Notes under the pieces: model-generated
Told to the model about the DNA's origin: nothing
Seen by the model: only the letters and a program-made list of their open reading frames with translations
Database searches by the model: none
In this document: positions 1 to 64,000 of the stretch, in pieces
Layout: each line of letters starts with the position of its first letter
Numbering within the stretch: position 1 is the stretch's first letter
Translations under genes and position numbers: made by a program
Origin: Pyramidobacter piscolens W5455
Lineage (GTDB): Bacteria; Synergistota; Synergistia; Synergistales; Dethiosulfovibrionaceae
Direction: 5' to 3'
Length of the DNA stretch: 64,000 nt
Assembly: GCF_000177335.1 (NCBI RefSeq)
Contig: NZ_ADFP01000135.1
Coordinates: 1 to 64,000 of the forward strand

Positions 1-1
1 C

Positions 2-811
2 GGCGGCCGCCCGTTCCCCGAGCGCCGTCCCCGGCCGAAGCGCGCCGCGCCGGCGGCGTCCGACGATCTCTGCTGGGGGCGCAATCCCGTGCTGACGCTG
101 CTGGAGCACCGGCCCGAGCTGTGCCGCAAAGTCTTTTTGCTGGCGGGCGCGCAGGACGAGTTCCGCGACACGGTGGCGCGCCTCTGCGCCGACGGCCGCA
201 TCCCGCTGGATTTTGTCGAGCGGGAAGAATTGGAACGGCTGAGCGGCGGCGCGGTCCATCAGGGCGTGGCCGCCCGCGTGGCGCCGATCCCGCCGGCCGA
301 TCTCGACGGCGTCGTCGACGCGCTGGATCCCCAGGCGCCGGCGCTGATCGTTCTGCTCGACCATTGCCAGGATCCCCACAATCTCGGCGCGGTGATCCGC
401 ACGGCCGAAGTGGCCGGTGCCGCCTGCGTCGTCTGCCAGAACGATCGTTCCGCCACCGTCAACGGCACGGTCGTCAAGACCAGCGCCGGGGCGGCGTTCC
501 GTTTGCCCGTGGCGCAGGTGGTCAACGTCGGCCGCGCCGTGGAGCGCCTTAAGCGAAAAGGTTTCTGGGTCGTGGGCTTGGATCACCGCACCGACGAGAC
601 CGTGTGGAGCAGCGCGCTGCCGGAACGGCTGGCGCTTGTCGTCGGTTCCGAAGGCGAAGGCATTTCGGCGCTGACGGCGAAAAAATGCGACATGCTCGTC
701 AAGTTCCCCATGGCGGGGCGCACCGGCAACCTCAACGCCAGCGTCGCGGCGGCGCTGGGCATGTTCGAATGGGTACGTTTGTACGGCTGCGGCGCGAAAG
801 CGTCTGAATAA
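2..811 (+). CDS. rlmB: 23S rRNA (guanosine-2'-O)-methyltransferase RlmB, 5' partial
   Basis: SPOUT-fold methyltransferase (TrmH/RlmB type) that methylates a ribose in 23S rRNA using SAM. The frame is open from the first bases of the window, with W-G-R-N-P-V about 25 residues in, so the start lies outside; the GTG at 89 is probably internal. All three SPOUT motifs are visible: NLGAVIRTAE (about nt 379-408), GSEGEGI (about 646-666) and NLNASVAAAL (about 728-757). The segment before W-G-R-N is rich in Pro and Arg, like a flexible N-terminal tail. proC follows 22 bp downstream. RlmB and other TrmH paralogues cannot be fully separated from sequence alone. Confidence 0.88.
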   Translation, partial: GGRPFPERRPRPKRAAPAASDDLCWGRNPVLTLLEHRPELCRKVFLLAGAQDEFRDTVARLCADGRIPLDFVEREELERLSGGAVHQGVAARVAPIPPADLDGVVDALDPQAPALIVLLDHCQDPHNLGAVIRTAEVAGAACVVCQNDRSATVNGTVVKTSAGAAFRLPVAQVVNVGRAVERLKRKGFWVVGLDHRTDETVWSSALPERLALVVGSEGEGISALTAKKCDMLVKFPMAGRTGNLNASVAAALGMFEWVRLYGCGAKASE

Positions 812-833
812 AATTCGCTGGGAGGCGTGTGTC

Positions 834-1649
834 ATGAACGTGAAAGAGCTTCGCCCGATCATTATCGGCGGCGGCAATCTGGGCGGCGCTGTGGCGCGCG
901 GGCTGTTCCGCGCCGGCGTCAGGCCCGTGGTGGTCCAGCATCGGGGCGCGAAATTCGACGCGCTTGCCGGCGACGGCGTCGAAACGGTCGCTACTCTGGC
1001 CGAAGCCGCGCCGCGGGGCAGCGGTCCCGTTTTCATCGCGCTGAAACCGTGGCTGGTCGAAAGCTACTGCGCGGAAAACGCGGCGCTGCTGGCCGGGCGC
1101 GCGCTGGCTTCCTGCGCGGCGCTGGTCAGCCTTGAACTGTTGGAAAAAGCGGCGCCGAACGCCCGCTGGGGCCGCGTGATGCCGAACATCGCTTCGGCCG
1201 TGGGAGCCGGATTTACCGGCATCGTTCGCGGCGGCTGGACCGAGGCGGAATTTGAGGAAGTGCGCGGGCTCTGCGCGCTTTTCGGCGACGCGGTGGCAGT
1301 GTCCGAAAAGGACCTGGACGGCGTCGTCTGCCTTTCCGGCTCGGCGCTCGCCTACGTGCTGGAGCTGCTGGAAGGCTTTATCCAGGGCGGCCTGGCCGTG
1401 GGCATGAAAGGCGACCTGTCGCTGCGCGCCGGCGTGGCTACACTGGTCGGGGCGGCCGAGCTGGTGCGGCAGAAGAACGTTCATCCTGCCGTACTGAAAG
1501 ACGCCGTCTGCACGCCCGGCGGCACGACCATCGCCGGACTGCGCGCGCTGCAAAAGGCGGGCTTTCGCAGCGCCTTTGTCGAAGCGTTGGTCGCCACCGC
1601 GGAAAAAGCCCAGGCAGGCGCCGCCGCTTTCGAAAAAACGCCTCGATAA
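834..1649 (+). CDS. proC: Pyrroline-5-carboxylate reductase
   Basis: Catalyses the last step of proline synthesis, NAD(P)H-dependent reduction of pyrroline-5-carboxylate. The 271-residue length fits the family. An N-terminal Rossmann motif (IIGGGNLGGAVARGL) is followed by the P5CR core, and the C-terminal dimerisation part carries the TPGGTTIAGL signature near residue 225. A GGGAGG ribosome site lies about 9 nt before the ATG. The gene sits 22 bp after rlmB and ends at a strong hairpin shared with the convergent msrAB gene. Confidence 0.95.
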   Translation: MNVKELRPIIIGGGNLGGAVARGLFRAGVRPVVVQHRGAKFDALAGDGVETVATLAEAAPRGSGPVFIALKPWLVESYCAENAALLAGRALASCAALVSLELLEKAAPNARWGRVMPNIASAVGAGFTGIVRGGWTEAEFEEVRGLCALFGDAVAVSEKDLDGVVCLSGSALAYVLELLEGFIQGGLAVGMKGDLSLRAGVATLVGAAELVRQKNVHPAVLKDAVCTPGGTTIAGLRALQKAGFRSAFVEALVATAEKAQAGAAAFEKTPR

Positions 1650-1660
1650 GAATCTGTGAT

Positions 1661-1709
1661 AAAAGCGACGCCGCGGAGAGCAGACGATGTTCTCCGCGGC
1701 GTCGCTTTT
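1661..1709. terminator. Bidirectional hairpin between proC and msrAB
   Basis: A 19-bp perfect inverted repeat (1661-1679 with 1691-1709) begins AAAAGC and ends GCTTTT, so both strands get an A/T-flanked hairpin. It lies between convergent genes and probably ends both transcripts. Confidence 0.85.
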
Positions 1710-1710
1710 A

Positions 1711-1758
1711 TACTAATTCTTGATAGAAAGTGTTAACATAGTTCTCCGGGCGCCGCGA
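1711..1758 (+). repeat. Left-arm fragment of the 158-bp repeat element
   Basis: About 48 bp match the left arm of the full copies at 16609 and 40596, with roughly 7 differences. It begins TACTAATTCTTGATAG and includes the GTTAACATAG block and the start of the CGGGCGC arm. The core and right arm are absent. It ends immediately before the msrAB stop codon, the same position relative to a gene that the full copies show. Confidence 0.75.
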
Positions 1759-1759
1759 A

Positions 1760-2851
1760 TCAGCGCTTGTCGTAGCTTTCGCAGAGATGCTTGAACTCCC
1801 CGTAGCCCTCTTCGTCCAGCTTGTCGTAGGGGATGAAGCGCAGCGCCGCGCTGTTGATGCAGTAGCGCAGACCGCCTTTGTCGCGCGGCCCGTCGTCGAA
1901 AACGTGCCCCAGATGGCTGTCGCCGGTCTGACTGCGCACCTCGGTCCGGCTCATGCCGTAGCTGTCGTCGTGACGTTCGGCGACGGCTGCCGGATCGATC
2001 GGCTTTGAAAAGCTGGGCCAGCCGCAGCCGGAATCGAACTTCGCCTCAGACGAGAACAGCGGCGCGCCGGTGGCGACGTCGACGTACAGCCCCGGCTCGC
2101 GGTTGTCGAAATATTCGTTGGCAAACGGGCGCTCCGTGGCGGCTTCCTGCGTGACGGCGTACTGAGTCGGCGTCAGCTTTTTTCTGAGCTCGGCGGCGGA
2201 CGGCTTGGCGTATTTCCTTTCGGGGGCGGGAGGCGCCTTCGCTTTCAGCCCGTCGAGCGCGCTGAAGTCGACGTGGCAGTAACCGCCCGGGTTCTTCTTC
2301 AGATAGTCCTGATGGTACTCCTCGGCCGCGAAGAAGTTTTCCAGCGGCGCCAGTTCCGTGACGATCTTCTGTTTATACTTTTTCTGCTCGGCGGCGAAGA
2401 TCCGCTCGAGAGGTTCGCGCTCGGCCGCGTCGGCGTAGTACACGCCCGTGCGGTACTGCCGGCCGGCGTCGTTTCCCTGCCGGTCCCGAACGGTCGGGTC
2501 GATGATGTGGAAAAACTGTTCCGTCAGCGTTTCCAGACTGACGAGCCGCGGGTCGTAACTGACGCGCACGGCCTCGGCGTGCCCCGTGAGCCCCGAGCAG
2601 ACTTCACGGTACGTCGGGTTTTCCGTGTGGCCGTTGGCGTATCCGGACACGGCGTCGCGCACGCCGGGAATGCGCGAAAAATATTCTTCAACACCCCAAA
2701 AACAGCCGCCCGCAAAATATATTTCTTTCAGATTTTTCATGTCCTCTCCTTCGTTTTTCGTCACAAGAGTTTCCGCCCGGACGCCGCTTGTCCGGGGCAA
2801 GAGCATGGCCGAAAACAACGCCGTCAGCACTACGAGAATCGTTCTTTTCAT
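1760..2851 (-). CDS. msrAB: Bifunctional methionine sulfoxide reductase MsrA-MsrB, exported
   Basis: Repairs oxidised methionine in proteins: MsrA reduces the S and MsrB the R sulfoxide. The N-terminus ([18 protein letters not shown]) is a signal peptide or lipid-free anchor, implying periplasmic action. MsrA follows with its catalytic GGCFWG near residue 50, and MsrB has [11 protein letters not shown] and the catalytic [11 protein letters not shown] near residue 330. At 363 residues it matches known A-B fusions. A second ATG at about 2739 (MKNLKEIYF) could give a cytoplasmic form lacking the signal; the 2851 start is favoured because the leader looks genuine. The stop codon touches a fragment of the repeat element. 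Confidence 0.93.
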
Positions 2852-2978
2852 GAGTTCCTCCCATCCGATGTCAGCGCGTTCGCCTTTCGCTTCATGCGGG
2901 CGCCGATCTTTGTGTTGAGACTATTATACTTTAATGTCCCGGGAATGTCCGAGCTCGCAGGTGACGCACTTTTCAGGG

Positions 2979-3007
2979 TTGACAGAAGCGGGCGGAGAGA
3001 GTAGAAT
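2979..3007 (+). promoter_or_regulatory. Sigma70-type promoter for the tRNA-Val pair
   Basis: TTGACA (2979-2984), 17-bp spacer, TAGAAT (3002-3007). It ends 20 bp before the first tRNA-Val. Confidence 0.8.
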
Positions 3008-3027
3008 TCCTCATGTTCGGCGTTATC

Positions 3028-3102
3028 GGGTGATTAGCTCAGAGGAAGAGCGCTTCCCTGACACGGAAGAGGTCACAAGTTCGATTCTTGTATCACCCAC
3101 CA
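3028..3102 (+). tRNA. tRNA-Val (GAC), copy 1
   Basis: The acceptor stem GGGTGAT pairs with ATCACCC and the CCA end is encoded. The anticodon stem CTTCC/GGAAG encloses loop CTGACAC, giving anticodon GAC (Val). The T-arm GTTCGATTC is present. Confidence 0.95.
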
Positions 3103-3128
3103 TGTGTTCTTCATACGCCCCCGATAAA

Positions 3129-3203
3129 GGGTGATTAGCTCAGAGGAAGAGCGCTTCCCTGACACGGAAGAGGTCACAAGTTCGATTCTTGTATCACCCA
3201 CCA
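3129..3203 (+). tRNA. tRNA-Val (GAC), copy 2
   Basis: Identical to the copy 26 bp upstream, including the encoded CCA. The two probably form one transcript from the promoter at 2979, ended by the hairpin at 3211. Confidence 0.95.
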
Positions 3204-3210
3204 TGGCTTC

Positions 3211-3240
3211 GAGAGCATCTTTTCAAGGTGCTCTTTTTTT
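3211..3240 (+). terminator. Rho-independent terminator after tRNA-Val pair
   Basis: Hairpin GAGCA...TGCTC followed by seven T residues. Confidence 0.8.
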
Positions 3241-3362
3241 GTAGAGAAAAATATAGATTGAATTTCTGTCTTGATGATTCTAATACAGTTCCAAATTGAT
3301 TTTTTTAAAGTTGAAACTGTTGTAAAATAGTGCGGAGCGGTATAGTATAAGGCGGTGAAAAC

Positions 3363-3737
3363 ATGATTGCCGGTGTCGGAATGGATCTGTGCGGTGTGGA
3401 GCGCATGCGGAAGGCCTGCGAGAGCGAAGCTTTTTGTCGAAGAGTTTTTACCGAAGCGGAATTGTCTTACGCGGCGGGAAAAAAATCGCGCGCCTGTCAT
3501 CTTGCCGCGGCGTACGCGGCGAAGGAGGCCTTTGCCAAAGCGACCGGTTTGGGATTGGCGAAGCTGGGGCTTCACAGCGTGAGCGTCCGTCATGACGGGA
3601 ACGGTCGCCCTTTTCTCGTTCTCGATCCGCAGGCGCCGGCGCTGGAGCCGTATCGCCGGGCGCGTTTTCATCTTTCGCTCAGCCATGACCGCGGCATCGC
3701 CGCCGCCGTGGTGATCTACGAGACGGAAGGAGTCTGA
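3363..3737 (+). CDS. acpS: Holo-[acyl-carrier-protein] synthase
   Basis: Transfers the 4'-phosphopantetheine arm of CoA to acyl carrier protein, activating fatty acid synthesis. The 124-residue size is typical. The Mg/CoA-binding GVGMDLCGVERM motif is at the N-terminus and the YAAKEAFAKA motif near residue 57. An upstream GGCGG lies close to the ATG; the region before it is AT-rich with promoter-like TATAGTATAA around 3341-3350. It overlaps the next gene by one base (TGATG), so the two are probably translationally coupled. Confidence 0.94.
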   Translation: MIAGVGMDLCGVERMRKACESEAFCRRVFTEAELSYAAGKKSRACHLAAAYAAKEAFAKATGLGLAKLGLHSVSVRHDGNGRPFLVLDPQAPALEPYRRARFHLSLSHDRGIAAAVVIYETEGV

Positions 3738-5230
3738 TGGCCGTGATCCCGTGGTACGCGAACGAAAAAGTGAGAGCCCTTGACGCGCGGCTGATCGAAT
3801 CCGGCGTGCCGGGCCTGGAACTGATGGAGCGCGTCGGCCGCGGCGTTGTCGATTTTATCCTGAAGCAGCCGCTCGCTCGTTCGGCGCTGATTTTGGCGGG
3901 CGCCGGAAACAACGGCGGCGACGGTTTCGTGATCGCCCGGCTTCTGATGGAAGGCGGCTGGAAAGTGACGGTGCTTCTCAGTCATGAAGCCGCCCGTTCC
4001 CAAGGCGACGCTGCCGTCAATCTGACGAAGCTCGGGAAGATGCCGGTGCCGGTCGTTGAAAGTCGTACCCTTGACGAAGCGGCGTTAACAGAGCTTTTGG
4101 ATTCGCACGATCTTGTGATCGACGCGCTTTTGGGCACCGGCGCGGCGGGCGCGCCTCGCGGCGAAACGGCCCGTTTGATCGCGGCGGTCAACCGGCATCG
4201 CTTTGGCCGTCATGTGCTGGCGGTGGACATTCCCAGCGGCACGGAAGGCGGCGAGGGCATCGAAGCGCAGTGGACCTGCACGGCCGGCGGCCGGAAGCTG
4301 CCGATGGCGACAGGGTACGGCGCGGCGCTGGCGGGAGAGACGGTTCTGATCCCGTTGGGCGAGAATTCCGCGCCGCTGCTGGGAGTTCCCGACGCGCTGG
4401 AGCTGGAAGAGGGCGACGTGCGAAGTTTTCTTCCCCGTCGCCGGAGCGACGATCACAAAGGCCGCCGCGGCGGCGTGCTGCTCGTCGCCGGCTCGAAGCG
4501 CTATCGCGGCGCAGCGCTTCTGGCGGCGCGCGGCGCTTTGCGCGCCGGTGCGGGGCTGGTGGTGCTGGCCTCGGTTCCGGAAGTTCTGGATGTTCTCGCC
4601 GCGTCGCTTCCGGAAGCGATCGCCGAACCGCTGGACACTCCGGGCTCTCTTGAGGCGGTCATGCGGAAATGGCGTCCCCGCTGCGCAACGCTTTTGATCG
4701 GTTCGGGGCTTGACCGCGACGACCGCGCCCGCGAGCTGTGCCGGATTGGCGCGCAATGGGACGGCCCGTCCCTGTGGGACGGCGACGGCCTGTACTGGCT
4801 GGGCAAAGATGATATAAAACCCGCGCGATGCTGTCTGACGCCTCACGAGGGCGAAGCGGCGGCGCTCCTCGGCGAGCGATTGCCCGTGCGGAACCGCTTC
4901 GAGGCAGCCGGTGATGTGGCGCGGCAATATGGTCCCGTACTTTTGAAAGGGTACCGCTCGCTCGTCGCCGGCCCGGAGCAAACGCCGTGGATCGTGTCGC
5001 GCGGGGACCGAACCTTGTCCGTGCCGGGGTCGGGCGACGTGCTTGCGGGCGCTTGCGCGGCCCTGCTGGCCGCGGGAGTTCCCGCGGAAAAGGCGCTGGC
5101 GTTGGGCGCATGGTGCCACGGCGCGGCCGGAGAGGCTCTGGGCCGTATGAAAGGGCAAGACGGCGTGCTGGCTCACGAAGTGTCCGATCATCTGCCGGCG
5201 ATTTTGAAGGAGCTGAACGGAGCGTGCTGA
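3737..5230 (+). CDS. nnr: Bifunctional NAD(P)H-hydrate repair enzyme Nnr
   Basis: Repairs hydrated NAD(P)H. An N-terminal epimerase (YjeF_N, with GAGNNGGDGFVIARLL near residue 55) interconverts the R and S hydrates. A C-terminal ADP-dependent dehydratase (ribokinase-like) carries GSKRYRGAALLAARGALRAG, LTPHEGEAAALLGE and the GSGDVLAGA nucleotide loop. The 497-residue length fits the fused form. It overlaps acpS by one base upstream and tsaE by seven bases downstream, a common context for this gene. Confidence 0.94.
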   Translation: MAVIPWYANEKVRALDARLIESGVPGLELMERVGRGVVDFILKQPLARSALILAGAGNNGGDGFVIARLLMEGGWKVTVLLSHEAARSQGDAAVNLTKLGKMPVPVVESRTLDEAALTELLDSHDLVIDALLGTGAAGAPRGETARLIAAVNRHRFGRHVLAVDIPSGTEGGEGIEAQWTCTAGGRKLPMATGYGAALAGETVLIPLGENSAPLLGVPDALELEEGDVRSFLPRRRSDDHKGRRGGVLLVAGSKRYRGAALLAARGALRAGAGLVVLASVPEVLDVLAASLPEAIAEPLDTPGSLEAVMRKWRPRCATLLIGSGLDRDDRARELCRIGAQWDGPSLWDGDGLYWLGKDDIKPARCCLTPHEGEAAALLGERLPVRNRFEAAGDVARQYGPVLLKGYRSLVAGPEQTPWIVSRGDRTLSVPGSGDVLAGACAALLAAGVPAEKALALGAWCHGAAGEALGRMKGQDGVLAHEVSDHLPAILKELNGAC

Positions 5231-5718
5231 CGATAAAAAAAGAGCCGGACGGACGAAGCTGTTTTTCGCTCGACGGGCTTGACGACACGCGGGCGTTGGG
5301 AGAAAAAATCGCCGCCGTCCTGCGCCCCGGCATGACGCTGTTGATGAGAGGGGAGCTGGGCGCCGGCAAGACGACGCTGGTGCGCGAACTGTGCCGCGCG
5401 CTGGGCTGGAAGCGGACCTGCAGCCCGTCTTTCGCGTTGGTCAACGAGTACGCGCGGGCGCGGATCCCGGTCGCGCATGCCGACCTGTACCGTCTTGAGC
5501 ATGTCGACGGCCGGGACCTTGGCTTCGACGAGTATCTTGACAACGGCTGGGTGCTGATTATCGAGTGGCCCGAGCGCCTTGCCCACGCCGATTTCGAAAA
5601 CGTCTGGCGTTGCGAGATGTCTGTGTCTGCCGCGGGCGAAAAACGCCGCTTCCGCGTCGCTGCTGTAGGCGAGACGGCGCGGAACGCTTTGGCGCAACTG
5701 GAGAAGGCGTGTTTATGA
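5224..5718 (+). CDS. tsaE: tRNA threonylcarbamoyladenosine synthesis ATPase TsaE
   Basis: ATPase partner of TsaB/TsaD in forming t6A37 on ANN-reading tRNAs. The Walker A motif GELGAGKTTLVREL is near residue 42, and SPSFALVNEY and HADLYRL are family hallmarks. I chose the GTG at 5224, inside the nnr stop region, because AAGGAG lies upstream and the product (164 residues) has family length. The open frame upstream would give an unrelated Arg-rich extension. It overlaps tsaB by ATGA. Confidence 0.93.
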   Translation: MLTIKKEPDGRSCFSLDGLDDTRALGEKIAAVLRPGMTLLMRGELGAGKTTLVRELCRALGWKRTCSPSFALVNEYARARIPVAHADLYRLEHVDGRDLGFDEYLDNGWVLIIEWPERLAHADFENVWRCEMSVSAAGEKRRFRVAAVGETARNALAQLEKACL

Positions 5719-6371
5719 GCGACGTCATCTTATCCATAGATTGTTCCAACCGCTGGTCCTGTCTGGGACTGGCCGTTGACGGAAAGATTGCCGGCGAGCG
5801 CAATCTCGACCTTGGCCGCGCGCAGGCGGCCCGTCTGCCTCTTCTGGTGGCGGAACTGCTGGCCGGGTGCGGGCTGAACGTACGGAACGTGACGTGCGTC
5901 GCGGCGACGGTCGGTCCCGGTTATTTTACCGGCATCCGCATCGGCATGGCTTACGCTGCCGGCCTGGCCTTCGCCCTTGGCATCGAAGTGGTGCCGCTGA
6001 GCAGCTTGGAGGCGGTGCTCCGTTCCTGCCCGGGTTGGGATCGCGGCGTGAAGGCGCCGTTGATCGCCGCGTCGCGCGAGCTGGCTTTTTCGAGCGCTTA
6101 TAGGGACGGTCGCCCTGTGCTGGTTGAAAAAGAACGCGCATACGAGGAACTTTTATCGGAACTGCATGAGATTTCGTGTGATTTTGAGATGTGGTCGGTA
6201 AAAGATGCGCGCTTGTTTGCCACATCATCCTGTGAGGGCGTACAGCACATTGCAAACCCGAGCGGCGCGGCGCAAGCCGCGCTGGCGTTGGAGCGTCTTC
6301 ATACAAGTATAAAGCCGGACGAGCTGCGGGCTCGCTATCTGCGCGAACCCGGCCTCGGCCGTTCTTTATAG
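5715..6371 (+). CDS. tsaB: tRNA threonylcarbamoyladenosine synthesis protein TsaB
   Basis: Scaffold or protease-like partner of TsaD in t6A synthesis. N-terminal ILSIDCSNRWSCLGLAVDG and the VGPGYFTGIRIGMAYAAGLA motif identify it. Start ATG 5715 overlaps the tsaE stop (ATGA), and the 218-residue product has normal length. It ends the acpS-nnr-tsaE-tsaB operon; the neighbouring tsaE supports the assignment. No TsaD is present in the window. Confidence 0.92.
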   Translation: MSDVILSIDCSNRWSCLGLAVDGKIAGERNLDLGRAQAARLPLLVAELLAGCGLNVRNVTCVAATVGPGYFTGIRIGMAYAAGLAFALGIEVVPLSSLEAVLRSCPGWDRGVKAPLIAASRELAFSSAYRDGRPVLVEKERAYEELLSELHEISCDFEMWSVKDARLFATSSCEGVQHIANPSGAAQAALALERLHTSIKPDELRARYLREPGLGRSL

Positions 6372-6426
6372 ATTTTGTTTTTTGTTGTAAACGGGGGAAG
6401 CTTTTTTATTTTTTCTGGAGGTGAAG

Positions 6427-6636
6427 GTGTTGGCCAAGAAGTTTGATGTATCTATCAACAAAACTTGGTGCAAGGGATGCGGTTTGTGCGTTTCCGTTTG
6501 CCCCAAGAAAGTTCTTGCCCTGAACGACAGAGTGAAGTCCGAGGCTGTACATCCGGAAGAGTGCATCGGTTGCAGATCGTGCGAAAATATCTGCCCCGAT
6601 CTTGCGATCACTGTGCGAGAGGATGGGACGAAATAA
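6427..6636 (+). CDS. korD: 2-oxoacid:acceptor oxidoreductase, ferredoxin-like delta subunit
   Basis: A small bis-[4Fe-4S] ferredoxin subunit passing electrons from 2-oxoacid oxidation. Two Cys clusters (CKGCGLCVSVCP and CIGCRSCENICP) are spaced as in 8Fe-8S ferredoxins. The GGAGG at 6417-6421 supports starting at GTG 6427 or TTG 6430 rather than the GTG at 6421, which overlaps the ribosome site. It overlaps the alpha subunit by one base (TAATG). Confidence 0.9.
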   Translation: MLAKKFDVSINKTWCKGCGLCVSVCPKKVLALNDRVKSEAVHPEECIGCRSCENICPDLAITVREDGTK

Positions 6637-7772
6637 TGGCTGAGATCAAATTCTGGCAGGGCAACGAGGCCGTCGCGTTTGGCGCGCTGGCGGCAGGATG
6701 CAAATTCTACGCGGGGTATCCGATTACTCCCTCGACGGAAGTCATGGAGACGATGGCTGTCGAACTGCCCAAGGTCGGCGGCGTCTTCCAGCAGATGGAA
6801 GACGAGCTTGGCGCCTGCGGCTGCGCTATCGGCGCTTCCATTGCCGGCGTCAAGTCGATGACGGCCAGTTCCGGCCCGGGCTTCACGCTGAAACAGGAAA
6901 ACCTGGGCCTGGCGTATGAAGCCGAAATTCCCCTGGTTGTCGTCGACGTCATGCGCGGCGGCCCTTCCACGGGACTTCCCACGCAGGGCGCCCAGCAGGA
7001 CGTCATGCAGGCCCGCTGGGGTACGCATGGCGATCACGGCACGATCGCCCTGGCGCCCGCTTCAGTGGAAGAGTGCTATACGTTGACGGTCGAGGCGTTC
7101 AACCTGGCGGAGCGTTTTCGCCAGCCCGTTCTTATCATGAGCGACGCCGAAATCGGCCACATGAGGGAAAAGTTCGTCGTCCCCGATCCCGAAAGTCTGA
7201 GGGTCGTCGATCGCAAGAGACCTTCTGTCGATGCGGAGCACTTCGTGCCCTATCAGGCCGATCCCGAAGACGACGTTCCGCCCATGGCCGGCTTTGGCGA
7301 CGGGTACCGTTGGCATGTGACGGGGCTGACCCATAACGATTGGGGATTCCCCACGACCGATCCCGGCGACATCGACAAGAAAATGCGCCGTCTGATGCGC
7401 AAGATCGAACGTTTCCGCGACGACATCGTCAAATTCGATACCGTCGAGGCGGAAGACGCCGAAATCCTGGTAGTCTCCTACGGCAGCGTTTCCCGTTCCA
7501 GCATCCGCGCCGTGCGCGACGCTCGCGCGCAAGGCGTCAAAGTCGGGCATTTCCGTCCCATCACCCTGTGGCCTTTCGCCGATAAGGAATTGGAGCGCTT
7601 GGCCCGCCGCGTCAAGACCATCATCGTGCCCGAACTGAACTGCGGCCAAATGGCGCTTGAAGTCGAGCGCGCCGTTCACGGCAAGGCCCGTGTCGTGCCG
7701 CTGAATCGTGTGGACGGCGAGCTCTTCCAGCCCACCGAAATTTTCAACAAGATCGTCGAGGAGGCCAAATAA
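6636..7772 (+). CDS. korA: 2-oxoacid:acceptor oxidoreductase alpha subunit
   Basis: Pyrimidine-binding and transketolase-like half of a ferredoxin-dependent 2-oxoacid oxidoreductase (2-oxoglutarate or branched-chain type). It shows GYPITPSTEVMETMA, TASSGPGFTLKQENLGLAYE and GGPSTGLPTQGAQQD in family order; 378 residues is normal. It works with the beta (TPP), gamma and delta subunits encoded alongside, producing acyl-CoA, CO2 and reduced ferredoxin in the cytoplasm. Substrate (2-oxoglutarate or 2-oxoisovalerate) cannot be settled from sequence. Confidence 0.92.
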   Translation: MAEIKFWQGNEAVAFGALAAGCKFYAGYPITPSTEVMETMAVELPKVGGVFQQMEDELGACGCAIGASIAGVKSMTASSGPGFTLKQENLGLAYEAEIPLVVVDVMRGGPSTGLPTQGAQQDVMQARWGTHGDHGTIALAPASVEECYTLTVEAFNLAERFRQPVLIMSDAEIGHMREKFVVPDPESLRVVDRKRPSVDAEHFVPYQADPEDDVPPMAGFGDGYRWHVTGLTHNDWGFPTTDPGDIDKKMRRLMRKIERFRDDIVKFDTVEAEDAEILVVSYGSVSRSSIRAVRDARAQGVKVGHFRPITLWPFADKELERLARRVKTIIVPELNCGQMALEVERAVHGKARVVPLNRVDGELFQPTEIFNKIVEEAK

Positions 7773-7773
7773 G

Positions 7774-8592
7774 ATGCCCAGCAAAGAAGTCTTCGAATGG
7801 ATGCGCCCTCGCTTTTTCCCTCATATGTGGTGCCCCGGCTGCGGCCACGGGATCATTCTCAACGCGCTTCTGCGGGCCGTCGTCGATCTGAAGCTTGATC
7901 CTACCCAGACCGTTTTCGCGTCCGGCATCGGCTGTTCCAGTCGCCTGCCCGGCTACGTCAACGCCTGCACGCTGCACACCACTCACGGCCGTTCGCTGGC
8001 CTACGCCACCGGCATCAAGATGGCCAAGCCTCAGCTTGCCGTGATCGACGTCATGGGCGACGGCGACTGCAGCGCCATCGGCGGGAACCACTTTATCCAC
8101 GCCTGCCGCCGCAACATCGACATCACCGCCATCGTCATGAACAACAACATCTACGGCATGACCGGCGGCCAAATGTCGCCGACGACGCCGATCGGCGCCA
8201 TCGCCAAGACGGCTCCCTATGGCGTTACCGATCCCTCCTTCGACATCTGCAAGCTGGCGGCCGGCGCCGGAGCCACATTTGTGGCCCGCACCTGCGTGGC
8301 CAATCCGCGCGACGTCGAAAAGACGATCACGCTGGCCGTGAAACATCACGGCTTCTCCGTGGTCGAAGTGGCCGGTTTTTGCCATACCCAGTACGGCCGC
8401 TACAACAAACTGAAAACTCCCATCGTCAACATCGAGTATCTCAAGCAGCATCTCGTTCCCGCCAAGAAGGCCGCCGAGATGTCGCCCGAAGAACTCCAGG
8501 GCAAGATCGTGACGGGCGTGTTCGTCGATACCGAGCGCGCCGAGTACACCGATCAGTACAAGGCTCTTCTTGAGCGCGTTATGGCTAAGTAG
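7774..8592 (+). CDS. korB: 2-oxoacid:acceptor oxidoreductase beta subunit (TPP-binding)
   Basis: Binds thiamine diphosphate and one iron-sulfur cluster. The CPGCGHGIILNALLRA motif is near residue 18, and the TPP/Mg motif GDGDCSAIGGNHF is followed by NNNIYGMTGGQMSPTTP. The 272-residue length fits. The ATG is preceded by GAGGAGG within the korA 3' end, with only one base between the korA stop and this start. Confidence 0.93.
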   Translation: MPSKEVFEWMRPRFFPHMWCPGCGHGIILNALLRAVVDLKLDPTQTVFASGIGCSSRLPGYVNACTLHTTHGRSLAYATGIKMAKPQLAVIDVMGDGDCSAIGGNHFIHACRRNIDITAIVMNNNIYGMTGGQMSPTTPIGAIAKTAPYGVTDPSFDICKLAAGAGATFVARTCVANPRDVEKTITLAVKHHGFSVVEVAGFCHTQYGRYNKLKTPIVNIEYLKQHLVPAKKAAEMSPEELQGKIVTGVFVDTERAEYTDQYKALLERVMAK

Positions 8593-8603
8593 GAGGCGCT
8601 TCC

Positions 8604-9173
8604 ATGTCCAAACGTTTTGAAATCTGTCTGGCCGGTTCCGGCGGCCAGGGCGTCATCACCGCGGCCATCATGGCCGGTGAAGCCGCGTCCATTTTCTGCG
8701 ACGGCCTTTACGCCGTGCAGACGCAGAGCTACGGCCCCGCGGCCCGCGGCGGCTCGGCGAAAGCCGAAGTCGTGATCTCCGACGAGCCTATCGATTACCC
8801 CAAGCCTATCAATCCCGATCTGATGATCTGTTTGACCGGCGGCGCCGCCGACAAGTACGCCGGCGACGTGAAGCACGGCGGCCGTTTGATTCTCGACAGC
8901 TTTGCCGTCGAAGAGGTGCCGGTGGTGGATGCGAACATCTATCAGCTTCCCATCATCCAGACGGCCCGCGACAAGATCGGCCGCGAGATCGTCACCAACA
9001 TGGTCGCTCTCGGCATGATCGCCCGCGTGCTTGAGCTCGAGGGCATGATGAAACCCGAAGCCGTCCGCAAGGCCATGCTCGACCGCGTTCCCAAGGGCAC
9101 GGAAGAATTGAATTCCAAGGCCTTCGACGAAGGCTACAGCATGTTCAAGGACGCTCCCGCCCATATGCAGTAA
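8604..9173 (+). CDS. korC: 2-oxoacid:acceptor oxidoreductase gamma subunit
   Basis: The gamma domain of the oxidoreductase, recognised by GSGGQGVITAAIMAGEAAS at the N-terminus and QSYGPAARGGSAKAEVVIS near residue 48; 189 residues is usual. It closes the delta-alpha-beta-gamma operon and is followed within 25 bp by a strong terminator. Confidence 0.92.
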   Translation: MSKRFEICLAGSGGQGVITAAIMAGEAASIFCDGLYAVQTQSYGPAARGGSAKAEVVISDEPIDYPKPINPDLMICLTGGAADKYAGDVKHGGRLILDSFAVEEVPVVDANIYQLPIIQTARDKIGREIVTNMVALGMIARVLELEGMMKPEAVRKAMLDRVPKGTEELNSKAFDEGYSMFKDAPAHMQ

Positions 9174-9193
9174 GTTCCGGGCGCAGAAATAGA

Positions 9194-9228
9194 AAATCCT
9201 CCGCTCTGTTTCGGGCGGAGGATTTTTT
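9194..9228 (+). terminator. Rho-independent terminator of the kor operon
   Basis: An 11-bp stem (AAATCCTCCGC with its complement) followed by a T run (GATTTTTTG). Confidence 0.85.
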
Positions 9229-9312
9229 GTGCCGTGCGCGCATCGGCCGGGAGAATATTCCCGACGGAACGGGTATAATGGGCGAAAGAAAAGAGAACAA
9301 GGGAGGTCCCAC

Positions 9313-10938
9313 ATGGAACAACTTTATATCGACAGAATGAACTCCGCCGGTCAGGGGATCGGCCGGGCCGCCGACGGGCGGACCGTGTTCGTGGAGGGAG
9401 CGCTGCCGGGGGAAACGGCGGTCATCGCCGTGCGGCAGGAAAAGAAAAGCTACATTCAGGCGCGCGTCGAGCGCGTCGTGGAAGCCAACCCGGAGCGCCG
9501 CGAACCGTCCTGCCGCTGGTACCGCAGTTGCGGCGGCTGCCAGCTCCAGCACGCCGAATATACGTTGCAGTGTCAGATCAAAGCGATGCTGGCCGCCGAC
9601 GCCCTGCGCCGCATCGGCGGCTTCGAGATCGACGGCGAGATCCCCTGCGTGCCCTCACGGAACGAATGGCGTTACCGCAACAAAGCCTCCTTCCCCGTGC
9701 GCGCTCGCGGACGTGCCGGCGACGTCGGCTTTTTCAAACGCGGCTCGCACGAGATCGTTCCCGTCGACCGCTGCCCGGTCATCTGCGACCGCGCGAACAA
9801 ACTGTACGCCGTCGTCAAGAACATGATCAATTACGGCCGCTTCTGCTGCTACGACGAAAAGAGCAACAGCGGCTGGCTGCGGCACGTCGTCATCCGCAGC
9901 GCCCGCGACGGCGAGGAACTCCTGCTGATCCTCGTCGCCGCCGCCCGGCCCGAGGGCGGCGCGCTCGAGTCGCTCGAACGGCTCTACGATCATCTCAAAG
10001 AGCGCTTTCCGGAACTGCGCGGGCTTGTCGTCAACGTCAATCCCGACGAGGGCAACGTCATCATCGGCGCAGAGTCCGTGCTCGTCAAAGGCGAAGACCG
10101 CCTGACGGAGCGGCTGGGAAATTTCAGACTGGATTACGACGGCACGTCGTTCTTTCAGGCGAACCCGGGGCAGGCGGAACAGCTCTTTGCGTATGCCGCC
10201 AGCCTGGCGGAAGGACAGAACCTGCTCGAACTCTACTGCGGCGTCGGCGCGCTGACGGCGTTCCTGTCTCGGAAAGCGAAGACCATCAGGGCGGTGGAAG
10301 TATGGGCCTCCGCCGTCGCGCTGGCCCGGGAAAACGGCGAGTCCAACCGGATCGAAGGGCTGACCGTGCTTCAGGGCGCGGCGGAAAACGTCGTTGCCCC
10401 CGCCGATCTCGAAGGCATCGACTGCGTCGTCGTCGATCCGCCCCGCGCCGGCTGCGACAAAAGCCTGATCGAGACCATCGCCGCCAGCCGCGTGCCGCGC
10501 GTCCTCTACATCTCCTGCAACCCCGCCACCCTCGCCCGCGACGCCGCCCTCCTGCGCGACGCCGGCTACGTCCTCGACATGGACAGCCTCAAAGTCTTCG
10601 ACATGTTCCCGCAGACCTGTCATGTGGAGACGGTATGTTTATTGTCCAAACTCCACGAGGCGAAGCATCATGTGAGTGTGACATTGGATATGGATGAGAT
10701 AGATATCACTTCTGCAGAAAGCAAGGCTACTTACGAGGAGATTAAGGAGTATGTGGCTGAGCATAATGAAGGGATGAAGGTAAGTAGTCTTTATATAGCG
10801 CAGGTGAAGAGGAAGTGTGGATTAGAACTTGTAGAGAACTTTAATCTGCCAAAGTCGGAGGATGCAAAACATCCACAGTGTCCTAAGGAGAAGGAAGATG
10901 CTATTGTGGAGGCTTTGAAGGCTTTTCAGATGATATAG
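9313..10938 (+). CDS. rlmD: 23S rRNA (uracil-C5)-methyltransferase RlmD with foreign C-terminal tail
   Basis: SAM-dependent m5U methyltransferase. It has an N-terminal TRAM-like domain, a four-Cys Fe-S cluster (C...CGGCQLQHAEY, about residues 63-72), the SAM motif ELYCGVGALTAF and the catalytic ISCNPATLARD near residue 400. A TATAAT lies at 9274 and GGGAGG precedes ATG 9313. The enzyme normally ends soon after QTCHVETV. Here it continues about 100 residues in visibly AT-rich DNA, ending KALKAFQMI-like. As I recall, this tail (KVSSLYIAQVKRKCG, PQCPKEKEDAI) occurs on Firmicutes rlmD genes and beside mobile elements. The composition break at about 10620-10640 marks an insertion junction. Confidence 0.9.
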   Translation: MEQLYIDRMNSAGQGIGRAADGRTVFVEGALPGETAVIAVRQEKKSYIQARVERVVEANPERREPSCRWYRSCGGCQLQHAEYTLQCQIKAMLAADALRRIGGFEIDGEIPCVPSRNEWRYRNKASFPVRARGRAGDVGFFKRGSHEIVPVDRCPVICDRANKLYAVVKNMINYGRFCCYDEKSNSGWLRHVVIRSARDGEELLLILVAAARPEGGALESLERLYDHLKERFPELRGLVVNVNPDEGNVIIGAESVLVKGEDRLTERLGNFRLDYDGTSFFQANPGQAEQLFAYAASLAEGQNLLELYCGVGALTAFLSRKAKTIRAVEVWASAVALARENGESNRIEGLTVLQGAAENVVAPADLEGIDCVVVDPPRAGCDKSLIETIAASRVPRVLYISCNPATLARDAALLRDAGYVLDMDSLKVFDMFPQTCHVETVCLLSKLHEAKHHVSVTLDMDEIDITSAESKATYEEIKEYVAEHNEGMKVSSLYIAQVKRKCGLELVENFNLPKSEDAKHPQCPKEKEDAIVEALKAFQMI

Positions 10939-11231
10939 TGGTCTATTATAATTTGTCACGGCACATTAGGAAAATTTGTTCTGAAACTCGCATGAACACT
11001 GGCTTTTTCGGCGTCAGAAATGCATTTGGAACGGAAAAATGAATATGATGGATCCCCCGGGTCGTGGATATGACATTTTGATGATGTTGTAGAAGTGAGC
11101 TGGTGGATTATAATTTGGTTATAGATAATTCAATTTAGTTATTTGGAAGGGAAATGACTAAATTGGGATGATGTACTCGTATTATTATTCCGATAAAAGA
11201 ATATAATAAAAACAATGGGAGGAGAAGACAT

Positions 11232-12248
11232 ATGCGTGGGGCAAGATGTATAAAACAGTTACTTGAGCATAGTAAAAAATCATATATTTCAGCAATTGAT
11301 ACATATAACAGAATTGGATCTGTTTGTAGAATTGAAGGTTTTGTTTTTTACATGACTAATGCTTGGGAGCTTATTCTTAAAGCAAGAATGATACAACTAT
11401 CTGGCGATGTGAAATGTATTTACAGTAAAACTAAACATGGAAATCGACAAGACACGAAGAGCATAGATGAATGCATTAAATATGTTTTTCAGAATGAAAT
11501 AGATCCTGTTAGAAGAAATATAGAGTGGATTTCTGAATTGAGAAATGAAGCTGTGCATTTCATGATTTCAGAACTAGAAAGCATATATATCTCATATTTT
11601 CAATCGTCGGCAATCAATTACAGTGGATGTCTTGAAGAGTGGTTTGCTATAGATATTAATAAAGAATTTGATTTCCCGATTTTATCTTTATTTACTCTGA
11701 CTGTAGATAAGATAGTTGATGTAAAAACATTAAAGGGTAAGTACGATAAGAATGTTATTGATTTTGTAGTAGAACAGCAAACCCTAGATAGAGAGATTAG
11801 AAAATCAGATATTGATAACACAAAGGCTCGAATGTACGTCCCAGTTGAATATAAAGCTGCAATTGTAAAGAATCCAAATGATGCAGATATGCTGTTTGGA
11901 AAAGAGGGAGATAAGAGGACACATTTGCTATTTGTTGACACACCTAAAGATGTAGATAAGACACATCCATATGTATTTGCAGATGTGAATCACCGGCTTC
12001 AAGAAAAGTTTGATTATTCTGTATTCCCATTAAAAGGCAAATTACAGGCGCATGATCTTATGTGTGTTACAACTGTGAACCACTTAAATGACAACCAGAG
12101 ATATGTATACAGATTAAAGAAACCAGTTGTTATTAGATATTCAGAGCTTTTTATGAACTATATGATTGCTAATATAGAAAAGAATTCTAAATTTCTTTTT
12201 ACGATGAGAGAAAGATATAGGAAAGAAAAGTCGAAAGAGAGAAAATAG
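11232..12248 (+). CDS. DUF3644-like protein with HEPN-type R-x4-H motif
   Basis: A 338-residue protein of unknown function in AT-rich DNA. The N-terminal region (ArgCysIle...KKSYISAIDTYNRI, then EGFVFYMTNAWELILKARMI near residue 40) resembles DUF3644. ISELRNEAVHFMI near residue 105 contains R-N-x3-H, the signature of HEPN RNase-like domains. The C-terminal half is basic and ends RERYRKEKSKERK. AT-rich promoter-like sequence and GGGAGGAG precede the ATG. The HTH gene follows 11 bp later, suggesting a two-gene operon. Family call is from memory; a nuclease or defence role is inference. Confidence 0.6.
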   Translation: MRGARCIKQLLEHSKKSYISAIDTYNRIGSVCRIEGFVFYMTNAWELILKARMIQLSGDVKCIYSKTKHGNRQDTKSIDECIKYVFQNEIDPVRRNIEWISELRNEAVHFMISELESIYISYFQSSAINYSGCLEEWFAIDINKEFDFPILSLFTLTVDKIVDVKTLKGKYDKNVIDFVVEQQTLDREIRKSDIDNTKARMYVPVEYKAAIVKNPNDADMLFGKEGDKRTHLLFVDTPKDVDKTHPYVFADVNHRLQEKFDYSVFPLKGKLQAHDLMCVTTVNHLNDNQRYVYRLKKPVVIRYSELFMNYMIANIEKNSKFLFTMRERYRKEKSKERK

Positions 12249-12259
12249 GAGAACATGCT

Positions 12260-12418
12260 ATGGAGTACATGACAACCGTAGAAATGTCAAAAATCTGGGA
12301 TATTACATCCAGAAGAATTGGTGTCCTTTGTTCTGAAGGACGTATAGATGGTGCAATTAAGAAGGGAAAGACTTGGTTAATACCAGCCGGTACAGAGAAG
12401 CCAGCTGATGCTAGGTAG
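12260..12418 (+). CDS. Small helix-turn-helix protein (52 aa)
   Basis: Starts ATG 12260 with AGGAG 7 bases upstream. The product reads [20 protein letters not shown] then [19 protein letters not shown], a HTH_17-like excisionase/MerR-type fold. Similar domains often stand at the N-terminus of longer proteins (for example Fic proteins), ending at a KPADAR-like linker exactly where this one stops. It may therefore be a complete small DNA-binding protein or the remains of a longer gene cut at the junction with the integrase. It lies 11 bp behind the DUF3644-like gene. Confidence 0.65.
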
Positions 12419-13494
12419 AGGAAGAACTGAAACCCGGCAGCTTAAGCAACGGAACGGTATCTGCGTATCAGGAAACGGTGGAACGCATCAAGCAGTTTCC
12501 CAGCGGAGAGAGAAAGCTGAAAACCGTTACCCCGGAGCATCTGCAATCGTTCCTTGATCTGCTCTCCTTCGGAGGGAACGATGCGAACGGAAAAGAGGTA
12601 CAACCCATCAGCAAAGGCTATATGCGGCTGTTCTCGGCGGTGCTGCAAGGCGCATTTCGGTTCGCGGTATTCCCCAAGCGGCTCTTAAGCTACAATCCCA
12701 TGCAGTATGTGGTCATGCGGAAGAAGCAGGAAAGCTGCGAACTGTTCTCGGATGACAACAGTGACGAGCTGGCGGTTCCCACCATCACCTACGGGCAGTA
12801 TGTTGCTCTGACGGACTGGCTCAAAAAGAAAAACAATCCGGCGCTTCTGCCCATTCAGATCGCCTACTTCACCGGACTTCGGATCGGAGAAGTATGTGCG
12901 CTGACCTGGCAGGACATTGATTTGAAAGAACAGGTCATCACAGTGCGGCGCAGTATGCGCTACAACGGGGCAAGACACAAGACGGAGATCGGTCCCACCA
13001 AGCGGAGCAAGATACGCACAGTGGACTTCTGTGACGCGTTGGCGGAAATTCTGAAAAGGGCCAGGACTGAACAGCACAAAAACCGTTTTCAGTACGGGGA
13101 GCTTTACAGTCTGAACTACTGCAAAGAGGTACAGGAAAAGGGCCGCAGCTACTACGAGCTGTACACACTGGGGATGACGGAAGAAGTACCGGAGGACTAC
13201 AAGGAGTTCTCTTTTGTCTACCTCCGTCCAGACGGGGCTTATGAATCCGCAAGTACGGTCAGCACTATGTGCCGGAAAGCGCAGGAAAAAGTTCTGGGCC
13301 TTGAGGACTTCCATTTCCATACACTCAGACACACGTTCACGAGCAACCTGCTGTCAAATGGCGCACAGCCGAAGGACGTACAGGAGCTTCTAGGACATGC
13401 GGATGTGAGTACCACAATGAATATCTACGCACACGTGACAAAGGAAGCAAAACGCACCTCCGCAAGACTGCTGGATAAAGTGGTCGGCGAGTAA
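12415..13494 (+). pseudogene. Tyrosine recombinase (integrase), 5'-truncated
   Basis: The catalytic core is complete: [14 protein letters not shown] (Arg), [12 protein letters not shown] (H-x-x-R) and [17 protein letters not shown] (His and Tyr nucleophile). The frame opens directly after the HTH stop and reads [18 protein letters not shown], the core-binding domain, without a proper start or ribosome site. The usual N-terminal arm-binding domain is missing. The first possible start is GTG 12478 (338 residues). Composition is richer in GC than the preceding genes, so the junction at about 12415 joins two DNA sources. Probably inactive, though a shortened product is possible. Confidence 0.85.
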
Positions 13495-13645
13495 AAAAGA
13501 AAAGCTTTCCCTTGTTTTGCCGGATAAGGGCAAAAACAAGGGAAAGTAGTCGAAATCGGAGCGTTGGAACAGCGAACTTCCTTGAAATATCAGGGATTTT
13601 GAGGATTGGGATAGACAAACTGGAATTTGGAGGGGGACAATCAAG

Positions 13646-13960
13646 GTGAATGAAATTAATGAATATGTTCGCGATAGTTTTTCTGAATCCGGCGATATTG
13701 TCATAAAATCTATGATGGGCGGATACCTTGTATATTTTAATGGTAAGCTGATAGGTGACATTTGCAATAATGAACTGTTTTTAAAGAGAACGCCGACATC
13801 GGACAGACTGCTTGCAGATTCCGAACTGCGTTATCCGTATGAAGGTTCAAAGACCCTGATGCATGTATTTGATAGTTTTGATGATAAGGCTCTAATTCTG
13901 GAACTTCTGGATGGTATGTATGCTGAACTTCCGGAAAAGAAACCCGCGAAAGCCAGATGA
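13646..13960 (+). CDS. TfoX/Sxy N-terminal-domain protein, copy 1
   Basis: 104 residues matching the TfoX N-domain pattern: IVIKSMMGGYLVYFNGKLIG, then LFLKRTPTSDRLL and a C-terminal LLDGMYAELP. Full-length TfoX regulates competence in Gammaproteobacteria, but isolated N-domain proteins are common and their role is unclear. The start codon is GTG 13646 with GGAGGGGG upstream. A related protein lies at 14467, beyond a VOC gene. Confidence 0.8.
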   Translation: MNEINEYVRDSFSESGDIVIKSMMGGYLVYFNGKLIGDICNNELFLKRTPTSDRLLADSELRYPYEGSKTLMHVFDSFDDKALILELLDGMYAELPEKKPAKAR

Positions 13961-14017
13961 GAAAGACAAATCCCAGTTTATTTAGATGAAAGTTAATTAG
14001 AAATTATGGAGGTAGTA

Positions 14018-14446
14018 ATGAATAAGATTACCTGTATTTGTTTAGGTGTTAGAGATATGGCAAGGTCAATAAAGTTTTACAGAGATGGTTTAGGATATAA
14101 GACTAACTGTAAAGAAAATAATCCGCCAATATGTTTTTTCGATACTCCAGGAACAAAATTTGAACTATTTCCTCTGGAACAATTAGCAAAAGATATTGAT
14201 GAGAATAATCCACCAAAGGGAAATGGATTTTCCGGAATTACATTAGCTTACAATGTTGAACACAAAGAAGATGTTGATAGTGTAATAGAATTAGTGCGAA
14301 ATGCTGGTGGAAGAATTGTAAAAGAACCACAAAACACCTTTTGGGGTGGTTATCATGCATATTTTTCTGATCTAGATGGATATTACTGGGAAGTTGCATG
14401 GGGTTCAAATTTTAAGTTTGATGAAAATGGACTATTGAAATTCTAA
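14018..14446 (+). CDS. VOC (glyoxalase/bleomycin-resistance) family protein
   Basis: 142 residues with the two-repeat VOC pattern: CLGVRDMARSIKFYRDGLGY at the N-terminus, FELFPLE, and C-terminal GYHAYFSDLDGYYWEVAWG carrying the metal-ligand Glu. Start ATG 14018 has GGAGG five bases upstream; the in-frame ATG at 14006 overlaps that site and is unlikely. Strongly AT-rich, unlike the core genome. Substrate unknown. It sits between two TfoX-domain genes. Confidence 0.85.
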   Translation: MNKITCICLGVRDMARSIKFYRDGLGYKTNCKENNPPICFFDTPGTKFELFPLEQLAKDIDENNPPKGNGFSGITLAYNVEHKEDVDSVIELVRNAGGRIVKEPQNTFWGGYHAYFSDLDGYYWEVAWGSNFKFDENGLLKF

Positions 14447-14466
14447 TAATTGAAGAAGATATAAAA

Positions 14467-14784
14467 ATGGCTTCAAGCAAAGAATACTTAGATTTTATTT
14501 TAGAACAAGTATCTGAATTAGATAGTATTAGTTATAAAGCCATGATGGGAGAATTTATTATTTATTACAATGGAAAAATTATTGGTGGAATATATGATGA
14601 TAGATTACTTGTTAAACCTGTGCAATCTGCGATAAATTATATGCCAAATGCAGTGTATGAGTTGCCGTATGATGGAGCAAAAGAAATGCTTCTAGTAGAT
14701 GATGTTGATAATAAAGAGTTTCTAATTGGTTTGTTTGATGCTATGTATGATGACTTGCCGTTACCTATGCAAAAAAAGAAATAA
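14467..14784 (+). CDS. TfoX/Sxy N-terminal-domain protein, copy 2
   Basis: 105 residues: SYKAMMGEFIIYYNGKIIGG near the N-terminus, LLVKPVQSA, then LFDAMYDDLPLP. It is clearly related to the protein at 13646 but divergent and more AT-rich, so the two are not a recent tandem duplication. It starts 20 bp after the VOC gene and probably shares its transcript, ending at the hairpin at 14835. Confidence 0.82.
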   Translation: MASSKEYLDFILEQVSELDSISYKAMMGEFIIYYNGKIIGGIYDDRLLVKPVQSAINYMPNAVYELPYDGAKEMLLVDDVDNKEFLIGLFDAMYDDLPLPMQKKK

Positions 14785-14834
14785 ATAATTCATAGGTTTG
14801 TAGAGCAAGCAAAACTGAATATCAAAGATTTAAA

Positions 14835-14866
14835 ACGATAGAAATTTAACCATCTATCGTCTTTTT
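14835..14866 (+). terminator. Terminator after the TfoX-VOC-TfoX cluster
   Basis: Stem ACGATAG/CTATCGT (14835-14841 with 14854-14860) followed by CTTTTTC. Confidence 0.75.
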
Positions 14867-14900
14867 CTATGCCCAAAAATAAAAGAGAGGAGGTGCAAAA

Positions 14901-15017
14901 GTGGAATTTGTTTATTTTTATAACAGGGACGGAGAACGCTTCAGTTACTATATGATGCCGAAAATCCTTGTAACATCAGAATCCCGTATTGAACAGCTTG
15001 AGCAAGCCTTTGAATAG
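14901..15017 (+). CDS. Small unrecognised ORF (38 aa)
   Basis: GTG start with GAGGAGG seven bases upstream; product begins MEFVYFYNRDGERFSYYMMP and ends IEQLEQAFE. No family recognised. It is followed 11 bp later by a HEPN-like pseudogene with its own ribosome site, so the two may be one operon. Supported only by the ribosome site and spacing. Confidence 0.45.
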   Translation: MEFVYFYNRDGERFSYYMMPKILVTSESRIEQLEQAFE

Positions 15018-15028
15018 GAGGTGATGGT

Positions 15029-15453
15029 ATGTACGATACGTCACTCACGCGAATGTCATTACCTACGGAGCGATACCGTTTACTTCTAGGGACGGCGCTT
15101 AGCGTGTTCAGTTCAAACAATAGCTTTGTGATTGAGAACATCTTGCATACGGATGATTCGTATTCATGGTTCAAGCTGATTGACAAGGAATCGGGCACTT
15201 GAAGCCCTACATAGCGAAGACAATTACGCAGAAAGTCGGCTCAGATATTGCCGACAAGTTCGCGGAGATTGTTGAAATGCGGAATCGCATTATCCACGGG
15301 TTTCGCTGCACATCGCCTGAAAGTGAGCAGGTGATTGCAACAAAGGAACGCAGCAGCGGCAGGCAGTTTTATATCACTGAGGAGTACATGATACGTTTTA
15401 TACACATGAATGAGGAATTGTCCGACATGCTATATGAGTATCGTGGCTATTGA
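15029..15453 (+). pseudogene. HEPN-like protein broken by a one-base frameshift
   Basis: The first frame (ATG 15029, 57 residues) ends with KLIDKESGT and a stop at 15200-15202. The second, overlapping frame (from 15199) continues LKPYIAKTITQKVGSDIADK. Adding one A in GGCACTTG would give the continuous reading ESGNLKPYIAK, so a single-base loss is the simple explanation. The second part has MRNRIIHGF, an R-N-x3-H HEPN motif. Intact, it would be about 141 residues. Programmed frameshifting is possible but no classic slippery site is seen. Confidence 0.6.
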
Positions 15454-15545
15454 TTGACTGATTGCTCTTGATGCGAGCATTGCCCGATGTCTACCATGGT
15501 ATCGTGTTGCTAAATAAAACATAAACTTAAACAGAGACAAAAACT

Positions 15546-15794
15546 ATGGAAAAACAAAAGAAGCTCAAGGCCTTCGGCTATGTCCGCGTCTCGACGCGCA
15601 TGCAGGTCGAAGAGGGATATTCCCTCAGCCTGATCGATCTTGGCGCTGCTGTGATCGTGATTGAGCATGATCTTGATGTCATTCGGAATGCTGATTACAT
15701 TATCGACATGGGGCCGGGAGGCGGACTTTCCGGAGGAAGGATCATTGCCGAGGGGACGCCGGAGGATATCCGCGGATCCAATAATTGTATGTGA
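15546..15794 (+). pseudogene. Chimeric remnant: serine recombinase N-terminus joined to a UvrA fragment
   Basis: The frame begins [20 protein letters not shown], the catalytic N-terminus of a large serine recombinase with its active-site Ser. Within about 28 residues it changes to [20 protein letters not shown] and [19 protein letters not shown], the C-terminal ATPase part of UvrA or a UvrA-like protein, and stops soon after GTPEDI. Both partners are truncated, so this is a deletion or recombination scar read as one frame, not a functional gene. Confidence 0.75.
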
Positions 15795-15886
15795 GATGTG
15801 CACTTATGATACGGCCCGTTTCGGCCAGCTCAAGAAGAATATTTCCGTCATCATCGATACCATAAAAAACTTAACGGAGGTGCCTC

Positions 15887-16315
15887 ATGAACATAACGGA
15901 CCAAAGGGAAAAAACAGTCGAACGCTGGTTTGCCATGTGGCTTCGCAAGGACGGTTCCGGGATCGGCGCGGTATTCGAGGAAGACGCCCTTTACATCGAA
16001 AGCTGGGGGCCTCAGTATGAAGGCCTCGAAAAGATCGGAAAATGGTTCCGCGAGTGGAACACGCGCGGGCGAGTCCTGCGGTGGGATATCAGGCGATATT
16101 TCCACAGCGGTGCCACAACGGTCGTCGAATGGGACTTTAAGGATGAAATGGCCGGCGGCACGGTCGAAGAATTTGAGGGAATGTCTCTCATCGAGTGGTC
16201 GCCGGGGAACAAAATCGCTTTTTTGAAGGAGTTCGGCTGCAACAAAAAACGTTACGATCCTTATCGAAACGGAGAAAAACCGGTCTTTCCCGACGAAGAG
16301 GCGAAATGGTTTTGA
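15887..16315 (+). CDS. NTF2-like / SnoaL-like protein
   Basis: 142 residues: QREKTVERWFAMWLRKDGSG, FEEDALYIESWGPQYEGLEK and VVEWDFKDEMAGGTVEEFEG fit the nuclear-transport-factor-2-like fold with a cone-shaped pocket. GGAGG stands seven bases before ATG 15887. Such proteins are isomerase-like or unassigned; no substrate can be named. It lies at the right edge of the island with composition near that of the core genome. Confidence 0.75.
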   Translation: MNITDQREKTVERWFAMWLRKDGSGIGAVFEEDALYIESWGPQYEGLEKIGKWFREWNTRGRVLRWDIRRYFHSGATTVVEWDFKDEMAGGTVEEFEGMSLIEWSPGNKIAFLKEFGCNKKRYDPYRNGEKPVFPDEEAKWF

Positions 16316-16351
16316 CTGACCGCACGTCCTGGGCGCAATGAAGATGAGCAT

Positions 16352-16621
16352 ATGATCAACGGGGACGAGAAAACGCAAAATCGGGTTCTGTTTTGCACGT
16401 GTACGGACGTGAAATTCCCGAACCATCCTAACAACCACAGCAGAGGGTGCGAGCCGTGTATCGCCAAAAATCTTGCGCAGGTCAAGATCCCGACCTGCTT
16501 CTTTAAGAAAGTTGACCCGGAATACAGGGGACCGGGGTACTTTATGAAGGATTTTGCTGCATTGGTCATGCGTAAGAACGAAACCGAAAATGAACGCCAA
16601 GAGCCTCATACTATTTCTTGA
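16352..16621 (+). CDS. Cys-rich small protein (DUF6485-like)
   Basis: 89 residues with FCTCTDVKFPNHPNNHSRGC, CEPCIAKNLAQVKIPTCFF and KDFAALVM. The Cys spacing recalls the DUF6485 group of small putative metal-binding proteins (from memory). The last four residues and the TGA lie inside the repeat element that starts at 16609, so the element has replaced the original C-terminus or landed at the natural end. There is a weak ribosome site before ATG 16352. Confidence 0.55.
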   Translation: MINGDEKTQNRVLFCTCTDVKFPNHPNNHSRGCEPCIAKNLAQVKIPTCFFKKVDPEYRGPGYFMKDFAALVMRKNETENERQEPHTIS

Positions 16622-16766
16622 TAAAAAGCATTAACAGAGTTTGCAGGGCGCTGCGAGGGAGATTCACAAAGCGGGCTGCGCAGACCGCGCAGCGGTCGAG
16701 GTAGTCCTGAGCGACTGAACTTCCTCGCAGCGCCCTTGCGTTCATCCTTTTAATTGAGAAATAGTA
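16609..16766 (+). repeat. 158-bp inverted-repeat element, copy 1
   Basis: Bounded by imperfect terminal inverted repeats (TACTATTTCTTGAT... and ...ATTGAGAAATAGTA). Left arm 16609-16661, core 16662-16719, right arm 16720-16766. The arms pair over GGGCGCTGCGAGG, so the whole can fold as a long hairpin. TA at both ends suits a Tc/mariner (IS630)-type MITE target. Its core is inverted relative to the copy at 40596. No transposase is encoded. Confidence 0.88.
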
Positions 16767-16808
16767 TAAGAATGATTGGAAATGAACGATGAAACAAATC
16801 AATGTCCG

Positions 16809-16878
16809 CAAAGATCAGTAGCAAGAGCGGGACTTTCACCGGTTCGGGTGAAAGTCCCGCTCTTGCTACTGATCTTTG
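16809..16878 (-). terminator. 32-bp perfect hairpin over the stop codon of a small gene
   Basis: 16809-16840 and 16847-16878 are exact reverse complements with a 6-base loop (GGTTCG). The arm includes the last three sense codons and the stop of the minus-strand gene at 16866. No T run follows on either strand, so it is not a textbook Rho-independent terminator; transcript end protection or processing is possible. Confidence 0.6.
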
Positions 16879-17117
16879 TGTCGATAGGGCAGAATGTCGG
16901 TGCGGTAGAAGCCCCACAGGCGTTCCATCGCCTTTTCGGGGGTGAAGAAGTTTTCTTCGAGGATGTGCGCCCAGGCTTTGTCGCTGACGCCGTCGACGTA
17001 ATCCAAGAACGCGGGGTCGTTTTTCGAGCGCGCCAGTTCAAGTGTCTCCTGGCGGAGAACTTTCCAGTCTTTGAGATCGTCGTTGGCGTTGTAACCGGTT
17101 TCACCGTAGCAACTCAT
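16866..17117 (-). CDS. Small conserved-looking protein behind nfnB (83 aa)
   Basis: Product MSCYGETGYNANDDLKDWKV followed by an Ala/Leu/Glu-rich helix region and WGFYRTDILPYRHKDQ. No family recognised. AGGAG precedes the ATG, and it follows nfnB on the same strand by 72 bp, so it is probably the third gene of that transcript. Its stop codon lies inside a 32-bp perfect hairpin. Soluble, mildly acidic, no signal peptide. Confidence 0.65.
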   Translation of the reverse strand: MSCYGETGYNANDDLKDWKVLRQETLELARSKNDPAFLDYVDGVSDKAWAHILEENFFTPEKAMERLWGFYRTDILPYRHKDQ

Positions 17118-17189
17118 GGAATCGGCTCCTTTGCAGAGAAAAACAGCGAGGGCGCGGAAAGCGCTCTCGCTGCACGGGACGGGGAAAAA

Positions 17190-18632
17190 TTACTTCGCAG
17201 CTTTGGCGGTCAGGTATTCGTCGATCGCCCTGGCGGCCGTCTTGCCGGCACCCATGGCGAGGATGACGGTGGCCGCGCCGGTGACGATGTCGCCGCCGGC
17301 GTAGACGCCCTCGATGGAGGTGGCGCCGCCGGTTTCTTCGTTGGCTTCGATGTAGCCGCGCTTGTTGGTCTTCAGCTCGGGCCAGGCGTTCAGCAGCACT
17401 TTGTTGGAGCTCTGGCCGATGGCTTCGATCACGGTGTCGATCTCGAGCGTGAACTCGCTGCCCTCAATCGGTTTGGGGCTTCTGCGGCCGGAAGCGTCGG
17501 GCTCGCCCAGCTCCATGCGCTGGCACTTGACGCCGACCAGCTTGCCCATCTCGTTTTTGTCGTCGCCGCTGTAGGCGATATACTCCGTCGGAGCGGTGAG
17601 GAACTCGAACTTGACGCCTTCTTCGACGGCGTGGTGATATTCTTCGATACGGGCGGGCAGTTCGTCCACGGAGCGGCGATAGAGCACGGTGACGCTCTCG
17701 GCGCCAAGGCGCAGGGCCGAACGGGCGGCGTCCATGGCGACGTTGCCGCCGCCGATGACGGCCACGTGCCTGGACTTCTTGGCGGGCGTGTCGTAGGCGG
17801 GGAATTCGTAACCGTGCATCAGGTTGATGCGGGTCAGATATTCACTGGCGGAGAAGACGCCGTTCAGGTTGGTACCGGGCGTGCCGGCGAACTTGGGCGT
17901 GCCGGCGCCGGTGGCGATGTAGACGGCGTCGAAATTCTTCTGGATCTCGTCGACGGTGACGGTGCGGCTGGCGACGACGTTGACTTCGATGTCGACACCG
18001 AGCGCCCGGATGTTGTCGATCTCGTGCTGCACGATCGCTTTTGGCAGACGGAACTCGGGGATGCCGTACATCAGAACACCGCCGGGCAGGTGCAGGGCTT
18101 CGAAAATGGTGACCTTGTAACCAAGCTTGGCCAGATCGCCGGCCACGGTGAGGCTGGAGGGGCCGGAACCGATGACAGCCACTTTGCCTTTGCCATTGTA
18201 GGGAACGGGAGTGGGCTTGACGGCCGGTTGCGAGGCCTTCCAGTCGGCGGCGAAACGCTCAAGTTTACCAATGGCGACGGGCTCGTTGTTCAGGCCCGTA
18301 GAGCGGTCCTTCATGCGCCCTACGGTGCAGACGCCTTCGCACTGCTTTTCCTGAGGGCAGACGCGGCCGCAGACGGCGGGCAGAGCGGTGGACTGGCTGA
18401 GAATGTCGAAAGACTTCTCGAAATCACCTTCCTTGATGGCGGCGATAAAATCGGGAATACGAATGGCGACGGGACAGCCCTTAATGCAGGGGGCGTTCTT
18501 GCAGTGCAGGCAGCGCGCGGCTTCCTGCATCGCCTCTTCGGGAGTGTAGCCGAGGCAGACTTCTTTGAAGTTATGGGCGCGGACCTTTGGATCCTGCTCG
18601 GATATAGGGGTCTTTTTCGGAGAAATGGCCAT
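17190..18632 (-). CDS. nfnB: NfnB: NADPH-binding subunit of ferredoxin:NADP transhydrogenase
   Basis: Large subunit of the electron-bifurcating NADH-dependent reduced ferredoxin:NADP+ oxidoreductase, homologous to the glutamate synthase small subunit. It shows an N-terminal Cys-rich domain for two [4Fe-4S] clusters (CLHCKNAPCIKGCP and CGRVCPQEKQCEG), an FAD motif VIGSGPSSLTVAGDLAKLGY and an NADP motif VIGGGNVAMDAARSALRLG. I chose ATG 18632 (MAISPKKTP, 480 residues) over an upstream extension overlapping nfnA. The preceding nfnA gene, two bases away, argues against plain glutamate synthase. Confidence 0.9.
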   Translation of the reverse strand: MAISPKKTPISEQDPKVRAHNFKEVCLGYTPEEAMQEAARCLHCKNAPCIKGCPVAIRIPDFIAAIKEGDFEKSFDILSQSTALPAVCGRVCPQEKQCEGVCTVGRMKDRSTGLNNEPVAIGKLERFAADWKASQPAVKPTPVPYNGKGKVAVIGSGPSSLTVAGDLAKLGYKVTIFEALHLPGGVLMYGIPEFRLPKAIVQHEIDNIRALGVDIEVNVVASRTVTVDEIQKNFDAVYIATGAGTPKFAGTPGTNLNGVFSASEYLTRINLMHGYEFPAYDTPAKKSRHVAVIGGGNVAMDAARSALRLGAESVTVLYRRSVDELPARIEEYHHAVEEGVKFEFLTAPTEYIAYSGDDKNEMGKLVGVKCQRMELGEPDASGRRSPKPIEGSEFTLEIDTVIEAIGQSSNKVLLNAWPELKTNKRGYIEANEETGGATSIEGVYAGGDIVTGAATVILAMGAGKTAARAIDEYLTAKAAK

Positions 18633-18633
18633 G

Positions 18634-19467
18634 TTATTCACCAACCTCGCTTTTGTACTTTTCGAGAGAGATTTTCTCTTCATCCTTGTACTGGCGCAGA
18701 CGGGTCATGAATTCGTTCCAGTTTACGCCCCAGCCGTCGAACTCGGGGCCGTCGACGCAGGCGAAACGGATCTTGTCGTTGACGGTAACGCGGCAGCCGC
18801 CGCACATGCCCGTGCCGTCGATCATAATGGGATTGAGCGAGACCCAGCAGGGGATCTGCAGTTCCTTCGCCTTCAGAGAAGCGAACTTCATCATGATGGA
18901 AGGTCCGATAGCCCAGCAGTAGTCGATCTTTTCACCGCGCTGCGCGAGCATGTCCATGGCCGTGGTGACGACGCCCTTGACGCCGTAGGAACCGTCGTCG
19001 GTGGTGACGATCAGTTCGTCGGAATACTTGGCGCACTCGTCCATCATGATGACGAGGTCCTTGGTGCGTCCGCCGAGGATGGTGATAACTTTGTTGCCGG
19101 CTTCCTTCAAAGCCTTGATGATGGGGAACAGCGCCGCGATGCCGACGCCGCCGCCGATCATGAGAACCGTGCCGTACTTCTTGACTTCGCTGGGCGTGCC
19201 CAGAGGCCCGAGGATGTCGTGGATGCAGTCGCCCTCGTTGAGCTTGCCAAGCGCCGTGGTGGTTTTGCCGACGGTCTGGAAGATCATGCGGATGCGGCCG
19301 CCTTCGCGGTCGTACTCGGCAACAGTCAAAGGAATACGTTCCCCCGTCTCGTTCACGCGCAGGACGCAGAACTGCCCGGCGTGTCCGTTGCGAGCGATCT
19401 GCGGCGCGTCGATCCAGATGTCGAACTCGTTGGCCGCAAAGGCGCTCTTGGAAAGAATCTTGAACAT
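18634..19467 (-). CDS. nfnA: NfnA: FAD/[2Fe-2S] subunit of ferredoxin:NADP transhydrogenase
   Basis: 277 residues of the dihydroorotate dehydrogenase B electron-transfer type: FAD-binding QFCVLRVNETGERIPLT, NAD-binding MIGGGVGIAALFPIIKAL, and C-terminal [2Fe-2S] ligands in DGTGMCGGCRVTV and RFACVDGPEFDG. With NfnB it couples NADH, reduced ferredoxin and NADP+ in the cytoplasm, fitting the ferredoxin made by the kor enzyme. A GGGGGA ribosome site lies before the ATG. It starts the nfnA-nfnB-small gene unit. Confidence 0.9.
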   Translation of the reverse strand: MFKILSKSAFAANEFDIWIDAPQIARNGHAGQFCVLRVNETGERIPLTVAEYDREGGRIRMIFQTVGKTTTALGKLNEGDCIHDILGPLGTPSEVKKYGTVLMIGGGVGIAALFPIIKALKEAGNKVITILGGRTKDLVIMMDECAKYSDELIVTTDDGSYGVKGVVTTAMDMLAQRGEKIDYCWAIGPSIMMKFASLKAKELQIPCWVSLNPIMIDGTGMCGGCRVTVNDKIRFACVDGPEFDGWGVNWNEFMTRLRQYKDEEKISLEKYKSEVGE

Positions 19468-19778
19468 GTAATGTCCCCCTATCGATATAAATATTCAAGA
19501 TGGCTTCAGGAATTTCCCTATGGCTGAAACAGGCCGGAATGTGTAAAATAAACGTACGTACTCCGTGTCAGACCTGAAACAGTTATTCCCTTGTGAAAGA
19601 TTATACAACGGCAGTTACGTTTTACAAGCGGGGCGAAAGCGAAATACAATTCCTCATTATGCTAAAAAACACAGCAAAAGATCAGAAGTGTCGCATTTTG
19701 TGAGAAAAAAGAGACATCTTTTTAACGTCTCCATGACGGCGGATTGCTCTCTACATTCGCGAGAGGAAGGACAGAGTC
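19468..19778. other. Divergent intergenic region nfnA / pgi
   Basis: About 310 bp without a gene, AT-richer than its surroundings. It must contain promoters for both directions. GAGAC...GTCTC (about 19710-19728) is a short inverted repeat before pgi. I see no clear riboswitch or paired -35/-10 boxes. Confidence 0.4.
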
Positions 19779-21116
19779 ATGCTGAAAATTCGTCTTACCG
19801 AGGCACAAAGGGTCGGAAACGAGCTGCCGGATTTCAAGGCGGGGCTCGAAACCGCGTGGAAAACGCTTCTTGACGGCGCCTGTCGGGAGAAAAACGGTTA
19901 CGGCTGGATGAACCTGCCCGAGCGGGATATTTCCGCGCTGAAGGAGATGGGGCGCGAGCTGGCGCAGTTCGGGCAGATCGTGCTGATCGGCATAGGCGGC
20001 TCGGCTCTGGGCATGCAGATGCTGATGAACGCTTTTTGCGATCCGCTGTATCCTTTTTCCGGAAAAAGCGGGCAGCCGCAGCTTTTTGTCGCCGATAACG
20101 CCGACGCCCGCAGCAACGAGGCGATCTGGGCGCAGCTCGAGCCGCGGCGCGCGGCGCTGCTGGTTGTCAGCAAGTCGGGCCGCACGCTGGAAACGCTGAG
20201 CAACTTTTTGTTTTTCAGGGAGAAGTTGTCGGCGGCGCTCGGCGCGGACGTGGAGAAGCACATCTTCGCCGTGACGGATCCGGCGAAAGGATTCCTTCGC
20301 GCCTATGCGGCCGAGAAAAAAACGCGCTGCCTCGATTTTCCCGCGGACACGGGCGGGCGTTATTCGGTGCTGTCCGCCTGCGGGCTGGCGGCCGCCGGCG
20401 CGCTGGGCATCGACACGGAGCGGCTGCTGGACGGCGCGGCGGCGATGAAAAAAGCGCTGCTGGCGGACACTCCCGGCGGCGCGGCGACGGCGATCGCCCG
20501 GGAAGTGCTGCGCGGCGAAGCGGCCGGCCGCAGCGTGACGGTGTTCTGGGCCTACGGCGACCGGCTCAAGTCGGTGAGCGAGTGGTTCGCACAGCTCTGG
20601 GGCGAAAGCCTCGGCAAAAACGGCCGCGGCCTGACGCCGCAGGCGGCGCTGGGCTCCATCGACCAGCACTCGCAGCTGCAGCTCTACACCTCGGGGCCGG
20701 ACGACAAGTTCTTTTTCTTCCTCAGCGAAAAGCCCGGCGAGAAAGGACGCCTGACGATCCCGGCGGAGAAGCTTTTCGAAGAGGCTCGCTACCTCGACGG
20801 CGTGCCGCAGGAGCGCGTTTTGGACTGCGAGCGCCGCGGCGTCGTCGCTTCTCTGAAACGTCACGGGCTGCCGCTGTGCGAGATCGAGCTGGAGCGGGCG
20901 GACGAGTTCTGCCTGGGCTGCCTGATCTTCCTGCTCGAAACGGTGACGGCGCTGGTCGGCCTGGCGCTCGGCGTCGATCCCTTCGATCAGCCCGGCGTGG
21001 AAGAAGGAAAGAATTACGCTCTGGCACTGTGCGGCAGCGCGGATTACGCCACGTACCTGAAAACGCTCGAAGACATCGAAGCCGGCTCGACGAGCGCGGT
21101 CTTTTCGATCGAGTGA
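19779..21116 (+). CDS. pgi: Glucose-6-phosphate isomerase
   Basis: Interconverts glucose-6-phosphate and fructose-6-phosphate. The phosphate loop IGIGGSALGMQMLMNAF, VVSKSGRTLETLSNFLFFRE (SIS-domain substrate site) and the C-terminal segment with SIDQHSQLQLY are visible. At 445 residues it belongs to the shorter bacterial class. GAGGAAGGA precedes the ATG. It is convergent with the TtcA-like gene, with a long hairpin between. Confidence 0.93.
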   Translation: MLKIRLTEAQRVGNELPDFKAGLETAWKTLLDGACREKNGYGWMNLPERDISALKEMGRELAQFGQIVLIGIGGSALGMQMLMNAFCDPLYPFSGKSGQPQLFVADNADARSNEAIWAQLEPRRAALLVVSKSGRTLETLSNFLFFREKLSAALGADVEKHIFAVTDPAKGFLRAYAAEKKTRCLDFPADTGGRYSVLSACGLAAAGALGIDTERLLDGAAAMKKALLADTPGGAATAIAREVLRGEAAGRSVTVFWAYGDRLKSVSEWFAQLWGESLGKNGRGLTPQAALGSIDQHSQLQLYTSGPDDKFFFFLSEKPGEKGRLTIPAEKLFEEARYLDGVPQERVLDCERRGVVASLKRHGLPLCEIELERADEFCLGCLIFLLETVTALVGLALGVDPFDQPGVEEGKNYALALCGSADYATYLKTLEDIEAGSTSAVFSIE

Positions 21117-21130
21117 CATTATCCATAATT

Positions 21131-21172
21131 GCAGACGGACCGCCGGAAAATTCTTTCCGGCGGTCCGTCTGC
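21131..21172. terminator. Hairpin between convergent pgi and TtcA-like genes
   Basis: A 19-bp perfect stem with loop ATTC. There is no T run on either side, so termination strength is uncertain. Confidence 0.65.
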
Positions 21173-21187
21173 TGCTGTTGACAGTTG

Positions 21188-22015
21188 TTAAAAATCCAAC
21201 AGCTGTCGCGAATCCGAAACGGGACGGTCCGACTCGTACACGCCCGCGTAGAGCCGCGGCGTCGCCGTCCAGTGGTCGGCGGGGGCGTGGTGTTCCAGCG
21301 CGTGGAGGATGCTCTGCTTGAGGTCCGGGAAGCGCGGCTTGAGCTCGGCGATCAGCGATTTGGTGCGCGAGCGCTCGGTGTCGGCTCCGTACTTGCAGCA
21401 GTGCTGGAAGGTGGCGACGCCGAGGCGGTTCAGCTCGTTCCGGATCTGGAATTCGCTGAGATAGATCATGGGGCGGATCAGCCACATCTTGGCGCGGTCG
21501 TGCCAGAGTTTGGGCTGGAAGCTGCGGAAGCGTCCGTTGCGCAGCAAATTCATCAGGCCGGTTTCGACGACGTCGTCGAGATTGTGCCCGAGCGCCAGCT
21601 TGTTGCAGCCGGCCTTTTGGGCGGCGGCGTTGAGGATGCCGCGGCGCAGGTTGGCGCAGAGGCTGCAGGGCGATTCTTCCCGCTTGACGTCGAGGATGTG
21701 TTCGATCGCGTAGGGGATCACGTGCAGAGGCACTTCCAGCGCGTCGCAGAGATTTTGCAACGGCGCGGGGTCCCATGCGCCGTTGGTCATGTCGACGCTG
21801 AAAGCCTGCAGGTCGTATTTGACCGGGCTGTAGGTCTTGATGAATTTGAGGATGTGGAGCAGCAGCAGGCTGTCCTTGCCGCCGGAAACGCCGACGGCGA
21901 TGCGGTCGCCGGGCGTGATCATGTCGTACCGGTAAATGGCTCTTCCCGTCAGCCGGCGGATTTTCGCGCTGATCCGCAGCGATCCGGAGCAACCTTTTCC
22001 TTTGATTTCGTCCAT
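21188..22015 (-). CDS. TtcA/TtuA-family tRNA thiolation ATPase
   Basis: 275-residue PP-loop enzyme that adenylates a tRNA base and inserts sulfur (2-thiocytidine type). The PP-loop GVSGGKDSLLLLHILK is near residue 42. ESPCSLCANLRRG provides a C-x-x-C pair and FQHCCKYG further Cys ligands for a [4Fe-4S] cluster; the GHNLDDVVET motif is typical. TtcA is favoured by CSLC. The exact tRNA position cannot be read from sequence. Confidence 0.85.
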   Translation of the reverse strand: MDEIKGKGCSGSLRISAKIRRLTGRAIYRYDMITPGDRIAVGVSGGKDSLLLLHILKFIKTYSPVKYDLQAFSVDMTNGAWDPAPLQNLCDALEVPLHVIPYAIEHILDVKREESPCSLCANLRRGILNAAAQKAGCNKLALGHNLDDVVETGLMNLLRNGRFRSFQPKLWHDRAKMWLIRPMIYLSEFQIRNELNRLGVATFQHCCKYGADTERSRTKSLIAELKPRFPDLKQSILHALEHHAPADHWTATPRLYAGVYESDRPVSDSRQLLDF

Positions 22016-22137
22016 GGAAACTCTCCCCCTTGTGCAGGCCAGAAAATTCTAGCATATATTTTTTGATTTTTCCCGTCGGAGTTGATATGTGTGCTAAAAT
22101 TGCTACGATGTAGAGTCCATTCCTGTAGGGGGATATT

Positions 22138-22746
22138 ATGAGATTTTTGATCGATGGAACTGAGTGGTCCTTTCCGCATATGGAATCGCTGTCGCGAGAG
22201 GAACAGCTCGAGGCGCTGCGTGAAAAGGTATCCGCCGAAGGGCGCGTGATCGTCGACATGCTTTCGGACGGCGAATCGCTGGATGACGGAGATTTGCTGA
22301 CGGTCCCGGACGGCATCGATGTGGACGTCCTGACCAACTCGCCCTGGGGGCTGGGAGTCGAGCTCCTTGAAGAGATCAAAAATTCCCTGCTCGAAGTCTT
22401 CAAAGGATTGCAGGGGATTCTCGACGGCACCGAAGCGTTCGAGCTTTCTATGCTGGATGGGATCTACGCTTCGCTGGACTGGATCGGCGAGGTGTCGGAC
22501 GGCTTCCGCGACGCGTATCCCGAGTACGAGGGCGCGCTTCCCGACGCCGCGCCGCTGCGTCGGGGCGTGGAAACTTTTCAGGATCTTATGGTCGACGGCC
22601 GTTTTGCGGAAGCTCAGGCCTGGCATGAGAATGAATGGAAGCGCGGGGTTCTGCCGCCCTTTCTGGACGATTTGAAACAGCTTCACGACTGGTTCGAGTC
22701 GGAAGATGCCAGAGATTCCGAGACGCCGGGGGAGGACAAAAAATGA
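22138..22746 (+). CDS. Acidic hypothetical protein (202 aa)
   Basis: No family recognised. Very rich in Glu, Asp and Leu, with likely amphipathic helices (SREEQLEALREKVSAEG, LLEEIKNSLLEVFKGLQGIL); no signal peptide or membrane segment. TAGGGGG precedes ATG 22138. It overlaps the next gene by ATGA, so it is co-translated with the flippase-like membrane protein and may act with it. Confident as a real gene; function unknown. Confidence 0.75.
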   Translation: MRFLIDGTEWSFPHMESLSREEQLEALREKVSAEGRVIVDMLSDGESLDDGDLLTVPDGIDVDVLTNSPWGLGVELLEEIKNSLLEVFKGLQGILDGTEAFELSMLDGIYASLDWIGEVSDGFRDAYPEYEGALPDAAPLRRGVETFQDLMVDGRFAEAQAWHENEWKRGVLPPFLDDLKQLHDWFESEDARDSETPGEDKK

Positions 22747-23810
22747 GTTTGCGAAAAGGTCTGGCGATCTTTCTGTTCCTGACGCTGGGCGTCGGCGCTC
22801 TGATCATCTGCGTCAGCGTGGACAAGCACGCGCTTCACGCGTTTATGCACATGAGGAAGATCAACATCCTGTACGTGCTGATGCTGGTCTTTCTGGCCTG
22901 GAGCTGCGACGCTTCGCGTTTTTGCCTGACGGCGCGGGCCATGGGCTATAAGATCCGTTTTGTCCGCGGGCTGGTGCTGACCTGGCTGCACTATTTCGGC
23001 TGCGCGCTGACGCCCATGCAGGTCGGCGGCGGCCCGTTCCAGGTCTACGTGCTGTACAGGTCGGGCGTGCCGGTCGGCTCGGGCATCGCCATTACGCTGA
23101 TCCGTACGCTGTTCAGCACCTTTCTGCTGAGCATCGCGGCGCCGGTAGCTTTTCTGACGGTGCCGCAGCTGGCGGCCGGCGGCGTGCTGGTCAAGGGCGT
23201 GTTCTTTTACGTGGGGATCCTGTCGGTGGTCATGTGGGTCGTTTTTATCCTCAGCATCCTCAAGGCCGGCGTGATCAAGCGCTTTTGCTGCGCCATGTTC
23301 CTCTGGCTGAAGAAGTTCAAATGGTTCAGCCGGCTCCGCGTGCTGCGCGCTTACCGCGTCACCTGTTCCGAGATCGACAGCTATTCCGAAAACGTGAAGC
23401 GCATGGTCGGCCCCGGGCTGCCGTATTTCCTCGGCGCGTTTCTGCTCTCCATCTGTCATCTGGTGGCGCTGTTCTCCGTGCTGCCGCTGCTGATGCACGC
23501 GGTGAGGCTGCCGGTCCATTATCTGCACGCCGTGCTGGCTCAGGCCATGTTCATGTTCATCCTCTACTTCATCCCCACGCCCGGCGCCAGCGGCGTGGCC
23601 GAGGGCGGCGGCGCCGCGATCTTCAGCCTGCTGATGCCGGAGAACATGGCGGGGATCATGGCCGTCATCTGCCGTTTCTTCACGGAATACCTGGCCATCT
23701 TCATGGGCTGTATCGTCGCCATCCGCATGATCGGCTGGGGCACGGCGGAAAAGATCATCAGCGGTTCGGGTGACGAACTGATCGAAGAGGAGCAAAAAGA
23801 TGGAGAATAA
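22743..23810 (+). CDS. LPG synthase/flippase-like integral membrane protein
   Basis: 355 residues with about eight hydrophobic segments, matching the UPF0104 / lysylphosphatidylglycerol-synthase membrane domain (AglD-like). Hallmarks: CALTPMQVGGGPFQVYVLYR near residue 85 and FIPTPGASGVAEGGGAAIF near residue 275. It lacks the soluble aminoacyl-transfer domain of MprF, so lipid translocation or glycolipid handling is more likely (inference). Start ATG 22743 overlaps the upstream stop; its end overlaps the ICMT-like gene by 11 bp. Confidence 0.85.
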   Translation: MSLRKGLAIFLFLTLGVGALIICVSVDKHALHAFMHMRKINILYVLMLVFLAWSCDASRFCLTARAMGYKIRFVRGLVLTWLHYFGCALTPMQVGGGPFQVYVLYRSGVPVGSGIAITLIRTLFSTFLLSIAAPVAFLTVPQLAAGGVLVKGVFFYVGILSVVMWVVFILSILKAGVIKRFCCAMFLWLKKFKWFSRLRVLRAYRVTCSEIDSYSENVKRMVGPGLPYFLGAFLLSICHLVALFSVLPLLMHAVRLPVHYLHAVLAQAMFMFILYFIPTPGASGVAEGGGAAIFSLLMPENMAGIMAVICRFFTEYLAIFMGCIVAIRMIGWGTAEKIISGSGDELIEEEQKDGE

Positions 23811-24384
23811 CGCTTTGCAGAAACTTCGCGCCTGGGCGTTCAAACAGCGCGGCGGCATTTGGACGGTGCTGTTTCTGGTGATCCTCGTTCTGGCGCGCCC
23901 GCTGCCGGGGCGCATCGTTCCCGGGCTGATCCTGGTGCTCCTCGGGCAGCTGCTGCGCTTCTGGGGCGTGGGCTGCATCACGCTCTACCGCGGCGAGGAA
24001 GTCAAGGCGCAGCGCTTGGCGACGTGGGGGCCCTACGCGCTGGTCCGCAATCCGCTGTACGTGGCCAACGGTTTGCTGGGGCTGGGCTGGGCGTGGATGT
24101 CGGGCAACGTCCCCACGCTCGTCTTTGCGGCGGCGTTTTACGTGCTCTACGGCGTGCTGATCGTGCCTCATGAAGAGGCGTTCCTGGCGCGGAAGTTCGG
24201 TCGGGAGTACGAGGATTACAAAAAGCGCGTCGGGCGCTTCGTCCCGAAAAACTTTTCCCGCGAAGCGCTGTCCCATGTCGGCGCCGGCGGGTACGACGCC
24301 TCCATCCTGCTGAAAAGCGAGATCCATTCGCTGCTGGTCACGGTCGTCGGCACGGCGCTGATCCTTTCGCGCCTGTGGTGGTGA
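23800..24384 (+). CDS. ICMT/PEMT-like membrane methyltransferase
   Basis: 194 residues with four or five membrane segments. LRFWGVGCITLYRGEEV, GPYALVRNPLYVANGLLGLG, then HEEAFLARKFGREYEDYKKRVGR is the SAM-binding core of isoprenylcysteine carboxyl methyltransferase-like proteins. In bacteria these act on lipids or unknown small molecules. Last of a three-gene unit with the acidic protein and the flippase-like protein, suggesting membrane-lipid modification. Ends at a strong bidirectional terminator. Confidence 0.85.
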   Translation: MENNALQKLRAWAFKQRGGIWTVLFLVILVLARPLPGRIVPGLILVLLGQLLRFWGVGCITLYRGEEVKAQRLATWGPYALVRNPLYVANGLLGLGWAWMSGNVPTLVFAAAFYVLYGVLIVPHEEAFLARKFGREYEDYKKRVGRFVPKNFSREALSHVGAGGYDASILLKSEIHSLLVTVVGTALILSRLWW

Positions 24385-24385
24385 A

Positions 24386-24450
24386 AAAACGGCATACAAA
24401 AAATCAGCGCTCCCGGCACGTCGGGGAGCGCGGATTTTTTGTATGCCGTT
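24386..24450. terminator. Bidirectional terminator, ICMT-like / trpS
   Basis: A long stem from AACGGCATACAAAAAATC to its complement GATTTTTTGTATGCCGTT, with an inner GCGCTCCC/GGGGAGCGC stem. A and T runs serve both strands. Confidence 0.85.
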
Positions 24451-24456
24451 TGCGGC

Positions 24457-25470
24457 TCAGCGGGGCAGCAGGCCGAGTTTTTTCTTGACCTTGCCCAGAG
24501 TTTTTTCGGCGATATGGGCGGCCGTTTCCGCCCCCTGGCGATAAAGCGCTTCCAGCGCCGCCTTGTCGGCCGTCAGCGCGGCGAATTTCTCGCGGATCGG
24601 GCGCAGCTCTTCCGCGACGGCTTCGCCGACGGCGAGCTTGAAATCGCCGTAGCCCTTGCCGGCAAAATCGCGTTCGATCCGTTCGTAACTTTCGCCGGTG
24701 ACGACCGAGTAGATGCTCATCAGGTTGTTGATGCCGTCCTTGCCTTCGCGGTGACAGACGACGGTCTCGCTGTCGGTGACGGCACGCTTGAACTTGTTGA
24801 CGATGGCGTTCGGCTCGTCGAGGATGGAGATGAACGCGTTGACGTTCGTGTCCGACTTGGACATCTTCTTCGTCGGTTCCTGCAGCGACATGATGCGCGC
24901 GCCGGCCTCGGGAATGTAGGCGTCGGGCATGCGGAACACCTCGCCGTAGATGTTGTTGAAGCGAGTCACCACGTCGCGGGTGAACTCCAAATGCTGGCGC
25001 TGGTCTTCGCCGACGGGAACGTAATCGGCCTGGTAAAGCAGGATGTCGGCCGCCATCAGCGCGGGGTAGGTGAACAGCCCGGCGTTGACGTTGTCGACGT
25101 GTTTGGCCGATTTGTCCTTGAACTGGGTCATGCGCGCCAGCTCGCCGAACATGGAGTAGCAGGACAGGATCCAGCTCAGTTCGGCGTGAGCGTGTACGTG
25201 GCTCTGAATGAAAACCAGGCTCTTTTCGGGATCGATGCCGCAGGCCAGCAGCAGCGCAAAGGCGTCCAGCGTCTGCTTGCGCAGTTTGGCCGGCTCCTGG
25301 CGCACCGTCAGCGAGTGCAGGTCGGCGATGAAATAGGCGCAGTCGTAGTCTTCCTGCATTTTGCCCCAGTTGCGCACCGCGCCTATGTAATTGCCCAGCG
25401 TAAAAATTCCCGTCGGCTGGATGCCGCTGAGAATCACTTTTTTCCGTTCCGTCCGCGTCGCTTCGTTCAC
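24457..25470 (-). CDS. trpS: Tryptophanyl-tRNA synthetase
   Basis: Class I synthetase charging tRNA-Trp. It has the HIGH-equivalent QPTGIFTLGNYIGA at the N-terminus and the KMSKS loop KKMSKSDTN near residue 205. I chose GTG 25470 (AGGAGG eight bases upstream; 337 residues), not the 57-residue longer frame, which has no support. It is transcribed away from the IclR gene. No T-box leader was found upstream. Confidence 0.93.
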   Translation of the reverse strand: MNEATRTERKKVILSGIQPTGIFTLGNYIGAVRNWGKMQEDYDCAYFIADLHSLTVRQEPAKLRKQTLDAFALLLACGIDPEKSLVFIQSHVHAHAELSWILSCYSMFGELARMTQFKDKSAKHVDNVNAGLFTYPALMAADILLYQADYVPVGEDQRQHLEFTRDVVTRFNNIYGEVFRMPDAYIPEAGARIMSLQEPTKKMSKSDTNVNAFISILDEPNAIVNKFKRAVTDSETVVCHREGKDGINNLMSIYSVVTGESYERIERDFAGKGYGDFKLAVGEAVAEELRPIREKFAALTADKAALEALYRQGAETAAHIAEKTLGKVKKKLGLLPR

Positions 25471-25630
25471 TGTGATATCCTCCTTGACTTCATGGGCCTG
25501 GCTTAAAGGCGAGACCATACAGCATAGAATTGTATTGCCCTTTTGGTGAAGAATCAAGGACGGATTTGTGTTCGTCCAAATTGCCGGGAAACGGAACAGG
25601 AATTCGGCAAAGTTTGGGGGCCAGCCATTG

Positions 25631-25659
25631 TTGCTTTTCACGACCTGGTTTCATATAAT
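25631..25659 (+). promoter_or_regulatory. Promoter for the IclR-family gene
   Basis: TTGCTT (25631-25636), 17-bp spacer, TATAAT (25654-25659), about 67 bp before the IclR start. It lies in the trpS/iclR divergent region. Confidence 0.7.
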
Positions 25660-25725
25660 GAAAAAAATGCCGGTGATTGTTGAAACGATTATGGCGCGAT
25701 GGTATTCTCGAAGGAGTGGAAAAAA

Positions 25726-26460
25726 ATGGCGGATTCAATTAAAAGCGAGGCGACGTCGAGAACTTTGGAACATGGGCTCGACGTGCTCATGTGCTTTCTG
25801 AAAGATCATCGGGAGCTTTCGTTGACGGAGATCGCCAGGACGGTCGGCCGCAACACGACGAGCACCTATCGGCTGATCCAGACGCTGGCGGAAAAAGGGT
25901 TCCTGTCGAGGAATCCCGAGAACCGCAAGTATTTTCCCGGCATGACGGTAAAAATGCTCGGGGAGCTTGTGGACGATAAAGAGGAACTGCGCCTTGCGGC
26001 GCACCCCTATCTGGTCAAAGCGCACAGGGAATTCAACGAGAACGTTTCCGTGTATATTTATCATAACTTCAAGCGCCTCTGCATCGACCGCATCGAAAGC
26101 ACGCATCCGCTGCGTCAGACCGTGCTGGTCGGAGAGGAACTGCCGCTGACGCTGGGCGGCGGCGGGACGGCGCTGCTGGCGTTTTTGCCGCCCAAGGTGC
26201 AGGCGGCGGTGATGAAGTCCGAGCCCGGCATTTCGCCGGAGAAGCTGCGGGAAATTCGCGAAAAAGGGTACGCCGTCTCCTACGATGAAATGGGGCAGGG
26301 AAGCGTGGGGATCGGCGTCCCCATTTTCGACAAAAACGGGCAGGTCCTCGCGGCGCTGAATCTCTCCGGGCCGACCAACCGTTTGACGGGCGACGTCGTC
26401 ACGCGCGGAGTGGCCCGTTTGCGGGAGATCGCGGCGCAGGTCACTTCGGAACTGTCATAA
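25726..26460 (+). CDS. IclR-family transcriptional regulator
   Basis: 244 residues. An N-terminal winged helix (LTEIARTVGRNTTSTYRLIQ, recognition helix near residue 45) is followed by the IclR effector-binding domain (HPYLVKAHREFNENVSVYIY, GGGGTALLAFLPP, VGIGVPIFDKNGQVLAALNL). Members bind small carboxylates or aromatics; the ligand here is unknown, since no catabolic genes adjoin it. AAGGAG precedes ATG 25726. Followed by two hairpins. Confidence 0.9.
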   Translation: MADSIKSEATSRTLEHGLDVLMCFLKDHRELSLTEIARTVGRNTTSTYRLIQTLAEKGFLSRNPENRKYFPGMTVKMLGELVDDKEELRLAAHPYLVKAHREFNENVSVYIYHNFKRLCIDRIESTHPLRQTVLVGEELPLTLGGGGTALLAFLPPKVQAAVMKSEPGISPEKLREIREKGYAVSYDEMGQGSVGIGVPIFDKNGQVLAALNLSGPTNRLTGDVVTRGVARLREIAAQVTSELS

Positions 26461-26479
26461 TTTGCGAGCCTTTGGCACA

Positions 26480-26536
26480 AAGCGCAGGACGGGCGGGAGG
26501 AAGATTTTCCCGCTCGTCCTGCGCTTGTTTTCGTTT
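26480..26536 (+). terminator. Terminator after IclR-family gene
   Basis: A 19-bp stem (one mismatch) at 26480-26498 and 26508-26526, followed by GTTTTCGTTT. Confidence 0.75.
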
Positions 26537-26542
26537 GACAAC

Positions 26543-26571
26543 AACAAGGCCGGACAACGTCCGGCCTTGTT
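26543..26571 (-). terminator. Hairpin downstream of tmRNA
   Basis: A 13-bp perfect stem (AACAAGGCCGGAC and complement) with a 3-base loop, about 30 bp beyond the tmRNA 3' end. T-rich sequence follows on the minus strand; it could act in both directions. Confidence 0.65.
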
Positions 26572-26601
26572 CTCTATGCAACTCTTCGTGGAATTTTTTT
26601 C

Positions 26602-26919
26602 TGGTGGAGGCGCGGGGAATCGCACCCCGGTCCTGACATGGTGTGTATGAATGAGCGGCTACAGGCTTAGTCGATTTCTTTACTGCGCAGAAACGGGACT
26701 GTGACCGACAAAACAGCCGCCGCCTCTCTACGTTCCGGGACCATACGCCGCTCGCAGTGATTGACCCTTACAACCTTGCGGGCGCTCTCAGTTGTTCGGG
26801 CGGTTGCTTGGTTAAGCAGCCAGTGCGTAGTTGTTGTCGTTTCTTTTTTGTGACAGGTAACGCCTGTCGCTCGGCCTGCTCTCAGACTTCCACCATACCA
26901 GTCGAACCTGATCGCCCCC
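26602..26919 (-). ncRNA. ssrA: Transfer-messenger RNA (tmRNA)
   Basis: Rescues stalled ribosomes. On the minus strand the 5' end GGGGGCGATCAGGTTCGACT pairs with the 3' end CGCCTCC-ACCA, forming the tRNA-like acceptor, and the CCA is encoded. The tag frame reads NDNNYALAA then TAA (plus-strand 26812-26841). The codon before the tag Asn is AGA rather than the common GCA. smpB lies 35 bp upstream on the same strand, the usual pairing. Confidence 0.93.
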
Positions 26920-26953
26920 AATGAACGTGGAACAGCGGACGACAAACGATCGG

Positions 26954-27427
26954 CTAATACTCTTTGCCGCGGTTGCGCAGCTCCCGTGCGATGGCGCGCT
27001 TGGCGTCGCGTTCGATGATCGCGTCGCGGCGGTCGTGCGCGTTTTTGCCCTGCGCGAGGGCCAGCGCGACTTTCGCGATACGTCCTTCTTTCAGATACAT
27101 GGAAAGCGGGATGAGCGTGAAGCCTTTTTCTTTGACCCTGGCGCCGAGCCGCCGCAGTTCCGACTTGTGGAGCAGCAGCTTGCGGTTTTGGCGCGGATCG
27201 TGCTGGTACCAGCTGGCCTTTTCGTACGGGGAGATGTGGACGTTCATGAGCCACAGCTCGCCGCGTTCGAACTTGGCGTAGCCGTCTTTCAAATTGACTT
27301 TGCCGGTGCGCACCGACTTGATCTCCGTGCCGGTCAGCACGACGCCGCATTCGAAGGTATCGACAACGAAGTAGTCGTGGCGCGCTTTGCGGTTCAGCGC
27401 GACCACATGGTCTTTCTTTGGTTCCAT
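26954..27427 (-). CDS. smpB: SsrA-binding protein SmpB
   Basis: Binds tmRNA and delivers it to stalled ribosomes. It shows NRKARHDYFVVDTFECGVVL, the GTEIKSVRTGKVNLKDGY motif and the C-terminal basic tail that reads the A site (KNAHDRRDAIIERDAKR). I chose ATG 27427 (157 residues), which has AAGGAG eight bases upstream; the GTG three codons earlier overlaps that site. Confidence 0.95.
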   Translation of the reverse strand: MEPKKDHVVALNRKARHDYFVVDTFECGVVLTGTEIKSVRTGKVNLKDGYAKFERGELWLMNVHISPYEKASWYQHDPRQNRKLLLHKSELRRLGARVKEKGFTLIPLSMYLKEGRIAKVALALAQGKNAHDRRDAIIERDAKRAIARELRNRGKEY

Positions 27428-27502
27428 GGCCGTCACTCCTTCGCGTTCAAATTCTAACCCGATCGTCAGCTTTAGTCAAGAAGCCCTTCAAAAGAACCGG
27501 AC

Positions 27503-27531
27503 AAAAAAAGTCCCGGCCAAAGCCGGGGCTT
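27503..27531 (-). terminator. Terminator of tRNA-Pro
   Basis: On the minus strand AAGCCCCGGC, short loop, GCCGGGAC, then seven T residues; it starts 14 bp after the tRNA end. Confidence 0.8.
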
Positions 27532-27543
27532 GTGTATCCGAAA

Positions 27544-27622
<79 letters not shown>

Positions 27623-27690
27623 GACACGACGGGAATTGTACAACATCGCGCCCTTTTCGTCAATGATGCAATTTTACGGATCTTGGCGGA

Positions 27691-28281
27691 TCAATCGTCG
27701 TCGTTGCGGCGCCGTCTGTTTCTCCCCGCGCCGCCGTCGGAGGACGAACTGCCGGGCAGCTGCACCTTGCCCAGCGCGGCGACGGGCAGCTCGACCCACC
27801 CCCAGGGCGTGACGACGAGAAAGCGCAGCGATATGCCGTGTTCCGCCATGGCTTTGATGTGGTCGCTGTATTCGAGCACGTCGAAGGGGATCCAGCAGTC
27901 GGAAACGATCCACACGCGGCGGCAGACCTCGCGCGAAAAGATCAGACTGTAATCGACGGCGAGGCGCATGGCGTCGGTGAGATCGACTTCGCCGAGGGAG
28001 AGCACCGCGGCTTCGGGGCGCGGCGCCGGCGGCGTTATGGCGGGCAGCAGGGCGGCCTGCGCTTCGAGCCACGAAAGTTCGCCGAAGAACATGTCGGGAT
28101 CCTCGCGGATCGCCTCCCAGTAGGGCAGATCCAGCCCGTCCAGGCGGAACGATTTGGTCAGCCAGCCTTTGACCTGGTTGAGCAGTCTGACGATGTGCGA
28201 CGGATAATCGGGATTGAGCATACTGCGCATCAGCGAGCTGACAGTCAGGGGCGTTGGGCTGTCGGGAAAATTTTTGTCCAT
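27691..28281 (-). CDS. Hypothetical protein (196 aa)
   Basis: No family recognised. The start at ATG 28281 (MDKNFPDSP) has GGAGGT six bases upstream and is preferred over an in-frame upstream codon. The middle contains LSLGEVDLTDAMRLAVDYSL and VWIVSDCWIPFDVLEYSDHI, alternating hydrophobic strands and helices like a Rossmann- or VWA-like fold, but key motifs are not clear. The C-terminus is disordered and charged (SSSSDGG, RNRRRRNDDD). Divergent from the isochorismatase gene. Confidence 0.7.
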   Translation of the reverse strand: MDKNFPDSPTPLTVSSLMRSMLNPDYPSHIVRLLNQVKGWLTKSFRLDGLDLPYWEAIREDPDMFFGELSWLEAQAALLPAITPPAPRPEAAVLSLGEVDLTDAMRLAVDYSLIFSREVCRRVWIVSDCWIPFDVLEYSDHIKAMAEHGISLRFLVVTPWGWVELPVAALGKVQLPGSSSSDGGAGRNRRRRNDDD

Positions 28282-28344
28282 TTTTTTACCTCCGCAGGGC
28301 GAGAACTTTTCAACTGATAAGCATATCACAAAAAATCGACTTTG

Positions 28345-28373
28345 TTCTCACGACGTGAAATGTATGGGATAAT
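28345..28373 (+). promoter_or_regulatory. Probable promoter of isochorismatase-type gene with internal palindrome
   Basis: TTCTCA (28345-28350), 17-bp spacer, GATAAT (28368-28373). An 11-bp palindrome TCACGACGTGA (28348-28358) overlaps the -35 and spacer, where a repressor could bind. Confidence 0.5.
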
Positions 28374-28417
28374 AAGTCACGAGTCACGCGAAAATTTATG
28401 CTCCGAGGAGGAATAAC

Positions 28418-28969
28418 ATGGAACCTGTGTGTCTGCGCGCGGAAAAATGCGTTTTTGTGATGATCGATCTGCAGGAAAAACTGGCGCCGGCGATGAGCGG
28501 GATCGAGCCGGTCTTGTACGAGGCGGAGCGCCTGCTGAAGTCGGCGGCGGCATTGAAGATCCCCGTCCTCGCGACCGAACAGTATCCCAAAGGGCTGGGC
28601 GCGACGGTGCCGCCGCTGCGCGAGCTGCTCGGTTCCGCGGCGGCGCTGGGCAAAACCAGCTTCTCCTGCTTCGGCGCGCCGGATTTTGCGGCGGCGCTGG
28701 CGCGCTGCGGGCGGAGGACGGCCGTCGTCTTCGGCATCGAGAGCCATATCTGCGTTTTTTCCACGGCCATGGAGCTGAAGGAACGCGGCTACGACGTCGC
28801 CGTCGTCGAAGAAGCGTGCACGAGCCGCAACCGCCGTCACCACGAGCTGGCGATGCGCAACCTGCTGGCGGCGGGCGTCGCCGTGCTGCCGGTGGAAACG
28901 GTCGTCTATCAGCTCCTGGGGCGGTCGGGAACGCCGGAGTTCAAGGCGTTGCTGCCGTTGTTCAAGTAA
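28418..28969 (+). CDS. Isochorismatase-family cysteine hydrolase
   Basis: 183-residue alpha/beta hydrolase with the Asp-Lys-Cys triad: Asp in VMIDLQEKLAP near residue 17, a Lys near residue 80 (LGKTSFS) and Cys in GIESHICVFSTAMEL near residue 110. Family members include nicotinamidase-like and YcaC-like enzymes; the short form with this ESHICV motif is YcaC/mitochondrial-type, substrate unknown. GAGGAGG precedes the ATG. The next gene starts five bases later. Confidence 0.88.
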   Translation: MEPVCLRAEKCVFVMIDLQEKLAPAMSGIEPVLYEAERLLKSAAALKIPVLATEQYPKGLGATVPPLRELLGSAAALGKTSFSCFGAPDFAAALARCGRRTAVVFGIESHICVFSTAMELKERGYDVAVVEEACTSRNRRHHELAMRNLLAAGVAVLPVETVVYQLLGRSGTPEFKALLPLFK

Positions 28970-28974
28970 AAGCG

Positions 28975-29634
28975 ATGACGCTCTGCTGGGTGGCCGCCCT
29001 GAGCGGAGCCGTCGCCGGGGCCTTCGTGTGCGCGTGCGCGCGCCGGACGGCGGACGACGAAAGAAAGCTCCTTGCCGGGCGGAGCGCCTTCGCCGGCTGC
29101 ACCGTCCTGACGGCCGTTTCCTGGGCTCTGCTCGTTTCGAGGTGGCCGCTGCGCCGCGACTGGCCGCTGGCCGCGGCGGCGCTGTGCTTCGCCGAGTTTC
29201 ACGCGCTGACCGACCTGAGCGACGGCTACATTTACGATCGGGCCGTCGCCGCTTCTCTGGCGGCGGCGCTGGCGCTGCGCCTGCCTTACGGCTTTCTGCC
29301 CGGAGCGAAGGAAATTCTTCTGGGTATGGCGGCCGGGACCGTGCCGCTGGCGCTGATCGTCCTGGTCACGCGCGGCGGCATGGGCTGGGGCGACGCGTTC
29401 CTGATGGCGGGACTGGGGGCGCTGCTGGGCTGGAAACTGACGGCGCTGACTCTGTACGGCGGCATCGTCTCGGGCGGCGTCGCCGCCTTGGTTCTGCTGC
29501 TTGCGAAGCGCGTCGGTCGAAAAGACGCGCTGCCGCTGGCGCCGTTTTTGCTGATCGGCCTCCTTTTCGCGCTCTGGGCGGCGCCGTGGATCGGCCCGCG
29601 GCTGGGAACGGCGATCCGCTTCTTCGAAGAATAG
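28975..29634 (+). CDS. A24 prepilin-type peptidase, short form
   Basis: 219-residue membrane protein with six or seven hydrophobic segments. The two catalytic Asp of the aspartic prepilin peptidases are visible: [12 protein letters not shown] near residue 80 and [20 protein letters not shown] near residue 140. The N-terminal methyltransferase domain with its Cys-x-x-Cys pairs is missing, as in short TadV/CpaA-like members. No pilin genes lie nearby. The start ATG 28975 lacks a strong ribosome site; coupling to the upstream gene is likely. Confidence 0.82.
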
Positions 29635-29658
29635 CCGCCCGGTCCGTTCGCCCCGCCG

Positions 29659-29722
29659 GATAGCAGAAAACGCCGAAGCTCGAAGCGGATTCTTTCTTGA
29701 GCTTTGGCGTTTTTCTGCTATC
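29659..29722 (+). terminator. Terminator after prepilin peptidase gene
   Basis: Long stem GATAGCAGAAAACGCC... paired with ...GGCGTTTTTCTGCTATC, about 21 bp with few mismatches. Confidence 0.75.
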
Positions 29723-29761
29723 ATAGGCGAAACGAAGTTCCACGATCATTCAAAGGGGGAT

Positions 29762-30178
29762 ATGAAAATGAATCTTACAGTGGTCGATCATCTCGGCGTC
29801 GCCGTGCCCAGCATCGACGAAGCGCTCGCGTTCTGGCAGGACACGCTGGGCGTCAAATGCCACGGCGTGGAGGAAGTCGCCGACCAGAAAGTGAAGACGG
29901 CGTTTTTGCCCATCAAGGACACCGAAGTCGAACTCCTCGAGCCGACCAGCGCCGACAGCCCGGTGGCCAAGTTCATGGAGAAAAACGGCGGCAGAGGCGG
30001 CCTGCACCACGTGGCGATCCGCGTCGAGAACCTCGAAGCGGCTCTGGCCGAATTGAAGGAAAAAGGCGTTCGCCTGATCGACGAAAAGCCCCGCCGCGGC
30101 GCGGGCGGCGCGATGATCGCCTTTCTGCATCCCAAATCGACCGGCGGCGTGCTGCTTGAGCTCTGCGAACGCCAATAA
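29762..30178 (+). CDS. mce: Methylmalonyl-CoA epimerase
   Basis: Interconverts (R)- and (S)-methylmalonyl-CoA in the propionate/succinate pathway. VOC fold, with metal ligands in [17 protein letters not shown] (His), EVELLEP (Glu), [16 protein letters not shown] (His) and GGVLLELCE (Glu). 138 residues is normal. GGGGG lies two bases before ATG 29762 and eight before ATG 29768, so the second codon may be the true start. No mutase gene is in the window. Confidence 0.93.
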
Positions 30179-30200
30179 ATTTACCGCGAAAGTTGAACGC

Positions 30201-30238
30201 GCAGAGCGGCACGACTTGAAAAAGTCGTGCCGCTCTGC
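30201..30238. terminator. Hairpin after mce
   Basis: A 17-bp perfect stem (GCAGAGCGGCACGACTT and complement), 4-base loop, no T run. Confidence 0.6.
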
Positions 30239-30275
30239 GTCACGGAACGTGCGAACGTAAGGAGAAGATGCGCGT

Positions 30276-30992
30276 ATGCCCCGCTTTATCGCTTCGGAAC
30301 CGTTTTGGAACCTGTTTCCCCAAGCCGAGATCGGCATCGTCGTCGCCCGCGGGCTGGAAAACCATGCCGACAGGGTGAAAGACGCCGCCGCCATCGCCGC
30401 GGACCTTGAGGGCGCGCTGAACGAGTCGAGGAAATTCCTCACCGGCGAAACGCTCAGCCAATGCCCCGTCGTGGCGGTCTGGCGCGACGCCTTCAAGCTC
30501 TTCAAGACGAAAAAGGGCGCGCGCAGCTCGATCGAAGCGCTGCTGAAGCGGGTGGAGAAGGGCAAAGGACTCGGCAGCGTCAACCCGCTGGTGGACATCT
30601 ACAACGCCGTGTCGCTCGCCTGGGGCTTTCCCGTCGGCGGCGAGGATCTCGACGCCTTTCGGGGAGACCTGCGCCTCGACGTCAGCGCCGGCGGCGATCC
30701 TTTCTTGGCGCTTGGCGACGAGGCGGAAGAGCCGACGCTGCCCGGCGAAGTCTGCTACCGCGACGACGCCGGCGCCGTATGCCGCTGCTGGAACTGGCGC
30801 GACGGCCAGCGCACCATGCTGACCGAGGACACGGTCAACGCCTTTCTGGTCATCGAATCCGTTGCTCCGGAACGCCGCGAGGATCTGCGCCGCGCGCTGG
30901 AAACGCTGGCGGAAAAAGCGCGGCGCCGTCTTGGCGGAACGTGCCGCGTCGTCGTCGCCGACCGCGAGAACCGTTCCGTCAGCCTTGAATAG
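30276..30992 (+). CDS. B3/B4 domain protein (PheT-like tRNA-editing fold)
   Basis: 238 residues with the stand-alone B3/B4 domain: RSSIEALLKRVEKGKGLGSV, NPLVDIYNAVSLAWGFPVGG, EDLDAF and CWNWRDGQRTMLTEDT. The fold is the editing module of phenylalanyl-tRNA synthetase beta, and free forms are presumed to hydrolyse or bind mischarged aminoacyl-tRNA, unproven here. It follows mce and precedes a parS-like palindrome. Confidence 0.85.
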   Translation: MPRFIASEPFWNLFPQAEIGIVVARGLENHADRVKDAAAIAADLEGALNESRKFLTGETLSQCPVVAVWRDAFKLFKTKKGARSSIEALLKRVEKGKGLGSVNPLVDIYNAVSLAWGFPVGGEDLDAFRGDLRLDVSAGGDPFLALGDEAEEPTLPGEVCYRDDAGAVCRCWNWRDGQRTMLTEDTVNAFLVIESVAPERREDLRRALETLAEKARRRLGGTCRVVVADRENRSVSLE

Positions 30993-31017
30993 AGCGCGGA
31001 ATACCCCCGTGCCGCGA

Positions 31018-31033
31018 TGTTCCACGTGGAACA
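31018..31033. promoter_or_regulatory. parS: parS-like ParB binding site
   Basis: Perfect 16-bp palindrome TGTTCCACGTGGAACA. The general chromosomal parS consensus is TGTTTCACGTGAAACA, and the CC/GG variant is well known. It is intergenic, between the B3/B4 gene and the Sel1 gene. It implies proximity to the replication origin domain, but no parAB, dnaA or dnaN lies in the window. Confidence 0.75.
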
Positions 31034-31039
31034 ATCAGC

Positions 31040-31083
31040 GCGGCCGGAAACCGATGATCTGGATTTCATCGGCTTCCGGCCGC
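31040..31083. terminator. Hairpin next to parS-like site
   Basis: Stem GCGGCCGGAAACCGATGA with near-complement TCATCGGCTTCCGGCCGC. Lies in the convergent gap between the B3/B4 gene and the Sel1 gene. Confidence 0.6.
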
Positions 31084-31175
31084 TCTTCGTCTTTCTGCGG
31101 CTCGAAAGGTTTTCTGCCGGAAAAAAACTCTTTCGTCCCGCTCGTCGATCGGCGCGGCGGGGGAGAAGCCGAGCC

Positions 31176-32534
31176 TTACGGCTGTTCGTCGCGCTGCCGT
31201 CGCATCCGTTTGAAAGTCCGCTGCGCGCGGCGCCGGGCGCGGTCTTTGGCCGCCTCGTCCAGTTGCGGCGCGACGAAATCCAGCCCCTGCTGCGCGTCCT
31301 CGTTGCCGCAGAGTTTCGACAGCTCGAACCAGAAGCAGGCCTCCTCGAGATCGACGGGGAACCCTTCGCCGTTGGCGTACATCACGCCGAGATTGACCTG
31401 CGCCCGGCTGTTGCCCGTCAGCGCCGCGCGTTCGAACCAGGTTTTCGCCTCCCGAAAGTTCTGCGCCGTGCCGTCGCCTGTTTTGTTCAGCCAGGCCACG
31501 TTGTACCATGCCGCGACGTCGCCGAGCTCCGCCGCCTTCTTGAAATATTCGAAGGCCAGCGCGTGATCGGCCGCGACGTGTTTGCCCGTGTAATACAGAA
31601 CGCCCAGACGAAAGAGCGCGTTGTGCTCCCCGCGTTCGGCGGCGGCCTTGTACCATTGCAGCGCCTGCGTCGGCGACTTCGTGACGCCTTCGCCGTTCTC
31701 GTAGCGCCAGGCCAGGATATTCATGGCCTCCGAGCTGCCGTTCCGGGCGGCTTTTTCGTACCACCGCACAGCCTGCTTCGCGTCTTTTTTCACGAAAATC
31801 CCTTTTTGATAAAGCTGGGCGAGGAGCAGCTGCGCTTCGGGCAGATTCGCCCGGTCCGCCCGCTTGAGAAGCTCGAAAGCCGTCCTCCTGTAAGCGGGGT
31901 TGTTCCCGTTCAGATACAGCACGGCGAGAAACTTCATCGCAAAAGCGTCGTTCTGCGCCGCGGCTTCGCTGTAAAGCGCGACGGCCCGCGCGGTGTCCTT
32001 CTCGAGCCTTTCGCCCGTCTCGTAGAGGAGACCGAGCTCCCGCTGCGCCTGCGCGTAGCCCCCGTCAGCCGCGCGGCGCAGCCAGAGCATGGGATGGATT
32101 CCGTCCGGCGCGGCCGCCAGTCCCCAGTCCTGCGCGCGGGCGAGAAGCAGCTGCGCCTGCACGCAGCCTTTGCGGGCGTATTCGTCGAGGATCGGCAGAA
32201 TGGCGCCGTAGGCGTCGCCGCTCTCGGGGGAGAGCGCTTTATGACGGTTGTAAAGCTCGGTGACGCGAGAGTAATCCCGCTGCCGGTCGGAGAGAAGAAT
32301 GGCCAGGGCGTGATAGGGAACGGGATCGGAAGAGTTCTCCCGCGTGATTTGGGAAAAAATTTCTTCCGCTTCCCGCTCCCGCCCGCCAAACCAGGCCCGC
32401 AGTCCCTGCCCCGTGCGCTTGTCCGATTTCGAAACCGCCGCCGGCGTTTGCGCTTTTCCCGTCGGGGCGCCGCGCGCCGGCAGGACGAAAACGGCGGTCA
32501 GCAGCAGCGCCGCGGCGAACTTTGTCTTTTCCAT
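31176..32534 (-). CDS. Exported Sel1-repeat (SLR) protein
   Basis: 452 residues after choosing ATG 32534 (AAGGAG upstream). A signal peptide (KFAAALLLTAVFVLPARGAP) is followed by about eight Sel1 repeats of 35-36 residues, for example AQRELGLLYETGERLEKDTA, AMNILAWRYENGEGVTKSPT and AQVNLGVMYANGEGFPVDLE. The C-terminus is very basic (RRRAQRTFKRMRRQRDEQP). SLR proteins are protein-interaction scaffolds in the periplasm or at the surface; the partner is unknown. Confidence 0.88.
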   Translation of the reverse strand: MEKTKFAAALLLTAVFVLPARGAPTGKAQTPAAVSKSDKRTGQGLRAWFGGREREAEEIFSQITRENSSDPVPYHALAILLSDRQRDYSRVTELYNRHKALSPESGDAYGAILPILDEYARKGCVQAQLLLARAQDWGLAAAPDGIHPMLWLRRAADGGYAQAQRELGLLYETGERLEKDTARAVALYSEAAAQNDAFAMKFLAVLYLNGNNPAYRRTAFELLKRADRANLPEAQLLLAQLYQKGIFVKKDAKQAVRWYEKAARNGSSEAMNILAWRYENGEGVTKSPTQALQWYKAAAERGEHNALFRLGVLYYTGKHVAADHALAFEYFKKAAELGDVAAWYNVAWLNKTGDGTAQNFREAKTWFERAALTGNSRAQVNLGVMYANGEGFPVDLEEACFWFELSKLCGNEDAQQGLDFVAPQLDEAAKDRARRRAQRTFKRMRRQRDEQP

Positions 32535-33044
32535 GGGATCTCCTTGAGGTTCCTTCTCCGAAAATATGAATTTGAAAATTTGCGTGTGATGGTGCAAAAT
32601 AAAAACGGCGACTCGTACAAACTTCATTCTACCTCATCCGCATTTTTTATGCCGCAGGATTTTTTGCGAGGATGAATTTTGCCCGAAGATGCCCCTAAGG
32701 AAAAAACCGTATAGTAAAAAATCGTATACAGTTTTTTCGTCGGAACGGATCCAGCCCGAGAACTTTTTTCTTAAATATCCGCGAAAGCGGAGCGATGCCC
32801 TTGGGCGAAGAAAACGGGGCGATTTCCTTCGTGGATGCATTAAAAACATGAATATATTTTTAATTCTAAAGATTTTTTTGCCGTAAAGTATCTGTTGTAA
32901 ATTCGTGAAAGAAAACGCATAATACCAGTATGGTTTGTAAGCTTTTCACAACTTTCTGCCCAAAGTTTGTGCAGGGCTTTCAATCAGGTGAAATTCCGTT
33001 GCAGTGACTTGCTGTTTTTATTAATTCTAGGGAGGCTTTCGTAT
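32535..33044. other. Divergent intergenic region Sel1 protein / symporter
   Basis: About 510 bp, much more AT-rich than the genes. Nothing coding is convincing. TTGTAA with TAATAC (about 32893-32925) is a weak promoter candidate for the symporter. I looked for a glycine riboswitch before the alanine symporter and did not find its conserved cores. Confidence 0.4.
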
Positions 33045-34403
33045 ATGGACCAACTAACGGCACTGGTTTCAAAAGCGAACGGTTTTATCTGGGGACTTTA
33101 CTGCCTTATTCCTCTTCTTTGCGGTACAGGACTGTACTTTACGCTTCGGCTCAAGTTCGTTCAGATCCGCAAGTTCGGTCAGGCGTGGAAACAGGTGTTC
33201 GGCGGCCTGACGCTCTTCGGCGAGCGCGCCGGCAAGGAAGGCATGAGCTCCTTCCAGGCCTTGGCTACGGCCATTGCCGCTCAAGTCGGCACCGGCAATC
33301 TGGCCGGCGCGGCCACGGCCATCGCCATGGGCGGCCCCGGCGCCATCTTCTGGATGTGGATCGCCGCGTTCTTCGGCATGGGCACGATCTTTGCCGAAGC
33401 CGTTCTGGCCCAGACCTACAAGGGCAAAGACGACCTCGGCAACGTGGTCGGCGGCCCGGCGTACTACATCACCGAAGGTCTTCATTGCCGGCCGATGGCG
33501 ATCTTCTTCTCGATCGCCATCATCATCGCCCTCGGATTCATCGGCAACATGGTGCAGTCCAATTCCATCGCCGACGCGTTCAGCAACGCCTTCGGCACGA
33601 ACCGCCTGATCGTCGGCTGCGTCATCGGCGCCATCTCCGCCTACGTGTTCTTCGGCGGCATCGGGCGCATCGCCTCTCTGACCGAAAAGATCGTGCCCAT
33701 CATGGCGGGTCTGTATATCCTCGGCGGATTGTACATCCTCGTTCGTTTCGGCGCGCGGATCCCCCATATGTTCTGGATGATCATCGACGGCGCTTTCGAT
33801 CCCAAGGCCGCGACCGGCGGCCTGATCGGCGCGACGATCAAGGAAGCCGTCCGTTACGGCGTCGCCCGCGGCCTATTCTCCAACGAGGCCGGCATGGGCT
33901 CCACGCCTCACGCGCACGCCGTCGCCAAGGTCAAGCACCCGGCGGAGCAGGGCCTTGCCGCGATCATGGGCGTTTTCATCGACACGTTCATCGTCCTCAA
34001 CATGACGGCCTTCGTCATTTTCGTCACCGGCGTCCTCGACGGCAAGACCAGCGGCATCTCGCTGACGCAGAACGCGTTCAAGGTCGGCCTCGGCGGCTGG
34101 GGACTTTCCTTCGTGGCCATCTGCATGCTCTTCTTCGCGTTCTCGACGATTATCGGCTGGTATTTCTTCGGCGAGCAGAACATCAAGTACCTGTTCGGCA
34201 ACAAGGGGCTGACGCCTTACCGTCTCATCGTCGTCGCTTTCGTCGTCGTCGGTTCCGTCCTCAAGCTCGACCTCGTCTGGGAGCTTTCCGATTTCTTCAA
34301 CGGCATCATGGTGTTCCCCAACTTGATCGCCCTGATCGGCCTCGCCAAGGTCGTTTCCAAAGCCCTGGACGACTTCGACAACGACGGCAAATTGAAGGCC
34401 TGA
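33045..34403 (+). CDS. agcS: AGCS-family sodium:alanine/glycine symporter
   Basis: 452 residues, about ten membrane segments. It contains SSFQALATAIAAQVGTGNLA and GGPGAIFWMWIAAFFGMGTI, then AEAVLAQTYKGKDDLGNVVG, all AGCS hallmarks; the FSNEAGMGSTPHAHAVAKVK signature is near residue 285. Imports Ala or Gly with sodium across the inner membrane, fitting an amino-acid-fermenting anaerobe. ATG 33045 has GGGAGG upstream. Single-gene unit with a strong terminator. Confidence 0.94.
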   Translation: MDQLTALVSKANGFIWGLYCLIPLLCGTGLYFTLRLKFVQIRKFGQAWKQVFGGLTLFGERAGKEGMSSFQALATAIAAQVGTGNLAGAATAIAMGGPGAIFWMWIAAFFGMGTIFAEAVLAQTYKGKDDLGNVVGGPAYYITEGLHCRPMAIFFSIAIIIALGFIGNMVQSNSIADAFSNAFGTNRLIVGCVIGAISAYVFFGGIGRIASLTEKIVPIMAGLYILGGLYILVRFGARIPHMFWMIIDGAFDPKAATGGLIGATIKEAVRYGVARGLFSNEAGMGSTPHAHAVAKVKHPAEQGLAAIMGVFIDTFIVLNMTAFVIFVTGVLDGKTSGISLTQNAFKVGLGGWGLSFVAICMLFFAFSTIIGWYFFGEQNIKYLFGNKGLTPYRLIVVAFVVVGSVLKLDLVWELSDFFNGIMVFPNLIALIGLAKVVSKALDDFDNDGKLKA

Positions 34404-34474
34404 TTCGCAGCCGAACGTAAGTTCGCACAAGGACGTTGTTTTGGGCGTCCCGAAAAAGAACGCCTGATCGGAAC

Positions 34475-34525
34475 AAAAAAACGGAGCGAGAGAAACGGTG
34501 ATCGTTGTCTCGCTCCGTTTTTTTT
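34475..34525 (+). terminator. Terminator of the symporter gene
   Basis: Stem AAAAAAACGGAGCGAGA with exact complement TCTCGCTCCGTTTTTTT, 16-base loop; also usable on the minus strand. Confidence 0.85.
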
Positions 34526-34615
34526 GTGGAGAGGAAGGAAAAACGCTGCGGCCGGCGCCCTTTTTTGGTATACTTCCGTTGAAAGGATCGCCATCTCTGC
34601 AAAGGAGGTTTCTCG

Positions 34616-35167
34616 ATGAACCCAAGCGTTTTTTACGTTATCGCGGCCGCCCTAGTCGGGCTGTGGGGCGTGACCGTCTATAACCGGCTGGTGCGCTTCG
34701 GTTCGCGCCGGGACGAAGGCTGGAGCGGCGTTTCCGTGCAGCTGAAACGCCGCCACGATCTGGTGCCCAATCTCGTCGCGTCGGCAAAGGGCCTGGCTGG
34801 GCACGAGAAAGAACTGCTGCTCAGCGTTACGCAGGCCCGCGCGGCGCAGGGAAGCGGTTCGCCCCGCGAAATCGCCGCCGCCGAGAGCGCCCTTACCGCC
34901 GCTTTGGGACGCTTCGTTGCCGTCGCCGAAGCCTATCCCCAGATCAAGGCCGACCGTGCCTTCAGCGACCTCATGGGCGAGCTGAGCCGCCTCGAAGACG
35001 ACCTGCAGCTGGCGCGCCGTTATTACAACGGCGCCGTGCGCGAGTACAATGTGGCCGTACGCTCCTTCCCCTCGTCGCTGGTGGCGGCGCTGACCGGGTT
35101 TCGTCACGCCGATTTCTTCGAACTGGGCGACGCCGGCGAAGCCCAGGCCCCGAAAGTGTCATTCTGA
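34616..35167 (+). CDS. lemA: LemA-family protein
   Basis: 183 residues: one N-terminal membrane helix (VFYVIAAALVGLWGVTVYN), then the helical LemA core with VQLKRRHDLVPNLVASAKGL, a bundle of long helices, and RRYYNGAVREYNVAVRSFPS near residue 125. The N-terminus faces outside in characterised members; function is unsettled and has been tied to envelope stress. AAGGAGG precedes ATG 34616. The usual partner (TPM/HtpX) is absent here. Confidence 0.92.
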   Translation: MNPSVFYVIAAALVGLWGVTVYNRLVRFGSRRDEGWSGVSVQLKRRHDLVPNLVASAKGLAGHEKELLLSVTQARAAQGSGSPREIAAAESALTAALGRFVAVAEAYPQIKADRAFSDLMGELSRLEDDLQLARRYYNGAVREYNVAVRSFPSSLVAALTGFRHADFFELGDAGEAQAPKVSF

Positions 35168-35584
35168 CGCGCGAAACGTCGAGCGGACGGACAAAAACGA
35201 CGGTTGTTTCAAAGAGAAAATGTAAAACTCACGGCAAAACACAAGGGACCGCGCGCTATTTTTTCAGCGCGCGGTCCCTCACTTTTTTAGAAAAAAAATT
35301 TTTTCGTACAGCTGTCGGAAAATGGCGAGATTATCTGACAAACCGAACGGCGTTTTTCATGAAAAGATGCCCGGCGTGGACCGACTTCGTAACGATCGAC
35401 TGGATGATAGCCGACGAATGGCAGATTGAATGTGAGAAATCTATGAGCAACATATCGGAAGATACTTGCTTGTGAAGGTATTGCCTGTTAAAATGATCGA
35501 GATTGAAACTGGGATGAAGTTGGGTTGAGGTTGTAACGCAGCTTAATTGCGTTAATTTGAACTTGAAAGTGGAGGTTGGTACGA
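35168..35584 (+). promoter_or_regulatory. Intergenic region with lemA terminator and adhesin promoter
   Basis: Holds a terminator (stem AGGGACCGCGCGCT, 35244-35279, then CACTTTTTT) and a promoter TTGCTT (35466-35471), 17-bp spacer, TAAAAT (35489-35494). Between promoter and ATG 35585 lies AACGCAGCTTAATTGCGTT (about 35536-35554), a short inverted repeat in the leader that could serve regulation. Confidence 0.65.
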
Positions 35585-38500
35585 ATGGGAAAAAAGATTG
35601 AAGCAAAAGCGAATTATGGCGGGGGAGGGGACGCCCCTCTTGGTGAAAAACGCCGCTCGCCCGTCGTAAAAGGCGGCGCGCTGGCGGCCGTGGCGCTCGG
35701 CCTGATGCTGATGAAGGCCGTGCCGTCGAAAGCGGAGGACGCGAACGATATCGTTTCGAACGGCGCCAATCCGATCGCTTACGATATCAGCCCCGCCAAC
35801 GACGGGACGAACATCGCCGTAGGCAAAAACGCCAAAGTCATCATCGGCGGCGGCACGCAGGAAGCCGTGCTTTCGTTCGGGGAGACGGTAACCGGCCCTG
35901 ATTTTTGGGGACGAATGAACATTCATTCCAACAACGGTGCCAAAAAGAATTTGCCGGAAGGGATCGCCGTGGGGACCAATTCTTACGCCCGTACCGGTTC
36001 CATCCAGATCGGCGCCCACACGTTGGAGACGAGGAACATCGCGATCGGCGACACAACGGCGGACAAAATAAGACAGTTCGGCGTGGCGTCCACAACGCTG
36101 GGCACGAATTCTTACACCGGGGGCGGATTTGCGACAACTCTCGGCAGCTACAATGTTCAAAGCAGTCAATATGATGCGTCTAGTCCCTTAAATTTTTTAA
36201 ACGCAACTAAAAACGCTTTCGCTACCATAGTCGGCACTCTGAATTCGAACGAATCGATGAACGGTTCATCCAGCAGCGGAGTGTCCAACGTGATCAATGG
36301 CGTCGCCAATAAGGTGACCAACAGTAATGGAGCCATTGTGATCGGCGCCGGGAACAGCGTGAAAGAATCCAGCGCGAGCTTCGACACTTCCGCTTACAGC
36401 AAGCATTTTGATTCAGTCGTCGATATGCAAAAGGCCTTGATGGACGGAACAGCAAAAAGTGCCGGCGGCGCCGTTCTTGCCGTTGGCGGCGCCAATAGCG
36501 CCGAATATGCCCAGTCGTCCCAGATGATAGGCGTCGGCAACAAACTGACCGGGGCAAGCGGCGCGGTCAGCAAGTACAACCTGCTCGACGGCTACAAGAA
36601 CACCGCTGCTAACGTCGAGCACGTGTCCGTCATCGGCTCCGAAAACACAGTGACCGGCACTAAGACGGCGCTTCTCTTGGGCGACAAACGCAAGCTGACC
36701 GGTGCAAACCACAGCATTGTCTTAGGTTCTGCCGATGCGGAAAAAGAATTAAAGGTTTCTGACGCTGTTGTCATCGGGCATAATGCAGACGTACAAAAGG
36801 CTGGCGGCGTGGGGCTCGGCGCGGGTTCCGTGGCTTCAGTGGACAAGGGCGCCGTTGGTTATGACGCTTTGGGCGCGAACCACAATTCCGACGCCACCGG
36901 CGTATGGAAATCCACGGCGGCAGCCGTTTCCGTAGGCGATTCGACAGGGAACACCAAGATCACCCGCCAGATTACGAACGTGGCGGCCGGCACGGAAGAT
37001 ACAGACGCCGTCAACGTGGCGCAGCTGAAGCAGATAAAAGCGGCCGCCGATGCGGAGAAAACGCATTATTACAGCGTCAGATCCACGGAGACGGGAAACG
37101 GCAGCAATTACAACAACGACGGAGCCAAGGGCGACAATTCTCTGGCTGCCGGCGTCAAGGCAAATACCATGAGCCATAACAGCGTGGCCATCGGTATGGA
37201 AGCGACGATCAAGGACAGCAACGGCGGCCGAGGCAGCGGCGACATCGCCATCGGCAACAAGTCATACATCGACAATTATGTCGATCAGAGCGGCAGCATT
37301 GCTATCGGCCAGAACGCCAGAGTGGAAAACATGGCAGGCAACCAGGAAAGACTGTTTGCTTTCGGGCAGACAACCTTCAGCGGTTATCCGAGTATTCCTG
37401 CGGATCCGTCCAAGGAAGCGGGCGGCATCGCCATCGGCGAAAATACCTTTGCCCGTACGGGCAGCCTGATGGTGGGCACCCACAATTATAAAGGCAAGCT
37501 GGGAGACGTGGACATCGACAGCGCCAACACGCGAGCGACGGGAATCAACGTCAACGCCACGACCGTCGGGACCAACAGCTACAATCAGGGAGCGTTCTCC
37601 ACGGTGAGCGGCGCTTACTCGATTATTTCCGGGAGATACAACGGCAGTAATTGGTCAACGTATGCCGGACAGAACTTCGGCGCGACGGTCATGGGTTCTT
37701 TGAACAGCGTTGAATCGGCAACCTCGTCTTCTAGGTATTCCGGCGTGGCGAACAGCGTCGTCGGTACGGCGAACCGAACCTTCAATTCCAACGGTTCTCT
37801 GGTATTCGGCGCCGGCAACGAGATCACCAACTCCATTGCCAACATTTCCGCTCCGTCCAACGGTGGTTCCTCGGCTAAAGATCTGGCGGATAAGCTCCGC
37901 ACCGCCATAAAGGATTCCAACGGCGGCGGAGCGACACTGGCCATCGGCGGCGGCAACACGGCCGACTGGACGCGCCGATCCCAGCTGATGGGCGTCAACA
38001 ATACGCTGACCGGCACAAGCAATAAACTGAGCGACCTCAACCTGCTCAACGGCTACAAGAACGTCGGCGAGAATGTCAGTCGCGTCACCGTGATCGGCTC
38101 GGAGAACACCGTCAAAAACGGCGAGTTCAATATCGTCCTGGGCGACCGGCGCCGCATGGACGGCAAGAGCCACAACGTCATCATCGGCTCGCTAGACAGC
38201 GCCGCGGCGACGAACGCCTCGAACGCCGTCATCCTGGGACACAACGCCAACGCTTCCGTCGACGGCGGCGTGGCGCTGGGGGCTTTCAGCGCGGCCGATC
38301 GCCAAATGCTGTCGAACGTCTACGTGCCTGCCGGTAGCAGCGCGGCAATGGACACGCTCGTGCGCGGCACGGTGAAGGGCTCCTACGGAGCCGTTTCCGT
38401 GGGGAACGCCAACGCGACCCGGCAGATCGCCAACGTGGCCGCCGGCAGCGCCGACACCGACGCGGTGAACGTGGCGCAGCTCAAGGCGCTGGACTCCAAG

Positions 38501-39775
38501 ATCGCCGAGACCGGCGCCACGGTGAACAAAGGCCTCACCTTCAAGGCCGACGACGGCAGCACCGTCAACAAGAAACTCGGCGAGACACTTCACGTCGCCG
38601 GCGACGGCGTCAACACCGAGACGAAGGTAAACGGCGGCAAACTGACCGTCGGCCTCAAGAACGAACTGAAATTCGACGTCAAAGACTCTTCCGGCACGAC
38701 CACCGGCCAGCTCACCATCAACAGCGGTAACAAAGGCACCGTCAACGGGCTGACCAATAAGACCTGGGATCCCCTTCACATCACCTCCGGTCAGGCGGCT
38801 ACAGAAGACCAGCTCAAGGCCGTGGACGACAAGATCGCCAACATCTCCGGCAACGCCATGACCAGCTGGGACGCCCAGATCGACGGAACGCAAGTGAAGA
38901 CCGTCAACAAGACCGACAACACCCTCAACTTCAAAGCGGGCAGCAACATCAATCTGAGCAACGACAGCGGCGCCATCAAGATCGGCGTCGTCGACGCCCC
39001 CACCTTCGCCGGCAAAGTCACCGCCAAAGGCTTCGACGCGACCGGCCACAAGATCGTCAACGTCGCCAAGGGAGACGTCACTCAGACCAGTACCGACGCG
39101 GTCAACGGCTCGCAGCTGTGGGGCGTCTCGTCGAGCATCGCCACCCACCTCGGCGGCGAGAAGTACGGCTTGACCGTCAATAACGACGGCAGCGTTTCCG
39201 CCCCCACCTACATCATCCGCGGCGGCACGTATCACAACGTCGGCGACGCTTTGAGCGCCGTAGACAACCAGATCAACAACATCTACAACAACTTCGGCAA
39301 CGTCTACAACCAGATGGGCAGCCTGCGGCGCGACATCAAGAACGTCGGCGCGCTCGGCTCGGCGCTAAGTGCTTTGAAGCCGATGCAGTACGACCCCGTC
39401 GAGCCCAGCCAGATCATGGCCGGCTTCGGAGCGTACAAAGGCGAGTACGCGCTGGCCCTCGGCTGGGCGCACTACCTAAAGGAAGACTTCATGGTGCATG
39501 CCGGCGTGTCCGTCACCCACCACGGCGAGTCGATGGCCAACGCCGGACTGACCTGGAAGATCGGCAGGAAAGAAGACAAGGATCAGATTCCCGAGCGCTA
39601 CCGTAAGGGTCCGATCAGCAGCGTCTACGTGATGCAGAAGGAAAACGCCGAGCTGCAGGCCGAAGTGGCCTCGCTGCGGCAGACCAACATGCGCCAGGCC
39701 GAGCAGATGGCCGAAGTGAACGCGCGCGTGGAGAAGCTGGAGCGTCTGCTGCAGAGCGGCAAAAAAACGAACTGA
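35585..39775 (+). CDS. YadA-type trimeric autotransporter adhesin, double head
   Basis: 1396-residue type Vc surface adhesin. It has a long basic signal peptide (about 48 residues, ending AVPSKAED), then a YadA/Hia-like head (repeats such as [11 protein letters not shown], GGxGLGAGS) and a neck [12 protein letters not shown] (about nt 36990-37030). A second, homologous head (about 37100-38400) precedes a second neck (38430-38490). A stalk follows with a third [12 protein letters not shown] (about 39090), and the YadA beta-barrel anchor ([14 protein letters not shown] to [11 protein letters not shown], about 39350-39567). Unlike YadA, about 65 residues follow the barrel as a coiled coil ([13 protein letters not shown]). 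Start ATG 35585 with GGAGG. Confidence 0.93.
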
Positions 39776-39785
39776 CCTTCAAGGC

Positions 39786-39822
39786 GAAGAGGGCGGATTG
39801 GCGGTTGAGATCCGCCCTCTTC
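39786..39822 (+). terminator. Terminator after adhesin gene
   Basis: Stem GAAGAGGGCGGA with complement TCCGCCCTCTTC, followed by TTTG. Weak T run. Confidence 0.65.
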
Positions 39823-39878
39823 TTTGTGGTACAATGTGATGTGAAAATTAAAATTCTTTTCTGTGTGGAGGGTTTACG

Positions 39879-40394
39879 ATGAGACGAGTGATGACGATTT
39901 TTCTGGCGGTATTGCTGATGGGTGTGGCGGCGGGAACGGCCCCGGCCACGGAGATCGCGGTGGTGGATGCGGAGAGGATCTTGGCTCAGTCGACTCCCGG
40001 CAAGAAGGGACAGGAGCACCTGAACGAGGTGCAGAAAGTGCTTCAGAAGGGATACAACGACTTGGTGGCTCTGTACCGCGGCCGGGAGAACTCGCCCGAG
40101 GCGCAGGAGATCATCAGGCAGGGACAGGCCGCGCTGGAGCAGCAGATGGCGGTCGAGCGCAATGCCGTGCTGGCGGTTCTGCAGTCGGAACTGATGGCGG
40201 CAACGGAGGCGTGGCAGAAGAAAAATCCCAAGGTTCAGGCGGTCGTGAGCCGTCAGCTGCTTCTTGGCGCAGTCCCCAAGCTCGACGTGACGAGCGCGGT
40301 GATGAAGGAAATGAACAAGCGCACTCCCAAGTTCGCCGCTTTGCCCACGGTGACGGTGAACAAACCGGCTCCGGCTCAGCCTGCCCAAAAGTAG
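39879..40394 (+). CDS. OmpH/Skp-like periplasmic chaperone
   Basis: 171 residues: signal peptide (MRRVMTIFLAVLLMGVAAGT), then IAVVDAERILAQSTPGKKGQ, the OmpH/Skp start, a long Gln/Ala/Glu-rich helix region and a Pro/Ala-rich C-terminus. Skp-like proteins hold unfolded outer-membrane proteins in the periplasm. Directly behind a large autotransporter, it may assist that protein (inference). GGAGGG precedes ATG 39879. Divergence from classic Skp leaves the name general. Confidence 0.82.
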   Translation: MRRVMTIFLAVLLMGVAAGTAPATEIAVVDAERILAQSTPGKKGQEHLNEVQKVLQKGYNDLVALYRGRENSPEAQEIIRQGQAALEQQMAVERNAVLAVLQSELMAATEAWQKKNPKVQAVVSRQLLLGAVPKLDVTSAVMKEMNKRTPKFAALPTVTVNKPAPAQPAQK

Positions 40395-40446
40395 AAACGA
40401 TCTTTTACAGCGCTGTCTTGAAGAGCGCGCATTGAAAGTATGACGT

Positions 40447-40497
40447 GATCCCCGCCGCTGGATTCGGAAAAAACGAGTCCAGTGGCGGGGATCGTTT
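40447..40497 (+). terminator. Terminator after OmpH-like gene
   Basis: Stem GATCCCCGCCGCTGGA with TCCAGTGGCGGGGATC, one G-T pair, followed by GTTTTG. A further hairpin GCCGGGATGC/GCATCCCGGC lies at 40530-40569. Confidence 0.75.
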
Positions 40498-40595
40498 TGT
40501 TTGCCGCGCCTATCGCTTCGACAGAAAAAGCCGGGATGCAGGAGACGAAAAAGTCCGCCGCATCCCGGCGTTCGTTTGTGGAACCGGAAAGCTTA

Positions 40596-40753
40596 TACTA
40601 TTTCTTGATAAAAAGCATTAACATAGTTTGCCGGGCGCTGCGAGGGAGTTCAGTCGCTCAGAACTATCTCGACTGCTACGCAGTCTGCGCAGCTCGCTTT
40701 GTGAATCTCCCTCGCAGCGTCCTTGTGTTCAGCCTTTTAATTGAGAAGTAGTA
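40596..40753 (+). repeat. 158-bp inverted-repeat element, copy 2 (core inverted)
   Basis: Same length and arms as the copy at 16609: left arm 40596-40648 (2 differences in 53), right arm 40707-40753 (5 in 47). The 58-bp core (40649-40706) matches copy 1 only as its reverse complement (52 of 58 identical, all differences transitions). It ends directly before the htrA stop codon on the minus strand. Confidence 0.9.
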
Positions 40754-42154
40754 TTATTTGACGTTCAAAGGCAGGTACTGCGTGCGGCCGTATCTGCGGA
40801 TCAGCAGGGGGACGCGGTTTCTCTTGGTGGAACCGATAATCTTGAACAGGTCGCCGGAGTTGTTCACTTCACGGCCGCCGGCCTGGAGGATGATGTCGCC
40901 GCGGCGCAGGCCGGAGCGAGCCGCCAGGGATTTTTCTTCCACTTCGGTGACGACCAGGCCGCTGTCGCGCTCCGAGAGCTTCAGCTCTTTGCGCAGTTCC
41001 GGAGTGATCGTTGCCACGGTGAAGCCGATTTTCTCCGCCGTGCTGGCGTCGGCGACCGTGGTGTCCACTTCCGCAAGCGTCAGCGAGAAGTTCATGGTCT
41101 TGCCGTTGCGAAGCACTTCGAGATTGATCTTGTCGCCCGCCATGCGCTGACGCACCGAGGTGCTCAGCTTGACGCTGTCTTCCACTTCTTTGCCGTCGAG
41201 CTTGACGATGACGTCGCCGCGCTTCAGGCCGGCCTTTTCGGCGGGGGAGTCGGGAACCACGTCGGCGATCAGGGCGCCTTTGGTGTTCTTCAGCTCGAAA
41301 GCCGACGCGATGTCTTCGGTGATAGGCTGCAGATAGACGCCCATCTGGCCGCGGCGGACTTTGCCGTAGGCGACGATGTCGTTCATGACCTGCTTGGCCA
41401 TGTTGATGGGAATCGCGAAGCCGATCCCTTGGGCCGAGGGGATGATGGCCGTGTTGATGCCGATCACTCGTCCCTGCATGTCAAGCAGGGGGCCGCCGCT
41501 GTTGCCGGGGTTGATCGAAGCGTCGGTCTGCAGGAAGCCGTCGAAGTTAAAATTCTGCAAGTGAATGCTGCGGTTGCGCGCCGAAAGGACGCCCACCGTG
41601 ACGGTGGGCTCCAGCCCCAGCCCCAGCGTGTTGCCGATGGCGACCATGGTTTCGCCGACGCGGATCTTGTCGCTGTCGCCCAGCTCGAGCGTGGGAAGGT
41701 CTTTGCCGTCAACCTTGATCACGGCGATGTCGAACGTCGGATCGCGTCCGATCACCGAAGCTTCCATGGTCTTGCCGTCGAAGAACGTGACCGTGATCTT
41801 GTCGGCGCCGTCGATCACGTGGTTGTTGGTGAGGATGCGCCCGTCCTTGGAGACGACGAAGCCGCTTCCGGCTCCCTTCATGGGAACGCGGCGCGTGTAC
41901 TCGCGGAACATGTCGCCGAAGAATTCCCTGAAGAAGGGATCGTTGGGCAGCCCCTGGTTTACCGTGCGAGTGACCGTGCCTTCGACGTCGATATTGACGA
42001 CTGCATGACCGACTTTCTCGACCAGATCGGCGACGGGACTGTCGGCGGTCAGCGCTTCAGGCGGCAACGTTCCGGAAAAAGCGGGCAAGCTGCCCGCGAC
42101 CATGACGCCCAACATGACGCCTATAAAAGATCTTTTCAATTTTCTCAGTTCCAT
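40754..42154 (-). CDS. degP: HtrA/DegP-family periplasmic serine protease
   Basis: 466 residues. Signal peptide (residues 1-28), trypsin-like domain with triad His112 (TNNHVIDG), Asp142 (TFDIAVIKV) and Ser219 (NPGNSGGPLL), then two PDZ domains (from about 255 and 370). Degrades or refolds damaged periplasmic and outer-membrane proteins. GGAGG precedes the ATG. Convergent with the ompH-like gene, and its stop codon abuts the repeat element. DegP versus DegQ cannot be decided; the PDZ count fits both. Confidence 0.94.
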   Translation of the reverse strand: MELRKLKRSFIGVMLGVMVAGSLPAFSGTLPPEALTADSPVADLVEKVGHAVVNIDVEGTVTRTVNQGLPNDPFFREFFGDMFREYTRRVPMKGAGSGFVVSKDGRILTNNHVIDGADKITVTFFDGKTMEASVIGRDPTFDIAVIKVDGKDLPTLELGDSDKIRVGETMVAIGNTLGLGLEPTVTVGVLSARNRSIHLQNFNFDGFLQTDASINPGNSGGPLLDMQGRVIGINTAIIPSAQGIGFAIPINMAKQVMNDIVAYGKVRRGQMGVYLQPITEDIASAFELKNTKGALIADVVPDSPAEKAGLKRGDVIVKLDGKEVEDSVKLSTSVRQRMAGDKINLEVLRNGKTMNFSLTLAEVDTTVADASTAEKIGFTVATITPELRKELKLSERDSGLVVTEVEEKSLAARSGLRRGDIILQAGGREVNNSGDLFKIIGSTKRNRVPLLIRRYGRTQYLPLNVK

Positions 42155-42645
42155 AAAAATTCACCTCCGCAAAGAATCGGACGGGATACGACGATCCCGT
42201 CTCAATGATGCACATAATACACGAAAACGGCCGTTTGCGCATTGATGTTTTATACAAAATGGGTGAACTTAATTTCATTCGTTGTCTCGCGTGAATCAAA
42301 TGGGTTTATCTGAAAAACGGCGCGCGGTCAATATCGAAAGAAAAGCCAAGGCGCCCGAGGATCCGACGAGAATTTGAAAGCCCCGCAAGGTCCGACGATC
42401 GTGCGGGACTTTTTGCGACGATTGGGGGAGGGTTGAAGAAGCGGTACCGATTTGGGGTTATGCTTTTTAATTGGAATCGGCATAAGTCTCGAGCGCTCTC
42501 CTGGGTTTGCGGCCGTCGCGTTGCTCCTGTGATTTGATTGTTTTCGACCGGGCATGATGACGAGCTTTATCTTCGGAGGAAAAGTAGATTTCAGGGCTTC
42601 ACAAATGAGAATTTTGTGGTACAATCCTCGTGTATTCAAGAGAGA
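42155..42645. other. Intergenic region degP / tRNA-Ile with orphan hairpin
   Basis: About 490 bp with no convincing gene. GCCCCGCA...TGCGGGAC then CTTTTTG (about 42377-42416) is a terminator-like hairpin on the plus strand with no gene upstream of it on that strand, so a small RNA starting around 42230-42300 is possible. The region also carries the tRNA-Ile promoter. Confidence 0.4.
42598..42625 (+). promoter_or_regulatory. Promoter of tRNA-Ile
   Basis: TTCACA (42598-42603), 16-bp spacer, TACAAT (42620-42625), 20 bp before the tRNA. Confidence 0.7.
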
Positions 42646-42722
42646 GGGCCGCTAGCTCAGTTGGTCAGAGCACTCGGCTGATAACCGAGAGGTCAGAAGT
42701 TCAAATCTTCTGCGGCCCACCA
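42646..42722 (+). tRNA. tRNA-Ile (GAT)
   Basis: Acceptor GGGCCGC/GCGGCCC with encoded ACCA; anticodon stem CTCGG/CCGAG, loop CTGATAA, anticodon GAT. Not inside an rRNA operon here. Confidence 0.96.
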
Positions 42723-42733
42723 TGGTCAGTTCG

Positions 42734-42759
42734 CCACGACGGAAGTCGTGGTTTTTTTT
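42734..42759 (+). terminator. Terminator of tRNA-Ile
   Basis: CCACGAC, loop GGAA, GTCGTGG, then eight T residues. Confidence 0.9.
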
Positions 42760-42977
42760 GCTCTTTTTCGGCCGAAGCGGGGCTTTTTACCGACTCTTGC
42801 GCGGTACCGGCGGGATTCGCGGGAAGAGAATCTCGCGCTGAGCTTAAAATAGGAGAAAATACCAATTTATGGCGGAGCGCCCGGTTCCCTTTCGCAAAAT
42901 GGCTTAAATTCTGTTATAGTTAACGCAGTCGGTCGTTTTGTCGGCTTTTCGGCAGGACGACGAAAGGAGTTGATACC

Positions 42978-43055
42978 ATGTTTTGCGGCGCGGTTGCCGT
43001 CGTTCATGGGCATCTTGAAACGGGAAGTGTGTTCGCGAAAGGCGGACGAACATAA
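42978..43055 (+). CDS. Candidate 25-residue leader peptide before the PHP gene
   Basis: ATG 42978 has AAAGGAG at consensus spacing and the frame (MFCGAVAVVHGHLETGSVFA and five more residues) stops at 43055, with the PHP gene ATG at 43056. A TATAGT box lies about 42915. The stronger ribosome site belongs to this frame rather than to the PHP gene, so the latter may be translated by coupling. The peptide itself resembles nothing known. Confidence 0.45.
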   Translation: MFCGAVAVVHGHLETGSVFAKGGRT

Positions 43056-43883
43056 ATGATGCGCGTTGACATGCATTTTCACAGTTTCTGCTCTGATGGG
43101 AGCGATTCTCCCGAAGCGTTGGCGCGCCTTGGCAAAAAACGCGGGCTGGCGGTGATGTCGCTGACCGATCATGATACGATGAAAGGCGTTCCCGCCTTCA
43201 TGTCGATGTGCCGCAAGTTGGGCATCAGAGCTGTTTCGGGAGTGGAGATCTCTGCAGAATATCCGCGGACGCTGCATATCTTGGGCTATAATTATGATCC
43301 TCAGGACGAAGAGTTCCGCGCGGCGCTGGCAAAAATCCAATATTATCGCGAGGAGCGCAATCGCCGGGTTCTTGCCAAGTTGAACGAACTGGGGATCCCG
43401 ATAACGCTGAAGGACGTCCAGGATGAGGCGGGGAAGGGCGTTATCGGACGTCCGCATTTTGCCTATGCGCTGATCCGCAAGGGAGTTGTCCACGACGTGC
43501 CGACGGCCTTCTCGGAGTATTTGGGACGGGAAGGGAAGGCGTACGTTCACAAGGTCAGTTTGTCGCCGGAAGAAACGATCCGCGCGATTCATCGTGCGGG
43601 CGGCCTTTCCGTGCTGGCGCATCCGGTGCAGACGTGCCCGGATATCCGGGAGCTGCCGGATGTTCTGCGCTGGCTGAAATCGCTTGGACTCTGGGGGCTT
43701 GAATGTTATTCGGGGCACCACAGCAGGGAGCAGAGCGAGGCCTACAAAGCGCTGGCGGCGGCGAACGGTCTCGAGGTCACGGCGGGCTCCGATTACCATG
43801 GCAGAGGACGTCCCGGGTACCATTTCGGCGTGTCGGTCCCCGAAGATCTTTTGCCGTGGGCTCGTTTGGGATTGAGGATGTAG
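43056..43883 (+). CDS. PHP-domain phosphoesterase (TrpH/YciV-like)
   Basis: 275 residues. Metal-binding motifs MHFHSFCSDGSDSPE (residues 6-20), SLTDHDTMKG, a Glu in VSGVEISAEY, VLAHPVQTC, and C-terminal GSDYHGRGRPG. Related enzymes hydrolyse 3',5'-nucleoside bisphosphates or trim rRNA 5' ends (RNase AM). Cytoplasmic. It follows a short leader ORF without a gap; pmbA starts 11 bp later. Confidence 0.9.
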   Translation: MMRVDMHFHSFCSDGSDSPEALARLGKKRGLAVMSLTDHDTMKGVPAFMSMCRKLGIRAVSGVEISAEYPRTLHILGYNYDPQDEEFRAALAKIQYYREERNRRVLAKLNELGIPITLKDVQDEAGKGVIGRPHFAYALIRKGVVHDVPTAFSEYLGREGKAYVHKVSLSPEETIRAIHRAGGLSVLAHPVQTCPDIRELPDVLRWLKSLGLWGLECYSGHHSREQSEAYKALAAANGLEVTAGSDYHGRGRPGYHFGVSVPEDLLPWARLGLRM

Positions 43884-43894
43884 GGGTCGTCCGG

Positions 43895-45244
43895 ATGGAT
43901 ATCAACAGGGCCCAGCGTTTGCTCGAACGCATGCTTTCTTGTGCCAAAGCCGGCGGAGCGCTGGCGGCGGAATGTGTCTGGTGCAGTTACGGCAGTCGCT
44001 CGTTTTCGGTCTGCGATGAGGCGCTGGAAAAAAGTCATGCTTCGATTTCCGATTGTCTCGGGCTGCGCATATTGGACCGGGAGCATCGCCAGGGCGTGGC
44101 AAGCCTTTATGATATCGACGACCACGCCGCCGCCGCGCTGTGTGAAGACGCTTTTCGCAATGCGCGGCATGGAGCCGCGGAGGACGACGTCGTTTTTGCG
44201 AGGACGCAGCCGACGGCTCCGGCGATTGATCTGGGCGTTTATGATCCTGATTTGGTCGCGTGGGATCCCCGGGAACAGATCGAACTCTGTATGGAAATGA
44301 GTCGTCGGGCCCGAGCTCTCGACCGGCGCGTGCGCAAGGTGCGCGATGCCAGTATTTTTATCGGCTGGGAAGAATCGCTGACGATCAACAGCTATGGCGT
44401 TTCCTGTCACGGCCGCTCCGCTACCGGCGAAACTGGCGTCACTCTGCTGGCGGAGGACGGCGAGGCCGTCGAGATTGGCGGAACAAGTGTGGACGGGCGT
44501 TCTCGGGCGGCGCTCTCTTCCCGGTTGCCGGTCGACGAGGCTGTCGCGCGCACGGTACGCCCGCTGCACGGTGAGCCTTTGCCGACGGGGCGCTATACGC
44601 TCATCCTTGAGCCGGAGGTCGTCGCTTCCTTTCTGGGCGCCCTGTCGGAGCTGTTCTTCGCCTCGAATGTCTGCAAGGGGCTGACGCTTCTGGCCGATAA
44701 AATGGGGGAACGGGTGGCTTCCCCCGTTGTGACGCTTGTGGACGACGGGCGGCTTTATAGCGGCATGGGAACGGCCGCCTGCGACGCCGAGTGCGTTGCC
44801 ACGCAGCGGACGGTTCTGCTTGACCACGGCCGTCTCGTTTCCTGGCTGAGCAATCTGCAATACGGAAAACGTCTCGGAACAGTTTCGACGGGGAACGGCA
44901 GCCGCGGGCTTTCTTCTTTGCCCGACGTCGACGTGAGCAATCTGTTCGTCGTGCCTGGAACGCGTTCGGCGGAGGAACTTGCGGCGGTTTACGACGACTG
45001 CTTCTGTGTCACTGAGCTGATGGGGCTGCATACGGTTGACTCGGTCAGCGGGGATTTTTCGCTGGCGGCGCGAGGGCTGTATCGTAAGCACGGCGTTTTT
45101 CGTCCCGTCTCCGCGGTGACGATCGCCGGAAATCTGTGCGATTTCCTGCATAAAATTATTGAAGTAGGCGGCGATTTACGGTTCTACGACCGTTTCGGCG
45201 GCTGCACAATGGTGGTGGACGATATTGCGGTGGCTGGAAAATAA
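43895..45244 (+). CDS. pmbA: TldE/PmbA-family metalloprotease subunit
   Basis: 449 residues of the TldD/PmbA family. The TldD zinc motif HExxxH is not visible, so this is the TldE (PmbA)-like partner; TLILEPEVVASFLGALSELF, then GLTLLADKMGERVASPVVTL and VDSVSGDFSLAARG are typical. TldD/E heterodimers degrade unfolded peptides and process modified peptides. No tldD lies in the window. Start ATG 43895 gives normal length. Overlaps the amidase gene by 20 bp. Confidence 0.88.
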   Translation: MDINRAQRLLERMLSCAKAGGALAAECVWCSYGSRSFSVCDEALEKSHASISDCLGLRILDREHRQGVASLYDIDDHAAAALCEDAFRNARHGAAEDDVVFARTQPTAPAIDLGVYDPDLVAWDPREQIELCMEMSRRARALDRRVRKVRDASIFIGWEESLTINSYGVSCHGRSATGETGVTLLAEDGEAVEIGGTSVDGRSRAALSSRLPVDEAVARTVRPLHGEPLPTGRYTLILEPEVVASFLGALSELFFASNVCKGLTLLADKMGERVASPVVTLVDDGRLYSGMGTAACDAECVATQRTVLLDHGRLVSWLSNLQYGKRLGTVSTGNGSRGLSSLPDVDVSNLFVVPGTRSAEELAAVYDDCFCVTELMGLHTVDSVSGDFSLAARGLYRKHGVFRPVSAVTIAGNLCDFLHKIIEVGGDLRFYDRFGGCTMVVDDIAVAGK

Positions 45245-46868
45245 ATGTTTGAACTTCGCGCTTGTCGTTTTCCTTTGCCTTCTGGCCGTTCCGAGTGCCG
45301 GCGCAAACATGTGGCAGTGGACCGGCGCCGGAGTATCCGGGAGCGCGGAGGTGAGGGAGTTTCATTCGCTCCGCATGGCGGCGGTGGATCAGATAGCGTC
45401 AGGCCTTGGATATCAGACCCGGCAGGAAAAAGAGGAACTGGTCGTGCAGGCTCCCGTCGGGCTGCGCTTCGTGCGCGGCGCGGCGGTCGTGTGGATTGGT
45501 TACAGCGTCGTCGCTCTGCCGGCACGGGCGCGCATGGAGGACGGGCACTGGTGGGTTGATACTGACACGGTATTGAGCGTGTTCTCGCAATTTCTGAAGA
45601 GAAACGGGCGAAACGCGGCGCTGCAATGGTCAGGAACGGGAAAGCGGCAAACGCCCCCGGCGGAGCGGAAAACGGTCGATCGGAAGAAAACGCCCGCCAA
45701 CGACGCGTCACAGCGGCAATCCCTGCGGCAGGGACAGCAAAAGGCGCAGGACCTTCCCCGGCTGAAGGCGCTGAGATGGGGCGGCGATCATGCCGATGCG
45801 CGGGCTGTCATCGATCTCGAGGGCTCCGCCGAACCTTCGTATACTGTTCAGGATGAAACGTTGACCGTGGTGCTTGCGCCGATAAATGCCTCGCGGAGGC
45901 GCGAGCTCAAATCCGCGCGTTCCGACATAACCCTGTCGGTTAAAAACGACGCCACGGCGCGGCTGGATTTTTCTTTTCCCGGCAGAACGGTCAAAGTCTT
46001 CATATTGAGCGATCCTTACCGTCTTGTCATGGATTTCAAACTGGACGACAAAACCTCGCGTCGAAACGAGGACGAGAAATTTTCCGCGAGGGACGGAAGT
46101 CAGAAGGATGATAAGATCCTGAGCGCAAAAGGCGGAGAGGACAAAGCCCGTGAAAAAAAGCCGCCTTCTCCGGCGCCGCGCTCCCGCAAGGGCAAGAAGC
46201 TCGTCGTCATCGACGCGGGACACGGCGGCAAGGATCCCGGCGCCATGGCGCACGGCTATCGGGAGAAAGACCTCGCCTTGCAGATTGCCAAGCGGGTGGC
46301 GAAAGAACTGCGTTCGCGAGCGGTGACCGTGCGGATGACCCGGGAAGGGGATACCTATCCCACGCTGCGGGAACGCACGCAGATGGCGAACGACTGGAAA
46401 GCGGACGTGTTTATCAGCATCCACCTCAACGCTTTGCCCAAAGGGCGCCATTCCAAAGGCGTGGAGATCTACATCATGGCTCTGCCGACCGACAAAGACG
46501 CCATGACGCTGGCGAAAATCGAAAACGCCGAGATAGCCGAGGACAGTTCCGGCAAGAAGGGATCGTCGGACAAGAGAACTGAAATGTTGCTGTCGATCTT
46601 GGGCAACATGCAGCAGAATGCCAAGATCGACGAAAGTACCGACCTGGCCGAGGAGCTGTTCAAAGCGGGGCAGGAGAGCCGGCTGGACATGAAGCGGGTC
46701 GCTCAGGCGCCTTTCTGGGTGCTGCGCGGCGCGGTCATGCCGTCGGTGCTGATCGAGACGGGATTCATCACTGAGCTGTCGGAAGCGAAGCGTTTGGCGC
46801 AGCCGGCGTATCAGCAGCGAATGGCGGAATCGATTGCATCAGGTATAATAAATTTCATCAACCGTTAA
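45225..46868 (+). CDS. N-acetylmuramoyl-L-alanine amidase (AmiC-like) with AMIN domain
   Basis: 547 residues. A signal peptide (NFALVVFLCLLAVPSAGAN) precedes a copper-amine-oxidase-N-like region. An AMIN-type domain spans about residues 185-275, then a charged linker (about 280-325), then Amidase_3 with zinc ligands in VIDAGHGGKDPGA, YREKDLALQI, FISIHLNALPKG and catalytic Glu in VLIETGFITE. Cleaves septal peptidoglycan in the periplasm. The TTG at 45225 overlaps pmbA; TTG 45249 (MNFALVV) gives a neater signal peptide and may be the true start. Confidence 0.9.
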   Translation: MRWLENKCLNFALVVFLCLLAVPSAGANMWQWTGAGVSGSAEVREFHSLRMAAVDQIASGLGYQTRQEKEELVVQAPVGLRFVRGAAVVWIGYSVVALPARARMEDGHWWVDTDTVLSVFSQFLKRNGRNAALQWSGTGKRQTPPAERKTVDRKKTPANDASQRQSLRQGQQKAQDLPRLKALRWGGDHADARAVIDLEGSAEPSYTVQDETLTVVLAPINASRRRELKSARSDITLSVKNDATARLDFSFPGRTVKVFILSDPYRLVMDFKLDDKTSRRNEDEKFSARDGSQKDDKILSAKGGEDKAREKKPPSPAPRSRKGKKLVVIDAGHGGKDPGAMAHGYREKDLALQIAKRVAKELRSRAVTVRMTREGDTYPTLRERTQMANDWKADVFISIHLNALPKGRHSKGVEIYIMALPTDKDAMTLAKIENAEIAEDSSGKKGSSDKRTEMLLSILGNMQQNAKIDESTDLAEELFKAGQESRLDMKRVAQAPFWVLRGAVMPSVLIETGFITELSEAKRLAQPAYQQRMAESIASGIINFINR

Positions 46869-46916
46869 TTCCCGAAAGTTCTTGGGAAAGAGATCCTATT
46901 TGAGGAGTGATCGACA

Positions 46917-47576
46917 GTGAACGATGAAATCTCGCGCCGACCGCGAATGCCCGACCGTGAGGAATATTATCAGCCGCGGCGGCGCGCGCCGTTTTTTCTG
47001 CGCGTGCTGGCGCAGCTGAGCGTGATGGTGATCTTTCTGGCGGCAGGTTATTATGGGGCCGATCTGTTTTTGAAGATGCTTGACCGCAAGAACGTGCTCA
47101 AACAGGAAAATATCGTCTCCAATACGGAGGACCTGCAGCGTCTCCTGGCGGCCGGGGATTCGAACGACAGCGTCGTGGGGCCGCGCAAAGAGCTTGTGGT
47201 ATACCCGCTCGGGCGCGACGGCATGGTGAAAGCCAGCATGAAGGTCCTGTCCGAAGTGCAGGAAGACGAGATCGTCCAGGCCGTGAACGCGGTCTTCCGG
47301 GAATCTTCGGAAAGCTGGGCCAACGTGATCGAAGCGAAACACGTCTATCGCGACGGCATCGCCGTTTATCTTGATCTGCCGCAGGGCTTCGCCGCCGGCC
47401 TGGGAAAGATGTCCGAAGAGCGCGCTTTGCTGATGCTGACGGGAATCGTGCGCACGGTCGTGGAGAATTTCCTGCCGGTCAAACAGGTCTATTTCCTTCA
47501 GGAAGGCCGCTGGGTGCAGAACGTCGGCTCGATTCGCCTTTCCGACCCCTGGGGATTGGAAAACGCGAACGGCTGA
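46917..47576 (+). CDS. GerMN-domain membrane-anchored protein
   Basis: 219 residues: a basic N-terminus, one membrane helix ([20 protein letters not shown]), then a GerMN-like domain ([55 protein letters not shown]). It faces the periplasm. GerMN domains occur in Gram-positive spore and lipoproteins, and beside cell-wall amidases in non-sporing anaerobes, as here. GTG 46917 has GAGGAG about nine bases upstream. Confidence 0.82.
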
Positions 47577-47665
47577 ATGAGAGGTCAGCGCGCAGAAAAC
47601 GCTCGTGCGCGCTGATCTTGTATTTTTCAAAATTGCCGAGGACAGAGAAAAACTGTCCATCGTTT

Positions 47666-48421
47666 ATGGAGGCGAAAGAGATTCATACTTTGACGAGAGA
47701 ACGGGCTGACGCGCTTCGCCCCGTGACCATGGAACGAAACTGGAACGTTTACGCCGAAGGCTCCTGCGTGATTTCCTGCGGGCGCACCAGAGTGCTCTGC
47801 ACGGCTACGGTGGAGGACAAAGTGCCGCCCTTTTTGCGCGGACAGGGCAAAGGCTGGGTGACGGCCGAATATTCGTTGTTGCCGCGCTCGACGATGACGC
47901 GCGTGCCGCGGGATTCCACAAAAGGGCGGATCAACGGACGCAGCCAGGAAATCCAGCGCCTCATCGGCCGTTCTCTGCGCGCCGCCGTGGATCTTGACGC
48001 GCTGGGCGAGCGCTGCGTCACGCTCGACTGCGACGTGATCCAAGCGGACGGCGGCACGCGCACCGCTTCGATCACCGGCGCCTATGTGGCGCTGGTCGAC
48101 GCGCTGCGCTGGCTGCGCGGACAGGGGGCTTTCGAAAAATTGCCGCTCAAATCACCGGTGGCGGCCGTCAGCGTCGGAAAAGTGCGGGGGCAGCTGCTGC
48201 TGGATCTGTGTTACGAGGAAGACAGCACCGCCGAGGTCGATTTCAACGTCGTCATGAACGGACAGGGCGATTTTATCGAAGTGCAGGGAACGGGCGAAGG
48301 CGGCGTCTTCTCCCGCGAGGAGATGGCGGGGATGCTCGATCTGGCGTCGGCGGGGATCCACGAACTGATGGCGCTGCAGCGGCATGTGCTGCGGTGGGCT
48401 GACGAGGAGGTCCGTAAATGA
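47666..48421 (+). CDS. rph: Ribonuclease PH
   Basis: Phosphorolytic 3'-5' exoribonuclease trimming tRNA ends. It shows [60 protein letters not shown] and [20 protein letters not shown]; 251 residues. ATG 47666 lacks an upstream ribosome site, while a GGAGG lies just inside the frame (47668-47672) and would favour a start eight codons later (ATT or TTG). The exact N-terminus is therefore uncertain. Overlaps rdgB by ATGA. Confidence 0.93.
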
Positions 48422-49029
48422 TCGTGATGGACGGCGTTTCACTGCAAAAATTGGTGATCGCCAGCGGCAACCGGCACAAGTACGAAGAGTTCTGCGCTCT
48501 TCTCGCGCCGCTCGGGATCGAGCTGATCTTCGGCGGCGGTTGCGAACGCCCGCTGAACGTGGAGGAGACCGGCGCCACTTTTCTGGAAAACGCGGCGCTG
48601 AAAGCCTGCGCCTGGGCAAAACATACGGGGCTGCCCGCCATCAGCGACGACAGCGGCATCGAAGTGCGCGCGCTGGACTGGCGGCCGGGCATTTATTCTT
48701 CGCGTGTCGGCGGCGAAGACGACGAAGCCTGCCGCCAGTGGCTGATCGCCAACATGGCCGACAAGTCGGACCGTTTCGCCCGCTACGCTGCGGCGCTCGT
48801 GCTGGCCTTTCCCGACGGAAGCGTTCATTGGCGGACGCTGGCCTACTGCAACGGCCGCGTGATTCAGGAGAAGCGCGGCGGGAACGGCTTCGGCTACGAC
48901 CCGCTTTTCATTCCCGAAGGATATGACCTGACGTTCGGCGAGCTGCCGGCGGAGACGAAAGCGAAATTGTCGCACCGGGCCAAGGCGTCGCAGGCTTTTA
49001 TCGAAATGCTGCACGGCCTGAAAAGCTGA
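48418..49029 (+). CDS. rdgB: XTP/dITP diphosphatase (Ham1/RdgB)
   Basis: 203 residues: [20 protein letters not shown] at the N-terminus, [29 protein letters not shown] and [20 protein letters not shown], all hallmarks. Removes non-canonical purine triphosphates. Start ATG 48418 overlaps the rph stop; an in-frame ATG at 48427 is an alternative. rph-rdgB is a widely conserved pair. Confidence 0.95.
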
Positions 49030-49172
49030 AAAGTCAGGCGCGCAGACATGCCTCTTGAGGTCGCCCCGCTGGACGATTTTCCCCCGGCGGAATTTTGTGG
49101 TAGAATCATTCGGAATTCATCGGGTAAGATGGATACGAAAAACTCAGTAAAAATTTTCGGAGGTGCGCTCCA

Positions 49173-49394
49173 GTGAAAACTTTTCTTGCGATTGTCCAGA
49201 TTCTCCTGTGCGTGGTGCTGATGATCGTGGTCATGCTTCAGCCGCGCAAACAGGGCCGCGGCGGTATCTTCGGCGGAGCAACGCTGGCCGATCCTACGGC
49301 CAACCAGTGGTCCCGCTTTTCCGGCCTGTCCAAGATCACCGTGGTCGTCTGCGCTCTGTTCATGCTCAATTCCCTTGTTCTGATCGTTCTCTAA
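49173..49394 (+). CDS. secG: Preprotein translocase subunit SecG
   Basis: 73 residues with two membrane helices (FLAIVQILLCVVLMIVVMLQ and KITVVVCALFMLNSLVLIVL) separated by the GRGGIFGGATLADP loop typical of SecG. GTG 49173 is preceded by GGAGGTG. Accessory subunit of SecYEG. pncB follows 22 bp later. Confidence 0.9.
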   Translation: MKTFLAIVQILLCVVLMIVVMLQPRKQGRGGIFGGATLADPTANQWSRFSGLSKITVVVCALFMLNSLVLIVL

Positions 49395-49416
49395 ATACGA
49401 AAGAGATCCGTGTTCA

Positions 49417-50454
49417 ATGTCAACTGCAAGCATCGAAACTTTGAAAGACGTCGCGTCGGTAGAAGTTTCCCCTGACCGTCTGCCCAGCGCAACGCATGAG
49501 GAAATTCTCAACGGTCTGACCACGGACATTTATTTCATCAGGACCCGCGATCTGCTTGACCATATGGGGCTTCTCAACACCCCGGTCGTGGCGGAGGTAT
49601 TCGCCCGCCGCAGCGGCATTTTCGCCGGCGCGGAGGAGACGGCGCGCCTTCTCCGCGGGAAAAACGTCCGCATCGACGCCGTTCCCGAGGGCACGCCTTT
49701 CAAGCCGAAAGATACGCTGATGCGCCTGACCGGGCCGTACGGCGCTTTCGGCATGTACGAGACCACGCTGCTGGGCATGCTGGCGTCTTCGACCAGCTGG
49801 GCGACGGCGGCCCGCGAGTGCGTCGAAGCCGCGGACGGCAAGCCCGTACTCTGTTTCGGCGCGCGGCACGTTCATCCCGCGGTCGCGCCCGTGATGGAGC
49901 GTATCGCCGTGAAAGTCGGCGGCTGCGCCGGGGCCAGCTGTATCCTCGGCGCCAAACTGCTGGGACAGAACCCTTCCGGCACCATTCCTCACGCGGCGAT
50001 CCTGATGGCCGGTGACACGCTCAAACTGGCTAAAGTGTACGACGAGATCACGCCGGCCGGCGAAACGCGCGTCGTGCTCGTCGATACGTTCAAGGACGAG
50101 AGCGAAGAAGCGCTCCGCGTCGCCCAGGCGCTTGGGCCGCATCTTGGCGCCATTCGTCTGGACACGCCCAGCGAGCGCGGCGGCGTTACTCCCGAATTGA
50201 TCCGCGAGGTCCGTTACCGCCTCGACATGGCCGGGTTTAAACACGTCAAGATCGTCGCGACGGGCGGCTTGACGCCCGAGCGGATCCGCGTCCTTTCCGA
50301 GGCCGGAGCCGACACTTTCGGCGTGGGCAGCTACATCTGCCACGGCGCTCAGATCGACATGACGCTCGATCTCAAAGAAGTTGACGGAAAACCCGTGGCA
50401 AAACGAGGCAGATTGCCCGGACCACTGGACAATCCGCTGCTTGTGAGAGTATAA
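49417..50454 (+). CDS. pncB: Nicotinate phosphoribosyltransferase
   Basis: 345 residues of the NadC/PncB fold, short class. RSGIFAGAEETARLLRGKNV, GGCAGASCILGAKLLGQNPS and TLKLAKVYDEI, then LVDTFKDESEEALRVAQAL and GADTFGVGSYI at the phosphate site. Salvages nicotinate to NAMN for NAD synthesis. NadC (quinolinate) is less likely because nadA/nadB are absent and the form is longer. Promoter elements for rplM overlap its stop codon. Confidence 0.85.
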   Translation: MSTASIETLKDVASVEVSPDRLPSATHEEILNGLTTDIYFIRTRDLLDHMGLLNTPVVAEVFARRSGIFAGAEETARLLRGKNVRIDAVPEGTPFKPKDTLMRLTGPYGAFGMYETTLLGMLASSTSWATAARECVEAADGKPVLCFGARHVHPAVAPVMERIAVKVGGCAGASCILGAKLLGQNPSGTIPHAAILMAGDTLKLAKVYDEITPAGETRVVLVDTFKDESEEALRVAQALGPHLGAIRLDTPSERGGVTPELIREVRYRLDMAGFKHVKIVATGGLTPERIRVLSEAGADTFGVGSYICHGAQIDMTLDLKEVDGKPVAKRGRLPGPLDNPLLVRV

Positions 50455-50455
50455 T
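50426..50455 (+). promoter_or_regulatory. Promoter of rplM-rpsI, overlapping the pncB stop
   Basis: TGGACA (50426-50431), 18-bp spacer, TATAAT (50450-50455). The pncB stop TAA is 50452-50454. It leaves an untranslated leader of roughly 180 nt before rplM. Confidence 0.7.
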
Positions 50456-50642
50456 ATCCAATTGTGAGAAACGCGCCTCCTCGTTCGAGCTCTGGTAGAG
50501 TTGTCACACACTTCCCTACGGCCTCTGATCGATGAAGTGACGGTTGCGCTCCAAACACTGGATCATCTTGGGTTCCCCAGAGCCCGGCGGTCCGATCTCA
50601 TGCAGTATCTCAAAACAAGAATGTAAAAGGAGAGTGTTTCGA

Positions 50643-51077
50643 ATGACCGGCAACCGGACATTCATGGCTCGCAAAGAGACCGTTCAGCGGAACTGGTTTC
50701 TGATCGACGCCACCGGCGTCCCCGCGGGACGTTTGGCTTCGCGCGTCGCTCTGATCCTCACGGGCAAGAACAAGCCCATCTATACGCCTCACGTCGATAC
50801 GGGGGACTTCGTCGTCATCATCAACGCCGACAAGGTCGGCCTGACCGGCAACAAACTGGAGACTTCCAAGGTCCATTCCTACAGCGGCTTTCCCGGCGGA
50901 TTCAAGGAAATGACCTACGGCGAGGCGATGAAGCGCAGCTCTGTGCGCCTGCTTGAGCGTATCATCAAGGGAATGCTTCCCAAACACAATCATCTGAACT
51001 TCGGGCGCAAGCTGAAAGTCTACGCCGGCGCCAATCATCCTCACGCGGCCCAGAAGCCCGTGACGATCACTCTGTAA
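50643..51077 (+). CDS. rplM: 50S ribosomal protein L13
   Basis: 144 residues: RNWFLIDATGVPAGRLASRV, ILTGKNKPIYTPHVDTGDFV, MLPKHNHLNFGRKLKVYAG and AQKPVTITL. ATG 50643 has AAAAGGAGAG upstream; a second ATG eight residues later is an alternative. It pairs with rpsI, 16 bp downstream. The long leader may carry autogenous control as known for L13 in other bacteria (inference). Confidence 0.96.
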   Translation: MTGNRTFMARKETVQRNWFLIDATGVPAGRLASRVALILTGKNKPIYTPHVDTGDFVVIINADKVGLTGNKLETSKVHSYSGFPGGFKEMTYGEAMKRSSVRLLERIIKGMLPKHNHLNFGRKLKVYAGANHPHAAQKPVTITL

Positions 51078-51093
51078 AGAAGGAGGAGATTCG

Positions 51094-51486
51094 ATGGCTA
51101 CTTCTTATTACTGGGGTACGGGGCGCCGCAAGAACGCGATCGCCCGCGTCCATATCGCCGCCGGCGAAGGCAAGTTCCTGGTCAACGGCCGCGAGACCGC
51201 CGAGTACTTCCCTCGCCACAACTGGCTGAGCGGCGCTCTGTCTCCTCTGGTCGTGACGGGGCTCGAGGGCAAGGTCGACGTATTCGTCAACGCCCAGGGC
51301 GGCGGCCTCACCGGCCAGTCCGGCGCGATCAGCCTCGGCTTGGCCCGCGCGCTTCTGAAGATGAATCCCGATCTTCGTCCCGTGCTGAAGAAGGCGGGGC
51401 TCCTTACCCGCGACCCGCGCATGGTCGAACGCAAAAAGTTCGGTCAAAAGGGCGCCCGCGCGAAGTTCCAGTTCAGCAAGCGTTAA
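51094..51486 (+). CDS. rpsI: 30S ribosomal protein S9
   Basis: 130 residues: YYWGTGRRKNAIARVHIAAG at the start, SGAISLGLARALLKMNPDLR in the middle and the canonical C-terminus ARAKFQFSKR that reaches the P site. AAGGAGGAG precedes ATG 51094. Ends the rplM-rpsI operon. Confidence 0.97.
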   Translation: MATSYYWGTGRRKNAIARVHIAAGEGKFLVNGRETAEYFPRHNWLSGALSPLVVTGLEGKVDVFVNAQGGGLTGQSGAISLGLARALLKMNPDLRPVLKKAGLLTRDPRMVERKKFGQKGARAKFQFSKR

Positions 51487-51500
51487 TTTTTTTTCGACAG

Positions 51501-51538
51501 AAAAGCAGTCCGGTACATGTGCGCCGGGCTGCTTTTTT
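51501..51538 (+). terminator. Terminator of rplM-rpsI
   Basis: AAAAGCAGTCCGG pairs with CCGGGCTGCTTTTTT, T run present. Confidence 0.85.
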
Positions 51539-51550
51539 CATGTCTGCCTC

Positions 51551-51578
51551 TTGACACGGAGCGCGTGAAGAGTATAAT
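51551..51578 (+). promoter_or_regulatory. Promoter of tRNA-Asn
   Basis: TTGACA (51551-51556), 16-bp spacer, TATAAT (51573-51578); 20 bp before the tRNA. Confidence 0.85.
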
Positions 51579-51598
51579 TCTTTCCATTCTTAATGAAT

Positions 51599-51674
51599 TC
51601 CTCGATAGCTCAGTCGGCAGAGCGGGTGACTGTTAATCACTAGGTCGCAGGTTCAAGTCCTGCTCGAGGAGCCA
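51599..51674 (+). tRNA. tRNA-Asn (GTT)
   Basis: Acceptor TCCTCGA/TCGAGGA, encoded GCCA end; anticodon loop CTGTTAA within GTGA/TCAC, anticodon GTT. Confidence 0.96.
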
Positions 51675-51682
51675 GAAAACTG

Positions 51683-51718
51683 AAGGCCCTGACGCAAAAA
51701 AACGTCAGGGCCTTTTCG
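51683..51718. terminator. Terminator of tRNA-Asn
   Basis: Twelve-bp perfect stem AAGGCCCTGACG with complement, followed by TTTTC. Confidence 0.85.
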
Positions 51719-51747
51719 TATGCGGACTTTTCGGCGTGCGGAAATTT

Positions 51748-51996
51748 TTACAGCAGCGATTCCCAGTCGAGGGTGAGCGAGCCGTCTTCCCTGACCACGC
51801 AGGGGACGCCGACGAAGTGTTCTTGACGAGCTTCGGCGAAGACGTCTTCCGTGTCGCGCAGTTTGAGAAACTCTTTCAGCGTCTTGATGTCGGCGTCGAT
51901 GTCGCGGAATTCGAAATCGACGCCGCGCGCTTTGTACTCGCGCAGCGCGTCGACGGTGTCGGGGCAGTTCATGGTGCCATAGACGATGACTTTCAT
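51748..51996 (-). CDS. Glutaredoxin-like thioredoxin-fold protein
   Basis: 82 residues: VIVYGTMNCPDTVDALREYK, then a DIDADIKTLKEFLKLRD helix, GVPCVVREDGSLTLDW. The active site is CPDT, with a single Cys, placing it among monothiol-like glutaredoxin-related proteins rather than classic CPYC. A second Cys stands in the cis-Pro region (VPC). AAGGAGG precedes the ATG. Its substrate is unknown. Confidence 0.85.
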   Translation of the reverse strand: MKVIVYGTMNCPDTVDALREYKARGVDFEFRDIDADIKTLKEFLKLRDTEDVFAEARQEHFVGVPCVVREDGSLTLDWESLL

Positions 51997-52047
51997 GGAA
52001 AATTCCTCCTTGGAATGAAATGGGCACGCTTCAACAAAAACGGCAAT

Positions 52048-53145
52048 TTACCGAACCGGCGGGAAAAGTTCGAGCTGCTTCTCGCCGGATTCCCCGAGCG
52101 CTTTCTGAACGAGGCGCTTCAAGCCGGCCGGCATGGGGAAATCGGCCAGCTCATCCGCGGAAAACGCATCGCACCCGGCCGGCGGCTGCAGCATGCGGCA
52201 GCTCCACAGATGAAGGCGCACCTGCCAGCACGTGAACTTCAAAGTCTCTTCCAGCTCAAGGTCGAGACATGGGGCGGTAAGCCGCAGCTCGGCGGTCAGC
52301 CGGGAAAGACAGCTTTCGGCGCTTTCGTCCGCCTCGCCGCGGAGCCATGGGATCTCGTAAAATCTGGACCACAAACCGCCGGCGGGGCGGCGGCGCACGG
52401 CGCAGCCATGGGGGACGAGGATCAGCAGCGCCGCGCCGCGGCGCCGCTCGACAACGTTCCGGCGCGTGCTGACGGGACGCTGCGCCTGCGTGCCGGCCGC
52501 CTGTGCGGCACACAGGCGGCTGACGGGGCATTGGCCGCATTGGCAGGTCGTTCCCGGCGTGCAGACGGTCGCTCCCAATTCCATGAACGCTTGAGTCAAA
52601 ATATGCGGCGAGCCCAGCTTCAAAATGGCCGCGGCGTGGGCGGCGATCAGCGCCGTCCCTTTGGCCCTGGCGGGGTCATCCGGCATGTCCAGCAGCCTCG
52701 AGAACACGCGCCTGACGTTGCCGTCGATGGCCGGGACCGGCAAGTCGAAAGCGATGGAACAGACGGCGCCGACGGTGTACGGTCCCAGTCCGGGGAGCGA
52801 GCGCAGGAATTCTTCGTCGGCGGGCAGCGTTTTCAGTCCGGCCCCGCTGACGAGCCGAGCGGCGCGGCGGAGGTTGCGGGCGCGGCTGTAATAGCCCAGC
52901 CCCTGCCAGCAGGCCAGAACGTCGTCTTCGCTTGCCGAAGCGAGCGACGTCAGCGTGGGAAAACGTTCCATCCAGCGCGCGTAAAAGCTTTTCACCCGTT
53001 CGACCTGGGTCTGCTGGAGCATGGCTTCGGAGACGAGGATATGGTAGGGATCGCGGTCGAGGCGCCAGGGCAGGTCGCGCTTGTGGGAATTGTACCATGC
53101 GGTCAGCGCTTCGGCGGCTTCGAGATGAAACTTTTCGGCGCTCAT
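52048..53145 (-). CDS. mutY: A/G-specific adenine glycosylase MutY
   Basis: 365 residues. Removes A mispaired with 8-oxoG. HhH-GPD domain with QQTQVERVKSFYARWMERFP (catalytic Glu), LPGLGPYTVGAVCSIAFDLP and AIDGNVRRVFSRL (catalytic Asp). The Fe-S loop reads C-x5-C-x-C-x2-C-x5-C, so the usual first spacing (C-x6-C) is altered and five Cys are present. The C-terminal NUDIX-like domain that reads 8-oxoG is present but divergent. Confidence 0.92.
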   Translation of the reverse strand: MSAEKFHLEAAEALTAWYNSHKRDLPWRLDRDPYHILVSEAMLQQTQVERVKSFYARWMERFPTLTSLASASEDDVLACWQGLGYYSRARNLRRAARLVSGAGLKTLPADEEFLRSLPGLGPYTVGAVCSIAFDLPVPAIDGNVRRVFSRLLDMPDDPARAKGTALIAAHAAAILKLGSPHILTQAFMELGATVCTPGTTCQCGQCPVSRLCAAQAAGTQAQRPVSTRRNVVERRRGAALLILVPHGCAVRRRPAGGLWSRFYEIPWLRGEADESAESCLSRLTAELRLTAPCLDLELEETLKFTCWQVRLHLWSCRMLQPPAGCDAFSADELADFPMPAGLKRLVQKALGESGEKQLELFPPVR

Positions 53146-53383
53146 CGGCGGGGCGCATTCCGCGGGGCGGCCGCAGCGTCGCCTTGCGAAGAAAAAAGTT
53201 GGCGGGCGGTGAAATGGCGTTTGGGCACGTGAATGACCTCTGGCATAGTTCTGGAATGAAAGCGAAGCAACGCTATTATATCAGCCTCCGCGTTTCGGAG
53301 AACAATGATTTGCGACAAAACGCGCCGGCGCCGCCATTTTTTTGCCGCCGTGTAGTAGAATAAGTAAGTTGGGAGGTGGACTG

Positions 53384-53746
53384 ATGCATGAGTTCTCGCT
53401 GGTGAAGGCGGTCATCGATTCCGTCGAGTCTTTGGCGGAAGAGAACGGCTGGAAGAGAATAGAAAAAGTGACGCTGCGCATCGGCGCCATGCGTCAGGTC
53501 GTGCCGGAGATCATGAGATTTGCCTTTGCGGCGGCGTCTCGGGATTCGCGGCTGCAGGGCGCGGAATTGGACATCGAGGCGGTTCCGATTCTCGTCTGCT
53601 GTCCGCGCTGCGGCCGCAAGTGGGGCGAAGAACGCATGAGCGTGCTGTGCCCCTTCTGCGGTTCGCCCGACGCGCAGATGGAGCAGGGCATGGAACTGAA
53701 CATTGATTCGATCGAGGTGGAAGACGATGACACGAAAAAAAATTGA
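53384..53746 (+). CDS. hypA: Hydrogenase nickel-incorporation protein HypA
   Basis: 120 residues, beginning MHEFSLVKAVIDSVE with the N-terminal His2 nickel site. Zinc ribbon Cys pairs CCPRCGRKWG and CPFCGSPDA. Supplies Ni to [NiFe]-hydrogenase precursors with HypB. GGGAGG precedes ATG 53384. Overlaps hypB by 20 bp. No hydrogenase or other hyp genes are in the window. Confidence 0.94.
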   Translation: MHEFSLVKAVIDSVESLAEENGWKRIEKVTLRIGAMRQVVPEIMRFAFAAASRDSRLQGAELDIEAVPILVCCPRCGRKWGEERMSVLCPFCGSPDAQMEQGMELNIDSIEVEDDDTKKN

Positions 53747-54398
53747 CGTACAGCAGGCCGTTATGGCGGCGGATCTGGGCTACGCGCAGAAAATCAGGGA
53801 GCTTCTCGCCGAAAAGGGAGTCCTGATGGTCAATCTGATCGGTTCTCCCGGCTCCGGCAAAACGATGCTGCTGGAGCGGACGCTGACCGGCCTCGATCTG
53901 AAGTGCGCCGTGATCGAAGGCGACGTGGCCACCGACCGCGACGCGCAGCGGATCAGGGCGACCGGCACGCCCAGCGTGCAGATCAACACGAACGGCGGCT
54001 GCCACCTGGAAGCGAATTGGGTGGCCGACACGCTGGAACAGCTGCCGCTCGACGAACTCGATCTGATCTTCGTGGAAAACGTGGGCAACCTGGTCTGCCC
54101 CGCCGAGTTCGATATCGGCGAAGACTGCAAGGTGGCCGTCTCCAGCCTGCCCGAAGGTTCCGACAAGCCGCTCAAGTACCCGCTGCTTTTCTCCGAAGCG
54201 GGCGCCGTCGTGCTGACGAAAATCGATCTGAAACCGTACGTCGATTTTGACGAGACGCTTTACTGGGACGACGTCACGCGCCTCAACCCCAAGGCGCGCC
54301 GCCTGCGCCTGTCCAGCGTCAGCGGCGAAGGCCTGGAGTTCTGGATCAAGATGCTGTACGACTGGCGCGAGGCGAAAAAGTCTTGTCGAGAAGTATGA
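53727..54398 (+). CDS. hypB: Hydrogenase nickel-incorporation GTPase HypB
   Basis: 223 residues: P-loop LIGSPGSGKTMLLERTL, CAVIEGDVATDRDAQRI, the metal site NTNGGCHLEANWV, FVENVGNLVCPAEFD and VLTKIDLKPY. It lacks the N-terminal His-rich stretch of some HypB proteins. Translationally overlaps hypA. The helicase gene follows 31 bp later, unrelated in function. Confidence 0.94.
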   Translation: MTRKKIDVQQAVMAADLGYAQKIRELLAEKGVLMVNLIGSPGSGKTMLLERTLTGLDLKCAVIEGDVATDRDAQRIRATGTPSVQINTNGGCHLEANWVADTLEQLPLDELDLIFVENVGNLVCPAEFDIGEDCKVAVSSLPEGSDKPLKYPLLFSEAGAVVLTKIDLKPYVDFDETLYWDDVTRLNPKARRLRLSSVSGEGLEFWIKMLYDWREAKKSCREV

Positions 54399-54429
54399 TG
54401 GGACGGCCGGGAATGTATGAGGAACGCAG

Positions 54430-56406
54430 ATGACCGATTCCGAAAAATTGTTAAAAGGCCTGAACGAGGCTCAGCGCGAAGCCGTGACCTTCACGGGCGC
54501 GCCGCAGCTCGTGCTGGCCGGGGCGGGAAGCGGCAAGACCCGCGTGCTGACGAGTAAGATCGCCTGGCTGATCGCCGCGCAGAACGTCAAACCGTGGCGC
54601 GTGCTGGCGGTGACTTTTACCAACAAGGCGGCGCGGGAAATGAGCGAACGCGTCGAAAAACTGTTGGGCGGATCGCTGGGCGGCGCCCAGATCTGCACGT
54701 TTCACTCCTACGGTTTGAACCTGCTTTTCCGCAACCGCGAGCTGCTGCGCGACCGGGGCTACAACCCCAGCTTCGTGATCTACGACCGTTCCGATTCCCT
54801 GACGGCCGTCAAACACGTCATGCAGGAACTGAACATCGACACCGAGAAATTCGCGCCCTCGTGGGCGCTGAACAGGATCTCGGAGATCAAATCTTCCGCC
54901 GACCCCGCTTCGGTGCAGTTTTCCGCCTACGACAACTTCATGGGCGACGTGTACGAAAAATACTCGCAGGCGCTCAGGGAGCAGGGCGCGTTCGATTTCG
55001 ACGACCTGATCGCGGTGCCTCTGGCCCTGCTGAAAAGCGATCCCGAACTGCTCGAGCGGGAGCGGGAGCGCCTGCAGTGGGTGCTCGTCGACGAATATCA
55101 GGACGTCAACGGCTCGCAGTATCAGATGATGAGGCTGCTCGTCGGCGGTTCGAACAACCTGATGGTCGTGGGCGACCCCGACCAGTCCATCTACGGCTGG
55201 CGCGGCGCGAATTACGCCACGATCATGAACTTCGAGCGCGATTTCCCCAACGCCCGGGTAACGTTGCTGGAGCAGAACTACCGTTCCACCGCCATGATCC
55301 TCGACGCCTCGAATCAACTGATCCGGCACAACAAAAACCGTCGCGAGAAAAACCTGCGCACAAACCGGGAAGAAGGGCAGAAAGTCGGCGTCTGGTATCT
55401 GCGCGACGAAAAAGCGGAGGCCGAAGCGCTGGCGCGGGAGATCGTCGGCCTCACCGCGGCGTATCATTACGGCGACATCGCCGTCCTTTACCGCATGAAC
55501 GCCCTCAGCCGCGTGCTCGAACAGGCCCTGATCGAGGCTGGCATCCCGTATCGCATCGTGCGCGGCACCAGCTTCTACGACCGCAAGGAAGTCCGCGACG
55601 TCGTCGCGTTTATGCGCCTGGCCGTCAACCCGTGGGATCTCGTGGCCCTGAACCGCGTCGGCAACCTGCCGGCACGCGCTCTTGGCCCGAAGAGCCTCGA
55701 GAAGCTCGGCGTCTGGATGCGGGAAAACGCCAAAGGCGCGGCGGAAGACGTGTGGGGAACCGTGAAAGCGAAAAAAGGCGGCCTGACCGGCAAAGCCGCC
55801 GAAGGCGCCGTGCAGCTGGCCGACCACATGCTGACGCTGCTGGAGCGCCAGCACAGCCTGCCGCTGGTGCTCGATTGGATCTTGAACGGCGTTGGTTATG
55901 AGAATCTGTTGATGAAAGCCGAACCCGCCGATTGGGAAGAACGGGTGGAGAACGTGCGCGAGCTGCTCTCCGTCGCGCCGGAAGGGGAAAATCTCGCCGA
56001 AGTGCTGGACCAGGTCTCGCTCTACACCGACATGGACACGCAGAACGAAACGCGCGACGCCGTCAATCTGTCGTCGCTTCACGCCGCCAAGGGGCTCGAA
56101 TTTCCCGTCGTTTTCATGACCGGCATGGAGGAGGGGATTTTCCCTCACAGCCGCAGTTCCGACAGCCAGGAAGAGTTGGAGGAAGAACGTCGTCTCTGCT
56201 ACGTCGGCATGACGCGCGCCGAAGAAAAACTCTATATGAGCGGCGCGCGTCAGCGCCGTCTGTTCGGCGTCGTGCTGCGGGAAGGTTTTTCGCGCTTCCT
56301 GGCCGAGCTGCCCGACGAATGTACGGAAGTTTTCGAGCAGAAGGAGGAACCCGAACGCTATGGCTACGGTCGCTATCGCCCTTACCGGCGAGCCGGGCGC
56401 TGGTAA
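54430..56406 (+). CDS. pcrA: UvrD/PcrA-family superfamily 1 DNA helicase
   Basis: 658 residues with all SF1A motifs in order: LNEAQREAVTFTGAPQLVLA, AGAGSGKTRVLTSKIAWLIA (Walker A), LVDEYQDVNGSQYQMMRLLV, VVGDPDQSIYGWRGANYATI, LLEQNYRSTAMILDASN, LHAAKGLEFPVVFMTGME and YVGMTRAEEKLYMSGA. 3'-5' helicase in repair and replication. The C-terminal tail typical of PcrA/UvrD is short. It overlaps coaE by 47 bp, an unusually long overlap. Confidence 0.92.
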   Translation: MTDSEKLLKGLNEAQREAVTFTGAPQLVLAGAGSGKTRVLTSKIAWLIAAQNVKPWRVLAVTFTNKAAREMSERVEKLLGGSLGGAQICTFHSYGLNLLFRNRELLRDRGYNPSFVIYDRSDSLTAVKHVMQELNIDTEKFAPSWALNRISEIKSSADPASVQFSAYDNFMGDVYEKYSQALREQGAFDFDDLIAVPLALLKSDPELLERERERLQWVLVDEYQDVNGSQYQMMRLLVGGSNNLMVVGDPDQSIYGWRGANYATIMNFERDFPNARVTLLEQNYRSTAMILDASNQLIRHNKNRREKNLRTNREEGQKVGVWYLRDEKAEAEALAREIVGLTAAYHYGDIAVLYRMNALSRVLEQALIEAGIPYRIVRGTSFYDRKEVRDVVAFMRLAVNPWDLVALNRVGNLPARALGPKSLEKLGVWMRENAKGAAEDVWGTVKAKKGGLTGKAAEGAVQLADHMLTLLERQHSLPLVLDWILNGVGYENLLMKAEPADWEERVENVRELLSVAPEGENLAEVLDQVSLYTDMDTQNETRDAVNLSSLHAAKGLEFPVVFMTGMEEGIFPHSRSSDSQEELEEERRLCYVGMTRAEEKLYMSGARQRRLFGVVLREGFSRFLAELPDECTEVFEQKEEPERYGYGRYRPYRRAGRW

Positions 56407-56971
56407 GTCCACGGCGGCGCAGTGGTTCCGCGCCCGCGGCGCCGCGCTGCTGGACGCCGACGGGATCGTCCGCGGACTCTGGGACGGCGGCGAGCTGCCG
56501 GAAAAGGCTCGCGCCCGCTGGGGAGAATCGGTGTTCGGCGCCGACGGGAAGATCGACAAAAAAGCCGTCGCGGCGCGAGTCTTCGCCGACGACGAAGAGT
56601 ATCGCTGGCTCTGCCGCGTTACCCATCCCGTCGTTTTGGCCAGGATGGGGGCGGCTCTGCCGGAAGACGGCGTCGTCGTGGCCGAGATCCCCATGTTGTT
56701 CGAGGCGGGGCGCCCCGACTGGGTGGACAAAGTGCTGTTCATGGCCGCCGCTCCGCGGCTCCGCGCGGAACGCAACCGCTTCCGCGGGCTCGACGAGGCC
56801 GAACTGGCGCGGCGGGAACGGTTCTTTATGGATCGCGAGCGCCGTATGGCGCTGTCCGACTGGGTAATCTGCAACGACGGTTCCATGGAGAATCTTGAAG
56901 CGCAATTGGAAAAAATCTGGCGGGAAATCCAAGCGCTGCGATCCCGCCGTGAAGCGCAAACTGACTGTTGA
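56360..56971 (+). CDS. coaE: Dephospho-CoA kinase
   Basis: 203 residues: P-loop IALTGEPGAGKSTAAQWFRA, GAALLDADGIVRGLWDGG, THPVVLARMGAALPED, VVVAEIPMLFEAGRPDWVDK. Final step of CoA synthesis. The ATG 56360 lies inside the helicase gene; a GGAGG lies about 13 bases upstream, and no later start would leave the P-loop complete. Confidence 0.93.
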   Translation: MATVAIALTGEPGAGKSTAAQWFRARGAALLDADGIVRGLWDGGELPEKARARWGESVFGADGKIDKKAVAARVFADDEEYRWLCRVTHPVVLARMGAALPEDGVVVAEIPMLFEAGRPDWVDKVLFMAAAPRLRAERNRFRGLDEAELARRERFFMDRERRMALSDWVICNDGSMENLEAQLEKIWREIQALRSRREAQTDC

Positions 56972-56988
56972 AAAGGTGAATCCGCATC

Positions 56989-57624
56989 ATGAATCGATTT
57001 TTTGTCGAAGCCGGGCGGGAATTCATTTCCCTGCTGCCGGCCGTGCCCGCGATCCTGTGGGCCATTTCGTTCCACGAGTTTTGCCATGGCTGGGTCGCGC
57101 TGCGCTGCGGCGATCCTACGGCGAGGGACGCCGGGCGTCTGACCCTGAACCCCATGGCGCATTTCGACCTTTGGGGCGCCCTGTGCATGTTTTTGTTCCA
57201 CTTTGGCTGGGCGCGTCCCGTGCCGATCGATCCCTATAATTTCAGACGCCCGCGCCGCGACCTGTTCCTCGTCTCCGTCGCGGGCGTCGCGGGCAACATT
57301 CTCACCGCCGTCGCCGTCGGACTGGCGATCCGCGGGCTGATCCGTTTCTTCCCCGCGGCGCTTTTCGGCAATTACGGTCTGCAACAGGTGCTGATCGCTT
57401 TCGTGACGATCAACCTGAACTTCGCTGTCTTCAATCTGATCCCGGTGCCGCCGCTCGACGGCTCCAAACTGCTGGCCCTTGTCCTGCCGCGGACGGCTCG
57501 TCCCGCGTTCGAATGGCTCGATCGTTACAGCCTGCCGGTGCTGCTGGCCTTGATCTACCTCGGCGTCGTCGGGCGCCTGATGTCCCCGGCCGTCCGCTGG
57601 GGGCTGCGTCTGATCCTGGGTTAG
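56989..57624 (+). CDS. M50-family (site-2-protease-like) membrane metalloprotease
   Basis: 211 residues, about five membrane segments. Zinc site AISFHEFCHGWVALRCGDPT near residue 25 (H-E-x-x-H) and the second motif NLIPVPPLDGSKLLALVLP near residue 150 (D ligand). No PDZ domain, so it is the compact M50 form common in bacteria, of unknown substrate. AAAAGGTG lies before the ATG. coaE ends 17 bp upstream. Confidence 0.9.
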   Translation: MNRFFVEAGREFISLLPAVPAILWAISFHEFCHGWVALRCGDPTARDAGRLTLNPMAHFDLWGALCMFLFHFGWARPVPIDPYNFRRPRRDLFLVSVAGVAGNILTAVAVGLAIRGLIRFFPAALFGNYGLQQVLIAFVTINLNFAVFNLIPVPPLDGSKLLALVLPRTARPAFEWLDRYSLPVLLALIYLGVVGRLMSPAVRWGLRLILG

Positions 57625-57662
57625 ACGCAAGGCGGCTGTTGCGGAAGGATCGGAGGCTGGCG

Positions 57663-58724
57663 ATGGAGATTTTCGCTCGTTCGGCAGGAACCGCCGCGCT
57701 TTTCGCCGTCGGCTACGCGGGATTCCGCGGCGCAAAAAAGATGGGCTGGCCTGCCGCGGCCATGCTCGGATCGTTGTTTCTGCTGGGACTTCTCAACCTG
57801 TCGGGGCTCAGGCTGCCCTTTTACCAAGCGCCGGTGTCCTTCGTTTCCAAAGTTTTGAGCGGCGTCATTCTCGGGCAGCGGATCGACCGCCACATGGCGA
57901 GCGCGGTCAGAAAGATGCTTTTGCCCGTCTCGCTGGCGTCGTTTTGGATGGTCATGGCTTCGATTGCGACCGGTCTGCTGCTGTTCGCCGTCGCCGGCGG
58001 CAGGCTCTCGCTGATGACCTGCCTGGCCTCGTCGTCGGCCGGCGGCATCGCGGAAATGTCGATCTTCGCCATGTCCGCCGGCGCCGACGTGGGCATCGTG
58101 GCTTTCTTCCAGTCCGTGCGAATCATCGTGCTGTACGCGACGCTGCCGTTTTCCACGGGCTGGCTGGCGCGCCGCGCGTCCGGCGCCGTCTTGCCGAAAG
58201 CGCCGGCGCCGGACGCGGAGACGAGAGTTTCCTTTACGCCCGGCGAGATCGCCCGCTTCGCGGCCGTCACTGGCGCGCTGGCGTTGCTTTTTGAGGCGGC
58301 GCGTTTCCCGTCGGCGTACATGATCGGGGCTATGTGCGGAGCCGGCGTCATGAATCTTCGCTCGGGGAAGGTGATGACTCTCCCGCCGCGGCTGCGCAGT
58401 GCCGCCCAGATCTGTCTGAGCATGACCATCAGCGTGGGGCTGTCGCCGCGCACGATTCATCTGGTGAGGGAACTTTTCTTCCCGCTGGCGTTCTCGGTGG
58501 CGCTGATTCAAGCCTTTTCGTTCCTGCTCGCCTGGATCATGCACCGCCTTACCCGTTGGGACGTCATGACCTCCGTGCTTGCCACCTGCCCCGGCGGCCT
58601 CAGCCAAGTGGCGTTTTTTGCGGAGGATCTGCATGCCGACCCGTTGATCGTCGGCGTCTTCCACGCCGTGCGCATGATCTCCATCGTCGTCTGCGTGCCT
58701 TTGATCGCGCGGCTCTTTGCCTGA
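57663..58724 (+). CDS. AbrB-family (PF05145) integral membrane protein
   Basis: 353 residues with about ten membrane segments in two repeats. Repeats share a Gly-rich entry helix (GWPAAAMLGSLFLLGLL and FPSAYMIGAMCGAGVM) and SSSAGGIAEMSIFA matching CPGGLSQVAFFA in the second half. The family was once called ammonia monooxygenase-like; it is now regarded as a transporter of uncertain substrate. GAGGCTGGCG precedes ATG 57663. Confidence 0.85.
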   Translation: MEIFARSAGTAALFAVGYAGFRGAKKMGWPAAAMLGSLFLLGLLNLSGLRLPFYQAPVSFVSKVLSGVILGQRIDRHMASAVRKMLLPVSLASFWMVMASIATGLLLFAVAGGRLSLMTCLASSSAGGIAEMSIFAMSAGADVGIVAFFQSVRIIVLYATLPFSTGWLARRASGAVLPKAPAPDAETRVSFTPGEIARFAAVTGALALLFEAARFPSAYMIGAMCGAGVMNLRSGKVMTLPPRLRSAAQICLSMTISVGLSPRTIHLVRELFFPLAFSVALIQAFSFLLAWIMHRLTRWDVMTSVLATCPGGLSQVAFFAEDLHADPLIVGVFHAVRMISIVVCVPLIARLFA

Positions 58725-58733
58725 GCCGAATAC

Positions 58734-58777
58734 AAAAAAATGACCTCTGCCGATGCGACGGCGGAGGTCATTTTTTT
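58734..58777. terminator. Bidirectional terminator, AbrB-family / slyD-like
   Basis: AAAAAAATGACCTC with complement GAGGTCATTTTTTT around a GC loop; T or A runs on both strands. Confidence 0.85.
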
Positions 58778-58847
58778 GTCTGCGTTCATGCTGGATCTTT
58801 CAACTCATCCCGATTTTCAACGACGGCTCTTCATTGAAAATTAATAC

Positions 58848-59273
58848 TCAGAGAATCTCCACGACGGTGACTTCGAAGTTCAGTTCCTTGCCGGCCAGGG
58901 AATGGTTGGCGTCGAGCGTGACGGCCCCGTCGTCTTTGACCGCGGCGACGGTAACGGGGCGGCGCCCCATCTGGAGCTGATCGCCAACGCGCGGCGTGTA
59001 GCCTTTGGGCATACGGTCCGCTTCGACGGTGACGAGCATGTCGTCGCGGCGTCGGCCGTAGGCTTCTTCGGGAGCGAGCTTGAGGTTTTTCGTTTCGCCG
59101 ACGGCCATGCCTTCGACGCCCTTGTCGAAGCCGGCGATCATCTGTCCGGCGCCGACGGTGAACTCCAGCGGCGGCCGTTTGTTGAGCACGGAAGAGTCGA
59201 AAACGGAACCGTCGTTCAGCGTTCCCGTGTAATGCACGCGGATCTTGTCGCCTTTTTTCACTGTTTGAGACAT
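58848..59273 (-). CDS. FKBP-type peptidyl-prolyl isomerase (SlyD-like)
   Basis: 141 residues. IRVHYTGTLNDGSVFDSSV, LEFTVGAGQMIAGFDKGVEG and an IF (insert-in-flap) domain region from about residue 68 (PEEAYGRRRDDMLVTVEADR). The His-rich metal tail of SlyD is absent. Cytoplasmic folding helper. It starts three bases after the ABC-F stop and is probably its co-transcribed partner. Confidence 0.9.
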   Translation of the reverse strand: MSQTVKKGDKIRVHYTGTLNDGSVFDSSVLNKRPPLEFTVGAGQMIAGFDKGVEGMAVGETKNLKLAPEEAYGRRRDDMLVTVEADRMPKGYTPRVGDQLQMGRRPVTVAAVKDDGAVTLDANHSLAGKELNFEVTVVEIL

Positions 59274-59276
59274 CGT

Positions 59277-61211
59277 TCATTCTCCCTTTTCGATTTTTTC
59301 GATGATTTCCATCAGTTCTTCCCAGCGGCCGGTCGCGGCCTCGAGTTCCGCGCCGGCGTCCGCAAGGTCTTTCATGAGCGTCTGGATTCTGTTTGAATCG
59401 GCGATCACTTCCGGCCGGCAAAGTTCTTTTTCGTCTCGTCCTTTGCGTCTTTCCAAGTCGTCGATCCGCTCTTCAAGCGCGGCGAGTTCGTCCGCGTAAA
59501 CTTTTTTGCGGCGATAGATTTCGTTGCGCCGCCGCGCTTCTTCGCGTTTTTTGTCGCGTTCGCCGCCGCGTTTCGAATCGGTGGCGGCGGCCGGGACGTT
59601 CTGCGCGAGCGACGCTTGGCGCTGTTCGATGAAGCGGCTGTAATTGCCGGCGTAGTCGTGCAGGGCCCCGTCGCGCAGTTCCCAAACGCGCTGCGCGAGC
59701 TGGTTCAGGAAAAAACGGTCGTGCGAGACGATCAGCAGCGTGCCGTCGTAGGCGAGCAGAGCCTGCTGAAAGAGCTCCCGCGTGGTCATGTCGAGGTGGT
59801 TGGTCGGTTCGTCGAGGATCAGGAAGTTCGAGGGGTTCATGAGGATCTTGACGAGGGAAAGGCGCGATTTCTCGCCGCCGGAAAGCACTTTGACGGGTTT
59901 GTGAATGTCGTCGCCGCTGAACAGGAACGAGCCCAGCAAGGTGCGTTTTTCCACCTCGGACATCGCCATGTTGAGCGGATAGATTTCCTGCCAGACGGTG
60001 CGGTCGTAGTTCAGGTTTTCGGCGCTTTCCTGCGAGAAGAATGCGGGCAGCACGTGATAGCCGGTTTCGCAGCTTCCGGAGGTGGGGCGCTCTTTGCCTG
60101 AAATGAGGCGCGAAAGCGTGGATTTTCCGGCTCCGTTCACGCCGACGAGGGCGATCTTCTGTCCCCGTTCGACGGTCGCATTGAGGTGATCAAAGACGCG
60201 GTGCGCTCCGTAGGCCATGCCGAGATCGTTCAGCGTCAGGACGACGTGTCCGCTGGGCGGGCAGGGCGGAAATTTCAGCGTTATGCGACGGGCCGCCGTT
60301 TCCGCTTGGATGATTTGGATCTTTTCAAGCGCCTTGACGCGGCTTTGCACCTGCGCGGCCTTTGTGGCTTTGTAACGGAAACGTTCGATGAATTCTTTCG
60401 TCCTGGCGATCTCTTCCTTTTGGCGGGCGGCGGAGCGTTCAAGCTGGGCTTTCTGCTCTTCCGAGGCGCGCAGATAATCCGAGAAATTGCCCTTATAAAC
60501 GCGGATCCTGCCGGAATGGAGCTCGGCGATGCCTTTCATGACCTTGTCCATAAAGACGCGGTCGTGGGAAATGGCCACGAGCGTACCGCGATAGTCGGAG
60601 AGCCAGTTTTCCAGCCACTCCATGCTCTCTGTGTCGAGATGGTTGGTCGGTTCGTCGAGGAGCAGGATGTCGGGGCGCGACAGCAGCAGCCCGGCCAGCG
60701 TGACGCGCATCTTCCATCCGCCGGAGAACTCTCCGCAGGGTTTGGCGTCGTCGCCGTCATGGAACCCCAGTCCGCGCAAAGCCTTGCGTGACATCGCCTC
60801 AAAAGAATAGCCGCCGAGTTTTTCATAGGCGGCGGCCGCTTCATCGTGCAGCTTCATCAGGCGGGCGTGTTCGTTTTCGGGCGCGGCGGCGAGTTCTTCG
60901 GAACATCGCTTGAGCCTCTTCTCTGCCGCCGTAATGCCGGTACGATCTTTGAGGTACTGCATCAGCGTGACGTCGGGCAGCTCCGCCAGATCCTGGGGCA
61001 AATAACCGACCGTCGCGGAAAGAGGGGAGACGTTGATCTCGCCGCTGTCGGCGCTCACTTGCCCGACTATGGCGCGCAGCAGCGTGGTTTTGCCGACGCC
61101 ATTTGGGCCGACGAGTCCCGTGCGGCTTCCGGCGTCGATCTGCCAGTTCAGGCCATCGAAAATTTTCCGGCCGCCGGCAAAGGTCAGATTGAGGTCTCTG
61201 ATCCGTATCAT
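59277..61211 (-). CDS. ABC-F family ATPase
   Basis: 644 residues, two ABC domains, no membrane segment. First: GLVGPNGVGKTTLLRAIVGQ, ABC signature FSGGWKMRVTLAGLLLSRPD, DEPTNHLD. A linker helix pair (about residues 240-295) then second: LVGVNGAGKSTLSRLISGKE, LSGGEKSRLSLVKILMNPS, DEPTNHLDM. The C-terminal coiled coil (DKKREEARRRNEIYRRKKVY) is basic. Ribosome-associated translation factor or antibiotic-protection type (Uup/EttA-like), exact role open. Overlaps the coiled-coil gene by four bases. Confidence 0.93.
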   Translation of the reverse strand: MIRIRDLNLTFAGGRKIFDGLNWQIDAGSRTGLVGPNGVGKTTLLRAIVGQVSADSGEINVSPLSATVGYLPQDLAELPDVTLMQYLKDRTGITAAEKRLKRCSEELAAAPENEHARLMKLHDEAAAAYEKLGGYSFEAMSRKALRGLGFHDGDDAKPCGEFSGGWKMRVTLAGLLLSRPDILLLDEPTNHLDTESMEWLENWLSDYRGTLVAISHDRVFMDKVMKGIAELHSGRIRVYKGNFSDYLRASEEQKAQLERSAARQKEEIARTKEFIERFRYKATKAAQVQSRVKALEKIQIIQAETAARRITLKFPPCPPSGHVVLTLNDLGMAYGAHRVFDHLNATVERGQKIALVGVNGAGKSTLSRLISGKERPTSGSCETGYHVLPAFFSQESAENLNYDRTVWQEIYPLNMAMSEVEKRTLLGSFLFSGDDIHKPVKVLSGGEKSRLSLVKILMNPSNFLILDEPTNHLDMTTRELFQQALLAYDGTLLIVSHDRFFLNQLAQRVWELRDGALHDYAGNYSRFIEQRQASLAQNVPAAATDSKRGGERDKKREEARRRNEIYRRKKVYADELAALEERIDDLERRKGRDEKELCRPEVIADSNRIQTLMKDLADAGAELEAATGRWEELMEIIEKIEKGE

Positions 61212-62203
61212 GGCGACGGATGTTCGCCTTTTTCCGCGGATTTCAGGATCAACTGACGGCGGAGCTCGTCGGCGCGGAGCTCAAGCTGCTTTTCCATATC
61301 TTGTTTCAACGCTTCGATCGCGCGCCGGTGATCGTCGTTGAGCTGTTCGATCTGATAGTGGGCGCGGTTGAGTTCGTGCGCTTTGTCCTCGAGGACGCTT
61401 TTCAGGGCTTCCATCTGCGACTGATACTGCCGTCCCGTTTGCAGCTGGATCAGCGACAGTTTGCGCTCGTACTCGCGCTGCTGGTCGGCGGCGCGGCGTT
61501 CCTGTTCGGAAGCGGCCGCCTCGTGACGGGCCAGATCGTTCTGCAGCTTTTCCAGCTGCCGTTTTTGTTCGCGTTTGATGCGTGCCAGCTCTTCCAGCGC
61601 CGCGTTTTTTTCGCGCTCGGCGATGCTGCCCAGGGACTGGGTTCGGGCGATGGCCTCGGCGGCGCTGCGGGCGCGGTCTTCCGCGATTTGGATGCTTTCG
61701 TGCAGGTTCACTTTTTCCTGCTCGTACTTCAGCGTCAGCGCATCGAGTGCCGTCTTGTGCTTGCGGGCGGCTCTGGCCGCTTCGGTATTCAGTTCTTCGA
61801 TATGGGTCCGAAGGTGAGCGGCTTCTTCTTTCGCGGCGCGCAGCTGGCTTTTGGCTTCTTCAACGCGGTGGGCGTCGCCTCGGTAAACGGCGAGCTGTTC
61901 CTTGAGCTGCGTTATTTCGAGCTTCAGCGAGGCTTCGCCGCGGCGCGCTTCGGAAAGCTCCATGTGAGCGTCCATGAAATTTTTTCGGAGCACTTCCAGT
62001 TCGTTCTCCCTTTCGTCAAGCCGCTTGCGGAGCAAAAGCGTTTCGCGCCCGTTCTGCTCCTTTTCGTTGATCAGGAGGTCTTTCTGGCGTACGGCGACCT
62101 GAAATATCTGCTTGCCGAACGCCTCAAGCTGAGCGAGGGCCCGGCGAAACGCTTCTTCGTCAGGGATGGGATCAACGACGCTTTTGTCAATTTGTTCCTG
62201 CAT
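61208..62203 (-). CDS. Long coiled-coil protein (331 aa)
   Basis: No family recognised. Nearly the entire chain after about residue 45 is heptad-rich and charged (LRKRLDERENELEVLRKNFM, RKHKTALDALTLKYEQEKVN, QYQSQMEALKSVLEDKAHEL). No signal peptide or membrane helix; cytoplasmic rod. It overlaps the ABC-F gene (ATGA) and follows the flavoprotein by 47 bp, so the set is probably one transcript. SMC-like hinge or ATPase heads are absent. Confidence 0.8.
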   Translation of the reverse strand: MQEQIDKSVVDPIPDEEAFRRALAQLEAFGKQIFQVAVRQKDLLINEKEQNGRETLLLRKRLDERENELEVLRKNFMDAHMELSEARRGEASLKLEITQLKEQLAVYRGDAHRVEEAKSQLRAAKEEAAHLRTHIEELNTEAARAARKHKTALDALTLKYEQEKVNLHESIQIAEDRARSAAEAIARTQSLGSIAEREKNAALEELARIKREQKRQLEKLQNDLARHEAAASEQERRAADQQREYERKLSLIQLQTGRQYQSQMEALKSVLEDKAHELNRAHYQIEQLNDDHRRAIEALKQDMEKQLELRADELRRQLILKSAEKGEHPSP

Positions 62204-62250
62204 ACTACCGGCCTTCCTGTTGAGAGATGGATTGTGTTGCGTCTTTTGCT

Positions 62251-64000
62251 CTATCGCTTATCGTCTTTTCTGAAACGGGAGAAACTGGCGAATTTCCGCG
62301 GACGCGGTTTGGAAACGGGCGGTTCGCTGCGGGGCGGCCTGTTTTCATGAGAGAACTCCCTTTCCCGGGAACGGTCTGCGTCGAACCGCCGTTTGCCGGG
62401 GAAAGGCCGTTCCTGAAGAGGGCGTCCGGCATGAAAGTCTCGGTCGTCATGGCTGCGGCGAGTGTCGTAGGGGCGCTCCGAACGGCCGGCGTACGAATTT
62501 CGTTCATTGTCGAAGCCGCGCTCGTAGAACCCACGGAGTTCCCTGTCGTCAGATGCATAGGGACGTCTGGGCGCGTCGGAGAAACGGGGGCGCCGCTCCT
62601 GATCGTGCGGACGCCAGTCCCGTGGAGGCGAATCGGAGCGCCTCTGATATTCGGAACCTTCGCTGCGGAAATTTTCCCTGGACGGACGCGGATCGCGCGG
62701 CCGTTCGAAGTCGCGGCGTTCGTCGCGCGCCCTGGAACCGGGGCGGTCGAAGGGGCGCCGTTCCGAACGGCGGAACCTTCCTTCGGACGCCGCCTCGCGG
62801 AAGCGGGACGGTTCCGAAAAATCCTCGCGGCCGCCCCTGCCGTAGGGCTGTTGGCGGTATTCCCGGGACGGGGCGTCGGTGCGGCGGGATGCGCGCCGAT
62901 CGTCGCGATCGTCTCCGAACGGCCGCCGTCCTCTTTCGAACGGCCGGTCTTCGTCCCGGCGGAAAAAGCGGCGGTCTTCCGGGAAACGCGGCCGTTCGTC
63001 GGAATCCCGGCGCTCCCCAAAATCGCTCTCTTCCCGGGACGTCTTTTGGGGGCGGTCCGAACGGTCTGTGCGTTGGAAAGGACGCCTCTCGCGATGGCGG
63101 TCTTCGGGAGACGGGCGGCGGTCTTTTCCGAAACCGGGGCGGTCGCCGCCGCCAGTTCCTTCTTCTGGCTGCCGGGGCGTCTGCCTGCGCGGATCTCTCC
63201 AGCCGCAGAATTCTTTGTCGTCGGTGGGGCCGGTTTTGATAGTCATATCCTCGTTTTTTTCCTCCTTGAATTTCTGACGCTCCGCTTTGGAGATCTCATA
63301 TCTGTGGCTGCGCGCCGCTTCCATCTGCCTGACGATGTCCTCGTCCGTGGGCTTTTTGAACCCCAGAGCTTCGGCGGCCGCGCTCCCGGCGGTGAAGCCT
63401 GTGCTCCAGCATTCTTGAAGATTGTAGCCGCCGGTCGGTCCGTCGACGTCGATCATTTCGCCGGCGAAGTAGAGGTTGGGGACGATTTTCGAGGCCATGG
63501 TCTCCGGCTCGATCCCGTCGGTGCTCACGCCGCCGCTGGTGACGATGGCGTGCCGGAACCCCAGAAGTTCCGTGGGCGTGACGACGAAATCCTTGATCAT
63601 GTTCCGGAGCGCGAGGCGCTCTTCGGCCGTGGTCTCGCCGCAGGGTTTCCCCATGTCGAGCTTGGCCATCTTGAGCGCTTCGGGGATGATCTGGGCGGGT
63701 AGCATTTTTCTCAGCGCAAAGCGCAGCGCGTCGCCGCCGAATTCCCGGAAGTCGCGCTCGATGCGGGCGTCGAGGCGTTCCGGCTCGAGCGCCGGCTTGA
63801 GGTCGATATGAACAGTCGTGCGCCCGGTCTTGCGCAGACAGTTTCCCACGCTGGCGGCCAGGTCCATGACGATGGCGCCGGAAATGCCGAACGGCGTGAA
63901 ATCCATTTCGCCGAAGCGCTCGTCCACGGTTTCGCCGTTTTGGCGGACCGTGACGCGCACGTTTTTGAGCTTCAGACCGGACAGCTGATCGTCGAAGCGC
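62251..64000 (-). CDS. HI0933-like flavoprotein with long Arg/Asp-rich tail, N-terminus outside window
   Basis: The frame runs off the right edge. Visible core: LSGLKLKNVRVTV, FTPFGISGAIVMDLAAS, FRHAIVTSGGVSTDGIEPET, LYFAGEMIDVDGPTGGYNLQ, ECWSTGFTAGSAAAEALGFK, the C-terminal half of the YhiN/HI0933 oxidoreductase family (FAD-binding). Instead of ending near there, it continues about 330 residues rich in Arg, Asp, Glu, Pro, Gly and Ser (RPFERGRRPFGDDRDDRR and the like), intrinsically disordered and RGG-like. An internal ATG at 63246 (MTIKTGP) follows AAGGAGG and GAGG, so the tail may also be made alone. Confidence 0.88.
   Translation of the reverse strand, partial: RFDDQLSGLKLKNVRVTVRQNGETVDERFGEMDFTPFGISGAIVMDLAASVGNCLRKTGRTTVHIDLKPALEPERLDARIERDFREFGGDALRFALRKMLPAQIIPEALKMAKLDMGKPCGETTAEERLALRNMIKDFVVTPTELLGFRHAIVTSGGVSTDGIEPETMASKIVPNLYFAGEMIDVDGPTGGYNLQECWSTGFTAGSAAAEALGFKKPTDEDIVRQMEAARSHRYEISKAERQKFKEEKNEDMTIKTGPTDDKEFCGWRDPRRQTPRQPEEGTGGGDRPGFGKDRRPSPEDRHRERRPFQRTDRSDRPQKTSREESDFGERRDSDERPRFPEDRRFFRRDEDRPFERGRRPFGDDRDDRRASRRTDAPSREYRQQPYGRGGREDFSEPSRFREAASEGRFRRSERRPFDRPGSRARDERRDFERPRDPRPSRENFRSEGSEYQRRSDSPPRDWRPHDQERRPRFSDAPRRPYASDDRELRGFYERGFDNERNSYAGRSERPYDTRRSHDDRDFHAGRPLQERPFPGKRRFDADRSREREFSHENRPPRSEPPVSKPRPRKFASFSRFRKDDKR

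Follow-up and report, generated by a model that had tools for sequence, protein, structure and literature searches.

The window, a 64,000-nucleotide stretch of contig NZ_ADFP01000135.1 of Pyramidobacter piscolens W5455, ends within a flavoprotein gene whose frame runs on past the enzymatic core into Arg-rich sequence, and the locus raises the question of what such an enzyme would act on and what, if anything, its tail contributes. An earlier note had described a 330-residue in-frame tail behind a HI0933-like core, and the frame is indeed open throughout, with six Pyramidobacter genomes in agreement. In the ORF list, the minus-strand frame 62251–63999 has no internal stop and provides 582 codons inside the window; the segment 62251–64000 (minus strand) is the 3′ part of a flavoprotein gene of 786 codons (contig 62251–64611, minus strand), whose ATG at contig position 64611 lies beyond the window edge. 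Of the FAD-binding core (HI0933/TIGR00275), the window holds the C-terminal two thirds (63385–64000, minus strand; residues 205–409 of 786); core residues 1–204 (contig 64001–64611, minus strand) lie outside it and were obtained from the full gene read from contig locus L002. The core is followed, on the same strand, by a charged linker delimited by six-genome alignment (63253–63384; residues 410–453), an entry motif of 24 residues delimited by its near-invariance (63181–63252; residues 454–477), an Arg/acidic mixed-charge tail of 309 residues defined by composition, FoldIndex, Ka/Ks and simulation (62254–63180; residues 478–786), and the stop codon (62251–62253). The earlier note had placed the start of the tail at M456 (63246), from which 331 residues do extend to the C-terminus; however, the non-core part begins at about residue 410 (63384), and a linker of about 44 residues precedes the entry motif and M456. 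Antisense to the tail runs an open frame of 491 codons (62227–63702, plus strand), which is open across the tail in three related genomes as well. It was rejected as a gene, since its openness arises from a sense tail that is nearly devoid of Leu and of TCA, TTA and CTA codons.

The core is complete and ends normally, as had been claimed, with a score of 395.6 bits against TIGR00275 (curated cut-off, 183.8 bits) that spans profile positions 1–400 of 401 in the NCBIfam profile search, the match covering residues 5–408 of a query starting at residue 2. On the in-window portion of the core, PF22780 and PF03486 of Pfam also exceed their cut-offs. The N-terminal sequence IGGGPAGMMAA satisfies the FAD Rossmann motif GxGPAG, the C-terminal end FAGEMIDVDGPTGGYNLQ satisfies the family motif GE..D..GPTGGYN, and the FoldIndex of the core is +0.17. 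The window genome has no other strong HI0933 match. Among solved structures, Bacillus 2i0z and Streptococcus 4cnj are nearest in sequence, covering residues 3–413. The profile also recognizes E. coli YhiN, at 427.7 bits and far above the cut-off of 183.8, and the core aligns with YhiN at 27% identity over 404 columns (2e-31). We take YhiN to be RdsA, the dihydrouridine synthase responsible for D2449 of 23S rRNA; Toubdji et al. (PNAS 2024) reportedly describe RdsA, encoded by yhiN, as an FAD/NADH-dependent dihydrouridine 2449 synthase of 23S rRNA. Another source, which cites Toubdji et al., gives RdsA as the D2449 enzyme and does not mention the yhiN gene (PMC12501074). By homology, the Pyramidobacter core is thus most likely an rRNA-modifying-type flavoenzyme of the RdsA/YhiN kind, although 27% identity to YhiN is no proof of a common substrate.

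The putative target is available. Position 2449 of 23S rRNA lies near the peptidyl-transferase centre (PMC11194073), and in ribosomes of S. aureus, density consistent with dihydrouridine has been described at the equivalent place (PMC11190147). In the window genome U2449 stands in its usual context, GGGGATAACAGGCTGAT, and U2449 is present in G000, G001 and G005. Where the site is readable, nearly all Synergistota keep U2449, whether the HI0933 enzyme is present or absent, so that it is not diagnostic and is only permissive for a D2449 assignment. No HI0933 match over the cut-off was obtained in about half of the Synergistota genomes searched, and their readable sites keep U2449. Whole Synergistota families (f4, f6 and f9) have thus repeatedly lost or gained the enzyme, and the enzyme-free families would serve as natural controls for D2449 mapping. 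Only one Synergistota genome, G126, carries A for U at 2449 (GGGGAAAACAGGCTGAT; contig C40:2694–2710); it too is without a strong HI0933 match, a single case that is possibly an assembly error.

The surroundings of the gene point in the direction of translation. Downstream of the flavoprotein gene, the ORF list and the gene order (L069, L070 and L071) place a coiled-coil protein of 331 aa (61208–62203, minus strand), followed in the operon by an ABC-F ATPase (59277–61211, minus strand) that scores 432.8 bits against NF000355 (cut-off, 380), a ribosomal protection-like ABC-F family; ABC-F proteins are ribosome-associated ATPases. The order flavoprotein, coiled-coil protein, ABC-F ATPase recurs in three genera, where the coiled-coil gene, encoding 331–347 aa, adjoins the flavoprotein gene; in two of them, Pyramidobacter and a Dethiosulfovibrio-like genus, an FKBP-like gene follows the ABC-F gene. 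The Pyramidobacter copy encodes 141 aa (58848–59273, minus strand; ORF list and gene order) and is, by eye, a putative FKBP-type peptidyl-prolyl isomerase. The coiled-coil protein itself has only weak SMC/SpiroCoCo matches and belongs to no clear family; from the constancy of its position, a common function of these genes in translation or in the assembly of ribosomes may be suspected.

The same family membership allows a different substrate, in that the TIGR00275 core could act on a small molecule, as an aminoacetone or amino-acid oxidase or a BaiN-like reductase, with the tail as a solubility, localisation or condensate domain unrelated to that substrate. TIGR00275 is described in NCBIfam as the aminoacetone oxidase family and also includes BaiN; 4cnj, an L-amino acid oxidase (6.8e-50), and 2i0z are among the best PDB matches; and the E. 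coli RefSeq record labels YhiN a putative oxidoreductase only. As the family contains enzymes named for small-molecule oxidation, a non-RNA substrate is a real alternative, to which we would give roughly a one-in-four chance. However, 2i0z, the nearest PDB chain, has no assigned substrate, the ABC-F ATPase lies close by in three genera and points to translation, and Arg-rich low-complexity tails are, as general knowledge, typical of RNA-associated proteins.

The tail is Arg/Asp-rich and disordered, as the earlier note had described it. Counted from M456, its 331 residues comprise 25.7% Arg, 11.8% Asp, 10.0% Glu, 11.2% Pro, 8.5% Ser and 7.6% Phe; Asp and Glu together make up 21.8%, Phe and Tyr 10%, and Ile, Leu, Val and Met 1.5%, with a net charge of +22, and the FoldIndex after the entry motif is −0.52. 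The RGG-like character that had been attributed to it did not hold up: the 309 tail residues contain one RGG and four RG, with 43 Arg–acid neighbours, so that the region is of the Arg/acidic mixed-charge type instead. Compared with shuffled sequences, it has its charges mixed more evenly (z −2.3 to −3.0, five genomes), and like the Arg-enriched mixed-charge domains it is of low complexity, consists mainly of Arg with Asp/Glu and has its charges interspersed. Judged by composition, the tail is a well-mixed Arg/acidic low-complexity region. It ends in a more conserved cap, SKPRPRKFASFSRFRKD. There is no Pfam match for the tail, and a comparable composition was not found elsewhere in the window. 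Tail-like extensions were also not found on the DEAD-box protein or the four pseudouridine synthases of the window genome, which indicates that the tail is specific to the flavoenzyme and is not a genome-wide habit.

Comparison across Synergistota, which the earlier note had called for, shows a tail that is genus-wide in Pyramidobacter, about 96 residues long in the sister genus and absent in the other homologues examined. All six separately assembled Pyramidobacter genomes carry it in frame, free of stops and frameshifts, on DNA that diverges widely between genomes. In the sister genus (one genome, G007, probably Jonquetella), the tail is a Lys/Arg-rich stretch of 96 residues with FAGWKGFR, and in the Dethiosulfovibrio-like genus (G006, G008–G013), the protein stops a few residues past the core. 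Full-length HI0933 proteins were sought in 188 Synergistota genomes: the six longest of the other frames checked (G064, G065, G117, G070, G124 and G111) owe their length to N-terminal stop-to-stop read-through and, when translated, have no C-terminal tails, and most of the remaining frames have 400–470 codons. A tail-only search of the genus for paralogous tails, with E up to 10, returned the orthologues and one weak match in G005 (E 0.004), which was discarded, its frame having two stops and the ORFs of its locus (L063) nothing tail-like.

Near-perfect tandem arrays make up the tails of two species, namely 69-bp units of 23 aa in G002 (69 bp × 4.5; L006:2475–2786) and 48-bp units of 16 aa, RPRFRDGERRERDFDD, in G003 (48 bp × 5.6; L056:4395–4663). 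Both arrays reach contig ends, and tail length is probably strain-variable; as the contigs end inside the tail, the lengths there are minimal values. A DNA repeat is not detectable in the window copy of the tail, which has accordingly diverged if it is of repeat origin as in G002 and G003. The simplest history suggested by these sequences would be a short basic FxGW tail in the ancestor of both genera, which short tandem repeats lengthened in Pyramidobacter.

Between core and tail, the linker TDEDIVRQMEAARSHRYEISKAERQKFKEEKN, 45–66 residues long across the genus in the six-genome alignment, is probably helical according to a low-confidence model. It leads into an entry motif that is nearly invariant in the genus (EDMTIKTGPTDDKEFCGWRDPRRR / EDMTIKTGPTDDKEFCGWRDPRRQ; consensus EDMTI[KQ]TGPTDD[KR]EFCGWRDPR). 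A 35-base degenerate pattern of this motif, with three mismatches allowed, matches once per genome in all six Pyramidobacter genomes and, at the same tolerance, has no further matches in the family; a looser FxGW[RK] pattern adds solely the sister-genus tail. The core of the motif, FxGW[RK]xxR, is thus common to Pyramidobacter and the shorter sister-genus tail (FAGWKGFR), but as the looser pattern was designed after both sequences were seen, the sharing of FxGW is suggestive and is not independent evidence. In appearance, the invariant element EFCGWRDPR resembles a docking motif, and the entry-motif peptide EDMTIKTGPTDDKEFCGWRDPRR would be the candidate docking element.

Whether the tail does anything at all is addressed by the selection acting on it; the alternative is a largely non-functional tail, for which the original stop was lost, tandem repeats slipped and the read-through extension was merely tolerated. 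The near-perfect repeats in two species (69 bp × 4.5 and 48 bp × 5.6) mean that repeat expansion clearly contributed to the tail, and most tail residues vary freely, with Ka/Ks of 0.3–0.5 against 0.08 for the core in the closest genomes. Overall, Ka/Ks is about 0.3–0.5 for the tail and about 0.08–0.2 for the core; when the window genome is compared with the three genomes closest to it, Ka/Ks is 0.34–0.45 for the tail, 0.07–0.08 for the core, 0.13–0.25 for the last 20 residues and 0.02–0.04 for the entry motif. The tail values are nevertheless well below 1, in six genomes without a stop or frameshift, and the entry motif evolves at the pace of the core or slower. Moreover, composition is far from the neutral expectation: real tails contain 3–6 aliphatics, where 17.6 are expected after random nonsynonymous change (simulated minimum, 9), and 75–80 Arg, where 66 are expected (1000 runs, 83–89 amino-acid differences). 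The sister genus, too, has a basic tail with FxGW[RK]xxR. The tail is coding and loosely constrained, and composition is what is kept; it is under purifying selection on motif and composition, and a largely non-functional extension is improbable.

Still less probable, and very doubtful, is that internal initiation at M456 (63246) also yields the tail as a separate protein of 331 aa acting in trans. All six Pyramidobacter genomes retain this ATG, and four of them have AAGGAGG upstream; however, with a spacing of about 14 nt this element is too distant for efficient initiation, and the other two genomes have no AAGGAGG, only GAGGAG-like glutamate codons. Synonymous sites of the motif vary as they do elsewhere (pS 0.35–0.57 between the window genome and its closest relatives), and the tail is a separate gene in no relative examined. 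An assembly or sequencing artefact fusing two genes, for which no evidence in favour was found, is refuted by an identical in-frame junction in six separate and consistent assemblies with divergent DNA, including the two-contig G005, and by the failure to find a separate tail gene between the flavoprotein and coiled-coil genes in two related tail-poor genera, so that the refuting outcome named in the earlier note does not arise.

The reading we prefer, to which we would assign about an even chance, is that of a TIGR00275 enzyme of the RdsA/YhiN type, an rRNA dihydrouridine synthase predicted to act on U2449 and equipped with an acquired tethering tail. We infer that the FAD core would reduce a uridine near the peptidyl-transferase centre (U2449 of 23S rRNA), that the Arg-rich, aromatic-studded tail would touch rRNA, and perhaps also copies of itself, through many weak contacts, and that these multivalent contacts would prolong residence on nascent 23S rRNA or the pre-50S particle before burial of the site. 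Acidic residues scattered among the arginines would hold the net charge low (+22) and the contacts weak and reversible, and the F-C-G-W-R entry motif may serve for docking, as a short site that engages either a partner or the core. In vitro, alternating R–D peptides do not phase-separate alone, and blocky ones do (PMC9324279), so that the even mixing of the tail favours tethering over autonomous condensation. Against a U2449 synthase with a tether stand the tail-less E. coli enzyme and the DEAD-box protein and pseudouridine synthases, which lack tails. The earlier proposal of an RNA-linked redox enzyme is thus probably correct, on account of the catalytic core, which shares TIGR00275 with YhiN and on which the earlier note had not drawn, as well as of the tail, which is plausibly an rRNA tether. 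By extension, the HI0933 flavoproteins of the clade, whose assignments are poor, may be RNA enzymes and not the amino-acid or aminoacetone oxidases that the family name implies.

Known systems resemble the Pyramidobacter protein in its core or in its tail. With E. coli YhiN/RdsA it shares homology over the full core, membership in TIGR00275 and a target uridine present in rRNA; however, YhiN, at 400 aa, ends at the core and has no linker, entry motif or tail, and Bacillus 2i0z and Streptococcus 4cnj, with the same HI0933-type core, are both tail-less. RGG-box tails are likewise Arg-rich and disordered, but their RGG/RG clustering is missing here. The Arg-enriched mixed-charge domains come closer, as they also consist mainly of Arg with Asp/Glu, well mixed and net positive (PMC9324279), although they are eukaryotic, whereas the Pyramidobacter tail has more Pro, Phe and Gly and sits on a bacterial redox enzyme. 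The disordered region appears to have been gained recently on a conserved core, being full in one genus, short in the sister genus and absent in the Dethiosulfovibrio-like genus, so that tailed and tail-less homologues are directly comparable. For the proposed mechanism, the closest parallel is found in yeast, where snoRNPs are gathered around nascent rRNA by their KKE/D tails and efficient modification depends on these tails (PMC11528048). These are also charged, repeat-like stretches of mixed basic and acidic disorder on an rRNA-modification machine, but they are Lys-based, eukaryotic, borne by snoRNP scaffold proteins and without homology to the Pyramidobacter tail. That the tail is an independently evolved counterpart, concentrating a bacterial rRNA-reducing flavoenzyme on nascent 23S rRNA or in a ribosome-assembly condensate, is a possibility we advance tentatively; if true, bacteria without a nucleolus would independently have equipped an rRNA-modifying enzyme with a charged disordered tail of the kind by which eukaryotes retain their modification machinery at nascent rRNA.
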